Assembly (NCBI GenBank): GCA_016748015.1
Contig: JAAOMT010000718.1
Coordinates: 235,738 to 299,737 of the forward strand
Source of the DNA: Geosiphon pyriformis
Lineage: Eukaryota; Glomeromycota; Glomeromycetes; Archaeosporales; Geosiphonaceae
Reading direction: 5' to 3'
Length of the DNA: 64,000 nucleotides
Shown in pieces: positions 1 to 64,000 of this stretch. Under the pieces are notes generated by a model. That model saw only the letters and a program-made list of their open reading frames with translations. It ran no database searches and was not told the origin of the DNA. Position 1 is the stretch's first letter; each line of letters begins with the position of its first letter. The translations under genes were made by a program, and so were the position numbers.

Positions 1-2
1 AC

Positions 3-3000
3 TGGACCACCCAAGAGCTTCTGATCAATTATAATGGCCACCAGGCCAAAATTCCAGCCACCTGTGGCCACTTCCAAAAACCCAGTGCCAACCAAAAACC
101 TACCTTCAAATTTGAGGAAAATCCAGCACTACCAGCCATCGAAACCTATCAGCTCTCTTGGGCTGATGACCAAAGAACAGGACTACTAGCCGTACCAACG
201 TGGACCAGCGAAGAAAGATCCGAATAGAACCAGGTAAGTTCACGAAGAAACCACCAGCGACGCAGACCAAAGCTAGAATGCTCGGTTTGCAAGAAGAAAC
301 TCTCATCTATGACTGCATGCAGCGCACCAGACAAAGACCCAAGAAACCCCACCCACTACTATTGTAACCGTTGTAACAAAGAAAAATACGGTTATCCAGA
401 AAGACACGGAAAATGGGACGAGGAACCGTGCCTCGCTTGTGGAGAACCATTACCAAGAGGGTGCGACTGGAATGACTTACCAGGCAGAGAAAGAACGTGT
501 GACGCAACTTGCCAATACACGATCCTCATCTGTGACTGGGTAAGAGGAGGAACGCTGTTTGAAGCAGCGTTCAACAGAGCGTTAAAAAGACTACAGCACT
601 ACCCACACGACAAGGACGAGTTGTATAACACCGCACAAGCCAAAGTAAGAGGAGGAACTGCTGAAGAAATACGACGTTGGAAAGAGTCAGCCGAAGTAGC
701 CGACGAAGTTGCCAGTTACAACATGTTCGACTCAGTGGACGAATTCCAGGACTACTACTAACAACTATGCCCCACTCGACAAGAGCAAGAACAATACCTC
801 GCCCAAATCAACACTTACCTCTGCAAAAACTGTCTCATCCCGTGCCAAAGTCAGTGCTGTGAAGAGTGTCAAGACGAAAGGGACTTAGAAAGAAAAATGG
901 AAATTGAGAATCAGCAGTCTCAAAATCAATCAATAAATCAACAAGACTTACCTGACGGTCCCAAGTCAGAAAAATTTGTAGCCTATACTGACCTAGAACA
1001 GGTGACCAACATCCGATACTTCGACAACGGGCACTTAGGAATAATACCCGAAAGAGCCCATCCAACTGACGCTGGATTTGATCTACGTTATCCAGAAGAC
1101 CAATCCACAACGTTACCACCCAGAAGCATCACCAAAATCGACCTAAAAATAGTGGTTGAAATTCCGCCAGGAATAATGGTTCAAATGGTGTCGTGATCAA
1201 GCCTCATGAAAAAAGGAATAAGCGTTCAAGGAGGAGTAATTGACTCCGGATACACTGGAAATTTGATGGTTTTGCTACAGAACAATTCGGAAAAGCCTTA
1301 TACCATTGAATCTAAGGAAAAGATTGCACAAGCAATTTTCCTACCATTGGTAAAAATTGGGAAATTCGTGTCAGTAGAAAATCGTGAGGAATTGTCACAA
1401 ACAACGAGAGGAACTTTTGGTTTTGGATCGACAGGAAAAGGAATTGAAGCGAATTTTGCTGAAACAATAGAGGAAAAAGACGAAGTAATTAAAAATGAGC
1501 AGTCCATCATGCTCCTACCATATGGAAAATCAGAAATAAGAATAAAAAAGACAATTAAAGAAAAAGACCTAATATTTGAGCCCTACCCAGAAACTTGCCA
1601 ACAGTTTCTCATAGGACTTACTAACCTTTTTATTCCAGCTGATAAAGCTCAATGGATAAAAATTCCTATCGCAAACACCACAGAAGAACCCGTCTATATT
1701 CCGGAAGATACCATCATTGGATACCTTGGAACGGAGCTAGAAAACGCGTCAATACCACAAGAAATTCTAAATTTCCCAGAAATTGCCCTCTACTGTGAAC
1801 TCACTTCAATAAATTGGCAACAATTGGTAGAATGCTATCAATTTACGCCAGAAGAATTGGCCAAATTAAACATTGGAACAATGGATCCTGACCAACAGCG
1901 ACAATTAAAAGCATTAATTTTAAAATACTCTGATATATTTTCAAGAAATGGCGAATTTGGAAGAACCAACTTGGTTTAACACCAAATTCCCACTGGAGAC
2001 GCCAGACCTGAAAAACAACACGCTTACCGTGTCCCACCAATGGAGCATAATTTTATCAGAGAAGAAGTCCAAAGCATGTTAGAAAAAGGAATAATACAAC
2101 CATCAATGAGCCCATGGTCCTCACCAGTTGTTTTAGTAAGGAAAAAGAACGGAAAAATTAGATTTTGCGTCGACTATCGCAAACTAAACAGCAAAACAAC
2201 CAAAGACTCATACCCAATACCATTAATTGACGAAATTTTCGACGTTTTTGGAGGAGCAAAATGGTTTTCTACACTGGACTTGACCAGTGAGTACTGGCAA
2301 GTGGAAATGGACCCAAAGAACAGGCATAAAACAGCATTCACAACACAAAATAGCAATTATGAGTTCAATATAATGCCATTTGGATTAACAAATGCTCCCG
2401 CGACATTCCAAAGACTAATGGACGTAATTTACTCCGGAATCCTGTGGCAATCCGTTGTTGTCTACTTGAATGATACAAATGTTTTCTCGTCAAAATTCAC
2501 GGATCATCTCCAACATTTACAACAAGTTTTTGAGAGATTGAGACATGCTGGACTTAAACTAAATCTAGAAAAATGTTTCTTTGGGAAAAATGAGCTAGCA
2601 TTTTTAGGACACGTAGTTGAAAAAGATGGAATAAAACCAGATCCATCAAAAATAGACAAAGTGAAAAATTTTCTAGTACCTCAAAACATTTCAGAAGTTA
2701 GAAGCTTTTTAGGACTCACATCTTACTACTGCCGCTTTGTAAAAAACTTTTCAAACATTGCCAAACCCCTTAATTACCTACTATCTAAAAATGTGAAGTT
2801 TGAATGGACTAAAGCACAACAAAAAGCTTTTAAGTACCTTAGACAAAAGCTCATTGAATCACCAATAATGATCTATCCGAATTTCAACAAGAAATTTATT
2901 TTGGCCACAGATGCCTCTGGAACTAGACTTAGAGCCATTCTGTTACAAAAAGATGATAATGGAAGAGAACGTGTAATCACTTATGCCAGCAGAAGTCTCA

Positions 3001-3269
3001 GTACGGCAGAACAAAACTATGCAGCACATGAACTTGAATGCTTAGCAGTAGTCTGGAGTTGTGTTCACTTTGACACATATTTACAGTACCAACCCTTTGA
3101 GATTACGACAGATCATAGAGGTCTGGTCTGGTTAAATAACAAGAAAGCGCTAAAAGGAAAATACGCCAGATGGTCACAAACGTTAGCACCATACGATTAT
3201 ATTATCAATTACAAAAAAGGTACCAAAAATGCTAATGCCGACTGTTTGTCAAGAATGAGACACACATAA
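3..3269 (+). pseudogene. Gypsy A polyprotein: protease tail, Cys-rich modules, dUTPase, RT, RNase H
   Basis: One frame (position 3, modulo 3 = 0) runs across this stretch, interrupted by stops at 225 (TAG), 759 (TAA), 1194 (TGA) and 1977 (TAA). Each fits a single C-to-T change of CAG, CAA or CGA; the 1194 stop replaces the arginine of dUTPase motif 2. Cys pairs near 355-450 form C-x2-C-x19-C-x2-C, and a second Cys cluster lies near 820-880. dUTPase spans about 1000-1440. RT begins about 2040 with the primer-grip and LDLTSEYWQ regions, but the catalytic YLDD box reads YLND at about 2465, which should abolish polymerase activity. RNase H follows with TDASG (about 2908) and TDHRGLVWL. The frame ends at 3267-3269; integrase continues in another frame, so an indel or a recoding site lies near 3240-3270. 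Confidence 0.92.
1000..1445 (+). other. dUTPase domain inside gypsy A polyprotein
   Basis: The trimeric dUTPase fold is recognisable from its ordered motifs: motif 1 as PTDAGFDL (about 1060), motif 2 as SSLMKKG after an in-frame stop (1194-1196), motif 3 as GGVIDSGYTGNL (about 1231), motif 4 as EKIAQAIFLPL (about 1317) and motif 5 as RGTFGFGSTG (about 1410). The enzyme family hydrolyses dUTP to dUMP and pyrophosphate. It is fused in frame between the protease region and RT, a different place from the better-known retroviral dUTPases. All five motifs look active apart from the nonsense codon. Confidence 0.9.
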
Positions 3270-3298
3270 AAATCACCAACCCATCCGCCACAACAACA

Positions 3299-5431
3299 AT
3301 GAACAACCACCTTTACAAAAACCTCAGCCAATACTTGAAAACACTACAAATAGACAAAGAAATGCCAGTAAAAGAGCTAATTAAGCTCCAAAAATTAGCA
3401 AAACACTATTTCATCCAAAATCACATACTTTATTACCGGAATCGACAAAATCCAGATAATCCATTAAGAGTTATAACCACGGATGAAAAAGAAACTATCT
3501 TATTTAACATGCACTCAGATATTCATTCAGGCCACTTTGGAAAAACAGCAACCATCCAACGTGCAACTAGCCGTTACTATTGGCCAAAAATGAGCTCAGA
3601 CATAATCCAATACATAAGAAATTGTGACCCATGCCAATGAAGAGGAGGAGCAAAAACAATGGAATTATTAAGACCAATAAAAGTTGGACAGCCATTTGAC
3701 AGAATCGGAATTGATTTAGTTGGACCCTTACCAATAACAACAAGAAACAACTGTTATATTGCAGTAGCCATGGACTATCTCACCAAATGGCCAGAAGCTA
3801 GAGCTATTAAAACAGTTGATGCTATTTCCGTAGCTCAATTCGTACATAAAGACTTAATTTGTCAACATGGATGTCCACAAGAATTGCTATCAGATCAAGG
3901 CACACACTTCGTAAACAGCACTTTAAAAGAACTTAGCCAAAAATTTGGAATCAAGCGACCACTGTCATCACCATACCACCCTCAAACAAATGGATTAGTT
4001 GAAAGATTTAATCGCACATTATGCGAATCACTGGCGAAAATTAGTAATGAACATGAAAAAGAATGGGATTTGTTCATACCAGCAGTACTATTAGCATATA
4101 GAACAGTAAAACAAGATACTACACAATTCATACCATTTGAACTAGTTTATGGAAGAAAAGCCACATTACCCGTTGAACTTACTATCCCAACTTATCCGAG
4201 TAACACTATCACGGAAGCAACATTCCAGGAAACACTACTTAGAAGAACATACAAATTAATGGGAACTTTAGAAAACAAAAGAAGAAAAGCAGCACAAAAT
4301 ATTGAACAATCACAAGAACAACAAAAAGTGAGACATGATAACCAGTTACCAGATAATATAATTAGCTACAAAATTGGAGATAAAGTATTGTTGCATCATA
4401 CAAAAATGGAAAAACAGTGGAGTAGAAAATTTGATCACAAGTGGGATGAACCATTTTATATTCACAAAATACTTGGAAATGGAGCATACAAGCTAAGACT
4501 AGATGATAAAATATTAAGAAAAGCAGCACATGGTAACCGGCTGAAATTCTATTACAGTAAACCAGTAATAACAACAAAAACACCCAGAATTGGTACACAA
4601 TTACCTTTAATTCTACCAGAACAAATTCCACGAGATTTAGAACCAATAGTTTTAATTGAACATTATTCGAAAAGATAATTAATCTTAGATCACAGCAAAA
4701 ATGATTTAACAACCATAAAAACGCATGCAAAAGATTCCAAAATAACAGTCAAAATTAAAACAATGATACTTATTCCAGAAAACATCAACAATATAACTCA
4801 ACAATTAGTTGAAAGCTTACAACAATTAAAATCCAATCTAGAAATCACAGTTAATAGCTCCAAAATAACATACATAAAAAGAACAATAGAAAATCCAAAA
4901 ACAAGAAAAGAACATAATTTCGAACCATATAATATTGCCAAATATAACACCAAATTTATTAGCAAAGTTATTGAAAAATTAGAGATAGCATTGGGCAATA
5001 CATTAATAATGGAAGAAATAGAAATAAGTGAATTAACACCAGACATATTTAGCAACTTGAAAACGAAATTCCCAATTAATTACTGTTATTATCAACTAGG
5101 AAAGCACTTGAACATACAAACATTATACTCAAAAGACTCAACTAGAGTGTTTGACAAAACAACTATCCAACTATTAGAACCTTTCATTGGAAAAACCAAC
5201 ACTACATTCCATTCAAAAACAGTTTACAGAATTTTCAAAGCATTTGAAAACTGTCACAAATTATTGTTGGACCCAACCATGAACATAATAACAACCAACA
5301 GTATTGGACGACTTACCAACTCGCAATTTCAAGAATTACAACAACAAATTAATAACACAGTATTGAACCACTATAGTAACTTAGAATTTAATGAAGAAAT
5401 TAACTTCAATTTCGACGGAGCTCAATCTTAA
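3299..5431 (+). pseudogene. Gypsy A integrase with C-terminal extension of unknown function
   Basis: The frame starts with an H-H...C-x2-C zinc-binding module (about 3500-3640). It is interrupted by TGA at 3638 (a CGA-to-TGA change would restore the usual CQRRG). The catalytic core is then seen as FDRIGIDLVGPL (first Asp), SDQGTHF (second Asp) and LVERFNRTL (Glu), so the D,D-35-E triad is intact. A stop at 4676 (TAA) separates a further ~220 residues at 4763-5431 in the same frame. This tail is lysine- and asparagine-rich, has no membrane segment, ends directly before the polypurine tract and has a relative in element C. Its role is unknown. Confidence 0.88.
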
Positions 5432-6207
5432 AAGGAGGGGATAATGTTACAGTTTAAGAATTTAGCAAAAAGAATCATAAAAATAATACAAACTATTCAA
5501 TCATAATATAGCACAGTAATAATCTTAGAAAGATAATGATTAACATAGTAGCAAACACCATCTCGTGATAGTGGCAAGCACCAGTTCACAATAGCAGCCA
5601 ACACCAACTGGTGATAGCAGCAAACACCAGGTTGAAATATCAAAAAGAAAGTATTTTCTCATAGAACTACAAACATGTATATATACAGTAGTTTTAATAT
5701 TGGGAAATAATCAATCAAGTAATAAAAATCATAACTTATCAAGCAATAGATCCAATTTTATTCAACAAACTCCACTTTAAATCATACTTTCAAATTAAAT
5801 ATCCCAAAAAACCTTTAAAATCAAAAAGAAATGAAAAAGAATATTTAAAACTGAACTATCACAACCCAAAGTATTAAGAAACTTACTTGTATTATTTATT
5901 GAATGAAACTATCATTCATCAACTGAATCCCTTGGAAGAATAATCCTTGATCAAGATTATTCACGTTGTTACTAATTGATAAAAGCTTTATTGTGAGAAT
6001 TAGAAAAGCGCTAAAGACCATTAACATTCTGTGTTTCTAGATTAGAGAAACACATCAGGCAATTGCAAGGATAGCCTCAGAGAAGACCCCAGACAGTGGG
6101 TAGATTTCAGTTCAGCCTCTGAGAAGGAGTACATAAACACACACAACAATCAAGAATTAAAGAATAACTTACACCGCAACAGTAAAAAGAAAGCCTTCAG
6201 TGTAACA
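5430..6207 (+). repeat. Polypurine tract and 3' LTR of gypsy A
   Basis: A purine run (AAAAGGAGGGGATAA, 5430-5444) directly precedes an LTR that opens TGTTAC at 5445 and closes GTAACA at 6207, about 763 bp. The inverted terminal hexamer TGTTAC/GTAACA is shared by nearly all LTR ends in the window. The last gag-pol codon lies immediately upstream. The partner LTR is outside the window, so no target duplication can be scored. Confidence 0.85.
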
Positions 6208-6279
6208 GTGATATTATCACACAAATAGAACTGAGGAACTCACGAAAGACTGATTGCAATTAAAGCGGGATATCAGCAA

Positions 6280-6606
6280 TTAAATATAACAAGAAAACCA
6301 TTCCATAACAGTGGCAAGTGTTTCACTGTTAAGGTCTTCAGTTCCCAATTGTAAATAATGTACTAGATTATTGTAGAGGTTGCTTTTTACTTTTAAAATG
6401 TTGTAATTTCTAAGAAGATAATTATTGATATGGTTTTCAATATATTGATAGAATGTTCTTTCAACAATTTCAATTCCATCTGGGATGTTGAATCTTTGCT
6501 TGCAATGGGTGTAAATTGACTGATAATACTCTAGAGTTGTTGTGTCTGGTGTGGTTGCCACTTTGAAGTTTGTTGTTGCTGTGTTATTTCCATAGGAAAG
6601 CACCAA
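6280..6606 (-). pseudogene. N-terminal gag fragment of gypsy B
   Basis: The frame covers 108 codons and starts at the primer-binding site, as does the gag frame of element D (both read through the site as V-L). It has no recognisable domain and is mostly polar and helix-prone. The placement immediately after an LTR and primer-binding site is the reason for calling it gag. It is truncated by the insertion of element A at 6208. Confidence 0.5.
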
Positions 6607-6607
6607 A

Positions 6608-7613
6608 TGTTACCAGAGGTTTTTGGTCTCTTTTCTTGAATGTTGTAAATATTTGTTGGTTGCAAATTCACGTTTTCTAGAAGTAGTTGAACCTCCAATA
6701 ACTGAATTTATCTTCAAATTATAGAAGATAATTTGAACTTGCTGGGCTTATAAATGGAATGGCCAATTCCTTGTCAGTTACTTTATGTAGTTACGTTGTA
6801 GTAAATGTCAACTCTTTCCCAGAAATTGCTTGTTTAGAAGCTCACTAAAAATGTGTAGTTACTTTGCTGTGAAAGTCAACTCTTCTACAGGAATCTTATC
6901 TGTAGACTACCTTAATAATTGTAATAAGAAAAAAAAAAAAAAATAAAAGAAATGTAAAAGAAATAGGATTTTATCAAGGGAAACGTTTTCTATCCAAGCC
7001 TGGAGTCACTAATAGTTTACTGAAATTGGTAGCTAATTAATTTCAGGGGTTTTTGGGATTTTCCAAGTGCAATAATTAAAGAATTTGGTTTTTTGAATTA
7101 TTTGATTTTTTTATTTTTTCTTGTGTATATAAAAATGGTTCTAAGTAATAAATCTAAAGTAAGATACATTTTCTTAAAGAGAAAAGCTTTTTTTATATAC
7201 AACTTGTTGTAGTACTAGTCTATGAACTTGCACTTTTTCTTTTTGCTCAAATTTTGGCAAACTAAAGATACATTTTGATGAACTACAAGTTATTTTTGCT
7301 GAACTCTTGATTAATTTGTATGAACTATTCATAATTTCAGTGAATTTCTGTAAATTTTGGTGAATTTCTTATAAATTTTGGTGAATTTCTGTAAATTTCA
7401 GTGAATTTTAGAATGTTACAAAGTTCAGAGTATTGTGTAATTTGATCATCCTACTTTCTGTTATACTAATTAGATTATTTTAATTGAATCGTGATATGTG
7501 ATAATTGATTAAATAATAAATGATAATTTGAAATGATATTAATATACTAATTAATTATAGGAATTATAAGGGTAATTTCATGCTAATTAATAGCTAAAAT
7601 TCTACTGGTAACA
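6608..7613 (-). repeat. LTR of gypsy B, about 1.0 kb
   Basis: Minus-strand ends are TGTTAC (plus 7608-7613 reads GTAACA) and GTAACA (plus 6608-6613 reads TGTTAC). The LTR contains a poly-A run at about 6929-6943 and an internal tandem array at 7340-7410. It lies directly upstream of the LINE, so B probably inserted at or near the LINE 5' end. Confidence 0.7.
7340..7410. repeat. Tandem repeat, about 20 bp unit, inside LTR of gypsy B
   Basis: Three and a half copies of GTGAATTTCTGTAAATTTTG-like units lie head to tail, with one unit one base longer. Neighbouring sequence carries looser copies (GAACT...AATTT). No coding content is seen. Confidence 0.8.
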
Positions 7614-7759
7614 GTGGGTGCAGTGAGTTTTGATACTTTTATTATTTCAAAAATAGAGAAAACATTGAGAAATCTTTCAGTTACAGTTATGAGCCTTTCA
7701 GCTAAAATGAAAAATAATGGTTCTGTTTCTACTATTTGTTCTTTTCAATGAGTGAGTTA

Positions 7760-10700
7760 GTATAGAAATTTGGTACATGTAATGTCTGAAATATTAATGT
7801 TCCTGCCAAGCAAGTAGACATTGTACATTGGCATGTAAATTCTGGTAATATGGTGTCTTTTGTCACAGAAACTAAATTGAAGTCCAGTGTTAAGCTGTGA
7901 ATTACTAATAAGTTTAAAAGTGTGCATGTCTTTACATTGAGTTTGGAAGAAAGTTTTCTTAGTGCTGGGATGGCTGTTGTTACAGGTGACAATTTCCAGT
8001 GTTAAATTAAATATGAACCCATAACTTGGTGCTCAAAGCTATTCTCGTTGTCAATAATCTGAAGATTTGGTATCTGAAGGTTTTGTATTTGAAGAGTTTG
8101 GTTGAGTTCTTTGTATAATGGACAGAGATTCAATAGTAATAGTTTTTTCCATAGCTTCCCAAAACCGCAGTTTTGTCAATTTCTTTCCCAGCTTGATGGC
8201 TGGTATTCCTTCTGGTAAGTTATTCTCAATCAATTGTTCTACCCTTATTTCTGGGTCTTTTACCAGTCATGTTTATTCTGACATTAGTGCCCCACATGTT
8301 AATCCTCAATAAAGTTAGTAAACAACAATAAAATTAAAGCAAGAAAATAAAGAAAAAAAAATAAAATAAAGAAAGAAAAGAAATAAGCCAAGGCGATTTA
8401 CAAGTTAGTATTCTGTTAATAGCCCTGATCAAGAGCTATTGTTCCAGTGTGATTAAGTATCAATTACTATCAACATGAAGTATTGATAGTGAAAATGGAT
8501 TTGAGATAACAAATAGTTATTTATTAGATACTTGTAATTTGGAGAGTTGCTTAGATTAAATCTAAACTAAGAGGTCTGTCTTTTCAGCTTTTAATTCTGC
8601 TGCTATATATACATAATTGAGATTCCTCAATTTCTTGATTCTTTATGACAAGAATCCTGGAATTCTGGAATCCTACGATTCCTCGTCGGAGAATCCTAAA
8701 ATTCCTGGAATCCTGCAATTTTTGAGAGGAATTCTGGAATTCCACATTTACTACACCTATTTCTGATTGGCTAATAATTATGCTAATATATTTCTTATAT
8801 ATTTTATGAGTAATACTGTTATTATGGACAATTCTCTGGCTTGGTATATGTCTAAGATTGAGGAGGTGCCTGGTTGGGTTATTTTGGTATAGCTTTTGTT
8901 CAAAGACAAGCTTTCTGTAACTGTACTTGGTTTGTATACTGGTGCTTTTTATAGCATTTGTTTTGGGCAGATGTCTGAAGTAAACTTTATTATTGCTAAG
9001 GCTGTTAACTCCAGCACTTTTGTGGTTCTGGGTGGGGATTTTAATAAATATGGGTCTGGGAAGAGTGTGAGTTTCAGGTTCTGCCTAAATCTGGGTCTGG
9101 TCAATTTGTTTGCTGGTCATTGTTTGGTTAATACTCTTATTTGGTGCAATTTAAAAAGTGTTGAAAAGACTATTGATTACATTTTTGTTAGTAATAGTCT
9201 GTCTTCCACTGTTGCTAAACATTGGGTTGGTTTTGTTTCTGAATTTTTTGATACAGATCACAATACTGTTGCTGTGTCAGTTGGTTTAGGTGGGCTCTTG
9301 GATGTTCAGTTGAATAGTTTGTGTAAGCAGACTAATAAAGATTGTTGAAGATTCAAAATTAAAGATGCAGACAGTATTGGATGGTTTTATTTTAAGGACT
9401 GCTCCTCCACCAGGATTTTGATGATAAAGGATAAGTTTTTTGCCACTGCTGCTGATCATAATTTGGATGCTATATAGTCACTGCTGGAAAAGGCTTTGGT
9501 GGATTCTGCTAACAAGATATTTTTTAAACATTGGTTTAGTGTTTTTCAATGTTCAAAGAATATGCAATCTTCTAAATTTCTGGGATTAGAGTTGTTGGTT
9601 GTTAAGATTGTCAAAAAACTGGGCTCTGCTGATATTCTTGGTTTCAATTGTCTTGCAAAGAAGTGGGCATCTTTGAATGCTGTTAATACTCTTGCTTTAG
9701 AAAACATAGTTTGCAATGGTCAAAAATCGGAGGATATTCTTAAATATTTGTTACTTATCAGAAAGAGGTATAGGAAGTTTAAATTACATAAATCAAAATT
9801 GGCACAGGAAGCTTCTATTAAAGAGGCTGTCAAAAAGTACATGGAGAAGTTTTGTTTGGATAAAGAAAGTATGATCAAAAGTGTCTTAAATAGGCCTTTT
9901 CAAAAGGTGGTGTTGGATCATTTGGTGGTCAATGATGAGTTGATTTTGGAACCAGATAAAATAAGATTGAGTGTCAACAGTATCATGGAAGGTTGGATGA
10001 GGAAATGTGTAGTGTCTTCTGTGCTTTCTGGTCTCTGGACTTATCAATATGCACCTTTGGACTATGTTAGAGATAGTACCTTTTCTGGTGTGATGGATGT
10101 AGTCAGTATAGATGAATTGCTTTCAGTCATTGGTGGTCTGCCTGATGGCAAAGCCACTGGCCTGTCTGGCATTTCTAATGAACTATGAAAACATGGTAGT
10201 GAAAAAGTATTAAAGTGTCTTTTGGTGTTGTTGAACATGTGTTTATCTGTTGGTATGGTGCCTGCTTTGTGAAGGAAGGCATGGGTTTTGATGATTCCTA
10301 AGTCTTATGACTGGGATGGGGTCTTTACAAACACTTGACCTATTGCTTTAATTGAAACTGCTAAGAAAATTTTGTCTAAAATTCTGTCTGATCATATATC
10401 ATTGGCATGTAGCAAGTTTGGTATTCTCCAGGGTGATAACTTTTTAGTGCTTCATGACATGTCCACGCAGTTCCTGGTGTTTATGGTTGGATCAGTAGTG
10501 GAGGATGCTTTCGAGAAAAACAGAGAAGTTTAATTGGTGTTACAGGATATGTAAAAGGTGTATGATTCTGTTAGTTGGCATTATTTAAGAGCTAGCTTAT
10601 GGCACATCAAAATGTGTGAAAGATTCATTGAGTTTTTTGGTAATATCTATAAAGACAGAGTTAACAGAGTAATGACTAATTTTGGCTTGTCAGATGGTTA

Positions 10701-13281
10701 TAGAGTTCATGATGGTTTAGATTAAGGTGAAGTTTTTTTGTCTCTTTTGTGGAGGATTTTTTATGATCCACTCTTATGCAAAGTGAAAAGACATGAGCAG
10801 TTGTGTAGGTACTACATTGATTCAAAGTTTGTTGTGAAAATGGGCAGGGTCAAAGGTGTTGGTGGAATAACATGTTATTTCGCAGCTGGCACCTTTGTTG
10901 ATGATACAATTTGGGTTGAGAATTGTCAAGTCTTTACTCAGTATGCTCTGAAAATTGCCAGTGAATTCTTCAAGATTAACAATATTTCTATTAATAATGA
11001 TAAAATGGTGGGTATTTTCATTAATCAGAGTGTTAAAGTTGCCTTTCTAAATATTTGTGGTCAGCCGATTTCTATTGTCAAAAAGGGCAAAGTACATCAT
11101 TATCTGGGGATCTTTTTGTCTATGGAGAGATTGTCTAAGCCAAGTATTGCTAAGGCTTATTCAGATATTTGTTTTTTTGTTAATGTTGTGCTCAGAAAGG
11201 CTATTACAGATAAACAGTACTCATACTTGGTTTTTGTTATTTTGCAGCCTATTATTAGCTATTGAACTCAATTTAGTTATGTCTTATCTGGTGTTTGTTG
11301 CAAGTGGAATGTTATGGTTAGGAAAGATCTTAAATTCAAGGCTGGTCTGTCTTGTGATTTCTCCAATGCTGCTTTGCATCACTTTTCTTTGTATAACTTG
11401 AAGACTTTCGAGCAAGTGTAGTCTGAAAGGAAGATTACTGCTCTGATGTTTTTTTCTAATGCCTCTGGTGTTCTTGGGTGTTTGTTTAATCATAGATTTT
11501 TGGACTTGCAGGTTCTTGGTTGGGCTTTTCTGAACCCACTCCAGTTTCCTGTCAAGCTGCATATTAGTCCAGTTGACAATTTTTTGGCTGAAATTGTAAA
11601 GATTTTTTTGGACAATAAACTTTCTTTGGTAAATAACCTTCCCAATGCCTTTCATAGTCCTGGTCATTTTTTGATGTTGTTAATTCTTGGAAATTTTTTG
11701 TATTTTAATTCTGTCCAATCTCTAAAGAGATTTGGGATTGCTTTTGGTAACTGTCTCTTAAGCAAGAAGGGTAGTGTGCTTGATTGGAAAACCTTTTGTC
11801 ACTAGAAGAGATTGGATCCTTGAGGCCTTGTACCTCACTGGTTCTCAATTGCTTCTGAGTTTTTGTTGGTCCATAGTTCTTTTTCACTCAGCTCTACTGG
11901 GTCTGGTCAGTCTGGTGGTTTGAATATTTTAAAGTCTGATGTGTTTTTTGCTGTGAAAGATGACTTGCATGATGTTTGGTCTGATTGCTTTAAGGTATAC
12001 ACTGATGGGTCTTTGAAAGGTGCTGGATCTGCTGATGTCATTTGTGGTGCTACTGCATATTTTCTGGCTTTGGATTTGAGTATTGGAGTTGCAGTTTATG
12101 GTCTTTTATTATCTACTCTTGCTAAGTTGCAAGCCATTGCTTTGTTTCTTAAATGTGTTCCATCTTCATGTAAGTTAGTTTTGCATATTAATAGTCAGAC
12201 TGTTATCAACTCTTGCTTGTCAGAACTGTCATCTATTGTGCCTGATTTTTGAAACTGGTGCTGGTTGAAAAGGCATCATATTTTTAATTTAATTTGGAAT
12301 AAGGATCTTAAGGTGGTTTGAGTTAAGGTTAAAGGGCATTTTGGTATCTCTGATAATGTTAAGGCTGATTTGGTGGCTGGGGAGGCTGTTCAGTCTCCTT
12401 TTACACTGCTGGTTGAAGTTTGTAAGCAGTTTTTGGTGGCTGAAAATACTGCAGTTTCTGGCAACGCTTGTTATTTTGTTAGGGACATTTTCCAGTCTAT
12501 TAGTTATGCTTACTGGGAGGCTGGATTTGAGTATGGTGTAATTCCTAATGGGCTGGTTGGAAGTGTGGACTGGATTTCTACTGTAAAAATGTGACATCCC
12601 AACTCTCATATACTTGCTGAATTTACTAGTTGGAGTTCTTTGAACTTACATACTTATTTGATGAAGGCTGTATATAAGCATCTTCCAGTGGTGATTTGAA
12701 AAAGATTGTATAATAAGAGGTATTTTGGTGTGCTGTGCTTGCTGTATGGTGAGGTGGAGTTTTCAGATCATGCCTTTACATGTGCTTAAAATGTAGCTGT
12801 TCATAATAAGATTCTGGTTGAGGCTTCTGTCTATTGGGTTTCTGTGGCTGATGTTTGTGATTTGTCATCTTCCACTATTTTGTGGGCCTGGTCTGTCTGT
12901 TTTTTGGATGTTGGCTTGTATTTTATTGTTTGTAAAGGTTTTGTGCTGAATGAGTGATATGAAAAGGCTCAAAATGTTTTTAATAATAAGAAGCAGACTG
13001 TTGGTAAGATTGTCAATTTTGTTAGGTTTGTTATAAAATTGTATTATGTGAAAGTGTGGTTGGTGAGGTTTGAACACAGAGTGCAGATGGAAAAAGGTGG
13101 CATGGTTGTTAATGGGAATGTAATTTCTGGTCTTTTCTGTAGTGTGTCTTTAATATTGTCTAACAGGATGGTCAGGTTATTTGGTGTTGTCAAATTTTTT
13201 GCTGTTAACTTTGGTTATTGTAGGCTGTGTTGTTTTTTCTCTGGTTTGGATAGCAATGTATATGTTAATATAGGTGTGTAG
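7760..13281 (+). pseudogene. LINE ORF2: endonuclease, reverse transcriptase, RNase H
   Basis: After removing the LTR at 7978-8815 and one 4-bp target copy, a single frame runs for about 4.7 kb. The endonuclease is split by the LTR: FVTETKL before it and VVLGGDFN, KTIDYIF and DTDHN after it. RT shows the GLSGISNEL and IALIETA regions and an intact catalytic FVDDTIW at about 10891. RNase H shows VYTDGSL (about 11995) and VKVKGHFG with ADLVAGEA. The C-terminus ends LDSNVYVNIGV at 13281. About 20 in-frame stops occur, for example at 9346, 10186, 10270, 11263, 11803, 12250, 12319, 12592 and 12958, and nearly all fit W-, R- or Q-codon loss by C:G-to-T:A change. I see no frameshift. The element is dead. 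Confidence 0.93.
7978..8815 (-). repeat. Solo LTR (gypsy, family of elements C and D) inside the LINE
   Basis: The ends are TGTTACA at 7978 and a decayed GAGTAATA at 8815. The sequence matches, in reverse, the LTRs at 47773, 48914 and 50471, including the GGAATTCC-rich array at about 8639-8745. It is flanked by CTGT at 7974-7977 and CTGT at 8816-8819, a 4-bp target-site duplication. The LINE endonuclease frame resumes after it. No internal element sequence remains, so LTR-LTR recombination is likely. Confidence 0.9.
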
Positions 13282-13284
13282 TGT

Positions 13285-13319
13285 TGCCTTGACTGGCCCA
13301 AATGGCTAGTCACATGTAG
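13285..13319 (+). other. Conserved LINE 3'-UTR hairpin motif
   Basis: This is the copy that follows the full LINE ORF and so defines the motif as part of the LINE 3' end. The core TGGCTAGTCACATGTAG resembles the copies at 40340, 41045 and 47533. In the 40340 copy the core is a perfect inverted repeat, GTGAC-TG-GTCAC. Non-LTR elements often use a 3' structure to recruit their RT; that role here is inference. Confidence 0.7.
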
Positions 13320-13405
13320 TAAATACATGAGTTACGTTTAGTTTAGACCACTTAGTTTGGTTCTATGTGCTAGATAGCAGTTGGACTTTGCTTGTTAAAA
13401 TGCTT

Positions 13406-15060
13406 AATAATAAAAAAAAATACTATAGTTTTGTTTATATTTTTCTTAAAAAAAAATGTTAATTTAATAATTTTTTTAAATTTATTTATTAAAAAAAAAT
13501 TTTTATTTTTGTTATAATAAATCTACTTTTTATTATTAATAAATTAATATTTAATACATAAAATTTTTTAATGGATATTTGTATATTTTTTTAATAATTT
13601 TAAAGTTAATTTAAATTTATTTATTATCTATATTATAATTCAAATTATTTTAAAAAAAACTATTTATTTTGTTAATATTAAAATAGTTTGTTTTAAAAAT
13701 ATTTATTTTTAAATTTAAAAAAGTATTGTTTTTATTATTAGTATTATAATTATTATTAACCAATAAAAAATTGTTTATTATTTTATTTAAATTAGTTTTT
13801 ATATTAAAAAATTGTTTAAAACTATTTAAAAATTTATTTAAATTCAAGTTTAATTTATTATGTTTAATATTGTTAATAAAAACTTTTTGTTTTTGTTTAA
13901 AAGTATTATTTATAAAGCCTGAAAAAAAATTTTTGTTAAATTTTTTTAATTATACTATTATTATTAATAATAATAATTAATTTTTAAATAAAAAAATTTA
14001 ATAAAATTTATATATAAAAAAAAACACAAATAATTTTGTGTAGTTATAAAAATAAAAATAAAAAAAGTTTGTAAATTGTATTTTTTATATTCTTTAATTT
14101 AATTCTAATTATAAAAATATCAAAAAAATTTAATTTATACAATTTGGTTAAATAATAATTAAATAATTAATATAAAAATATAAAACAATAATATAATTTA
14201 CAAAATAATTTATGTAAATTTAAGTTAAATTTTAATTAATAATATTAATAAATTATATAATACTTAAAATAAAGTTTTAATATTAATTGGTTTAAATTTA
14301 AAAAAATAATAAATATTAAAATTAAAATTATTTATTTAATTCTTTTAAAAATTAATAATAATTAAATATAATATTAAAAAATATAACAATTTTTAAAAAA
14401 TATTATTTTAGTTTTTTAATATTAATTTAACTTTTTAAATAAATAAAAATATTTAATAATTAAATAATAATACATATTAAAATATAATTTATTTTGTTTT
14501 TTAAATAGAAAACAATTTGTTAAAAAAATACTAAATAATATAATTAAATATTAATTTGTATTTTAATAAATTTATTATTGTTATTATTATTTAACTTATG
14601 TTAAATATTATTGTTTATAGCTAAATTATTTTGGTTAAAATAATAAAACAAAACTAACAAAAAAACCAATTTCAAAACAGTAATAATAAATTTAAATTTT
14701 AAAAAACACAAAATTGGTGTTTTAAAAATATTAAAAGAAAAGCTTTTCTAAAATTACAAAAAAGTTTAAAGTTAATAATAATAGTAATTGTTTTTTTTTT
14801 GGCCATTTAAAAAATAATAGTAATAATAGTTAAAAAAACAATAAATTTATTATTAATCTATTAATTATAGTTATAATAATATTAAATTGTTTTGATTTTT
14901 AATTAATTAAAAATTGCTTTAAATTTATATTATTTAAGAAAAATACTCTGATTGTGAATAAGATTAAAAAGTTTTTTATTTTAATTAATTATTAAATTTA
15001 CTGAAAATATCAATATTAAATATTGAGAAAAATATAAATTTTATATTAAAAATCAGAAAA
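13406..15060. other. Very AT-rich block, 1.65 kb, no intact gene
   Basis: Almost only A and T, with an abrupt start at the LINE 3' end and an abrupt end at about 15061 where gene-like composition returns. The plus strand is T-rich up to about 13950 and A-rich after about 13980. Open frames here (for example minus 13650-13847) are Lys/Asn/Phe/Leu-rich and not trustworthy. By analogy with the 41-47 kb block it could be a hypermutated retroelement, but I could not align it to the LINE by eye. Confidence 0.6.
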
Positions 15061-15411
15061 ATTTTAGTGGCCGACTATTACAGCACTACTAACTATTTTA
15101 GGACGGCCCCAAAGCAGGGGCTATATCTATTTGTTTACTGAGACAAGAGTTTTTTGCTTTCGCTGTGGGGTTTCCTGCTCATTAATCACACTTATATTTG
15201 TTCTATCAAAGGCGCAAAATAAAGGCTTGAAAGTTCCCGAATTAAGCCTTCTTTGGGTTTTCTAATTTTTCTCCCAATAATCGAGGAAGCTCATCTGCTT
15301 CGATAAAGACGCGTTTTCTACTAATATCTCTCCTTCTGGAATTACTACTCATTACAACTTCGACCGGCTTTTTCATCTCCATTTGCGGAAAATTGGTTTG
15401 ATTAAGTCAAC
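15061..15411. other. Upstream region of the kinesin gene
   Basis: Composition shifts sharply to gene-like at about 15061. I see no open frame or RNA gene. It probably contains the promoter and 5' UTR of the kinesin gene, but no clear TATA box was found. Confidence 0.4.
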
Positions 15412-18769
<3,358 letters not shown>

Positions 18770-20990
18770 GAAATCAGACCCATCCTTCTTTCACATCCTT
18801 ACAGCTTCCTTTTATAGATAAAAACATAGCGATCCCAAACAATTAAAGGGTATTGAACAATCTAGAGAATCAATCATACATAATTAATCTCCAAATTTTC
18901 AATGCCTAATTATTATCCATACCTTTCCTTCCTCATGGCTTTATTTTTTGCGTACGTTCAAGTTACTTTATCCGACTTCACATAATCTCTCATACAAGTT
19001 CTTTTCCAACTAACGGTCAAAAACTCGGAATTCAGTATCATTCATTCCTCTTTATCTTCTTTGTATACATATTTATGAAACACTTCGGGACTTTAGAACT
19101 GAGTACTTAGTTGTTGTTGTTGAACAGACGCTTCTTTGTATATTTACTGTGAAATATCTGTTGAGGCTTTTATATGTTTCCGGTATATCCTGTCGCTCCA
19201 TTATCCTTTCATAAATATCTATTTTATCTGTATATTTTGGACATTGATTATGAAAAATGAGTTTGATGGTTAATCGAGGTGGATGATGTCGAAAAAAAAC
19301 CAGGAAGCATTGTCATTAATATTAACGACATCCAAGATGAACTATTTTGGAAAATATTCTATCTTTAATGTGAAACTAATTTTTGCGTTAATCAAGTATA
19401 AGCTGAGATTTTAACTGTAAATTGATAGTAAATGCTAATAACTCATTGCTTTGATCGACAGTGCTTTTAGCAAAAGATAATGAGCAAATTTTTAGTATCT
19501 TTAACCAAAAATTAATTTGTTTATAAAGTTTTTACTTATAAATTATATAAAATAATTTTCGTTATTAACATTTTTAAGTATTAATAATGATTAATGGCAG
19601 AAATAATTTTTGAATGGTTAGAAAAGATGATTTAGAATCCAAAGTTTCATTTAATAGGCAATACTATGCAAAATTTATTATTTTCTGCATGGTCACTATA
19701 GGACCAAGGCTCCATCAAGCAACGCCCAGAGGAAGATTCCCCGAGCGCTATTATCATCTCTATCTATCATAATCCCACAATTTTAGTAGTTGTACACTTC
19801 GGACCCTCCGATTCTTTGGATGTTGCCACGTTGAATACAAGACTTGGACAATAACGAGGGCCTCCAATTCTTCGGCTTTGCTGATCAGACGTTGCCAAAA
19901 GGGATAATGCGCCCAAAATACATTTTCTGGACAGTTTCTCGTCCAATCTTCTTGTTTTGTGATTTACCATGTCCTACACTTCAAAATGAGCAATTAAAAC
20001 GGCGTCAAATCTGCGTTTAAAGAATCTAATTGATTTCTGATGAATTTCACTTTACAAATGTATAATTTTTTGCCGCATCCGAAAATCACCTCATCAAGTC
20101 GCTGGGCCATTTTGTTCTTATGCTTCGAGGAGGATACTAATAGGTTATCTTTTTTGGAGATGAGATCGTCCAAGTACTTGCAAATACGAACTATACAATA
20201 AAATGCTCGCCAATCTTGCCTGCATGTTTTGTAGGAGAGTATCATGTAAAAGGTGTATGGACCCTGAGATCAATGGAGACTGCATGAAAAGAGCCATCCT
20301 TTTGTGTTTGGGGAGCTGTTTTTGCGTCCCGCATACCTAGGCAAACTTCCACTCATTAATTTTCCGATAGTAGATGAGTTGTCATCAGAGATTATCTTTT
20401 GAGGAAGGGCCATCTATTATTATGCTTCTTTTTTTTCGAAATGAAAAAGTCACAAAGCACGCTTGTCATCATCCAGAATGGTAAGCTTATAATTATCTCT
20501 AGTAAGCGTCGACGGATTATGGAGATGAATGACATAGAAACAGTTCCACGTGGCTTTCGAAAAATTTGTCATTGTTGGTTACAGATCTTTTCGAGATCGA
20601 AATGATAGATTGTGTGGAAAGGTCTTGCCGATTTGCATTACGCCTAATTACTTCTTCCCTAGCGATCGATGCTTCATCGATCATATTCGCGGGTGCTTTA
20701 CTGTACATAACCAAAACAACAATCCGAAACACACAAAAGTTCGTATGAACTCGCCCCATATTGCAGCCTTTTGGAGTTTCTTGTCGTCGTGTTCGTTAGC
20801 GTCTTTTCCTCCCCGAACATCTGTGTAAAGCTTAAGTTTATCTTGGATGGTTTGAGGCTTTATCCAAGTCTGTTGTGATCAACCAATATGGAATTTTTGG
20901 TATAAAAGCGGCGATGTCAACTCCAGTAGACAACAGTATTATAAGCAAATCTCGTCAAGCTCAACCACCGCTGTCGCTTTTCCTTCGCGC
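18770..20990. other. Long intergenic region with weak gene traces
   Basis: The first 900 bp are AT-rich 3' flank of the kinesin gene with no open frame of note. From about 19690 to 20830 base composition is gene-like and several minus-strand frames have plausible protein composition, but I could not join them into a model. A TATA-like TATAAAA at about 20901 points rightwards and is followed only by a 30-codon open frame. Confidence 0.4.
19994..20245 (-). pseudogene. Possible exon of an unrecognised minus-strand gene
   Basis: An 83-codon frame begins MILSYKTCRQDWRAFYC and ends DSLNADLTPF. Its residue mix is like a real protein and unlike the low-complexity frames of AT-rich DNA. Upstream on the same strand (20.3-21.1 kb) other short frames look coding but are separated by stops without clear splice sites. 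It may be one exon of a real gene or a decaying one. I do not recognise a family. Confidence 0.3.
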
Positions 20991-20994
20991 TATT

Positions 20995-21111
20995 CGCCTG
21001 TTCTGACACTCTCGTCGACAGCAGACAAATCTCCTTCTCTGCATGCGGCAGATAAAGACTGTGTTGCTGGCAAGAGTGTCTTGTGAGAGTTCATGGTTGT
21101 CGGGGGTCGCA
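20995..21111 (-). pseudogene. Possible first exon with an ankyrin-like repeat
   Basis: From ATG at 21109-21111 the frame reads about 38 codons including LSAACREGDLSAVDESV, which fits the first helix pair of an ankyrin repeat. The frame then hits a stop; a continuation (GVDIAAFIP, about 20900) looks like the next part of the repeat but the splice is not convincing. It could be the start of the same gene as 19994-20245. Confidence is low. Confidence 0.28.
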
Positions 21112-21417
21112 TCGTCAAAGAACCAAGTAATGCAGAATGGAGGAAAAATCTTGCAAGAGGGCGAAAACAAATCTGGAAAATATATCACAGTGGATAACCA
21201 CAATTTCTGAGATCATTCCGCGGCTTGTTCATTACAATAGGGTATTAAGTCCTGATCGTTTGAAATTGACATCGCTGAAAATTTTATTGATAGGCATTAT
21301 TAAGCCAATCTTTTCATCGGTCACACAAATGTATTATCATATAAATTTTCTTTCTCTCACAAAAAAAACGCTTTCATCAAATCTAATAAATTTTTATTCA
21401 ACCAACTCACAGTTAAT

Positions 21418-22726
21418 ATGCGACCAAGAGGCCAGACAAATACTACCTATCCCTCCTCTTCGTCTTCAACAAAAAAAGTAGCAACACGTGATGAGTGGGA
21501 AAAGAAACTTGCAGAAGTCAAAATAAGCAAAACGTGAGTGATTTAAAAACCCTCAAGACCAAATTTAAGAGACTTTACATAATGATGTGTTTTGCAAGTT
21601 GGGAATCTCTCTGAAAAAGATGAAAGATAAATTTAATTTCTTGCTTCTGAATGATTACGTTTTGATGATAGAATACTTGATTGGCAACAATAGCATGCTC
21701 ACAAGACTCTTGTTATTTTTCAAATTGTTGACCGCGACTTTAAATTTTTTCGTATATGCTTAATGAAACCATCCAGCGATTTAAATAAATTAGTAATGAA
21801 CTACTTGGTGATTGAAGGGTATAAAGACGCTGCTGAGAAATTTAGCCAAGAGTGCGGCTTACAACCCAATATTGATTTGGAATCGATACAAGATCGAATG
21901 AATATACGGAACGCAATACAAAACGGTAATGTTGAAGAAGCTATTGAACGTGTCAACGACTTAAATCCTGAGGTACGATCTACTTTTCATGTTATACAAA
22001 AGGAAACAATGATTAGAAATGTCTCATGCACCACTCTCAGCCCCCGCTACTTTTAGAGGGTCGATGATGAAAATCAATCACCTTTCAGTCTTCAATATGA
22101 GTTTCTTGCCAAATTTAGTCAAGGCTCGGAGAAAAATTTATTTATTCCTGATAAAAAGTTACTCACTCCGTTTGGAATTTGCAGATATTAGATACAAACC
22201 CAGAGTTATACTTTCATTTGCAACAACAAAGATTGATTGAGTATATTCGTCAAGGTAAAGTAGCCGAGGCACTCGAATTCGCCCAAGATGAATTGGCACC
22301 TCGTGGTGAAGAAAATGTAAGATAAATTTAAAAGGGATAATTATTGATATAATCTGAACGATTCTCATTCGTTGTTATATCTTAAATTTATCGCAGCCGG
22401 AATTTCTCGAAGAGCTGGAACGCACTATGGCTTTGCTAGCCTTTGAGGATACAAGTCAATCACCGATAGGTGATTTACTACATCCTGCACAACGACAGCG
22501 GACTGCCAGTGAATTAAATGCTGCAATATTAACCTCCCAAAGCCAAGAAAAAGATCCAAAGCTTCCCAGTTTGTTGAAAATGTTGGTTTGGGCGCAAAAT
22601 CAACTGGATGAGAAATTGTCTTTTCCTCTAATGCGGAATCTCGCAACTGCTGAGCTGGTTGAGGACCCAATAACTGGAGGTTCAACAACATCAACCCCTT
22701 TCCCGTCTTCGCTTTCCACAACATGA
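21418..22726 (+). CDS. GID8: GID8-like subunit of the CTLH/GID E3 ubiquitin ligase
   Basis: Four exons: 21418-21533, 21777-21972, 22185-22316 and 22397-22726 give about 257 residues, close to the family length. A short N-terminal tail leads to [11 protein letters not shown], then a LisH motif ([21 protein letters not shown]), a CTLH segment ([20 protein letters not shown]) and a CRA region ([33 protein letters not shown]). This is the order of yeast Gid8 and vertebrate GID8/TWA1, the scaffold that holds other subunits of this ligase. In yeast the complex destroys gluconeogenic enzymes. It ends 406 bp before the convergent SNRNP27 gene. Splice sites are GT-AG. Confidence 0.93.
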
Positions 22727-23132
22727 AACACACCGTCTAATTCTTGTTTTACAACTTGGATCTAATCGGAAAAACATTCTGACTCATAAACATTCTACTT
22801 CGTTGCTAGTTGCCTAAAATAACAGTTCAGCGGTTATTCACAATGATTGTTTGCTATATTTATGTGCAAACAACCCTTTAAGAGTTTACAACTCTCATGT
22901 TTAATCGACGCTATAATTAGTCTCCTCATTTATAAGAACTATTCAGCATAATCTCGAGATTTACAGATCATAATTTTTGTGTTCTAATTCATTAATTGTC
23001 ATGGCAATGTATAGGTGTGACTCGATTGCCGAGATAAAAATGCTAAATTTTTATAAATTAATAACTCCCTATATTAGGGAACCCATCATTATTTTCCTTT
23101 GCTCAACAGACAAAAATCCTGCTGTTTTTCCT
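22727..23132. other. Convergent 3' intergenic region
   Basis: It lies between the ends of the GID8 (+) and SNRNP27 (-) genes, is AT-rich and contains no supported gene. Both genes presumably terminate here. Confidence 0.5.
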
Positions 23133-24542
23133 TCACTGTACCTTGTCCAATGGGCTACATAATAAAGTTAAATCAGTGTCATTTGTGGCGAATCAATGCA
23201 AAGATTATTCAAAGAAATAGAGTACCGATTAAAGCCACCTCTTCGATTCATATATTGACGATATTGTCTTTGCTTCTTGATGTTAACAGCGGAATATTCA
23301 TTACCCGAGACTTTGGTACCCTATTGAGTGGTTAAATTGGGAAAATGTCTTTTAATTGATAAGAATCTAGTACGTAATTATATAGCACGAATATGACCTT
23401 TGTAGTAGAGAATCCCGCTATCCCTATAAGGGACGTCATTGCTTGCTCGAGGGCCATCATTGCTTGCTCGGGGTCTTCATCAAGGTTAATGTCAGGCAGA
23501 GGGTTACTAGCCACAGCTTGATATGACATAAATAGGATAAAATTTTGGAGACTTCTGGGAAATGTTGATCAATCAAATAGAATATAAGATTTGCAAAATA
23601 CCTTCTTCTGATGGAGGCACTGCCTCTTCTTTTGTACTTTAAATTTGAAAATAAAGAAAGGTTAATATCTTTGAATATAATTCGCATAAAATATTTCCGA
23701 AAATGTAAACCTGGGCGATTGGGACTTTGACTTTCGTCGCTCACGATCGCGATCATGTCTTTGATCTAAAGAAAGTTTTTAATAAGGCTTCATCGATTTA
23801 TTTAAAAAATGCATTGTTTTAATTTCCACTTACCACGACGCTCACGTTCGCCACTTCGGGGACTGGGTGGGCCACGATCTAGAGATTAAAGTGAGCAACA
23901 ACATCAAAACGTGAAATATCGAATGGAAAGCTGATAGGTAAAGAATTGATTTTCCTGATTTTCACTACTATATTCATACCTTTTCAGGCTTATCTTTAAC
24001 AAAGAACTTTTAAAAACACCATCGGACCAAGTCTCGACGCGTATAAAGCTCACAATCCTCATAGAAAAGTATCTTGGTTGTATCCTTAGAGTTAGACACC
24101 CAAAACCTACCTTGGTATTCTATATTAATGGAGCCGAACTCTAAGGATACAACCCTACGCTTTGTGTTTTTTATACTACCAAAAGTTAGTTTGAAATTAC
24201 CCACTACTCATTTTTACCTCTTCTACTGTTTGATCGAGATCGAGATCTGTGAGTTCGACCACTTCTCTCAGGGGACCTTCTTCTTTCTCTACGGTCTCGT
24301 TCTCTATGTCGTTCTCTCTGGTTAGGAGGTGACCTGGACCTCCTTTCACGTCTTTCATATTTATCCCGGTCCACTCTATCGCGTCGCTCATGGTGAAAGT
24401 CATCCGGTGGCCTATCTAGATCACGATAACTTTCAGGAAAGGGATCACGGTCACGATGTTGTAAGTCTCTGTCGCGATATTCAGAGCGGCCTGAAAGACG
24501 ACGAGGGTAATCAAAACGGGGAGAAGGGCTTCGTGGCATCAC
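23133..24542 (-). CDS. SNRNP27: U4/U6.U5 tri-snRNP 27 kDa protein (SNRNP27)
   Basis: Seven exons on the minus strand: 24218-24542, 23834-23878, 23711-23765, 23602-23636, 23398-23516, 23226-23320 and 23133-23154, about 231 residues. The first half is an RS/RD/RE-rich tail (MPRSPSPRFDYPRR...) typical of splicing factors. The conserved C-terminal domain is spread over the last exons: the AMTSLIGIAGFSTTK stretch, then YRQYMNRRGGFNR, then a final seven-codon exon RPLDKVQ. Family members act in the spliceosome and influence 5' splice site choice. The first intron (24217-23879) is the longest and holds an inverted repeat. Confidence 0.92.
24076..24154. repeat. 18-bp perfect inverted repeat in SNRNP27 intron 1
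   Basis: GGTTGTATCCTTAGAGTT at 24076-24093 is exactly complementary to AACTCTAAGGATACAACC at 24137-24154, with a 43-bp spacer. It could be a tiny foldback element or an RNA hairpin in the intron. No target duplication was identified. Confidence 0.85.
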
Positions 24543-25726
24543 TAATGGCTAATTTGGTGAGTGAAGATTTCTAACTCTTTCTGTTGTGGGATTTTCTGAG
24601 TCCATAAAGTGGTTTTCTTGATATATAGAATGCTATTGGCTGTAACCGTATGAGATGTTATTAAATTTGTTAAAAATGATAAAATAAAATAATAATATAA
24701 ATAGCATTAAGATTGTAATTAACAAAAATAATTTTTATCATATTTAATTATTACATATTTGATCAAAATATGGTTAGGTTAAAAATACATGTTTTATTAT
24801 TTTTAAATATAATTAATTAATTTTATAAAAATTAAAAAATAACATAAATAAAATATTTTTTGACATATTAAATTTTTACTTGATTTTTATAATTTTTAAC
24901 TGTTTAAAAAAAAATCAATCATGTTTTTTTATTTGAATCAAAATATTTGTTGGATTGCTCACGATATTGAATATCTTGGGATCAAAATAGACAAAATTTT
25001 GAAAGAAAGGTTTATTGGCATTTTAATTAAAATGAGGAATTAAAACTTCATTATTAATTGTCCAAGTACGGGTTTGATAAAAGATGGATTTCTAATGGTT
25101 TGCCCGACCTGCAAGATAGGAGTTATTTTAGCTAATGAGAAAAAATTAAAAATTTGCCTACAGTTCCTCCGCTCCAAAGTGCATCCAATTTGCCAAATAC
25201 TGGAAAAATTCATGAATGAGATGTTGGTTTTGAATTTTGATCTCGAATATTAGATGTAGAACCACCTCAACATGAAGAGCATTATTTTCTTTTTTTAATA
25301 CTTGATATGGATGCTTAATTGATTCAACTTAGAAACAAAAAATTAAAATAAATTGAGCACCCAAATCAGGAATTATAATCACAAGATAAACTACACGCAG
25401 TGTGCCTCTGTCTTTTCTTTCTCATTCTTTTTTAAACAACTGAAAAAGTTCTGTAGTTAAAGCTAAATCGTCTAGCAGCCTTTGTATAATACAAACCAAG
25501 TTTGGGGTAAAAGCTTTATGATAATTGAGTAAACCGACATTCAGCATCTGGCTTGGGATTGAGCCTTAGAGACATAAGAGCAAAAACTTAAAAATAATAG
25601 AACTGATTCTTTTCTGTGGTTGTTGTGCTCGGGTCACAAATTCATGTGCACAATTGTGCAGCAAAAAAATATTAAAACTATATTCGCATTTGCTTTTTAA
25701 TTATTCCGAAAATTTATTCGATAATT
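24543..25726. other. AT-rich intergenic region between SNRNP27 and RPN12
   Basis: Divergent upstream region of both genes. It is A/T-rich with poly-A and poly-T runs. A weakly protein-like plus-strand stretch near 25060-25140 has stops on all sides. No gene or RNA is supported. Confidence 0.45.
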
Positions 25727-26846
25727 ATGTCTGACAATCTCGAACAAACCTTGCAACTTTACGCAATCCTCAAAAAAGAATTTGAATCCCCACAACCAGA
25801 TCTCCAAAAATGTGGGTTTTATCTTGCGAAACTTAAGGTGGAACTTTTTGAAATGTTAAAATAAATCGCATTGTTGATTTTCATCGATTGAGCCGCGCGT
25901 CATTTTCTCCCCTCCAAATTTCCTTACTTACTGGCCTTTGTTATGTTGATAGATATCTTTGTCGCAAATGTCACTTTTATTGCCGGAAGGTGAAATTCCC
26001 AGTCCCAAAGAGTTGCTAATTGCACGTAAGTAAATTGTATTAAATACCTGATTCAATTTCATGCTAAAAAAGTTCATCCCGATATTCGCTAGGTGAGATT
26101 TTGGAAATTGGTGCATATTGGAGTGTCCGTGTCAAAGACATACCTTCATTCGAACGATATATTGCTCAATTACACACCTACTATAGTGACTATAGCTCTT
26201 CTCTGCCCCCTTCGCCCCAAATGTATCCTTTGATCGGTCTCAATCTACTGCGTCTGCTTTCCCAAAATCGTATTGCAGAATTCCACACAGCATTAGAAAA
26301 CATTGAACCTGAACAGCTTTTGGAGAATGTCTACATCAAACACCCCGTACATTTAGAACAATGTTTAATGGAGGGAAGCTATAATAAAGTTTGGAATTCG
26401 AGAGCTGAAGTACCCGCCAAAGAATATTTATTCTTTATTGATATTCTAATGGGAACAATAAGGTACCATGGACATCATTTTTTTTTGCAACTATATTAAA
26501 ATTTTTAATTGAGCTTTTTTTAGAAATGAGATTGCAAGTTGTAGCGAAAAAGCATATTCCAGTTTGCCTTTAGCCGATGCAGCAACATTGCTCTTCTTCA
26601 GTGGCTTACAAGAAGTGCTCAATTTCGCTAGTGAGGTAATACACAAAACGAGTTGGGATTGTTGGATTTCTTCGAGGTCGATCTCCTATTGATCAATTAT
26701 CTACATTTCAGCGTGGTTGGAGTGTAAATCCAACTGAAAAAAAAATATACTTCACTACCAAGGATGACAACAAAGTGGAGATACCATCAAATAGCATAAT
26801 TCAACACTCTTTGAATTATGCTCGTGAGTTAGAGCAGATTGTATAA
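25727..26846 (+). CDS. RPN12: 26S proteasome regulatory subunit RPN12 (PSMD8)
   Basis: Five exons: 25727-25837, 25953-26025, 26093-26462, 26524-26635 and 26712-26846, giving about 266 residues, the usual length. Clear family stretches are [20 protein letters not shown], then [20 protein letters not shown], then [20 protein letters not shown], and the ending [12 protein letters not shown]. The C-terminal third is the PCI-like CSN8/PSMD8 domain. RPN12 sits in the proteasome lid and joins late in its assembly. All introns are GT-AG and short. The 3' end lies 261 bp from the convergent uL15 gene. Confidence 0.95.
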
Positions 26847-27107
26847 GCAATCAAGTGTAGTGTGTGTGACGGTTAGAACAGCCTCCTGAAAAACATGTTT
26901 TCTATGTTACCTAATTTTTCTACCAAAGCTCGGGAAAATAGACATAATGTCAATTAAAAAGCTCTTAATGAAAAGCTTGGCTGTAATAAAATTCAATAAA
27001 CATCTTAACAAGATAGCTAAAAATTTGACAGATCGATTTTCAACAATTTGCTTCAATTAATTTGTAAAATAATCTATCTTGCAACAGTTTAAATCTAATT
27101 AGGTTGA

Positions 27108-27928
27108 TTATGCAATCAATTGAACAACTCCACCAACCGACTTTATTTTCTCTTCAGCACGGCGCGAAACATATCTAGCTTTCACTATAAGAGGCTGTGA
27201 AGGTAGACGCCCTTTGCCCAAGACTTTGCCATAACCCTAAAAAGACCGGGAAAAGATTAAGATTGAAAATTATTATTGTCAAAGTTAGTAAAAATAAAAA
27301 CACCTACAGCATGAAGAGTATCAATAACGGGAGCAACGTCTGTTCTAGTAGCAAAGTCTTTACGCGTCTGGTCACTAACAAGCGTCCATAGCTTGTCTAA
27401 ATTCACGATAGGACGGTGAAATTTGTTGGTGGTCTTGTGAAAATACCGCATACCGACTTTACCAAAATACCCTGGATGGTATTTATCCATATTGGTACGG
27501 TGGTGATGCTGACCACCAGCTAAACCACGGCCTCCTGGATGCTTTCGATGCTTGCCTATAATATCCGAGTATAGAGATTAGCAATATTGGAGACAAATGA
27601 GAAGGGTCAAGATTAAGAATTTGGGAAATTATTTACCAACTCGTCCATGACCAGCAGAAACATGGCCTCGCTTCTTTCTGTTCTTCTTGAGTCTTGAAGG
27701 CTACACAGACAAGCAGGAACAATAAGTTTATATTTGAACATTTTATAAGTTCTTCCTTTTGATTTTATAAGAAAAAAGTTTCATTGATTTCAATTCATTA
27801 AACAACCCAAGAGTTGAAACAAGTTGAATGTCCTTTCCTCAAATTATTCATCCAATATTTCTCTCTAAAGTTTTCTACCGAGTTTTTTTCATCATTAAAA
27901 GCGTTTAGACGCAAAAATTACTTACCAT
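27108..27928 (-). CDS. RPL27A: Large-subunit ribosomal protein uL15 (RPL27A; yeast Rpl28)
   Basis: Four exons on the minus strand: 27926-27928 (the ATG alone), 27637-27700, 27308-27555 and 27108-27236, about 147 residues as expected. The start reads [20 protein letters not shown], and the Gly/His-rich loop [20 protein letters not shown] follows. The C-terminus has [20 protein letters not shown] and [12 protein letters not shown], the uL15 signature. The protein belongs to the 60S subunit core. A first intron directly after the start codon is common in fungal ribosomal protein genes. Confidence 0.95.
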
Positions 27929-28130
27929 AGTTATATGGACAAACGTAAAGTATAAGACTTCTCACTAAGGAAGCAATAATTTTCAAATTTTTATTTTTGC
28001 AAGTGACATCATCATCTATAATCAAGAGATAGATTCCGATTACGAACTTATGGATAGTATTTATTTGTCTTTTTCAATTAAAAAAATTGTTTATGAGAAC
28101 ACTGTAAGTTGATCTTGAAATATTGAAAAA

Positions 28131-29022
28131 ATGAGACCATTAACGGAGGATGAAACAAAAATTTTCTTTGAGAAACTTGCCAAATAGTGGGTAATTCTTG
28201 AGATATGATCTATGAAATAATTTTTTTGCCTTTGGTACATGCAATTGATAAAAACTTGTGCTATTTAAAAATAGTATAGGAAGGAATATTGCACACTTGA
28301 TCGATCGTTCAGACGAAACGTATTGTTTTCGACTTCACAATGACCGAGTTTATTATATTAGGTGTGGGGATTGATTAATTTGATTGATTGATTGAGTTCT
28401 TTGAAAGAAAAATTTAATTTTTTTTTTACACGCTTTTTGATATAAAATTTTAGTGAATCAATAATGAGATCCGCTTTAAGTGTTGGACGAGATCATTTAA
28501 TATCTTTGGGTGTATGTTTTGGCAAATTCACCAAATCTGGAAAATTCAGACTTCATATCACAGCTTTGGATTATCTTGCACAATATGCAAAAGCATGTTT
28601 TTAATCTTTTTTCAATCAATCAAAAGACTTGATTTTTGTTTCTAAATTTCATTGATAAATTACTATCCTTAAATTCTTCGGTTCTCAGTTTAAACTTTGG
28701 ATAAAACCAAATGGTGAAATGCAATTTCTCTATGGCAATCATATCGCCAAAGCACACATCGGGCGTATCTCAGAAGACACGCCAGAACATCAAGGTGTCG
28801 TAATCTATTCGATGGCTGACATACCATTGGTGAGTTGATAATAAAATCAAAACTTGTTTCAGTGAAAAATTTGTTTGCTCAAACACAAATATTGTGATTA
28901 AGGGATTTGGGGTAACTGCGAGGTCTATGGTTGATGTAAGAAAACTTCAACCCACAGATATTGTTGCTTTTCACCAAGCTGACATAGGAGAATACTTGCG
29001 TGAAGAAGATACACTTTTCTAG
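28131..29022 (+). CDS. NIP7: 60S ribosome biogenesis factor NIP7
   Basis: Five exons: 28131-28186, 28275-28361, 28454-28592, 28689-28829 and 28903-29022, exactly 180 residues, the canonical size. It begins [20 protein letters not shown]; the middle has [20 protein letters not shown]; the C-terminal PUA domain reads [19 protein letters not shown] and [18 protein letters not shown]7 works in the nucleolus in 27S pre-rRNA processing and 60S maturation. The intron after exon 3 appears to begin GC rather than GT; using the nearby GT would introduce a stop. It is divergent from the uL15 gene, 202 bp away. Confidence 0.95.
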
Positions 29023-29452
29023 TAAAAATGACAGATCAGGCAATGATAATAAACCTTAACTTTTTATATTCAAAAAATTCCAAGGATGAGAAAATTTCCA
29101 AATCCTTGTTAAACAAATGATTCACTTTACTGAAAAAAAGATTTGTAAGCATTCTATAACTCAGGATTAATCGACTTGAAGCGAATTAGACGTTTATTAA
29201 AAGAAAAAACATCGAATATTAAATTTTGGCCGGGGCCATTCGAGTCAAGACGACTGACTTTAAAGTTATTACTAGAAGAGAAAAGGTTGATATCTATACA
29301 TCGTATATGTACACTGCTACTACAGAGAATATCATTAAATCCAAATAGAATCTGAAATTATCGCAAAGCAAAGATTATCGATTAATTTTTGAAATGAGTT
29401 TGGGGATGCTAGAGGGATTGGAATTAAAATTTTGGAGTGAGGAATTTTCCAT
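29023..29452. other. Convergent 3' region between NIP7 and H2A
   Basis: No open frame or RNA gene is supported. It should contain the 3' ends of NIP7 (+) and H2A (-). I looked for and did not find a clear metazoan-type histone stem-loop, as expected for a fungus. Confidence 0.45.
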
Positions 29453-29860
29453 TTAAACTTCAGTGGCGGCAGCACCTTTCTTGGCTTTTTTGGGGAGTAG
29501 ATTCTGATGAATATTTGGCAAAACACCGCCTTGAGCAATTGTTACATGACCGAGTAATTTGTTCAACTCTTCATCGTTACGGATAGCTAATTGTAGATGG
29601 CGAGGGATGATTCTGGATTTCTTGTTATCGCGGGCAGCATTACCGGCCAATTCGAGGATTTCAGCTGCCAAGTATTCGAGAACAGCAGCCAAATAAACCG
29701 GCGCACCAGCACCCACTCTTTGTGCATAATTGCCTTTACGAAGAAGACGATGGATACGGCCAACAGGAAATTGAAGACCAGCTTTAGCTGAGCGAGAAGA
29801 ACTAGCTTTAACTGACACAGTTGTAGCAGATTTACCACCGGATTTTCCTCCAGAAGACAT
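29453..29860 (-). CDS. H2A: Histone H2A
   Basis: A single exon of 135 codons. The histone fold is clear: [20 protein letters not shown], then [40 protein letters not shown], and an acidic-patch region [12 protein letters not shown]. The N-terminal tail is SSGGKSGGK-type. The C-terminus ends [15 protein letters not shown] with no SQ(E/D) motif, unlike most fungal H2As, which carry the DNA-damage phosphorylation site. It is divergently paired with H2B across a 646-bp shared promoter. The lack of introns suits S-phase expression. Confidence 0.97.
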
Positions 29861-30212
29861 TATAAATGAGTTAGTTTTTATTGAGAGTGGCTTAAAGACG
29901 ACCTAAGATTAGACGTATATTAATTGTTTCGAAAAACTTTGTGCTGACGAAAATTGTGTTGGGAAGTATATTAAGAGTTTAAAATCCTGAAGGCTATCGT
30001 TGGGCCCCCTTATTTATATTTCTCTAGGAATCAATTTGCTTTGAATCAAAACAAGAATTTGTGTCTCATGTGGCGTCAATGATACACGTTAAGTCACGTC
30101 TTGAATTCATTGATCAAAAAGTAACACGCGCCTCAACATTCCGTTTTACCCAAAAACGTACTGGGAAGAACGTGGATTATCCTGATTGTACCATAAACGC
30201 CACGGATAAATA

Positions 30213-30218
30213 ACGCGT
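30213..30218. promoter_or_regulatory. MCB-like ACGCGT site
   Basis: Exact palindromic ACGCGT in the histone promoter, close to a CCAAT box. A second copy is at 30308. Cell-cycle role is inferred from yeast. Confidence 0.5.
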
Positions 30219-30307
30219 GATAATCAACCAATCATCATTATGCACTCATGGTGTCAACATTCCTGAATTCTTTCTTCTTTGGGTTGCTGGCGCGAGTAAA
30301 AGTGGCA

Positions 30308-30313
30308 ACGCGT
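30308..30313. promoter_or_regulatory. MCB-like ACGCGT site
   Basis: Second exact ACGCGT, 38 bp upstream of the H2B-side TATA box. The preceding GGCGCGAGT stretch (about 30289) is E2F/MBF-like as well. Confidence 0.5.
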
Positions 30314-30506
30314 CCATCTGTCATCAATCAAAACAAACTTAAAAATCAACTATAAATAAGGCTGCTCCTGGGACCAACTAAACCACTTTCACTTTTGATC
30401 CTGTAACACGACTTGATACACAAAGAAAAAACTTAAATCTTTCAACTATTACCCACAACTAAAAAAACAAATTCTCTATCTCACGTAACACTATAAAAAA
30501 ACTAAA

Positions 30507-30911
30507 ATGCCGCCAAAAGCTGAAAAAAAACCTGCTACTACCACTGCCAGCAAGGCTCCTGCTTCTAAAGCACCAGCCGAAAAAAAAGAAAAAAAGGCTG
30601 CAGGTGAAAAAGGAAAAAAGAAGAAAGTCAGAAAAGAAACATACTCTAGCTACATCTACAAGGTCCTCAAACAAGTTCACCCCGACACTGGCATCTCTAA
30701 TAAGGCTATGTCAATTCTCAACTCATTTGTTAACGATATCTTCGAACGCATTGCAACTGAAGCCTCTAAGCTTGCCGCATACAATAAAAAGTCTACCATC
30801 TCGTCTAGGGAAATTCAAACGGCTGTCCGTCTTATTCTTCCTGGCGAATTGGCTAAACACGCTGTTTCTGAAGGGACGAAAGCTGTTACCAAGTATACCA
30901 GCTCTAAGTAA
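30507..30911 (+). CDS. H2B: Histone H2B
   Basis: A single exon of 134 codons. The N-terminal tail is Lys/Ala/Pro-rich ([20 protein letters not shown]). The core reads [20 protein letters not shown], then [20 protein letters not shown], and the C-terminal helix [20 protein letters not shown] ending TSSK. The lysine that is ubiquitinated in other fungi (K123 in yeast) lies in the AVTKYTSSK end and is present. It partners with H2A encoded on the opposite strand. Confidence 0.97.
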
Positions 30912-31486
30912 AAGAGTTCATAAATATCATGGATGGATTTTCCTTCGTTTGCTATTCTTGAAAAATCCCCCTTTTCAAATAAATCTTTATGTGGGTGAGA
31001 GAGAATAGTGTAATCATATTCAATAGGTGATTGCTATCATAATCCAAAAATAACAATTTTACTATCATTTAGCAATTTCTATTTCGTTTGTATAAATGTC
31101 TTTAGAAAATTCTTGGCTTGGCTTGCCTCATTTACGACAAATCTGTATTCTTCATAATATATTTCTTCCTTACTATTTCCTAGCTGTTGTACGGCACATT
31201 GTGAATAAATTTCTTTTTGATCGCTAATATTTTATCTGGAGTGATTTACTGATTAAAGCTAATATGGTTTGATCTAAGCTTATTCGATCATTGTACTTGA
31301 TAAACCTGGTAATTTCGTGTAGTTAAAGGGCATTCCCTCAACTCGGAAAAGAAAAATTTTATTTAGCAAAATTACATATTTTACAATACTAATTAAGTGA
31401 ATAAGATCATCAAAGTTTTCTAAATACAAATAGTTGCCCTAACATTGAATTTTAAATAGTAATAATAAGATAAATAAAAAGTATTG
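30912..31486. other. Convergent 3' region between H2B and the membrane-protein gene
   Basis: AT-rich, no supported gene. It should hold the 3' UTRs of both genes. Confidence 0.45.
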
Positions 31487-33308
31487 TCAATCATCTTTTA
31501 CTACATCTCTTAAATAATATTTGCTTAGGTAGACTCTCAACTTCGCAATCTCTTTAGCAATCGTTGCTTGTACTTCAGATCGTAATTCGTGTCGTAACCT
31601 TTGAATTATAGGATCATTAAGACCATCAATGACTTGATAATCAGGTACCGCTCTAATCTCACTTACTCCAGGATTTTGGATGTGACTATCACCAGATTGA
31701 GATTGTGAATATGCTGGCCGCATAGGAAAACTCTGAGAACTTTGGGATGGTAAATTGGACTCGAGTAAGGGATCCTCCATTCTTTCCTTTGTATCAAAAT
31801 ATGGAAAAACAGTGGGTGTATAGGCGGGAGGAGGAGCTGGCACTGTTTTAAGGATCTAAAACATAAACCATAAAAAAGTAAAAAGTCAATTGACATCCTT
31901 CTGAATATTCGGAATCCAAATTTCGACCTACATATCGTTGGACAACTCCCCAAGGATCCACACGCCGTGACCCGAGAAGGAGGAAATAAAGTGCACTAAG
32001 TATACTGATAAAACCTCCCATATTAGCAGCTAACTGAAGAAGGGTGAATTCAACACGACTATAATAGACATCTACAGGATAAATTTGTGTATCTGTTTTA
32101 GGATCCGTTCGATAATTGCGCGGTATAATTCGAAAAAGTCCCCAAAGATTTGGGCTGATACCAAACCCAGAAATGGCAAAACTCGTAAATGTATGATCTA
32201 GTTCTACAACTGCGTGAGAATCAAAATCTCCATTGCCGGTGTTACCACCAGTGATAGCATCGGCGTTGAGATTTTGTATTTTTTCGGTTCTAGTGAAATA
32301 TGCGTATGATATAGAAGGCTAAAAAAAGGAAAGAAAAATGTAAATACTTTTGTTTACCGTAGTCATATGGCCTTTTAAATACGTACAATTTTGACTATTT
32401 GAAACTTGACATCTTTAGGATCATCCTTTTCGCTGAAAATTCCGTAGAAAAACCATGCGTCATTGGTGATAGCACCTAACTATATTATGTAATGATTAGT
32501 AGCCAATTTCTCGAAATTCAAATAATACAATTGGGTAAAAACTTACCGTATTATTAGCTCCATCATTAGACCATAATGCCAATGCAATTTTCTGAACGGC
32601 ATTGTTAAATACCAGTGGTTGGCTAGTTGAGGTTTTCTTGATGGGATTTTGAGGGCTAAAAACGTCTGAGGAATGGAATGACCCAATTAAATTAGATTAC
32701 AATAAATAAACTATATTAAAATTTTTAATTCGGTCATGAAAGTGGGGAAACTTACAGCAATATTGTCCGGTAAGATTATAATAGCCTCGCATGTTAACAA
32801 ATGGAGTAGCGTCAATCCTATTGTTGGTAATGTATTCGTCGCATTTTTCACCCTATTAAATATAAAGAATCTATCGAGATTCGAAAGGGAACTGATAATT
32901 GAAATACATGGGAAAAAATAGGTTTACCTTTGCAAAATCATCATCCGCCGCATTGAAAGCACTTTTGTAACAATTTAAAGGTTTGTTGAGGTTCATGCCA
33001 CAGATAACCACCCCAGGAACCTTTTTATGGGGTCAACACAAATCAGACAGAATCTCAATCTCCAATCTTTCAGAATTCATACTTACAGGTATCTCGGCAC
33101 GAGGAGACTCTTTTACCGTAACAACGGGTGACCGCACAGCTTCTACCATTCGCCAAATATTCCAAGCCCCATAACCTGCAATCAACAATCCAATAATGAG
33201 CAATATTATTAGTTTCGCCCTACTTTCTTTGGATCTTTTATCTTCATCATATACAAAGGCATCGACCGTCCCAAAACTTGGGTTATTTGGAGAGTAACTG
33301 GAAGCCAT
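31487..33308 (-). CDS. Two-pass membrane protein with large extracytoplasmic domain, function unknown
   Basis: Seven exons on the minus strand: 33087-33308, 32928-33020, 32756-32852, 32547-32665, 32387-32479, 31932-32318 and 31487-31855, about 459 residues. A short N-terminal cytosolic part precedes TM1 (LIILLIIGLLIAGYGAW, residues about 34-50). A ~280-residue loop contains cysteines (ICGMNLNKPLNCYKSA, KCDEYI, QYCYVF). TM2 is LLQLAANMGGFISILSALYF, followed by GSRRVDPWGVVQRY and a Pro-rich then coiled, charged tail (SEVQATIAKEIAKLRVYL). The topology (two TMs, big Cys-containing loop, both ends inside) recalls DEG/ENaC- or P2X-type channels, but I see no diagnostic motif. I do not recognise the family with certainty. 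Confidence 0.85.
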
Positions 33309-33678
33309 TAGTAAGAATTTAGAAGAATTGTATTCTCAAAAAGTATAAACGTGTTATCCGTCAATTTGCGTGTAGAAGGCTTTAAATCATGTTTTGCGTC
33401 GGGTTTCACGAATTCAAGGACAATACATTTTTTCCCTTCGCCACGCGTACACATTGTACCTGTACCATAGAACCGCATGAAAGCTTTGCCAAAATAAAAG
33501 TGTCTAAATATATCTAACAAAAAACTTAAGATGTAAATCTAAACTTGATTGCACAATGAAGCGATCTCTCAAAAACTATAAATCAGATGTTAAAAATAGA
33601 GATATACGTAATCAAGTATCCAAAAATAATTTACAAGTAATTAAAATTTACAAATGATGAAGAAATTGACAAAATATA
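33309..33678. other. Region between the VPS9 gene end and the membrane-protein gene start
   Basis: It should hold the promoter of the minus-strand membrane-protein gene and the 3' UTR of the VPS9 gene, both on the minus strand. The minus frame at 33308-33520 is probably not coding. No other feature is seen. Confidence 0.4.
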
Positions 33679-36600
33679 TTAAGGCGAAAAAAGACCTAAA
33701 TCAGCAATAGCACCAGCTAAACGCTTATAATCTGCCAAAAGTTCTGCCCAAAAAAATTGAGAGGGTGAATTTTCCATAGAGAAATCGGTTAAGATGGGAG
33801 GCAATTTAATTTTGTACCTGAAACATCAGAAACCCGAAATTCTTCATTTGAACATTCTAAAAATCGTTTAATAGGTGGTGGAATTTTTGAGCTTGATTGA
33901 CCATCATTCTCGGCCTTCATAGTTTCCTGAAGACATAAGATCAACGTCATATAATTAACTCAGCTAATAAAACACCATAATTAAGAATTTTGCCTACTTC
34001 GTCGAGTGGTGGGGCAATGCTGCGATCAATACTAAACCGAGGGATCACATTGAACGGGATGAACCGATCCGTTCTATTTTTAACGGAAGTTAAGAAATAT
34101 CCATTTGAAATCAGATATTTGGGAACGGCCAAAATCATTCTGAATCTTTGTTTAACAGTTGTGGGAGGGTTTACTTTGATTTGCTGGACTCCTCTATTCC
34201 AGCGACTTTTGTACTCGATTTCTCGTTGATTTCTGTGCTTGCCTTTGAAGAATTTAATTCGGCCAACTCTTTGGCGTCACCTTCCACAGTAAGCCCGTTC
34301 AAGATATTATTTGGATTTGTTGATGAAAGCGGGGTTCCAGCGGTAATGTGAACGGGTTTGTCGGTAATTGGCAACTCAACTGCAGGTATCTCGTTGTAAC
34401 CAAGTATTCGTCCTACAAGCTTATAAGAGTGATCCATGACTCCTGTAATAACTTTGAGGCCACTGTCCGCTACACCCACTATCTCTTGGCCTACTTTACG
34501 ACTTACAGTAGCGGCTACAGAGCTTTGTTGAAGCTCAACAACATCACTAGGGAATCGGTGCAAAAATGTGTCCATGGATCAGTGATTTATCTTTAATTCA
34601 TGAAAGTTACATGATTTTTCTTTCACAAAGAGCCAATTTTAGAGAGATTTAAAGATGAACAAACCTGAGAACCTTTGCAGGCGACAATCCCAATCCAACC
34701 AAGTCCACATTTTCCAGAAATGCTACGGCAGCCATCTGGCAGATAGAATAATATGGATATATTAAAAAGCACTGATGGTCAAAAATATAGCGAAAGCACC
34801 CCATAATAATAGAACCGTACAATATTGGTCAGACAATAGGATGCTTCACCATGCAAGTGGCTTCTTATGCGATACCTTTGAATATACCTGGGAAAAGTAA
34901 AGAGAGAATATAGATAAGGATCCACAACATTAGATCATGTAATTCTTATGTCGAAAGAATATATAGTTGTTGCCCTTTTGGATGGAAAAAATAAACAGTA
35001 CCTCAAATTTGCCACCAGATTTTGTGGATTATATTTCACAACTATGTAAATTAGCAGTGGTAAAATCGAGTCGGCATTAGGCCTTGGCATTTCATTCTGT
35101 TCATCTTCTTGTGTGGGAACAGGGAGGTTCTTGGAAGTCTGATTGGGTGAAGACGGCATGTTATTTAATAAATCTAAGGAAGTAGTGTTAAGGGGAGTAT
35201 CGTTTTCAAAAGATGTTGAAGTAATTAAATTCTCGATATTGTTTTCTTCCTTAGTAACAGAGGTCGATATTCCACTAGAAATAATTGATAGAGTTTCCAA
35301 TGATTCTTTTTCTGAAGAGATAATCTGTGTCTCGTTAGAAGGTTCAACACTATCATAATTAACTATGTTTAGAGAGGTTTGGGATAAAATTGTGGATTTA
35401 GGCATGTCATTAGTGCTAAATACTTGCTTTGAACTAGATTCGGAATCAATTGAGAGGGGAAGGGATGAAATATCTATATCAACATTAGGGATATTGGGTT
35501 GCTCGTTAATGGTAGTTGAAGAAATATTTTCTTTTTCCAAAGTTCCGTTCTTTGTGGGGATTTCGGTCGAGGTCTTCTTAGGCTTGCGTTCAAGCGTCTC
35601 TGGAATACATATTTCATCGTAGTAAATAAAGGGTATTTGTTTAACGACTTTTAGTGATACTGAAATAATTTAAGACGACCTACCGACGATAATTCGATGG
35701 CATTGAACAATTACATTTAGTTTCGCATTCGGGGCTTTGAACTCGATTAATTTTTGCAATTCTGCACCAGCTGCTGACACAGCTTCATCGATGTTTTTTC
35801 GTTGAGAATCTTTAACATTAACTCCAAGATTGGGTAATCCTATTTCAAGCATGTTGAGGGAAGCAATCTTTGATTGCAGTTTTTCATCTTGTAGATCATC
35901 ATCTGCCCATTTAGGGATGAATATACTAATAAAGTTGATAATATCATATTAACAAGAATTCGTAACCACATGAAAAGCATGGAAGTCTGCTATGGAGGCT
36001 TAAACATAATCTGAGTTCAGGAAATTAAGATTTTTGATGTGAAGGAAAATCACTTACTTTTCGTAAAGATTTGAGCAAACGAGATCTTCAACGATGTCCA
36101 TTTTGAGATCAATATCAGTTTCTTCGAAACTTGTGTTGGTCTCGAGAAAAGTGCGAACATTTTCAAAATTTTCCTGAATTCTATCGCATGACGCGCTCTC
36201 GGTTCGTGGCGCATCTTTTCGATAATCCCCGATAAACCTAGGATAAAATCATTAAAACATTGAGAAATTATTTTTCAAATGAATGTGGAATGGTGATCAC
36301 CACTTATCCTTCAATGTTTCTTATTATTAGGATTCTTCCAAATCCTTTTCATTTTGTATACCGAAAGATATCCTTAATTTACTTAGATTTGACACAAATT
36401 GGTGCTGATAAACTGAATTGTTGATTTGTAATCATGTTTCTTTACCTGTAAATCACGTTTACCCAGGACTCGGGAAGAGAAATCTCCTCTAATTTTCTCG
36501 ATGTCTCTAGTTTCAATAAAAGTTCTGTGACATCTTTTTTAGAAATACTTGATCCAAGCACCATTGCCTGGATGATTGTACCATGCAAAAAGACATCAAC

Positions 36601-37510
36601 ACTTTTTTTGAGTATTTTTATTGTTGAACATTCTTTAAGATTACTAGGTGTGTCAAAATCGTTGAAAATAGCTCTGAAAAACAAAGTTCAAGTTCACCTT
36701 TGTTAAGAATTTAATAACCACATTTTTTACTAGCTACAGTCAATACTAACTTGCGAATTTTGGGGTCACTCTTTAAAAGTTGCAAGTATTCTTTTTCTGC
36801 GGCTAAAAATCCGGTTGGTATCAGGAATTCCCTATTTTTAAAGAAATATATAAAAAGAAATTCGATAAAAAATTAAAAATCCTCATGAAGCTATGTACTT
36901 ACGCTTGCACGAGGCCTTTTATACCGCTTAATGTAATTATTTGTAGTCCTTCACTTCCTGTTTGACAAAACATTATATGATCTTCTATAATGGTAAGCTC
37001 TGACCCTTCAGAAGCAACACTCTTAGACACTGGAAGAACCAAAGTTGCCTTTGAGCCCAATTAAGATGAGGAAACAAAAACGTGTTAATAAGCGTCTAAA
37101 AACTTAATCGAAAATATATGTCTTTGCACCTCTTTATTGAGTAGTAATTCCACAATCGCTGGAAATTGAAAGGAAGGTTCTTTCAGTTTAGAAAGTATTA
37201 AGGCTCCAACCGAACCATTGGGTACCACAATGGTTGAAGGTTTTGGTCGTAAGGAGGAAAAAGAAGCAGAGGCAGATCTTCTATCGCGGTGATGATATGA
37301 TTTTCCCGAGTCTTCGTCATCGGTGGGAAGCAAAGGGTGATGGCTTAGTGAGTCGGTGCTTTTAGCGGGTTTCAGACCACGCAAAGGAGTTAGAAAGGAG
37401 TTAGAAATACTGAGTGTGCCTAACTTGTTTGTGCTTGTGGCCATGGGTGAGGGGTCATTTGAAGAGGAAGGAGGGATGGCCTGAGATGAAGTTACAGAAT
37501 TAGTCGCCAT
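33679..37510 (-). CDS. VPS9-domain protein, probable Rab5-type guanine nucleotide exchange factor
   Basis: Thirteen exons on the minus strand: 37130-37510, 36903-37048, 36751-36831, 36446-36673, 36058-36237, 35684-35925, 35002-35599, 34821-34887, 34665-34735, 34175-34546, 33998-34145, 33818-33926 and 33679-33743, about 895 residues. The N-terminus is Ser/Pro-rich. The VPS9 domain follows (MDIVEDLVCSNLYEK; ADSILPLLIYIVVKYNPQNL; GEASYCLTNI; AVAFLENVDL). The catalytic Asp (ADSILP) and the Tyr and Thr of YCLT are conserved. A roughly 170-residue Ser/Thr/Asn-rich insert (about 35.1-35.6 kb) splits the domain. Fungal Vps9 proteins load GTP on Rab5/Vps21 at endosomes. The exon 10 acceptor (34547) is my best choice because the next upstream option runs into a stop. 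Confidence 0.9.
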
Positions 37511-38175
37511 ATAAAAGAGATTTTGGGAAGATAAAAATTATAAATGATCAAATATCATAAAAGGTTATTAAAATCTATCTCGCGTGACCAAAAAGGTGTC
37601 GGTCAAATGTTTTATGCTCTAAGACAATTATAGAAATCAGAGTAGATTCAGAACCTTATCAAGTTAGCAGAGATTTATTATTAAAATGCTTATCTGCTAT
37701 TTGCATTTGTGAAATTATATAATTTCATGCGACTAACCCAATAGACCCTTTTGGGTTGGGGAAAAAATTGAACGAATCTAAGGAAAAATCTTTTTGATGG
37801 TATCACCAACTGACGACTGTCATTTTACTAAAATTACATCGTAGCCTAGAATCTCTTTATTTTCTCCACCAGAAAGTCCATTTGAGCGCTACCTCTCTCT
37901 TTACGCGAAGATTGAAGTGAACCAAAGCTCCTCCTCAAACCGGTGGCCTTTGACCATATTCTCGATTCGAAGTAGTTCCATAGGAACTACTTCGTTTTTC
38001 TGCTTCCTTCCTCTTTCCTATTATTAATAACACACAAATTATATACAAGCAGTAATTTGTCCCGGTGACAGCCATCTTACAATAAATAATAGAATTTGGA
38101 AGATTTGCAATAGAATTTGGTTTATTCTTATTGCTTTTGTGTACCTAATATTTTAACTGGAATTTATCACTTCAC
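37511..38175. promoter_or_regulatory. Divergent upstream region of the VPS9 and NIPA genes
   Basis: It lies between divergent start codons. A perfect 12-bp stem hairpin sits at 37968-37994. I see no TATA box in a convincing position and no open frame. Confidence 0.4.
37968..37994. repeat. Perfect 12-bp stem, 3-nt loop inverted repeat
   Basis: CGAAGTAGTTCC, loop ATA, GGAACTACTTCG, followed by a T-run. It lies 182 bp before the NIPA start codon. It may be a protein-binding palindrome or an RNA hairpin in the 5' UTR; it resembles a bacterial terminator only by chance. Confidence 0.85.
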
Positions 38176-39708
38176 ATGATTGAAGATAAATACATTGGGC
38201 TCTCCCTAGCCATCTGTTCCAGTTTAGCAATTGGAACCTCTTTTATTATAACAAAAAAAGGTCTCATTGGCGCGACAGATAAACATGGTAAGTTAATCTC
38301 CATTATTTTAAGTTTTTTGTCTTGAAAGAAAGTACTTCAGCAACGGTAATTCACTTTGGCTCTTTTACTACCGGAAAATTCTAAGGTTCTGCAAGTGATG
38401 ACCATAAGTATCTAAGAAATCCGACATGGTGGGTTGGAATGTTCACGAGTATGTAAAATTGAGTATTTATCTCTATTTGTGGTTTTGCTTTGACCCAAAA
38501 TCGCTCGTAAGGATATTTGCCGATCAGGAATCCATATTTTTTTATTCCTGACCTTTCTGTCGATTTTGAAAGTGGTTATCGGTGAATTGGCTAATTTCGC
38601 GGCATATTCATTTGCACCTGCAATTCTTGTCACTCCTCTTGGTGCCCTTAGTGTATTGATCGGGTCAGTATTTTTTTAACAAATCAATTTAAATTCATCT
38701 TATTATAAAAACTGTGTTTAACCAAAAATGATTAAATCAAACAGGGCTGTACTTGCATCGTTGTTTCTCGACGAAAAACTGGGGCGTGATGGAACTGTTG
38801 GATGTGGATTATGTTTGATTGGCTCAGTCATGATCATATTACATGCTCCAGGTGATAAAGATATTCGCACTGTCGATCAAATTTTGAATTATGCCCTCAA
38901 ATCTGGTTTGTAAAGATTTTGTTTCCTGGAATTTCAGGAATTTCAATAATATTAACAAAAAAACCTTTAACAAACAGGATTTATGACATATTGTTTGTTT
39001 GTCCTTATTTTCACTGTTTTTATGATAATAAGAATTGTTCCTAGATATGGAAAGAGGAATCCACTGGTCTATCTTTCAATTTGTTCATTGGTTGGATCTA
39101 TTTCTGTTATGTCTTGTAAAGGATTTGGCATTGCACTAAAGCTGACCTTTGCTGGCAATAACCAATTCTCCCACCCTTCAACTTATGTATTTGTGATTAT
39201 ATCAGCCGTTTGTATTGTGACGCAAATGAATTATTTTAACAAAGCGCTTGATCAATTCTCCACAAATCTGTAAGTTTCAAAAAATTGGTTAAATTATCTT
39301 TTTTATTAATTTATTAATACATTTTTTTTTGACCATTTCAAAATTCCATCAAGTGTAAATCCTATATATTATGTCTTATTTACAACTTCAACAATAGCAG
39401 CATCTGTCATTCTCTTTCAAGGATTCAACACTAGTGATGGAGTAAATGTCGCTAGTCTTTTTTGTGGATTTTTGACGATATTTGCCGGAGTTTATCTTTT
39501 AAATACGGCAAGATCAGAATTCTCCGGCATTTTGGATAAATTACCTATGCATCAAAATGGAAATGGGATCGTTCGTGCCTCATTAACAGATGATAGCCGA
39601 AATTCAATTGCATTAATAAGAGATGCTACTCTTCTCCGTGCTTTTAACGAAGAAAATATTGGTTTAACGGAATTACGAGAAGATTCTTCTGAATCAGATG
39701 AAGAATGA
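38176..39708 (+). CDS. NIPA-type magnesium transporter
   Basis: Six exons: 38176-38287, 38386-38448, 38573-38663, 38745-38905, 38978-39269 and 39354-39708, about 357 residues. The start gives TM1 (GLSLAICSSLAIGTSFIITK), followed by NPTWWVGMFT. The family core is GELANFAAYSFAPAILVTPL, then GALSVLIGAVLASLFLDEKL and GSVMIILHAPGD. About nine membrane segments can be read. NIPA proteins are Mg2+ transporters of the DMT superfamily at the plasma membrane or endosomes. The C-terminal tail is acidic and Ser-rich (EDSSESDEE). It is the last gene before repeat-rich DNA. Confidence 0.93.
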
Positions 39709-40339
39709 AGAACAGCGTCTTTTTTACCAGTCATCCATCCACTTTGGATTAGAGTTAGCAGAACGAAACAAAAGAAGTGACTTAAAAACAAACTGTCCTC
39801 CCATCAACGAAAATTTCACGAGTTATCCTATGATATTGAGAATACCAATTTCTAAGTCTCAACAGCGACTGAAGGGTGTCAGTAAACTGAAAATGAAATA
39901 ATAGATACATTAAATGGATTGGAATACTTATCAAAGAACATTTTCTTAACATATCGTCTTCCCAATCGCGAAACCTCGTACTGGATGCGAACTATATTAT
40001 AATGATGTTACTTTCTTTAATGTACATTACCTGATTTTTTGATTTTTTTAGAAATCTTTTAACAAAGTACTTGTAATCATATTAATTCCCATTGATCTTA
40101 TTATATAAAGACATAAATTTACATTCTCTTTTGATTTGCGACTAAATTTTTCTGAAATACAAAGTTTTAATAGCATTCTTTAGTTCACGTTAATAATATA
40201 AATACATAACGCAACATTAGATTATTAAAATTTAGGCATAAAAATGGTTATGTGTGTTTAAGTCTTTGATTTTGTATTCAATAATTTAACAAAAAAAAAC
40301 AATTGTTGCAATAGTTTTATTTGATAAATAATTTTTTTA
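39709..40339. other. AT-rich 3' flank of the NIPA gene
   Basis: No gene is supported. Composition becomes more AT-rich to the right, up to the first LINE remnant. Confidence 0.45.
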
Positions 40340-40397
40340 GCCTTGATTGGCTCGGGTGACTGGTCACGTGTAGAAAGTGCATGAGCTGTGTTGTTAA
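40340..40397 (+). mobile_element. LINE 3'-end remnant (3' UTR hairpin only)
   Basis: The conserved hairpin motif (perfect GTGACTGGTCAC core) and some 25 bp of adjacent 3' UTR are similar to 13285-13340. No coding part remains. It is followed by an A-run and (TA)n. Confidence 0.7.
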
Positions 40398-41044
40398 AAA
40401 AGATATATATATATACGTATACATCAAATACATTATATCTTTAAATTTTAATTATTTTATTAATACAGTTTTAATCCAAAAAATCCCAACTCTATAAATT
40501 TAAATTAAATTAATATAATCGATAATTATATTATATGTTTTTGAAAATATAGAAAACTTCCAATGATAAATATGTAAACCATTTTTTAGAAATGAAGTAA
40601 TTAATTTCTTTATAATCATTTATTATAATAATTTGTTTAAATTTTGTTATTTCGGGGTTTTTTTAAATTAAAAAAGTTTCATGTATAAAATGTATATATA
40701 TATATTTATACCATTATAAAAATCTTGTATATGAAAATTATTTAATAATTAATAATAATGAATATTTTAAAATAAAAAATATTTATTATTACACATTCGA
40801 TAAAGGCACTAAATATTTTTATCGTTTGTTTAAAATGAAATTATAACAAAAAAATTAAAAAATTATTATTATTATTTAGATAGCGACATCTAAGATTTTC
40901 TAATAGAAAACAAACAATAAACCTTTTTATTTATATGAGTTTTTTTCCTTTTCTTTCTAAAGCATTCAAATGAAATAAATAAATTAATAAATTAATAAAT
41001 AAATAAAATGAATTTATTATTATTATTATTATTATTAAATGCTT
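40398..41044. other. AT-rich spacer with simple repeats between two LINE ends
   Basis: It includes (TA)n near 40405, AAATTAAT-type repeats near 40975-41010 and (TTA)n at about 41013-41035. No gene. Confidence 0.55.
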
Positions 41045-41225
41045 ACATGTGACCAGCCACTCGAGCCGGCCAAGGCTACACTACTGCGCAAACCAAAACC
41101 AACTGCAAAAGCTTCAACAATGCCGAGCATGTGAACCATTCCATTAGACATACTATTAGATAAATCATGTAAATTATAGAGAGCAAATATATTATTGCCA
41201 ATTAAACCACTTTTCTTTATTGCAG
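41045..41225 (-). pseudogene. LINE 3'-end fragment: end of ORF2 and 3' UTR motif
   Basis: On the minus strand it reads SNGMVHMLGIVEAFAVGFGL, which aligns with the LINE C-terminus at about 13165-13225 (SNRMVRLFGVVKFFAVNFGY). The last ~20 codons are deleted and the hairpin motif follows at 41045-41077. It joins directly to the hypermutated block on its right. Confidence 0.8.
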
Positions 41226-44200
41226 ATCTATATTTAGATCTATATAACTACATTTTTTTTCTATAATTTATTATTAATTCTCATGTAAAAGAGACCAAAG
41301 TAAACAGACCAGTTTAATATTTTTGAAGATTAATACCATCTCAGCAAACCAAATTTTAAAAACAAAACTCTTACATAAAGCAATATATAAAACATTATCT
41401 AATATATAAGAAAAAAAAAATTATAGAACCAAAAATAACAAAAACAAAATACCAGTAAATAAAATCCAAAACTTAGCCAAATCTGTTAACAACTTTATAT
41501 AAATTGTTGTATCTAATTTGCATATAAAAACATAATCCAAAAACTATATTTTATTATAATAAAAACAAAAAATTCAAAAGTATTATTTATTATATAACTA
41601 TTTTTAAATAACAATAAGTAAATATTTATAAACAACTTTATTCAAATAAGTACATAAACTAGTCATAAATTTACTAGTAAAATTTGATTATATATGAAAA
41701 TTAAAATATTAAATCAAAAAATACAACACTAGTTTATATTTTTAATTATATTATTGATTATTATATTAGTATTTAATCTAATTATCTATTAAACATAACA
41801 TATTATTTAATATATATCACAAATAAAATAATAAGTATTATCTAAAATTGTTATTTTATTAGATTAAAAAAACTTTTTACAAATTAAAACAAAAAAATAC
41901 AAAAATAAATAAGTAGTCTTATTAATTAAATTATTAATAATTTTATTGTTAATAATATTAAAATAATTTTTGATTTTATACTAAATAATTAAAATGGTTT
42001 TATTATAAATAGAATTAATAAATTTGCTTTTTTTTAATTCAATAACAATTATAAAAATTTGACAATCTTAAATTAAATTTAAAAATACAAGTATTAAAAG
42101 TTATTTAACTATTAAAATAAACATTAATTATATTATTATAGTTAAAAATCATAGTTTTTATTAACTATTACATATATTAATTACTAATATCATATAATTA
42201 ACCACTCTATTTTTAAGAAATAATCAATAATCTAATTAATAATCTGATTATTAATCTAACTATTAACTTAATTATTAATCTAATTAATAACTTAATTAAT
42301 AACTTAATTGTTAACTTAATTACTAATTTGGTTATTAATTACTTTAAATAGATATATAAACAATATGTTTTTTAGCTTTAAAAAAACATGTTTTAATTTA
42401 CAAAAATATGTTTTAATATATAAAACATATACAAATCAAAATAATAATAATTTTTTTTAAATATTTAATTTTTTCTAATTTGTTTATTTTTTTCAATTTT
42501 TTTTAAGTATCTAAATATTTTGTAATAAAAAATTATTTGTTGATATTTATTTGTAATTATTAATATTGAAAATATTAAATAAATATTACTAAAAAATATA
42601 ATTAATATTTAATATTGAATTTTAAAAGTACTAATATAAAACATAGAATTATACTAATATATTATTTTTTGTTAATAATATAAATTATTATTTTATTTTT
42701 AAATATTCTTATTATTTTTTAAAAAAAATAACAGCTAAAATATTTATAAGACTAATTTTGCACATTAAATTTATACTAATTTAATTTGTTCTTTAAAGTT
42801 GAATTTTCTTTTGATTGTTTTTATTATTATATAATTTTGTTTTATTTTGTTATTTATTAACTTGTTATTCTAATTTATAACAATATTAAATAATAATATA
42901 TATTGAAAAACCAAAAAAATAGCTTGTAATTTAATTAATATAGATAAATCTAAGCTAAAAACATAAATACTAATATTTAAATTCAAATTCTTAAAAATAC
43001 TATAATATTATTAACTATTTTACAAAAACCCAAACTTTTTAATGAATTATTCATGCAAATACTAATAATAAATAAATTTGTTTTTATTAAATACTTTTTA
43101 ATTACAAAAAAAACTACACAAATTATGTATATTTTAATTATTTTAATCATAATTAACAAATAAAACAGTTATATTTAAACTTTTATTTTAAAAAAATTTA
43201 ATAATAATATTAAATTATTAAGACATAAACTCTTTAAAATTTAGTTTTTTCTAGTAATAAAAAGTTTTTTAATTGAAAATTAGTTTATGTTTATTAATTA
43301 AATATTTACTAAAAGTCACACCAAAATTTTTTAAAGAATTAATTATTACATAATATAATAATATATATTAAAATATTAAATATAAAAAAGCTACCAATGA
43401 AATAAAAAGCCATAAGTAAAAAATTTACTAAAATAACATTATAATTTAATAGAATTTTAACTATATTAACCAAAAAATTATTAATTAAACTAATTTTTAA
43501 CTTAATAAAAAATTGCAACAAATTTTTAGAAACTTAATTTGCAATTTACAAATTCAAAAATTAGTGCTTAAAAAACAAATTAATAATATTAAAAATATTA
43601 AAAAAAATTAGCAATAATACAATTTTATTTTCAGCTTAAATTTGTTTAAAAAGTTTTAAATTATACAAAAAAAATAATATAAAGTTTTATTTAAAAAGTT
43701 TCTTAAAAAATTAGCTTTAATTTTTAAGTTTTTACAAATTATTATATTTTATTTTAATACATATTTTTAAAAATAAAACTAAATAACAATTAATTACAAT
43801 ACAACAGAAATTAAATACAAAAATTATTTATTTAAAATAGTTTTTTAAAATTATATTGGCAAAAATTTAATATTAAAATAAGCTTTAGTTAAGTTAAACT
43901 TAAAAAACTATTTATTGGCAAAAAAATACCCAAACATCTGTATAACTTTTTTTTTAACAATTATAATTAATAATTTACTAATAAATAACGATGTATTAAT
44001 AATTTATTAATTAATAAAAATATTTTTAATTTTAAAAAATTTACTTATAATATTAAGAACATACTGTATTATAAATTAATTATTGCTAATTTATATAGTT
44101 TTATTAATAAAAATACTGATAATTAAAAAATATAAAATTTGTTTAACTTTTTACATAACTTATTTTGGTTACAAATTTAATATTAATACAATATTTATAA

Positions 44201-45300
44201 AATTATTTATATTTTTAATCTTATATAATAAAAATTTATAAAAAATTTATTATAGTAAAAAAGAAAAAATCTTATTTTAATTTAAATTATTATGTAATTT
44301 ATAGTTATTTATAAATTTAAAATCTATTATAATATAATTAATTTTATTATTATAGATATTACCAAAAAACTTAATAAATTTATTATATATTTTAATTTTT
44401 TGTAAACTGTTTATTAAGTAAGATCAATTAATCAAATTATATACTTTGTACATATTGTTATAAGTAAATTTAATAATATATAGTCATAATATTTGGTATT
44501 TGTAATTAGATAATAAAAGCTGATTAGATGTAAATAAATTGTTTAATTAATTATATTAATTATTAATCTCTAAAAAATTTTTGGTCTAAAGTTATATTTA
44601 TTGAATTTTTTAATTATAAGACACAAAAATAATATTTCTATAGTTATAATATTATAATTGTATTTCTTTTTAAGCTAATTAAGTACAGTTATTAAAGTTA
44701 GTAATATTTTTTTGCTTTTTTAATAAGCTAATAAAATAAAGTTAATATTTAAATTTAAAGTGGGCTTTTTTCTTTTATTAAACTATTACAAAGTCTATTT
44801 TCAGTCGATTTTTAATGTTATTGCTTTACAAAAAAATAAAAAAATAAAAATAAAAATAAAAATAAAAAAATAAAAATAAAAAAATAAAAAAAACTTAATA
44901 TTTTATTAATTATTATAATTAAAAATAATTGATCTAAGTTGTTAAAATTCCAAAAGCAGTTATATTAATTACATCTGGCTTAAACAAAAATAAACAAACA
45001 ATTAATTAAGTTTTATTAATTAAAATGTTTTAAGATTATAGACTTATAAATAAAATAATAATATTTTATTTAGTAAATTTAAAATATGATAGTTAAAAAA
45101 GTTTTCTTAAACTAAAAATAGAATAAAAATATTTAATAAATTTTTGTATTTTTTTTTCTATTTACTAAAACTAATTATTTTTATATATATTTTCTAGTTT
45201 TATAAAATTACTTTTAATTACATATTATTACTAACTATTACTTATTATTTTAGTTATTGCTTTATTTGTTTATATTATAATTAGTTATTTTTAGCTATTA
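41226..45300 (-). pseudogene. AT-hypermutated LINE ORF2 (minus strand)
   Basis: This block looks like featureless A/T DNA, but its minus strand retains LINE ORF2 in the right order and spacing. At about 44.0-44.07 kb it reads QYVLNIISKFFKIKNIFIN, against QYALKIASEFFKINNISIN in the LINE at about 10.94-11.0 kb. At about 43.86-43.96 kb TKAYFNIKF and LYLISVVL match AKAYSDICF and SYLVFVIL (11.15-11.25 kb). At 43.34-43.52 kb LQFFIKLKIS...NFLVNIVKI matches LQFPVKLHIS...NFLAEIVKI (11.54-11.61 kb). At about 43.25-43.3 kb FGVTFSKYLINKHK and KTF match too. Q and W codons are replaced by stops. A poly(A)n-T simple repeat (44830-44900) and a 12-bp-type array (42220-42350) lie inside. Confidence 0.85.
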
Positions 45301-47458
45301 TTAATAATTTTGTACTTTCTTATATTATTTTGTATTAATTTATGTTATTTCATATTATTTTATATTATTTTATATTATTTTGTATTCTTATATAATGATC
45401 ATGATTTTTTAATTATTTAGATTGTTTTTTTACTTGGATAATATTATTTTTTTTTTAAAAAATTGAGCTTCTGCAAAATCATATTTATCTTCAAAAATTT
45501 TTTCCATATAATATTTTAATGCTGTGTTAAATATTGTTTTTTTTAATATTATAAATTAAAAATTTGTTATCTGTTTAATATTGTTTATTATAATTATATT
45601 TAATATATTGTCTAATAATATGATTAAACTGTATTTAAATATTAAATATAGTTAATATATTGTTTTGTAATATAATATTAAATTGTTTTTTTTTAACAAA
45701 TTTTTCTGTTGAATATTTATTTGTTGTTATTTATGTATAATGTTTATAGTTTTAGTTTTTTTTTTAATTTTAAAAAACTAGTATGTTAGTAGAAACTTTT
45801 TTTTATTTTATGAAGATTTTTAATATATATTTTTTAATAATTGGTTTTATAATTAAGTTGTTTAAAGCTTTTTTGATTTTTTTTATTGTTTTAGTATTTT
45901 TTTTTTTTATATAAAACTAGGAATATTTAGTTTTAATTAAATTTTTGTCTTCTTTTTCTTTGTTTGTATTTCTGTATTATATTTTTTTTATTAATTGTAA
46001 CTTTATTGGTATTATAAATTATTAAATTGTTTTAAATAGTTGTAAAAGTTTTAGAACATTATCTAAAAAATTTATACTTAAATTGTTTTTTTTTGCTTTT
46101 TTTTTAATTTTTTGGTGTTTATATATCTAATTTACATAATTCAAATTTTTTGTTTATAAATTATGTTTAATTATAATGATTGGTTCTAAATTTTATAAAA
46201 TATTTTCGAATTTAATTAATAAAATTTGTGTTTTTAGTTAAAATATAATTGATAATGATTTTTGTATTATATAATAAAGTTTTAAATAATTTCTATGAGT
46301 GGTTTTTTTTTTAAATTTTGTTTTTTAATTGTAATTTGTATGTTTTATTTTCAACAATTTTGTGTATATAATATAGTCTGTTCTATTTTAAATCAAATTT
46401 TTTATTTTATTGCTTTTTTGCTTTGATACAATATAATAATACTTTGTTTTTAATTTTCAATTTAATTAATTAGTTAAATAACTAATTATTATGATTTTTT
46501 ATTTGTTATTTTTGTAAATTACTAATATTGTTAACTGCTGTTTTTTATTTGTTTTTCAGTATTTTTATGAGCTAATATTTTCTTTGATGTAAGATAACTT
46601 TAAAGTTTTCTTTAATAATTGTTTTTGTTAAAAAAAAAAGTATTTCTAATTTAATAAACAATATGGTTTTTTTTATATATTAATTCAAATAATATAAATT
46701 GAATAATATTTTGCTTTAATATTCAGTATATAACTAATACTAAAAATATAAATAAATCCTATTCTTGTGTATTTTTGTAACTTATTTTTGCTAAAGCTTT
46801 ACACAATGTTTAATTAAATTGTTTTATTAATTCATTTATTTACAAATAATATAAAAATAATAAAAGTTATTTGATTTTAAATTATTAACTTAGTTTTGCC
46901 AAAGTGGTATTGACAAAATAAGTTTTTTGATCAAATAATAATTTTTTTGAATATTTATATTAACAAATTAAATTTTGGTATATAAATTTAACTATTGTTT
47001 GAGTGTTTGTAACTTGAATAGCTTAAACTTTTGGCTATTTGATAAAATAGTTTATGATGACAACAATATATTGATTTTTTTTAAAGTAATTAATAAAAAT
47101 CTAACCAAATTAATCTTAATTCTATTAAATATATTTTTGATTAAAATAAGTTAAAATAATTCTATTATTTTGGCTTTTTTTTTCTTTGATAGAAGTTATA
47201 ATCAAAAACATATTTAAATATATCTTTATATATTGTGGACTAATAATATAAATTAATTGTTTTTTCTAATATTATGTTTTTATTAAAGTATTTAGTAATT
47301 GAATTTAAATACATATTGAACAAAACAGTTTTTTTTTGTGTCTTTTATTATTTATTGTAATGTGTTATGGTTTTGGTATTCTTATTAGTATAAATATTTA
47401 TTGTAAATAAAATAATTTCTGGTTTGTTTTTATATGTTATTTTTTTTTTATTTGCTTT
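45301..47458 (+). pseudogene. AT-rich block, probably a plus-strand hypermutated LINE fragment
   Basis: From about 45.3 kb the plus strand turns from A-rich to T-rich. LINE coding strands are T-rich, so this suggests the opposite orientation. At about 46.99-47.15 kb the plus strand gives FNYCLSV and LNIFLIKIS, resembling LNMCLSV and LSKILSDHIS of the LINE RT (10.23-10.4 kb). Near 47.35 kb IVMCYGF resembles IKMCERF (10.6 kb). The matches are weaker than in the left half. A TATATTATTT-type simple repeat lies at about 45325-45395. Confidence 0.5.
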
Positions 47459-47772
47459 ACAAGTGAGGTCTAAACACTATCTAGTGCTATACATCAAAGA
47501 ATTGATCTAAACTAGGTGTAAATCATGTATTTTCTATATGTGACCAGCCACTCAGGCCAATCAGAACAACACTAAACAGCTATATGAACCAAAACTGAGT
47601 TACTTACACCTGAAAAAAACAAACAAGATTTGTGAAAACCAAAACGAACACCAAAAGCATCAGCAATGCCAAGCAATTTGATTACTCTAGCTGACAACTC
47701 AGAGGCCAAACCAGAAACCGAGATGGAAATCAAACTGTCAAGGAAAATCAACCCATATTTCTCCATATACAC
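47459..47772 (-). pseudogene. LINE 3' fragment: last 66 codons of ORF2 and 3' UTR
   Basis: The frame at 47572-47772 ends SGVSNSVLVHIAV and aligns with the LINE C-terminus (ASELSARVIKLLGIADAFGV). The hairpin motif is at 47533-47567 and the 3' UTR matches 13320-13405. The 5' side is cut by the LTR of element C at 47773. It is much less mutated than the adjacent block, so it is a younger insertion. Confidence 0.85.
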
Positions 47773-48622
47773 TGTTACAGGTAACTATTTCTGGTGTTGG
47801 ATTAAATAACAAACCTGTAACTTAGTGCTCAAATCTAGTTACAGTTAATAGTGATCTGAAGGTTTGTGTCTGAAAGATTTGTATCCAAAGGGTTTGGTTG
47901 AGTTCTTTGTATAATGGACAGAGATTCAATGGTAATAGTTTTATCTGTAGCTTCCTGAAACCGCAGTTTTATCAATTTTTTTCTTAGCTTGATGGCTGGT
48001 ATTTCTCCTGGTAAGCTATCCTCAATTGAGTGTTTTACTCTTATTTCCGAGTCTTTTACCAGTCACGTTTATCCTAATGTCAGTACTCTGTGCATTAATC
48101 CTCAATAGAGTTAGTAAACAACAATAAAATCAAGGCAAAAAATAAAGAAAAGAAAAGAAAATAAAAAAAGAAAAGAAATAAGCCAAGGCAATTTGCAAGT
48201 TAGTATTCTATCAATAGCCATGATTAAGAGCTATTGTTCCAGTGTGATTAAGTATCAATTACTATCAACATAAAGTGTTGATAGTGGCAGCAGGTTTAAG
48301 ATAACAAACAGTTATTTATTTGTGGTTTGGAAAGTTGTTTAGATGAAATCTAAACTGAGAGGTCTGTCTTTTCAGCTTCTAATCCTACTGCTATATATAC
48401 ATAATTGAGATTCCCCAATTCCTCAATTCTTCACAACAGGAATCCTGGGATTCTTGGAATTTTGCAATTCCTTTGAGAGAATCCTGTAATTTCTGGAATC
48501 CTGCAATTCCTAAGAGGAATCCTGGAATTCCACATTTTACTATGTCTACTTCTGATTGGCTAATAACTATGCTAATATATATTCCCTATATTTCTATGAG
48601 TAATATTATTCCCTCCTTTTAA
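47773..48622 (-). repeat. 3' LTR and polypurine tract of gypsy C
   Basis: The LTR runs from 48605 (decayed TATTACTC start) to TGTTACA at 47773. The purine tract AAAAGGAGGGAATAA lies just above it (48606-48620). The sequence matches the LTRs at 7978, 48914 and 50471, with the GGAATTCC array at about 48413-48535. Confidence 0.85.
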
Positions 48623-50470
48623 TATTGAGCTCTGTCGAAATCTAACTCTGTTAATTCTCTTTCTTGAAGTATTTCTTGAATTTTATTTTCGAGAATTACT
48701 TGTGTTATTTAAATCTGTAATTCTTCAAATTGAGCATTGGTGATCTTTCTTAATTGATTACTGATAACCGTATCCATTGCTTTGTTGAGTAAAATTTCTG
48801 GTTGATCCTGAAATGCTGTGTGTATTTGGTATATGGCTCAAGCCTGTGTGGATAAGTTGTTCTTTTCCACAAAATATTCTAATTGTTGTAGTATTCTTGT
48901 GTTGAATAATTGCTGTTACTCATAGAATATAGAAAATATAGTATTATTAGTCAGTAGATATTAGCCAATCAGAGGTAAACATAGTAAATGTGGAATTCCA
49001 GAATTCCTCTCAAAGGAATTGCAGAATTCCAGGAATTTCAAGATTCCCCAACGAGAAATTGCAGGATTCCAGAATTGCAGGATTCCTCTCATTAGGAATT
49101 GCAAGATTCCAGGAATCTCAGAATTCCTGTCACAAAGAATTGAGGAATTGAGGAATCTCAATTATGTATATATAGCAGTAGTATTAGAAGCTAAAAAGAC
49201 AGACCTCTCAGTTTAGATTTAATTTAAGCAACATTCCAGTTCCCAATCATCAAATAAATAATTATTCTATATCTCAACACACTCTCTACTATCAACACTT
49301 CATGTTAATAGTAATTGATACTTAACCATACTGGAACAATAGCTCTTGATTACGGCTATTAACGAGATACTAACAAATTTGCCTTGGCTTATTTTCTCTA
49401 TTTTCTTTATTTTTATTTTCTTTATTTTATTTTCTTTCTTTCTTTGATTTTGTTGTTGTATACTAATTGATTAAAAGATTAAGCACTGAGTTATTGACAT
49501 CAAAGATAGTCTGGTAAAAGACCCAGAAATAAGGGTAGGATTTTATATATTATTGGATAGCTTACCAGAAAGGCACAACTGCCAGACTAAATCTGGCCAC
49601 CACGCTAAGAAAGAAATTGAGAAAACTCTTGGAAAGATACATCTATTATTGACACTATTGAATCTCTGTCTATTATACAAAAAACTCCATCCAAAACTTT
49701 TAGATACAACACTTATAAAACATCATCAATAGAAGTAGCTTTTGAGCACCAAGTTATGAGTTTGTTATTTAATTCAACAGCAGAAATAATCACCTGTAAC
49801 ATCGCTTTGTTTTATCTGTATATAGATTCTGGATATTCACATGTTGTCCCAAGTAAAAATAACAATAATTTCTTGGAAATTGTTGTATCCACCAATTCCA
49901 AGTTTCTTTAGTCAACTCTTGATATAGTAACTCTTTTGTCAACTCTTTTATTGCTAATTTTACTTTCACAATGATTTTGTCAACAGTATTTTCTGTTTTC
50001 TTCTATGTTCTATATGGTGATGTCTTTCTAGTGTCTTGATATCGGATGGTTTGTTGATTAATTGTAATTTCCATCTCTTGGTGTTGAATCAATTGAAAGA
50101 GTTGTTGTGCTAATGAGTGGATGTTGTCTGTAATTTCCATTTTTCTGATATTTTTTGTTGTGTCTATTATGTCTTTATATATTCTTTTGATGGATTAATT
50201 TAACGTGTTGTTGTCAATGATAATAATTGGTTCCAGATCTCATAGAATCTCCTCTGGTTGGACTAGTATCTTTTGTACTCTTAATTATGGAATATTACTG
50301 ATGGATGGTGGTGTAATGTTGTGATATGGTTTTAGTCAATTTCCATGTGCTGCTTTGGTTAAAATTTTGTTATCTAGTCTTAACTTGTAAGCTCTATTCC
50401 CTAGAATTTCTTCTATATGAAATGGTCCATCTTATTTGGGGTCGAATTTTCCACTCTATTGTTTTTCTGC
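48623..50470 (-). pseudogene. Gypsy C integrase tail and C-terminal extension, split by a solo LTR
   Basis: The upper part reads an integrase C-terminus like that of element A (WDEPFYIHKILGN and KILRKAAHGN in A; GPFHIEEILGN and KILTKAAHGN here). The extension then reads FPRNYCYFYLGQHVNIQNLY against FPINYCYYQLGKHLNIQTLY in A. The frame resumes below the solo LTR with ITNAQFEELQ and LDFDRAQY just before the polypurine tract. This shows the extension is a conserved part of the polyprotein in two element families. Confidence 0.8.
48914..49801 (+). repeat. Solo LTR nested in gypsy C
   Basis: It begins TGTTACTC and ends TGTAACA (888 bp), in the same orientation as and similar to the 5' LTR of D. 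Flanks TTGC (48910-48913) and TCGC (49802-49805) fit a 4-bp target duplication with one transition. The coding sequence of C continues on both sides. Confidence 0.88.
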
Positions 50471-51376
50471 TGTTACTCATAGAATAGAGAAAGTATATTA
50501 TTATTAGCAAGTAGAGATTAGCCAATCAAAAGTAGACATAGTAAATGTGGAATTTCAGGATTCTTCTTAGAGAAATTACAGAATTCCAGGAATTTCAGAA
50601 TTCTCCAGTGAGAAATCGCAGGATTCCAGGAATTCCAGGATTCCTGTTACAAGGAATTGAAGAATTGAGAAATCTCAAATATGTATATATAGCAGTAATA
50701 TTAGAAGCAGAAAAGACAGAATTGACACCAAGAATCCTTAGCTTAGTTACCACAATTCTCAAATAAATAATTATTCACTATCTCAAATCCATTCTTTACT
50801 ATTAACACTTCATGTTGATAATAACTGATACTTAACCATACTGGAACAATAGCTCTTGATCACAGCTATTAATAGAATACTAACTTGCAAACCACCTTGG
50901 CTTATTTTTTATTTTCTCTTTATCTTTTCTTTATTTCTTTGTTGTCTACTAACTTGATTAAAGAACTTACTCTTGGAGGACTTACAGAGAAATAAAACTT
51001 ACTTAAACAATATTTACTCTTGAAGGACTTACGAAGAAATAAACTTGCTTAAACAATATTTACTCTTAGAAGACTTATGGAGAAACTGATGTCAGAAAAC
51101 AGCACTGGTATACACTTATGGAGAATATCGTATCAGGAGAATCATCAACCATCAAGCTGAGCAAGCAATCGACAAAACTATGGTTTCAAAAAACTACTGA
51201 TAAACTGTTACCCTTGAATTTCTGTCCATTATACAAAGAACTCAATTGGAAAACCTTCAGATAAAATATCTTCAGATTATTATCATCACTAATTGCTTTG
51301 CGCACTAAGTTACGAGTTTGTTATTCACTTGACACTCCAAAGAATCACTTGTAACATTTGGTGCTCCCTGTGAGGT
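50471..51376 (+). repeat. 5' LTR and primer-binding site of gypsy D
   Basis: TGTTACTC opens the LTR at 50471 and TGTAACA closes it at 51356. TGGTGCTCCCTGTGAGG (51359-51375) follows and begins TGG as a tRNA-primed site must. Elements B and E share the TGGTGCT start. The LTR carries a GGAATTCC array (about 50555-50665). Confidence 0.88.
50968..51085. repeat. Tandem repeat of about 48 bp in the 5' LTR of D
   Basis: About two and a half imperfect units beginning TACTCTTGGAGGACTTA follow each other. The array is not obvious in the LTR at 48914, so it may be a variant-specific expansion. Confidence 0.7.
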
Positions 51377-53180
51377 ATAATTCTACAGAGAACCAACACC
51401 AACAACACCATCTAAACGTGGCAGAATCAGAAATTATAGGAGCCAACCACTTAGGATTTGCAAAATCCTTGTTTCAACAATACAGTCAACAATTAGGATT
51501 AAACAGTAATCACTACCCAGCCAAATCAGCCTTCAACTATTACGTCAACAATAAAATCACAGACTGTTTAGGAGGAACTGTTAATATCGAGTCAGCAAGA
51601 GAAAATTTCTATACAGAATTATTTCAACACACCAACTTACCAAGAAATCACAGTTTTGCCCCAATCATCAAGGAAATCAATCAAACCATTGAAAGATACA
51701 CACAACAACAATTTCCCATTACCTATGCAGACAAAAGTAAAGGAAAAATACAAACACCAGCAGCAACACCAAAAAAAATACAGTTATCTAGTTGGAAAAA
51801 ACACAGAGTAGAATCACCAACCACTCCATCACATCACTACATACCTGAAAGCACCATCAATATTTTATCAGCAGACACGTCCACATCAATTGTGACATTA
51901 ACATTTGGAAGATTTCAGTTCCAAAGCAAACAACGGAAAGAAGACTTACTAGGACCATACAGCATGTATTTTGAAAGATTTAAATTACGATCTTCAACAC
52001 CATCAGGAATTCAATCACCAATACCCCAACCAGATTTCAGAGCTGCTACTCCATGGGAATTATCAGAAGAAGAAAAGGAAGGAAGTAAAGATCAAGGATT
52101 CACTTACCAAAACCCGATCTCAAAAAACTCGGAATTTGGAACCCTGAATGTTCAGACTTAGCAAAATTAAAACAATCAGAACCCTAATTTAATTAATTAG
52201 CCAAACATACCTCCAAATATCATCATCGATTACCCACCAATTGATCCGATAGTCAAACCCATTCAGCAGCCATCTCAACAACCAAATCTGCAAATCCAAC
52301 AGCCATAAGGACCACCTCAGCAATTACCACGGCAACAACAACCACTACAGCAACCATAACAACAACTAAACATAAACCAAATGACCTATGTACCCATCAC
52401 CAAGTTAGAAAACTTTACTAGCAAAAAAGTCAACACTTAAGCATGAATCAATAATGTTTCCAAGGCCATCATAGTGAACAATTGAGACGATGCCAGAGCC
52501 CTACAGGTAATCCCATACTTTCTCAAAGAAACTGCCAATTCTTGGTATCAGAGTTTAGCTGTCAAATCACAAACATTCCAACAATTCAAAACTGTCTTTC
52601 TGGGATATTTTAGCAACAATAACAGTATTAATCATCTAGCCAATACTTTTACCACAATCAAACAGAATAATACTGAAGCAGTCACAACATACTTAGGATG
52701 CTTTCATAGAGTTCTACACCAAATTCAAGCCATTGACGCTATGTATTTTACAGAACCCCAGATCCTCAACCAGTTTATTTGTGACCTGCATAGTAGTATT
52801 TTGCAACACATATGCTCATTACATCCAGCCAACTTTCAAGCTGTAGTTATACACACTAGAGATTTCGAATCAGCTGAGCTAAAAGCCAACCACGCTCAAG
52901 CTATAAATTTAGTAATGAATGGATTATCTGATTTGGATTCCAAATTGAAGCAAATCAGTGATACCATTAATTAAAAAATTGAGGGATACTTAATTAACAA
53001 CCATCAGTTCATTTATCAACCTCCCCAAAGATGTAGTAATCAGGGAAATGCCAATCATTTCCAAAATCAAGCATGTCTATTATCATCAATTAATCAACCA
53101 TGGCAGCAGGAAACATGTGTCTGCCACAACTGTGGTAAACAAGGTTACATAAGAGCCAACTGCAATGCTTATAACCAATG
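51358..53180 (+). pseudogene. Gypsy D gag with CCHC zinc knuckle
   Basis: The reading frame opens through the primer-binding site. It gives an N-terminal ~265-residue segment, a Pro/Gln-rich linker and a capsid-like helical region (ANSWYQSLAVKSQTFQQFKT, about 52540). It ends in a zinc knuckle CHNCGKQGYIRANC (about 53116-53160, C-x2-C-x4-I/H position-x4-C; the usual His is Ile here). Stops at 52159 and several between 52190 and 52490 interrupt the same frame. They fit CAA, CAG or TGG changed by C-to-T or G-to-A. No frameshift is seen. Confidence 0.8.
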
Positions 53181-55546
53181 ATCAGAAAATCAACATCAAA
53201 ATCCCGATCCCCAATTTCAAACCCAGAATCAATATTAAAATCAAAATCAATACCAAAACACTTACCTGCCAATGATGCAGCAGCCAATTTATCAAGCACC
53301 AGTATATCAGACTCCAGTTTATTAACTGCAGCCACCAGCAATATATCAACCACAGCCATTTGTAATATATTAATTACAGCCACAAGTAATCTATCAACCT
53401 CAAACCATTCAAATACTACCCCAAAACTTATCTCAACACAGAACCCAAAGACTGAGAATGACACAACAAAACTGGAAATCAGTGATAGTTGTCCACCAAC
53501 TAATCCCCAGTTCTTTCAATGCACCATCAGGATCACATTCTCGGAATTCAGGTACTGGTGTTACCCAAAACCCAAATTCTCAGAACTATTTAAGTCTTCT
53601 GGTTATCCCAAAAGACGCCACCATCAACAATTCGGGATTCAACCAACAACAAGCACTTACCAACAACATTCCACCAGCAACTGTCACCAATGATGAATCG
53701 CTTGTGGCCATTTTTTCCTTTGACTTAGAAGAAATGATCAAAATTCTATTGTTCAGTGGAGCAGTTCTTGAAGAGAAGCCAATCACCATCATGTATACGG
53801 ATGCCAAAATTAATGGCCACACCATCAAACTGATCTTAGATAGTAGATCAGCTGACAGCATCATAACAAAACAACTCATGAATCAATTAGGTTACCAAGT
53901 TGACCGAATTGCTAATGCAAAAATTATTACAGTTAATGGAGTGACCAAAACTTCAATAGGCAAAATAGACAACCTACCTATCATAATTAATGGCATCACA
54001 GTACCCATCAAAGTCCTTGTAATGGAAGCCACTTAGTACCAAGCTCTTGTTGGAAATAATTGGCTATCCAAAACAAATGCCGTACTTGATTGGACAATGC
54101 AAGAGCTCTAACTGAGCCAAAATGGTCAACATACTCAGGCACCAGCAGTATGTAGCCACTTTAAACCAACCAACTCGCAGCCACTAATCAAATTTGAGGA
54201 GGAAGCAAAGAAACCAACATGGGAAGCATATCAGGTTTTGTGGGCTGACATCAACCACAATAAACTGCTGTCCATACTTGTCTGAAACAAAGACGATCAT
54301 GGAAAAAGAAAGCAGAAAGAAAAACATACCTGGGAAACCACCATTGGCACTTGGATTGACAACAACCAAAACGAGTTGCCATCTACACTAAGTTGGGAAG
54401 AAAAAGGGAAAAGAAAGGAAAGAGAAGACAACATACCAGAGGAAACCAAATCAACAAAAGACACCACCAGTGGCTGGACAAGTTTGTACTCCATCCATGA
54501 GCCACTGCCACAACCACTACACATACTGCTCAAATACAAAAATTGTGGAAAAAAACTTTCTTCCATGGAAGCTTGGGTCACACCAGACAAAGATTACTGG
54601 ACATGAACCCACTATTATTGCAAGCCTTGCCACCATGAATGGTATGGCTACCCAAAAAGACAAGACAAGTGGAACAACGAACCATGTCTCATTTGTGGCA
54701 AACAGTTGCTTGACGAAGGAATGTGGAACAACATTCCTGGTCGAAGAGGAATATACAATGCTTCATGCCAGTACACAATCTTCATCAGTGACTGGGTGAG
54801 TTGTGGCACGCCAATAACTGCCACTTGGCACCAAGCAATCTCTCACCTGGACAGATACCCACATGATAAAGACGAGATCTGGTGAATGGTGAATGCCAAA
54901 ATAGAAAGCACCATGCCCAACAAAATCTTGGAAATCAAGAACAATCCTCCAGAACCAGTTAACATTATCTTAATCCCAAACTCAGATGCTTTTTTTAACA
55001 TTGAGACCAACCCAGAAGACTTCCACAAACATTATCAAAATTTAGCACCAACCAGAGAGAAACAAGAAGAGTGGTTAGCACAGTTAAACACTCAATTATG
55101 TGACCACTGTTTAATCCCATGTGACTTTTAATATTGTAATGAATGTAACCTCATTTACAATCCACCAATCCATATAATCTACATGATCCCAGAGGAAATC
55201 GAACCAATCAGCAGCTGTGCATCGGAATTAGAATTACCATTCAATCCTGATTCAAACTCCAACAACGATGATAACAAAAACACTGGTTCCAGTTCTGTTC
55301 AAATTGGCAATAACAATAACGATGACGATTCCAACTCAAATTCAAACTCCAACCCAAAATATGAACAATACATTGCACTGCCAGACCTCTTCAAAGAACA
55401 GAAGTTGAAATGGTATAGTGATAATAATGAAGGTATCATACCAGAATGTGTGCATGATACTGATGCTGGGTTTGATCTGAAATATCCTGAAAAAGATGTT
55501 ATAAAATTGGAACCACATTCATGCATCTGCATAAATCTGAAAGTAG
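53181..55546 (+). pseudogene. Gypsy D protease, Cys-rich modules and first half of dUTPase
   Basis: This continues the gag frame without a frameshift. A Gln/Pro/Tyr-rich linker leads to a retropepsin region with LILDSRSADSIITKQLM at about 53835; the usual DSG/DTG active-site triplet reads DSR. Then come C-x2-C-x19-C-x2-C (YYCKPC...CLICG, about 54610-54710) and a second Cys cluster (CDHCLIPC, about 55100). An acidic Asn/Ser tract precedes dUTPase motif 1 as DTDAGFDL (about 55455). In-frame stops include the TAG after VLVMEAT (54034), TAA after MQEL, TGA after SILV and TAA after CDF. Element E interrupts the frame after NLKV. Confidence 0.88.
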
Positions 55547-56249
55547 TGTTACGGGTTGGAGTAACAAGCTAACAGATAGCAAGGAAGAACAGGATTGTAG
55601 GGTGATGGAAATAATCAAAGAGAAATTCAACTTTAAAGAGCGAATTGAATGAGTATGAATTCAATGTGCAAGATCAGTCTCATAAAATATCTCAGTTGCT
55701 ATTCTTTTCAAAGATAACTGGGGAATCTAAAAGTAGAAGGATAGTCCGTACTGTCAACAATTGATCACTATTGGTATAATTCTATGTCTCATGTCGGTGC
55801 TCTTAGAATTCAATATCAGGTATCAACTTGTGCTTTTCAGTCATGTTTATTTAAATAATCTTCAAATGCTACAATTATATACGTTAAGAAAAGGCCAACA
55901 AGTAATCTTTTATCTTAAGATGTTTGGATACTTGAAGGTAAGAAAAGAAAAATTAGCAATAAAAGAGTGATTGAGATAAAAGTTGTTATTTTTATTTATT
56001 TGATTCTTGTCTAAGAAATGATTTTCTACAGCTAAGAGACTTATTGCTTATATAGCTATTGAAAATAGTCAATGACCAGGTTAATGACTAGGTTAATGAT
56101 TAGGTCAATGATCAGGTCAATAATCAGGTCAATGGTCAGGTCATTGATCAGGTCAATGATCATTATCTAAAAATAGAGTGGCTAATTATATGACATCAGT
56201 GACTAATACATGTGATAACTAATAAAAATTATGGGTTTCAACCGTAACA
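55547..56249 (-). repeat. 3' LTR of gypsy E (703 bp)
   Basis: Plus-strand ends are TGTTAC at 55547 and GTAACA at 56249. It contains eight 12-bp units at 56068-56163. Apart from that array it closely matches the 5' LTR. The purine-rich GAAGAGAATGA preceding it on the minus strand is the likely polypurine tract. Confidence 0.92.
56068..56163. repeat. 12-bp tandem array, eight units, in the 3' LTR of E
   Basis: Units of the form GTCAATGATCAG follow head to tail with a few C/T differences. The 5' LTR has four units at 63140-63187. Confidence 0.9.
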
Positions 56250-56377
56250 TCATTCTCTTCAAAGAGATTGAGCTCTGGCAAAATCAAGCCATTTATAGGG
56301 TATTCTAATTGAAGAGTTTTATCTAACTCAAAACTAACTAGTTTGTTGAAGTCTTTTGTGAATAGAGTATATAGTAC

Positions 56378-57375
56378 TTAAGGCAAAATAAGCTTTGTAT
56401 CCAAGAAACCAAATCTTTGTATAAGAATTTTGGCTCTTTTTGCAATGGTCAAAACTCTTGGGACATCTAAACATATAATGCCCAAAATTTCCACTTGTAT
56501 CTCTGAAGTTGTTTTCTTCATGAGCTTCATTTCTTCTATGATTTCACCAAAATGACCATAGAGTTCTAGTTGCCTTCCATATGACAAGTTTTTGTCTATG
56601 GGCAAGATTTCCTTAATCATTTTTCCAATTGTCATAGAAAGTGTAAGTATTGCTGCTGTTATGCTTTCCAGCAAATACTTATCTATTTTGCTACCAATTC
56701 TTTCTCTTCTGGTAGTGGTTTTCTTTGGTCTAATAACAGTATGTGTTCTACTGTTATCAGTTATGGTGGTTTGTTTTCCAATGGTCAGAATAGCATTTGA
56801 ATAATTTTTGATTCAGTACTCATGGAGAGTATAGAAAACATTTTGAATGTTTTGATCTAGAAAATAATTGTTCATATTGATTGAAGATACCTCTGTTTTG
56901 GGAATGGTGTATTTATTTATATCTAATTTTTGTTGATCATTTGGGTTGGTATTACCACAACAGGTAACCAATTAGGTCATTTGTAATATTTCTTGAGTCG
57001 TGTGTCATGAACAGGGTGATCATTGAAGATTGTTCTATATTGATTTTGTAAGATATAAGAACCATTGTTTAAAACTTTGTTGACTATAAAGAGTCCTTTC
57101 CATTGGCTAGAGAATTTATCACCATAGACATTGTCTCTGTCTGAATGGTATTCTAAAACTAAGTTACCAACACTTAAGGAAAGTGTTTTATATGTTTTCT
57201 TTTTTTTAAGCTTCTCTTAGAATTGTTTTATCTTTTCAAAGGCAATTATTTGTGCTTCTACTAATAAGTCAAAAATAGTACCAAGTCTTCTTTGCAAAAT
57301 GTCTTTGTAATTCTCTATTGTTATTTCTTCAAAGGGTATTGTTTCAATATCAGTTTCTATTGGTAGGATTGCCAT
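56378..57375 (-). pseudogene. Gypsy E integrase C-terminus and polyprotein tail
   Basis: Below the integrase core stop the minus strand reads an integrase C-terminal segment (WKGLFIVNKVLNNGSYIL, about 57090) and then a tail with a 98-codon open frame at 56378-56674. It occupies the place of the extension seen in A and C, but similarity to those is not evident by eye. Several stops occur. Confidence 0.6.
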
Positions 57376-60300
57376 TCATCCATAGAGTAGATAAAAGAAT
57401 TCATAACTTGTTATGTTATGATTCACAGTTCTATAAGCAAACAAAGCTGAAGGCAGTACTTTGTTCCATAAGTTTGTTTTTTCACTGGTTTTGGCTAGGG
57501 TTTCACATAGTGTTCTATTGAAACGTTTTACTAGGCCATTTGTTTGGAGGTAATAAGGAGAGGAAAGTTTGTGACATATTTCTATTTTTCTGCAAAGTTC
57601 TTTAACAAGTGTACTGAGAAAAGCTCTTCTTCTGTTAGATAAAAGTTTTTTGGGGCAGCCATGGTGACAAATGATATCTTTATAAATGAAATTGGCTATT
57701 GAGACTGCTGTTTGGTTTGGAGTGGCTCTTGCTTCTACCCACTTTGTAAGATAGTCTGGAGTGGCTCTTGCTTCTACCCACTTTGTAAGATAGTCGGTAA
57801 TTGTGATAATGTATCTGTTGCCATCAAGAGTTATTGTTAAAGATCCAACAATATCTATACCAATTCTGTCAAAGAGTTGACCAACAGAGATTGGATGGAT
57901 ATCTTCTTTGCGATTGGGTTTTCCTTTTCTTTGACAGATATTACAGGTTTTGATGTATTCAGCAATGTCTTTTCCCAAGGTAGGCCAATAATAGTAAGCT
58001 AGAGTTTTCTGAATTGTTTTTGTTTTTCCAAAGTGTCCAGCTAATAGATCAGTGTGCATATTGTAGATCACAATTTCTCTTTTTTCAAATCTGATGACTC
58101 TCTGGAGGTGGTCAGGATTTTTTCTATTTTTTTTATAAAGTTGGTTTTGGTGAATCAAATAAAAATTTGATTGTTTGCGCAAATGTTCTCTTTGTTGTCA
58201 TGTGTATTTTGGTGGGTATTGTCCTTTACCCAAAAATTCTATTAAGACAGAGTAGTTGTCCAAGTCCATTATCGTGTTTGTCAAAAAGGGGGGGAATTAT
58301 TAATAATTAAGTTGGTTTTGTTTGAGAGGGTTGTTCTGTCACTGGATGGTAAGTCTGGAGAGAGCGTCGGCATTTTGATAATTAGCTCCTTTGCAATGTT
58401 GAATATCATAGTTGAATTCATCTAAGTGGAGTATCCAGCAAGTTATCCGTTTGTGTTCTAGCCTCTTTTTGTTGCACAGCCAAACCAAAGCTTGGTGATC
58501 TGTTATCACCAAAAACTTCACACCAAGAAGATACTTGCTCCAGTAACTGGTGGACCATACTACTGCTAAGCATTCTTGTTCAGTGACTGAATAGTTCTGT
58601 TCTGCTGGGGAAAGAGTTCTACTGGCATAGGCTATGGCATGTTCTTTGCTATCTTCATCTTTCTAAGAGAGAATAGTACCAAGTCCAAAGCCAGATGCAT
58701 CAGTATGGAGAATAAAGGGTTGATCTAGATCAGGTTGCTTGAGGATGGGTTTTGTAACCAGTTTTTCCTTTAAAGTTTCAAAGACTTTTTGCTGATGTGT
58801 TCCCCAATGGTAATTGACATTTTTCCTGAGTAGCTGATTGAGAGGAGAGGCGATTTTGGAGAAATCCTTGACAAATTTGTGATAATAAGAGGCCAAACCA
58901 AGAAAAGAGCATAGTTCATAAATGTTCATTGGTTGTTTGATGTTTTGGACTTTTTCAACTTTGGCTGGGTCAGGAAAGATTCCATCTTTTGTAATAAGAT
59001 GACCAAGGAACTGGGTGGATTGTCTTCCAAAGAAAGATTTGATTGGGTTGATCTTAAGGCCAGCATTTCTAAGGAGGTCAAAAACCTTTTGCAAATGTTT
59101 CAGGTATTCATTCCAGATTTTTGAATATACCATTATGTCATCCAAATAGACTAGAACAAAGTTTTCCTTAACTGATTCAAATATTTTATCCATTAAGTGT
59201 TGAAAGATGGGAGGGGCATTGGTGAGACCAAAAGACATGACTGTGAATTTATAGGTGTCATACTTGGTGATAAAAGCAGTTTTCTTTCTGCTTTTTGGAT
59301 CCATCTCTACTTGCTAGAATCCAGCAGTTAAGTCGATAGTTGAGAAGAAAGCAGCATCCTTGAATTGGTCTAACATTGCATCAATCTTGAGAAGTGAATA
59401 CATGTCTCTTTCAGTGATGGCATTTAATTGGTGATAGTCAACACAGAAGCATAGTGTTTTACCTTTCTTGAATACTACTACAACTGGGAAAGCCCATTCA
59501 CTTTTGGTTTCTTGTATGAATCTAAGTTTTTTCATCCAGTTTATCTCTTTCTTGATAAACTCATCATTGTGCCAATTGGATTGATAAGGCTTCAAATGGA
59601 TGGGTCGAGTTTCTCTGGTGGTGATGGTATGTTGTATCACATAAGTATGTCCAGGGGTATTATCTTCTTTGGAGATAACTGGGCTATTTCTAGCCAGCAA
59701 ATTTTCAATGTCTATTTTTCTTTCTTCTGGGGAGAGTTTTTTTTGTTCTACAACCAGTAATTGGATTTCAAGTGGTTCATTCTCAAAGAACTTCTGTACT
59801 TCTTTCAATTCTTCTTTGGGTATCAAACTGATTGGTTCCCAATCTTTGTAATAGATCAGGCATGATTTGCATTCATCGCTTGGAGAATACAAGGGTTTGT
59901 TGCACCAACACCTGGCACAAGGACCATGCCACCAAAAACTGTATTTGGCTTTTTTGCCAGGTTTTTTTTCAAAGATTCTTCTAAGAATATCATAATAAGG
60001 CCAGCAGATTAGCTTGCCATTTACAATAATTCCTTCTTTATCTGCTTTAATATTGTCCAGTGGTTTGCCATTGTTGGTAAAGGTGGTATAGGTGAGTTTA
60101 GCAGTTTCTTTTTGTTCTTTTTGTTCTTCTTCTTTATCGCTCTCTTCATCATTTGATTGTTCTTCTTCTTGGTTTTGTTTGGGTACTGGGGGAGTTGTCC
60201 AATGGCAACACTTAACCACAATGGATTTCTTACCACATCTGATGGTTAATTCACAAAGTTCATAATCAAGCAAAGCTTTTGCTTTCTTAAGCCATTCATT

Positions 60301-60645
60301 GTCAACAATGATGATGTATTCCTTGGCTTCAGAAACTTTCATGTCAGTTTCAATGCTGATTCTATTGATGTGGACAGAAATAGCTTTGGCAATACCTAGT
60401 TCTTTCTTTTTGTCACCATGTACGTTGGTTATTGGTCTGGTGGAAGATTCATCAATCTTTCTACCAATTGCTTCCAAAAAGTGTTTGGCAATGACACTAA
60501 CAGATGATCTACTGTCTAGAATTAAGTCAATGAAGTATCCAGCCACTTGGGCTTTACAAATCAGAGAGGTAACATTGCTGTTGTCAGCAAATTCAGCTTG
60601 GTGAGGGCACTTGTTGGTTTTTGGTGTCTTCTTCTTTGGAATCAA
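57376..60645 (-). pseudogene. Gypsy E pol: protease, RT, RNase H, integrase
   Basis: One frame runs from 60645 to 57376, broken by stops between 59314 and 59304 (TAG for the usual W of GFWQVEM), at 58663, 58339 and near 58200. The protease has LILDSRSSVSVIAK (DSR in place of DSG). RT is complete with LVYLDDIMVYS intact (about 59150). RNase H has TDASG and TDHQALVWL. Integrase has a zinc module and FDRIGIDIVGS, but the second catalytic Asp reads Asn (LLSNRRRAF) and the catalytic Glu reads Lys (LVKRFNRTL). A 39-bp tandem duplication repeats DYLTKWVEARATP in the core. The element is not functional. Confidence 0.93.
57719..57796. repeat. 39-bp tandem duplication in the integrase core of E
   Basis: Two copies differ only at the last base (57719-57757 and 57758-57796). 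It is in frame and adds 13 residues after the first catalytic Asp. Confidence 0.92.
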
Positions 60646-60926
60646 GGATTGTGAAGATCTTTTCTGAACTGTGGGTGGGTCATTAACTGGCCAAAAGTAA
60701 TATGTGCTGGAGTTTCCATGAGATCTTTAACAACAGAATAGGGTCCAGATTTTTGTACAATTTCTGGGGGTTCCAACTTTGGGAAATTCTTAAAAACTTT
60801 AGTCTTTGGTGGCTTATTGTTATCAGCAGCAGAAGTTGAGGCTTTGTTGGGGTTTAAAACGAAATCAACCTTGGCTTTCTTCTTCTTTCTGGTTGGTTCT
60901 AAGGTGTTGATTGCTAGTTCATCCAT
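60642..60926 (-). pseudogene. Gypsy E linker between gag and protease
   Basis: A 94-codon frame, MDELAINTLEPTRKKKKAKV, ends just 4 bp into the pol frame. It is Lys- and Pro-rich with no known domain. The shift between this frame, gag and pol could be a frameshift site or an indel. Confidence 0.5.
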
Positions 60927-61009
60927 GTTATGGTCATTATCAGTTAAGTTAAAAGTGTAAAAGGGGTTTTCTTCTGGTTGGCTTGCACTCTCACCCTTTG
61001 GAGGTGCAC

Positions 61010-62566
61010 CTACCAGTTTAAAGGCTGATAAACAGTGGCTTTAACTAGGGAATCTTCTCCAAAGAAATTGATGTTGGCATGATTGGGTCTTTGATTGGGA
61101 ACATTGTTGTTGTTGTTGAGTTTGTTGTTTTGGTTGTCATTGTTTTTGGGAGCTAGAGGAGGCAGTGGAAGATTGTTACAATCTCTTGAATAATGTCCAG
61201 TTAATTCACAACAATAGCACACAAGTGGGCCACAATTTTGCTGTCTTTGATAGGGAGATTGCTGGGGCTGGTTAAAATGAGGTTCGTATTTAGGTCTTGG
61301 TAGTTGCTAGTTATCTCTAACTGCTTGTGCCAAAGGTTCTAATAACTGGGCAAGATTGGTTGTGAGTCTATCAATTAATTGTTCATTTGGATCTTGAGTT
61401 TGGGCAGCAAAAGAAGCAGCAGCCATTTGAGGGGCAGGAGCCATGATAGAAGCAGGAGCAAAAACTGAAAGTGTAGATCCCAAATGTATTCTTTGGTTGT
61501 CTTCAATTCATTGGACAAGTTCAATGGCCATGTTCATTGTAGGGTTGTCTTTTAGGGCCAAGAAAGGCCAAAGAGCATAAGATAAATTGGTTTTCAATCC
61601 TTTTGTGAAAGAATGAATCTTTTGTTCTTCTGTCCAGTTTCTCTCAAAGTCTACACGTTTGATTAGCTTTCTAATAGCTTTGGCATATTCAGTCACTACT
61701 TCTCCAGGGCCTTGGGTTCTTCTTTCTAATTCCATGCGCCATTTGGATATTAATATTGGGGTTCTGAATTTGGCCTCAAATTGGGTAGTGAAAGAGATAT
61801 TTTCTTCTTCAGCATTGATTGGTGTCCATCTGATTATTCTGTGTTGAGCATTGGCATCTGTTTTTTGTGAGAACCAGGTAGCAGGAGAGTCTTGAAGGTA
61901 GCCACCAATGATTTAGAACTTGTATTTTTTATCATACTGGTTGGCTGTGATAGCTCTCTCAAAATCATCCAACCATTCAATTGGATCTTGTGCATCACCT
62001 CTAAATAGTGGTAGTGGAGTATTGTTTCTTCTTTCTAGAGCAGTTTGTATATCTTGGAGAGCGGCCAGAATGTTTGCTTGCATGGGGTTATTAGCCATTG
62101 GTTCAGAGGTAACTGTTTGTGTAAACAAGTCTGATTCACTTGATAAAAGATCAAAAACAGAGGCAGTTTGGTAGCTTTCTTCTTCTGTTTCAAAGGAAGT
62201 TTCAGTTGTTTGATGGGCAGCAATCCAAATGTGGATTTGATGATTCAGATATTTGAAATCAGAAGGCTGTTGTTCAAAGGTTGCAGAATATAAGAGCTGA
62301 TTAATACTGTTGTTTCTTTCTTCAAAGTCATTTTCAAAATAAGCTTGGTTAAAGTAATAGGTTGTATAAACTATGTAGGTTTCAGCTGAATGCTCATTCA
62401 GAAACCAGTTCCAAAAGTCTTGGAATTGTCTACTGGATTGTTCTTCAAGGGAGAAGCAGATCAAGCAGGAGGGCAGAGGATTAAGTTCAATGAAATCTAG
62501 GTTGTTTCTATTGTGTGCTGTAAAGTGTTCTTCTGATTGCTGTGGCAGATATAAGTAATTACCCAT
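61010..62566 (-). pseudogene. Gypsy E gag with CCHC zinc knuckle
   Basis: The frame starts MGNYLYLPQQSEEHF at 62566. A capsid-type region follows (PLFRGDAQDPIEWLDDFERA, about 61960-62030; MELERRTQGPGEVVTEYAKA at 61735, the retrotransposon gag family). A zinc knuckle CYCCELTGHYSRDC is near 61180-61220. Stops at 61913, 61508 and about 61310 interrupt a single frame. The segment order and spacing are those of Ty3/gypsy gag. Confidence 0.88.
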
Positions 62567-62601
62567 ACAATAAGGGAATAAGTGAATTTTGACAATCTCA
62601 T

Positions 62602-63273
62602 AGAGAGCACCACTTTTATGTTATGTGTTGGAATAACAAGCTAATGGATAGCAAAGGAGAACAGAATTGTAGGGTGATGGAAATAATCAAAAGAAAATTC
62701 AACTTTAAAGAGCAAATTAAATGAGTATGAATTCAATGTGCAAGATCAGTCTCATAAAATATCTCAGTCGCTATTTTTTTCAAAAATAATTGGGGAATTT
62801 GAAGGTAGAAAGATAGTCCGTACTGTCAACAATTGATCACCACTGGTATAATTCTATGTCTCATGTTAGCACTTTTAGAATTCAATATCAGGTATCAACT
62901 TGTGCTTTTCAGTCACGTTTATTTAAATAATCTTCAAATACTACAATTATATACGTTAGGAAAAGGCCAACAAGTAATCTTTTATCCTAAGATGTTCAGA
63001 TACTTGAAGATAAGGAAAGAGAAATTAGCGATAAGAGAGTAATTGAGATGAAAGTTGTTATTTTTATTTATTTAATTCTTGTTTGAGAGATGATTTTCTA
63101 CAGCTAAGAGACTCATTGCTTATATAGCTATTGAAAGTGGTCAATGATCAGGTCAACAGTCAGGTCATTGATCAGGTCAATGATAACTATCTAAAAATAA
63201 AATGGCTAATTATATGACATCAGTGACTAATACATGTGATAACTAATAAAAATTATGGGTTTCAACCGTAACA
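62602..63273 (-). repeat. 5' LTR (655 bp) and primer-binding site of gypsy E
   Basis: The LTR is 62619-63273; its inner end reads TGTTAT (one transition from TGTTAC). On the minus strand TGGTGCTCTCTATGAG follows a 5-base gap, the likely primer-binding site. Four 12-bp units lie at 63140-63187. Confidence 0.88.
63140..63187. repeat. 12-bp tandem array, four units, in the 5' LTR of E
   Basis: Same unit as in the 3' LTR but four copies instead of eight. Confidence 0.9.
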
Positions 63274-64000
63274 GTAGCACTGGAAATTTCAGCAACAACA
63301 ATGGTTCAACTAGCATCTAGGAGTAGTTTAGTGAAAAGAGAGATTAATATAAGAAGAGGAATAATTGACACAGAATATGTAGAAAATATCATTGCTATAC
63401 TACAAAATAACTCTGAAAAGACCTATATCATAGAGCCAAATGAAAAAATAGCACAGGCAATATTCCTGCCTCTGATGAAAATAGCTCAATTAATATTAGT
63501 GGGAAATAAGGAGGAATTAGGGATAACAGCAAGAGGAATACAGAGATTTGAATCAACGGATAGAATAGATGTACCAGTCAATATGGCAGAAGAAAAAATT
63601 ATTGACCAAGGAGAAATTATCTCAATGAGTCAAGCAATTTCCATTCCACCATATGGCCAGTACATGGTAGTGATAAAGCAGGAAGTAAAAGAACAGAATC
63701 AGATTTTTAAAGCAGAACCAACTCTTTGTGAATCAGGAGAGATTGGACTCATCAATCTCTATATACTAGCCAAAGATTACAGCCACATTAAAATTCCTAT
63801 CTATAATAACACAAGAAAAGTCATAGTAATACCAGCTGGAACCACCATTGGATACTTAAGCACTGAAATAAAAAATCAACCACCAAGCACCATTTTGGAC
63901 TTTCCATAGCTTTGTGGATATGTTGATATCACATCACAAACAATATACAGACAAAATAAATATTATTTGTTCCAACCAGAGCAATTGGAACAAATGAACA
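63274..64000 (+). pseudogene. Gypsy D dUTPase second half and linker to RT
   Basis: The frame of D resumes. dUTPase motif 2 is ASRSSLVKRE (the Arg is intact here, unlike in A), motif 3 GIIDTEYVENI (about 63358), motif 4 EKIAQAIFLPL (about 63440) and motif 5 RGIQRFEST (decayed from RG-x2-GFGST). A beta-rich linker as in A follows (PPYGQYMVVIKQEVKEQNQI; AGTTIGYLSTEI). A TAG at 63907 interrupts the frame, which then goes on to the window end; RT must lie beyond. Confidence 0.9.

Follow-up and report, generated by a model that had tools for sequence, protein, structure and literature searches.

Transposon-directed C-to-T hypermutation in the genome of Geosiphon pyriformis

Introduction

Vertebrate-type decay of methylated CpG leaves transposons depleted of CpG, as they are in Geosiphon pyriformis, but in this fungus non-CpG cytosines are massively affected too, and sibling Gypsy copies differ at transition:transversion ratios of about 15-50. 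In the RID-dependent RIP of Neurospora and other Ascomycota, as in Geosiphon, repeats carry directed C:G-to-T:A changes on both strands and end as AT-rich sequence filled with stops. Neurospora RIP prefers CpA, whereas Geosiphon Gypsy copies follow the order CpG>CpC>CpT~CpA, and Geosiphon further differs in that its six readable methyltransferase loci lack the RID/Masc1 motif VI and the gene duplicates compared are spared. The Dim2-dependent mitotic mutator of Zymoseptoria tritici likewise targets repeats with C-to-T changes dominating, and Geosiphon has candidate DIM-2-like genes; according to the part of PMC8016269 used here, however, over 98% of the C-to-T changes fall in CpA and mutation rates at CpG are not high, whereas CpG is the most and CpA the least affected context in Geosiphon Gypsy copies. 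In Microbotryum (Mvio), the relevant part of PMC4352252 describes a RIP-like mutation that shares with Geosiphon a transposon C-to-T bias without RID, a CpG preference and a Masc2-class (DNMT1) enzyme; that part reports a CpG signature alone, whereas Geosiphon Gypsy elements have non-CpG changes far in excess of transversions and most G+C has been lost.

Geosiphon is a relative of the arbuscular mycorrhizal fungi, within an early-diverging lineage long considered asexual, and RIP-type defence has been reported absent from the group. In the sections consulted, a 2025 screen spanning the kingdom saw enrichment of RIP-like signatures in ascomycetes only (PMC12543289), and papers on arbuscular mycorrhizal fungi did not find RIP in Gigaspora (PMC8647823, PMC7082362). 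Here, alignment-level data from a 64,000-nucleotide stretch of the Geosiphon genome (the window) and from related copies elsewhere reveal a strong transposon-directed C-to-T process, one that index methods miss in the window.

Composition of the AT-rich block

The first-pass annotation had read the AT-rich block at 41226..45300 as a single LINE erased by C:G-to-T:A hypermutation, citing collinear minus-strand matches to a LINE elsewhere in the window. That reference copy (plus strand, approximate ends 7000..13400) has in-frame stops and a CpG o/e of 0.08 over 7700-13400. With it as tblastn query the collinear matches are indeed present, in an upstream group (44474-43671, 43674-43369 and 43388-43239) and a downstream group (42037-41732, 41702-41313 and 41298-41092). 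Their E-values are about 1e-48 and 7e-31 unadjusted, and 5e-27 and 8e-22 with composition adjustment, against a best of 0.02 and 0.59, respectively, for the same query on the window reversed but not complemented; the proposed check against LINE ORF2 thus returned a significant alignment. Blastn of such AT-rich DNA is unreliable without controls, since reversed sequence reaches E 3e-12 among the matches listed, and we relied on tblastn with reversed controls and on long blastn matches.

The upstream group marks a hypermutated LINE relic of the ORF2 reverse-transcriptase region (43239..44474, minus strand, GC about 0.11), which also matches another LINE copy, L073, in blastn (67.5% over 1302 columns, E 9e-102). 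The downstream group marks a relic of a downstream part of ORF2 (41092..42037, minus strand), where the blastn match to L073 (41658-41203, E 4e-11) is near the noise level of the reversed control. The gap in the LINE match fits a hypermutated Gypsy LTR nested within the relic (42141..42873, minus strand), presumed to be a solo LTR and recognised by its inverted blastn match to an LTR at 55556-56242. In a 200-bp composition profile the AT-rich DNA extends past the block to about 47.4 kb, and this extension holds a hypermutated Gypsy pol relic, integrase region (46163..47326, minus strand), matching the Gypsy element at 0.2-5.4 kb (tblastn E 3e-47; best reversed control 0.13). At the other end, the AT-rich part adjoins a LINE 3' tail (41040..41225, minus strand) with CpGs kept and GC near normal, as judged from a reading of the sequence, the 200-bp profile and a weak tblastn segment at 41080-40688. 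With the transposon queries tried, the LINE 5' half has no match within 44480-47490, and 13420-15070 and 40201-41040 give no forward match at E<=1.

Much of the block is therefore LINE-derived in the manner first proposed, but it is a composite that includes a Gypsy LTR relic. We read it as the accumulated remains of LINE and Gypsy elements in which C:G was turned into T:A after insertion by a transposon-aimed process, and taken jointly with the methylation-route mechanism discussed below we put this reading at a probability of roughly 0.55.

Direction of substitutions in relics and transposon copies

Counting substitution types, as had been suggested, showed directed changes. In columns common to at least 14 of 15 LINE copies of GC>=0.40, the block departs from the LINE consensus at rates of 0.78 for C>T and 0.66 for G>A, against 0.039 for T>C, 0.031 for A>G and 0.141 for transversions. 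An ungapped 306-nt segment compared with the window LINE gives C>T 36/50, G>A 35/59, T>C 6/131 and A>G 3/66. The Gypsy LTR relic differs from the LTR at 55556-56242 by 138 transitions and 41 transversions (C>T 62/89, G>A 85/133, T>C 6/199, A>G 3/221, transversions 41/642) and has a GC of 0.107, against 0.30-0.31; over 789 nt of ungapped alignment the Gypsy pol relic shows C>T 0.59, G>A 0.72, T>C 0.07, A>G 0.04 and 12.7% transversions. Glutamine and tryptophan codons have become stops, as claimed: one CAG and one TGG in the 306-nt LINE segment, and five CAA/CAG and four TGG in the Gypsy relic. Transversions at 14% and 12 indel events over 1.26 kb of LINE alignment mark the block as old, and much of this load is probably subfamily divergence.

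Younger material came from copies of two element families, LINE and Gypsy, which were the top-ranked search matches and not a random sample. The reference LINE differs from its siblings (L050-L053 and L058) by 144-187 transitions and 6-12 transversions; young LINE pairs (n=91) average 0.0721 transitions and 0.0035 transversions per site, and the 12 of the 91 that were listed differ over 1.3 kb by 66-84 transitions without a single transversion. Gypsy sibling pairs reach 200 transitions to 4 transversions in 3.47 kb. The two LTRs of the window's Gypsy element (55547..56249 and 62619..63273, plus strand, direct repeats of each other), an internal test of change after insertion, differ by 50-52 transitions and 2 transversions.

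Singletons give the direction. Gypsy copies have 312 C:G>T:A singletons (150 C>T and 162 G>A), 11 reverse and 13 transversions, and nine LINE copies have 396, 90 and 42, so that C:G>T:A makes up 312/336 (93%) and 396/528 (75%), respectively, where a Dim2-type mutator would give more than 90%; 15 LINE copies over 1.3 kb give 130, 31 and 25. Left out were the LINE_G1 set (411:165:279), in which L052 and L058 run beyond the element, and the G5 set, for Ns in L068; the G2 set was not used as polarised evidence because 181 reverse singletons dominate it, an excess to be expected where the mutated base has already become the majority. Also omitted were L049 and L019 (duplicates of window copies), L068 from the young-pair comparison, and L069 and L070, which lie outside the 1.3-kb alignment. 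Codon position had no effect in LINE copies (0.0144/0.0163/0.0142). The mutation load may have grown with age or come in bursts: the coefficients were Pearson 0.80 and Spearman 0.14 in nine LINE copies, and Spearman -0.21 in five Gypsy copies.

In the copies examined, the C:G>T:A direction and the excess over transversions hold in LINE and Gypsy, in every CpN context and on many contigs. Thus, transposon-directed C-to-T hypermutation in Geosiphon pyriformis is real. An APOBEC-like deaminase editing retrotransposon cDNA would suit the absence of transversions in at least 12 of the 91 young LINE pairs and a slight TpC preference, but Gypsy copies have many changes of each kind, C>T and G>A, and strand runs, as expected of processive activity, are absent (z 0.55 and 0.19), making this explanation scarcely credible; an APOBEC_N search had no match in Geosiphon and equally none in the control genomes, and so carries no weight.

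Gene duplicates and cytosine context

Four disjoint gene-duplicate pairs (kinase pairs and a DNMT pair; about 0.9-1.1 kb, 81-93% identity) showed no C>T bias, with transition:transversion counts of 28:41, 72:55, 81:74 and 50:22, 231:192 (~1.2) in total. This small sample (3 of 11 kinase comparisons were disjoint, plus the DNMT pair) differs from two disjoint Gypsy pairs with a Fisher p of 2.9e-44. The duplicates speak against genome-wide AT mutation pressure, under which dead transposons would approach AT equilibrium with no targeting involved, and so do the 15.7-40.2 kb stretch, which retains 35% GC and a CpG o/e of 0.89, and the transversion-free young LINE pairs. The age of the block (transversions 0.14) and the AT-rich stretches of about 10% GC that flank several loci would fit such a drift, which we nonetheless consider very improbable and reject in its untargeted form.

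In Neurospora, RIP acts on duplications, also of genes, that exceed about 400 bp and 80% identity (PMC6572847); the Geosiphon duplicates lie within these size and identity limits, yet lack the bias. The block had been said to bear the signature of RIP, which holds for the directed C:G>T:A change seen, across many contigs, in copies of LINE and Gypsy elements. Strict RIP, i.e. premeiotic, duplication-sensing and RID-dependent, and implying a sexual stage, would explain changes directed on both strands in repeats and equal across codon positions, but gene duplicates, cytosine context and motif VI (see below) do not support it, and RIP indices flagged 0 of 127 windows; the block alone passes for TpA/ApT (1.12) and fails for the substrate index (0.80). 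We therefore reject strict RIP as improbable. Nor does a sexual stage, which had been raised as a possible implication, follow from these data, because in a known case a DIM-2-dependent mutator changes C to T in repeats during mitosis, as described in the part of PMC8016269 used here.

Relative to transversions, the per-site C>T rate in Gypsy is 140x at CpG, 70x at CpC, 51x at CpT and 46x at CpA. A CpA preference was not found: the Gypsy rate is lowest at CpA, and the young nine-copy LINE set shows no CpN preference, CpA included. In grouped LINE comparisons CpG is most affected and the TpC preference is slight; CpG o/e is 0.00-0.59 in LINE loci, flanks included. Decay confined to methylated CpG was rejected on the Gypsy rates at CpA, CpC and CpT, which make CpG-only methylation insufficient.

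A broader passive decay, with transposon cytosines densely methylated in all contexts, spontaneous deamination, poor T:G repair and no mutator, would agree with the lead of CpG in Gypsy and grouped LINE comparisons, the GC gradation from 0.45 to 0.11 among LINE copies, the absence of strand coordination and the presence of DNMT1 and DIM-2-like genes. It would however require dense non-CpG methylation to produce non-CpG rates of 46-70x, and 5mC is near-undetectable in early-diverging fungi according to the part of a 2026 review used here (PMC13297926); this contrasts with CG methylation on transposons in Rhizophagus, as given in the part of PMC8647823 consulted. On balance we regard passive decay as rather unlikely.

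Methyltransferases and mechanism

RID is recognised by a motif VI of QT or ET (PMC6572847). A RID/Masc1-type methyltransferase, which we had been prompted to look for, was not among the 10 matches listed: motif VI reads ENV in C318 copy 1, C355, C327, C96, C307 and C346, six of the seven methyltransferase loci, and its stretch is missing from the seventh, C318 copy 2. C355 has a BAH and a catalytic domain and its best matches are in Glomeromycotina; the named ones comprise one Dim-2 and, more commonly, DNMT1, and the best solved structure is named just DNA (cytosine-5-)-methyltransferase, with DNMT1 close behind. C327 is a paralogue of C355 whose BAH match is under the Pfam cut-off. From their sequences we tentatively class both as DIM-2-like. 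DNMT1 is found at C96, about 3 kb downstream of a replication-foci domain.

Together with three Pre-SET loci, the DIM-2-like pair and DNMT1 favour a DNA-methylation route with no need for sex, which we consider the likeliest mechanism. Cytosines in transposon chromatin would be methylated by a DIM-2-like and DNMT1 route, guided perhaps by H3K9 methylation or small RNAs; methylated or methylation-targeted cytosines would then turn into thymine at a pace well above that of other mutations, via an active or assisted step, and conversion could proceed each generation, meiosis being unnecessary, down to about 10% GC. The probability of roughly 0.55 given above is that of this whole account, post-insertion C:G>T:A change by a transposon-aimed, methylation-linked process. 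Counting against the methylation route, the Zymoseptoria DIM-2 mutator works at CpA, where cytosines of the Gypsy set mutate least, Gypsy singletons are more strongly biased than those of LINE copies, and strand runs carry no processive signal.

Were the process a general defence, the lineage could kill transposons irreversibly, its AT-rich blocks would be accounted for, and the idea could be tested in other mycorrhizal genomes through copy-to-copy transition:transversion ratios. RIP-like mutation would then be separated from RID and from sex. A more specific proposal, which we advance tentatively and with somewhat less than even confidence, is an independently evolved, RID-free cytosine mutator in Glomeromycotina that senses transposons as such, not duplication alone, works on cytosines in any context and possibly has its own enzyme, for which the DIM-2-like pair and the short methyltransferase C318 are the candidates. 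The lineage may have been scored RIP-free since RIP indices are blind to such a mutator. The organism-named matches listed for C318 (Geosiphon and seven others) are all from Glomeromycotina.

Composition of the AT-rich block

Our searches covered 124.7 Mb in 406 contigs of the genome of Geosiphon, which is placed in the Archaeosporales, Glomeromycotina. The AT-rich block (41226..45300) contains collinear minus-strand pieces of the LINE found at about 7000 to 13400 on the plus strand of the window, and the match far exceeds that of a reversed-window control. The first-pass annotation had described the block as a LINE erased by C:G-to-T:A hypermutation; this comparison bears out its LINE alignment, in-frame stops and segment order, but the block is not made of LINE alone, as a degraded Gypsy LTR lies inside it (42141-42873). 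The LINE pieces beside this LTR are spaced by ~1.2 kb in the block versus ~0.45 kb in the reference LINE, as fits an insertion of the Gypsy LTR. Positions 47326-46163 hold the degraded remains of a Gypsy pol. At 41040-41225 the hypermutated LINE relic is abutted by a LINE 3' tail with near-normal GC and its CpGs kept, resembling a conversion tract or a young copy truncated at its 5' end. Directly after the 3' end of the window LINE there is a block of 8% GC (13420-15070), for which the transposon proteins tried as queries gave no match at E<=1. Separately, a repeat of up to ~0.84 kb occurs in both orientations in at least four copies in the window (7978-8815, 47773-48605, 49801-48916 and 50947-50473), which are 72-83% alike and show no obvious membership in the LINE.

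Directed substitutions in transposon copies

The LINE and Gypsy loci compared here were top-ranked hits, and thus a non-random sample, from protein searches that scored 150 of several thousand candidates, and they form a graded series in GC from 0.45 down to 0.11; 52 segments were cut for alignment, most of which retain a length near 1317 nt. The young copies display the C:G>T:A process cleanly. In the 91 pairwise comparisons of 14 GC-rich LINE copies, transitions averaged 7.2% and transversions 0.35%, and the 12 pairs listed of the 91 had 66-84 transitions and zero transversions. Two decayed LINE siblings (L028 and L030) differed by 245 transitions and 6 transversions, two Gypsy copies (L004 and L005) by 200 and 4, and the two LTRs of the Gypsy element at 55.5-63.3 kb, which presumably were identical when it inserted, by 52 and 2. 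Two full LINE copies (L072 and L073; 7049 columns) had 1226 transitions and 159 transversions, 104 of the latter falling in two end bins. Singletons gave the direction of change: 312 C:G>T:A, 11 reverse and 13 transversions in five Gypsy copies, and 396, 90 and 42, respectively, in nine young LINE copies, with most of the LINE transversions coming from L055, L060 and L065.

The same direction was found in the relics. In the LINE part of the block, counted only in columns where 14 or more of the 15 GC-rich LINE copies agreed, the rates were 0.78 for C>T, 0.66 for G>A, 0.039 for T>C, 0.031 for A>G and 0.141 for transversions. Eleven of 13 copies with GC of 0.17-0.23, about twice that of the block, had transversion levels of 0.12-0.15 (the other two: L027, 0.24; L048, 0.18), so on this comparison half of the remaining G+C was lost in the block with few added transversions. 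However, L020 and L021, which together with the block are the most AT-rich copies, have transversion levels of 0.22-0.23. With C or G taken as ancestral at transition differences between the two reference LTRs, the nested LTR has lost C at 62 of 89 sites and G at 85 of 133, with reverse changes at 9 of 420 and transversions at 41 of 642. The Gypsy relic gave 0.59 for C>T, 0.72 for G>A and 12.7% transversions over 789 ungapped bases, in which three query codons are counted twice.

Regarding context, Gypsy singleton rates were 0.105 at CpG, 0.052 at CpC, 0.038 at CpT and 0.034 at CpA (transversions, 0.00075 per site). CpG was also highest in grouped LINE comparisons, where the preferred 5' context was TpC, and the singletons of the nine young LINE copies showed no context preference (0.026-0.028). 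We found no clustering of the strand classes of changes.

C>T/G>A singletons were equally frequent at the three codon positions, both in 15 young LINE copies (0.0144, 0.0163 and 0.0142) and in the window LINE's own subfamily (0.059, 0.057 and 0.054), indicating that the changes struck inserted copies and not the active lineage. Reverse singletons in the young LINE set fell mostly at third positions (22 of 31), as expected for changes in the active lineage.

Genes escape this process in the duplicate pairs examined. Four disjoint pairs (three kinase, one methyltransferase; 81-93% identity) had 231 transitions and 192 transversions, and the transition-to-transversion ratio was 0.7 to 1.2 in the remaining eight kinase comparisons. 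The kinase regions were seven stretches picked by place from a list of 146 hits. The 15.7-40.2 kb part of the window has several long ORFs, a GC of 0.355 and a CpG o/e of 0.89. As a side observation, 17 of 18 MULE transposase matches in the assembly carry in-frame stops, which suggests that the mutation may extend to class II elements.

At commonly used RIP-index thresholds, TpA/ApT and related indices gave 0 positive windows of 127. The mutated copies tested, with GC of 20-39%, had a composite index below 0, and in the AT-rich block it was positive, with the substrate index on the wrong side of its threshold. The indices thus miss the hypermutation in this window, and the same blind spot may lie behind the published negatives for this lineage.

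Candidate mechanism and methyltransferases

The least-assuming explanation would be a methylation-linked mutation of transposon chromatin, with active or passive deamination. Zymoseptoria has an experimentally shown, DIM-2-dependent mitotic mutator that likewise causes C>T changes in repeats, but at CpA (PMC8016269), and Microbotryum (Mvio) has RIP-like C>T changes with a CpG signature and RID absent (PMC4352252). The accessible portion of the literature on RIP in Glomeromycotina, Geosiphon, arbuscular mycorrhizal fungi and Rhizophagus yielded no report of such hypermutation, and a prior remark in the Geosiphon genome paper is possible.

A PF00145 search of the genome gave 10 matches in seven gene loci. 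One, on contig C355, has a BAH domain and a paralogue on C327 whose BAH match is under the Pfam cut-off; judging from their database hits (one named Dim-2, several DNMT1), both are tentatively DIM-2-like. The C96 locus is DNMT1-like, with a replication-foci domain ~3 kb upstream, and we take those on C307 and C346 to be DNMT2-like from their PPCQPYTR motif. Contig C318 carries a short stand-alone methyltransferase in two copies (L011 and L013) ~32 kb apart, the second damaged, with stops and without the motif VI stretch. With exons joined by eye, the C318 protein matches Geosiphon pyriformis G9A89_012587 at 93%, with 96% of the query covered. Its best eight matches, the only organism-named ones among 120 listed of 5947, come from Geosiphon and seven others, presumably all Glomeromycotina genera. 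Motif VI reads ENV in all six readable loci; in RID and Masc1 it is QT or ET (PMC6572847). Three Pre-SET loci are also present.
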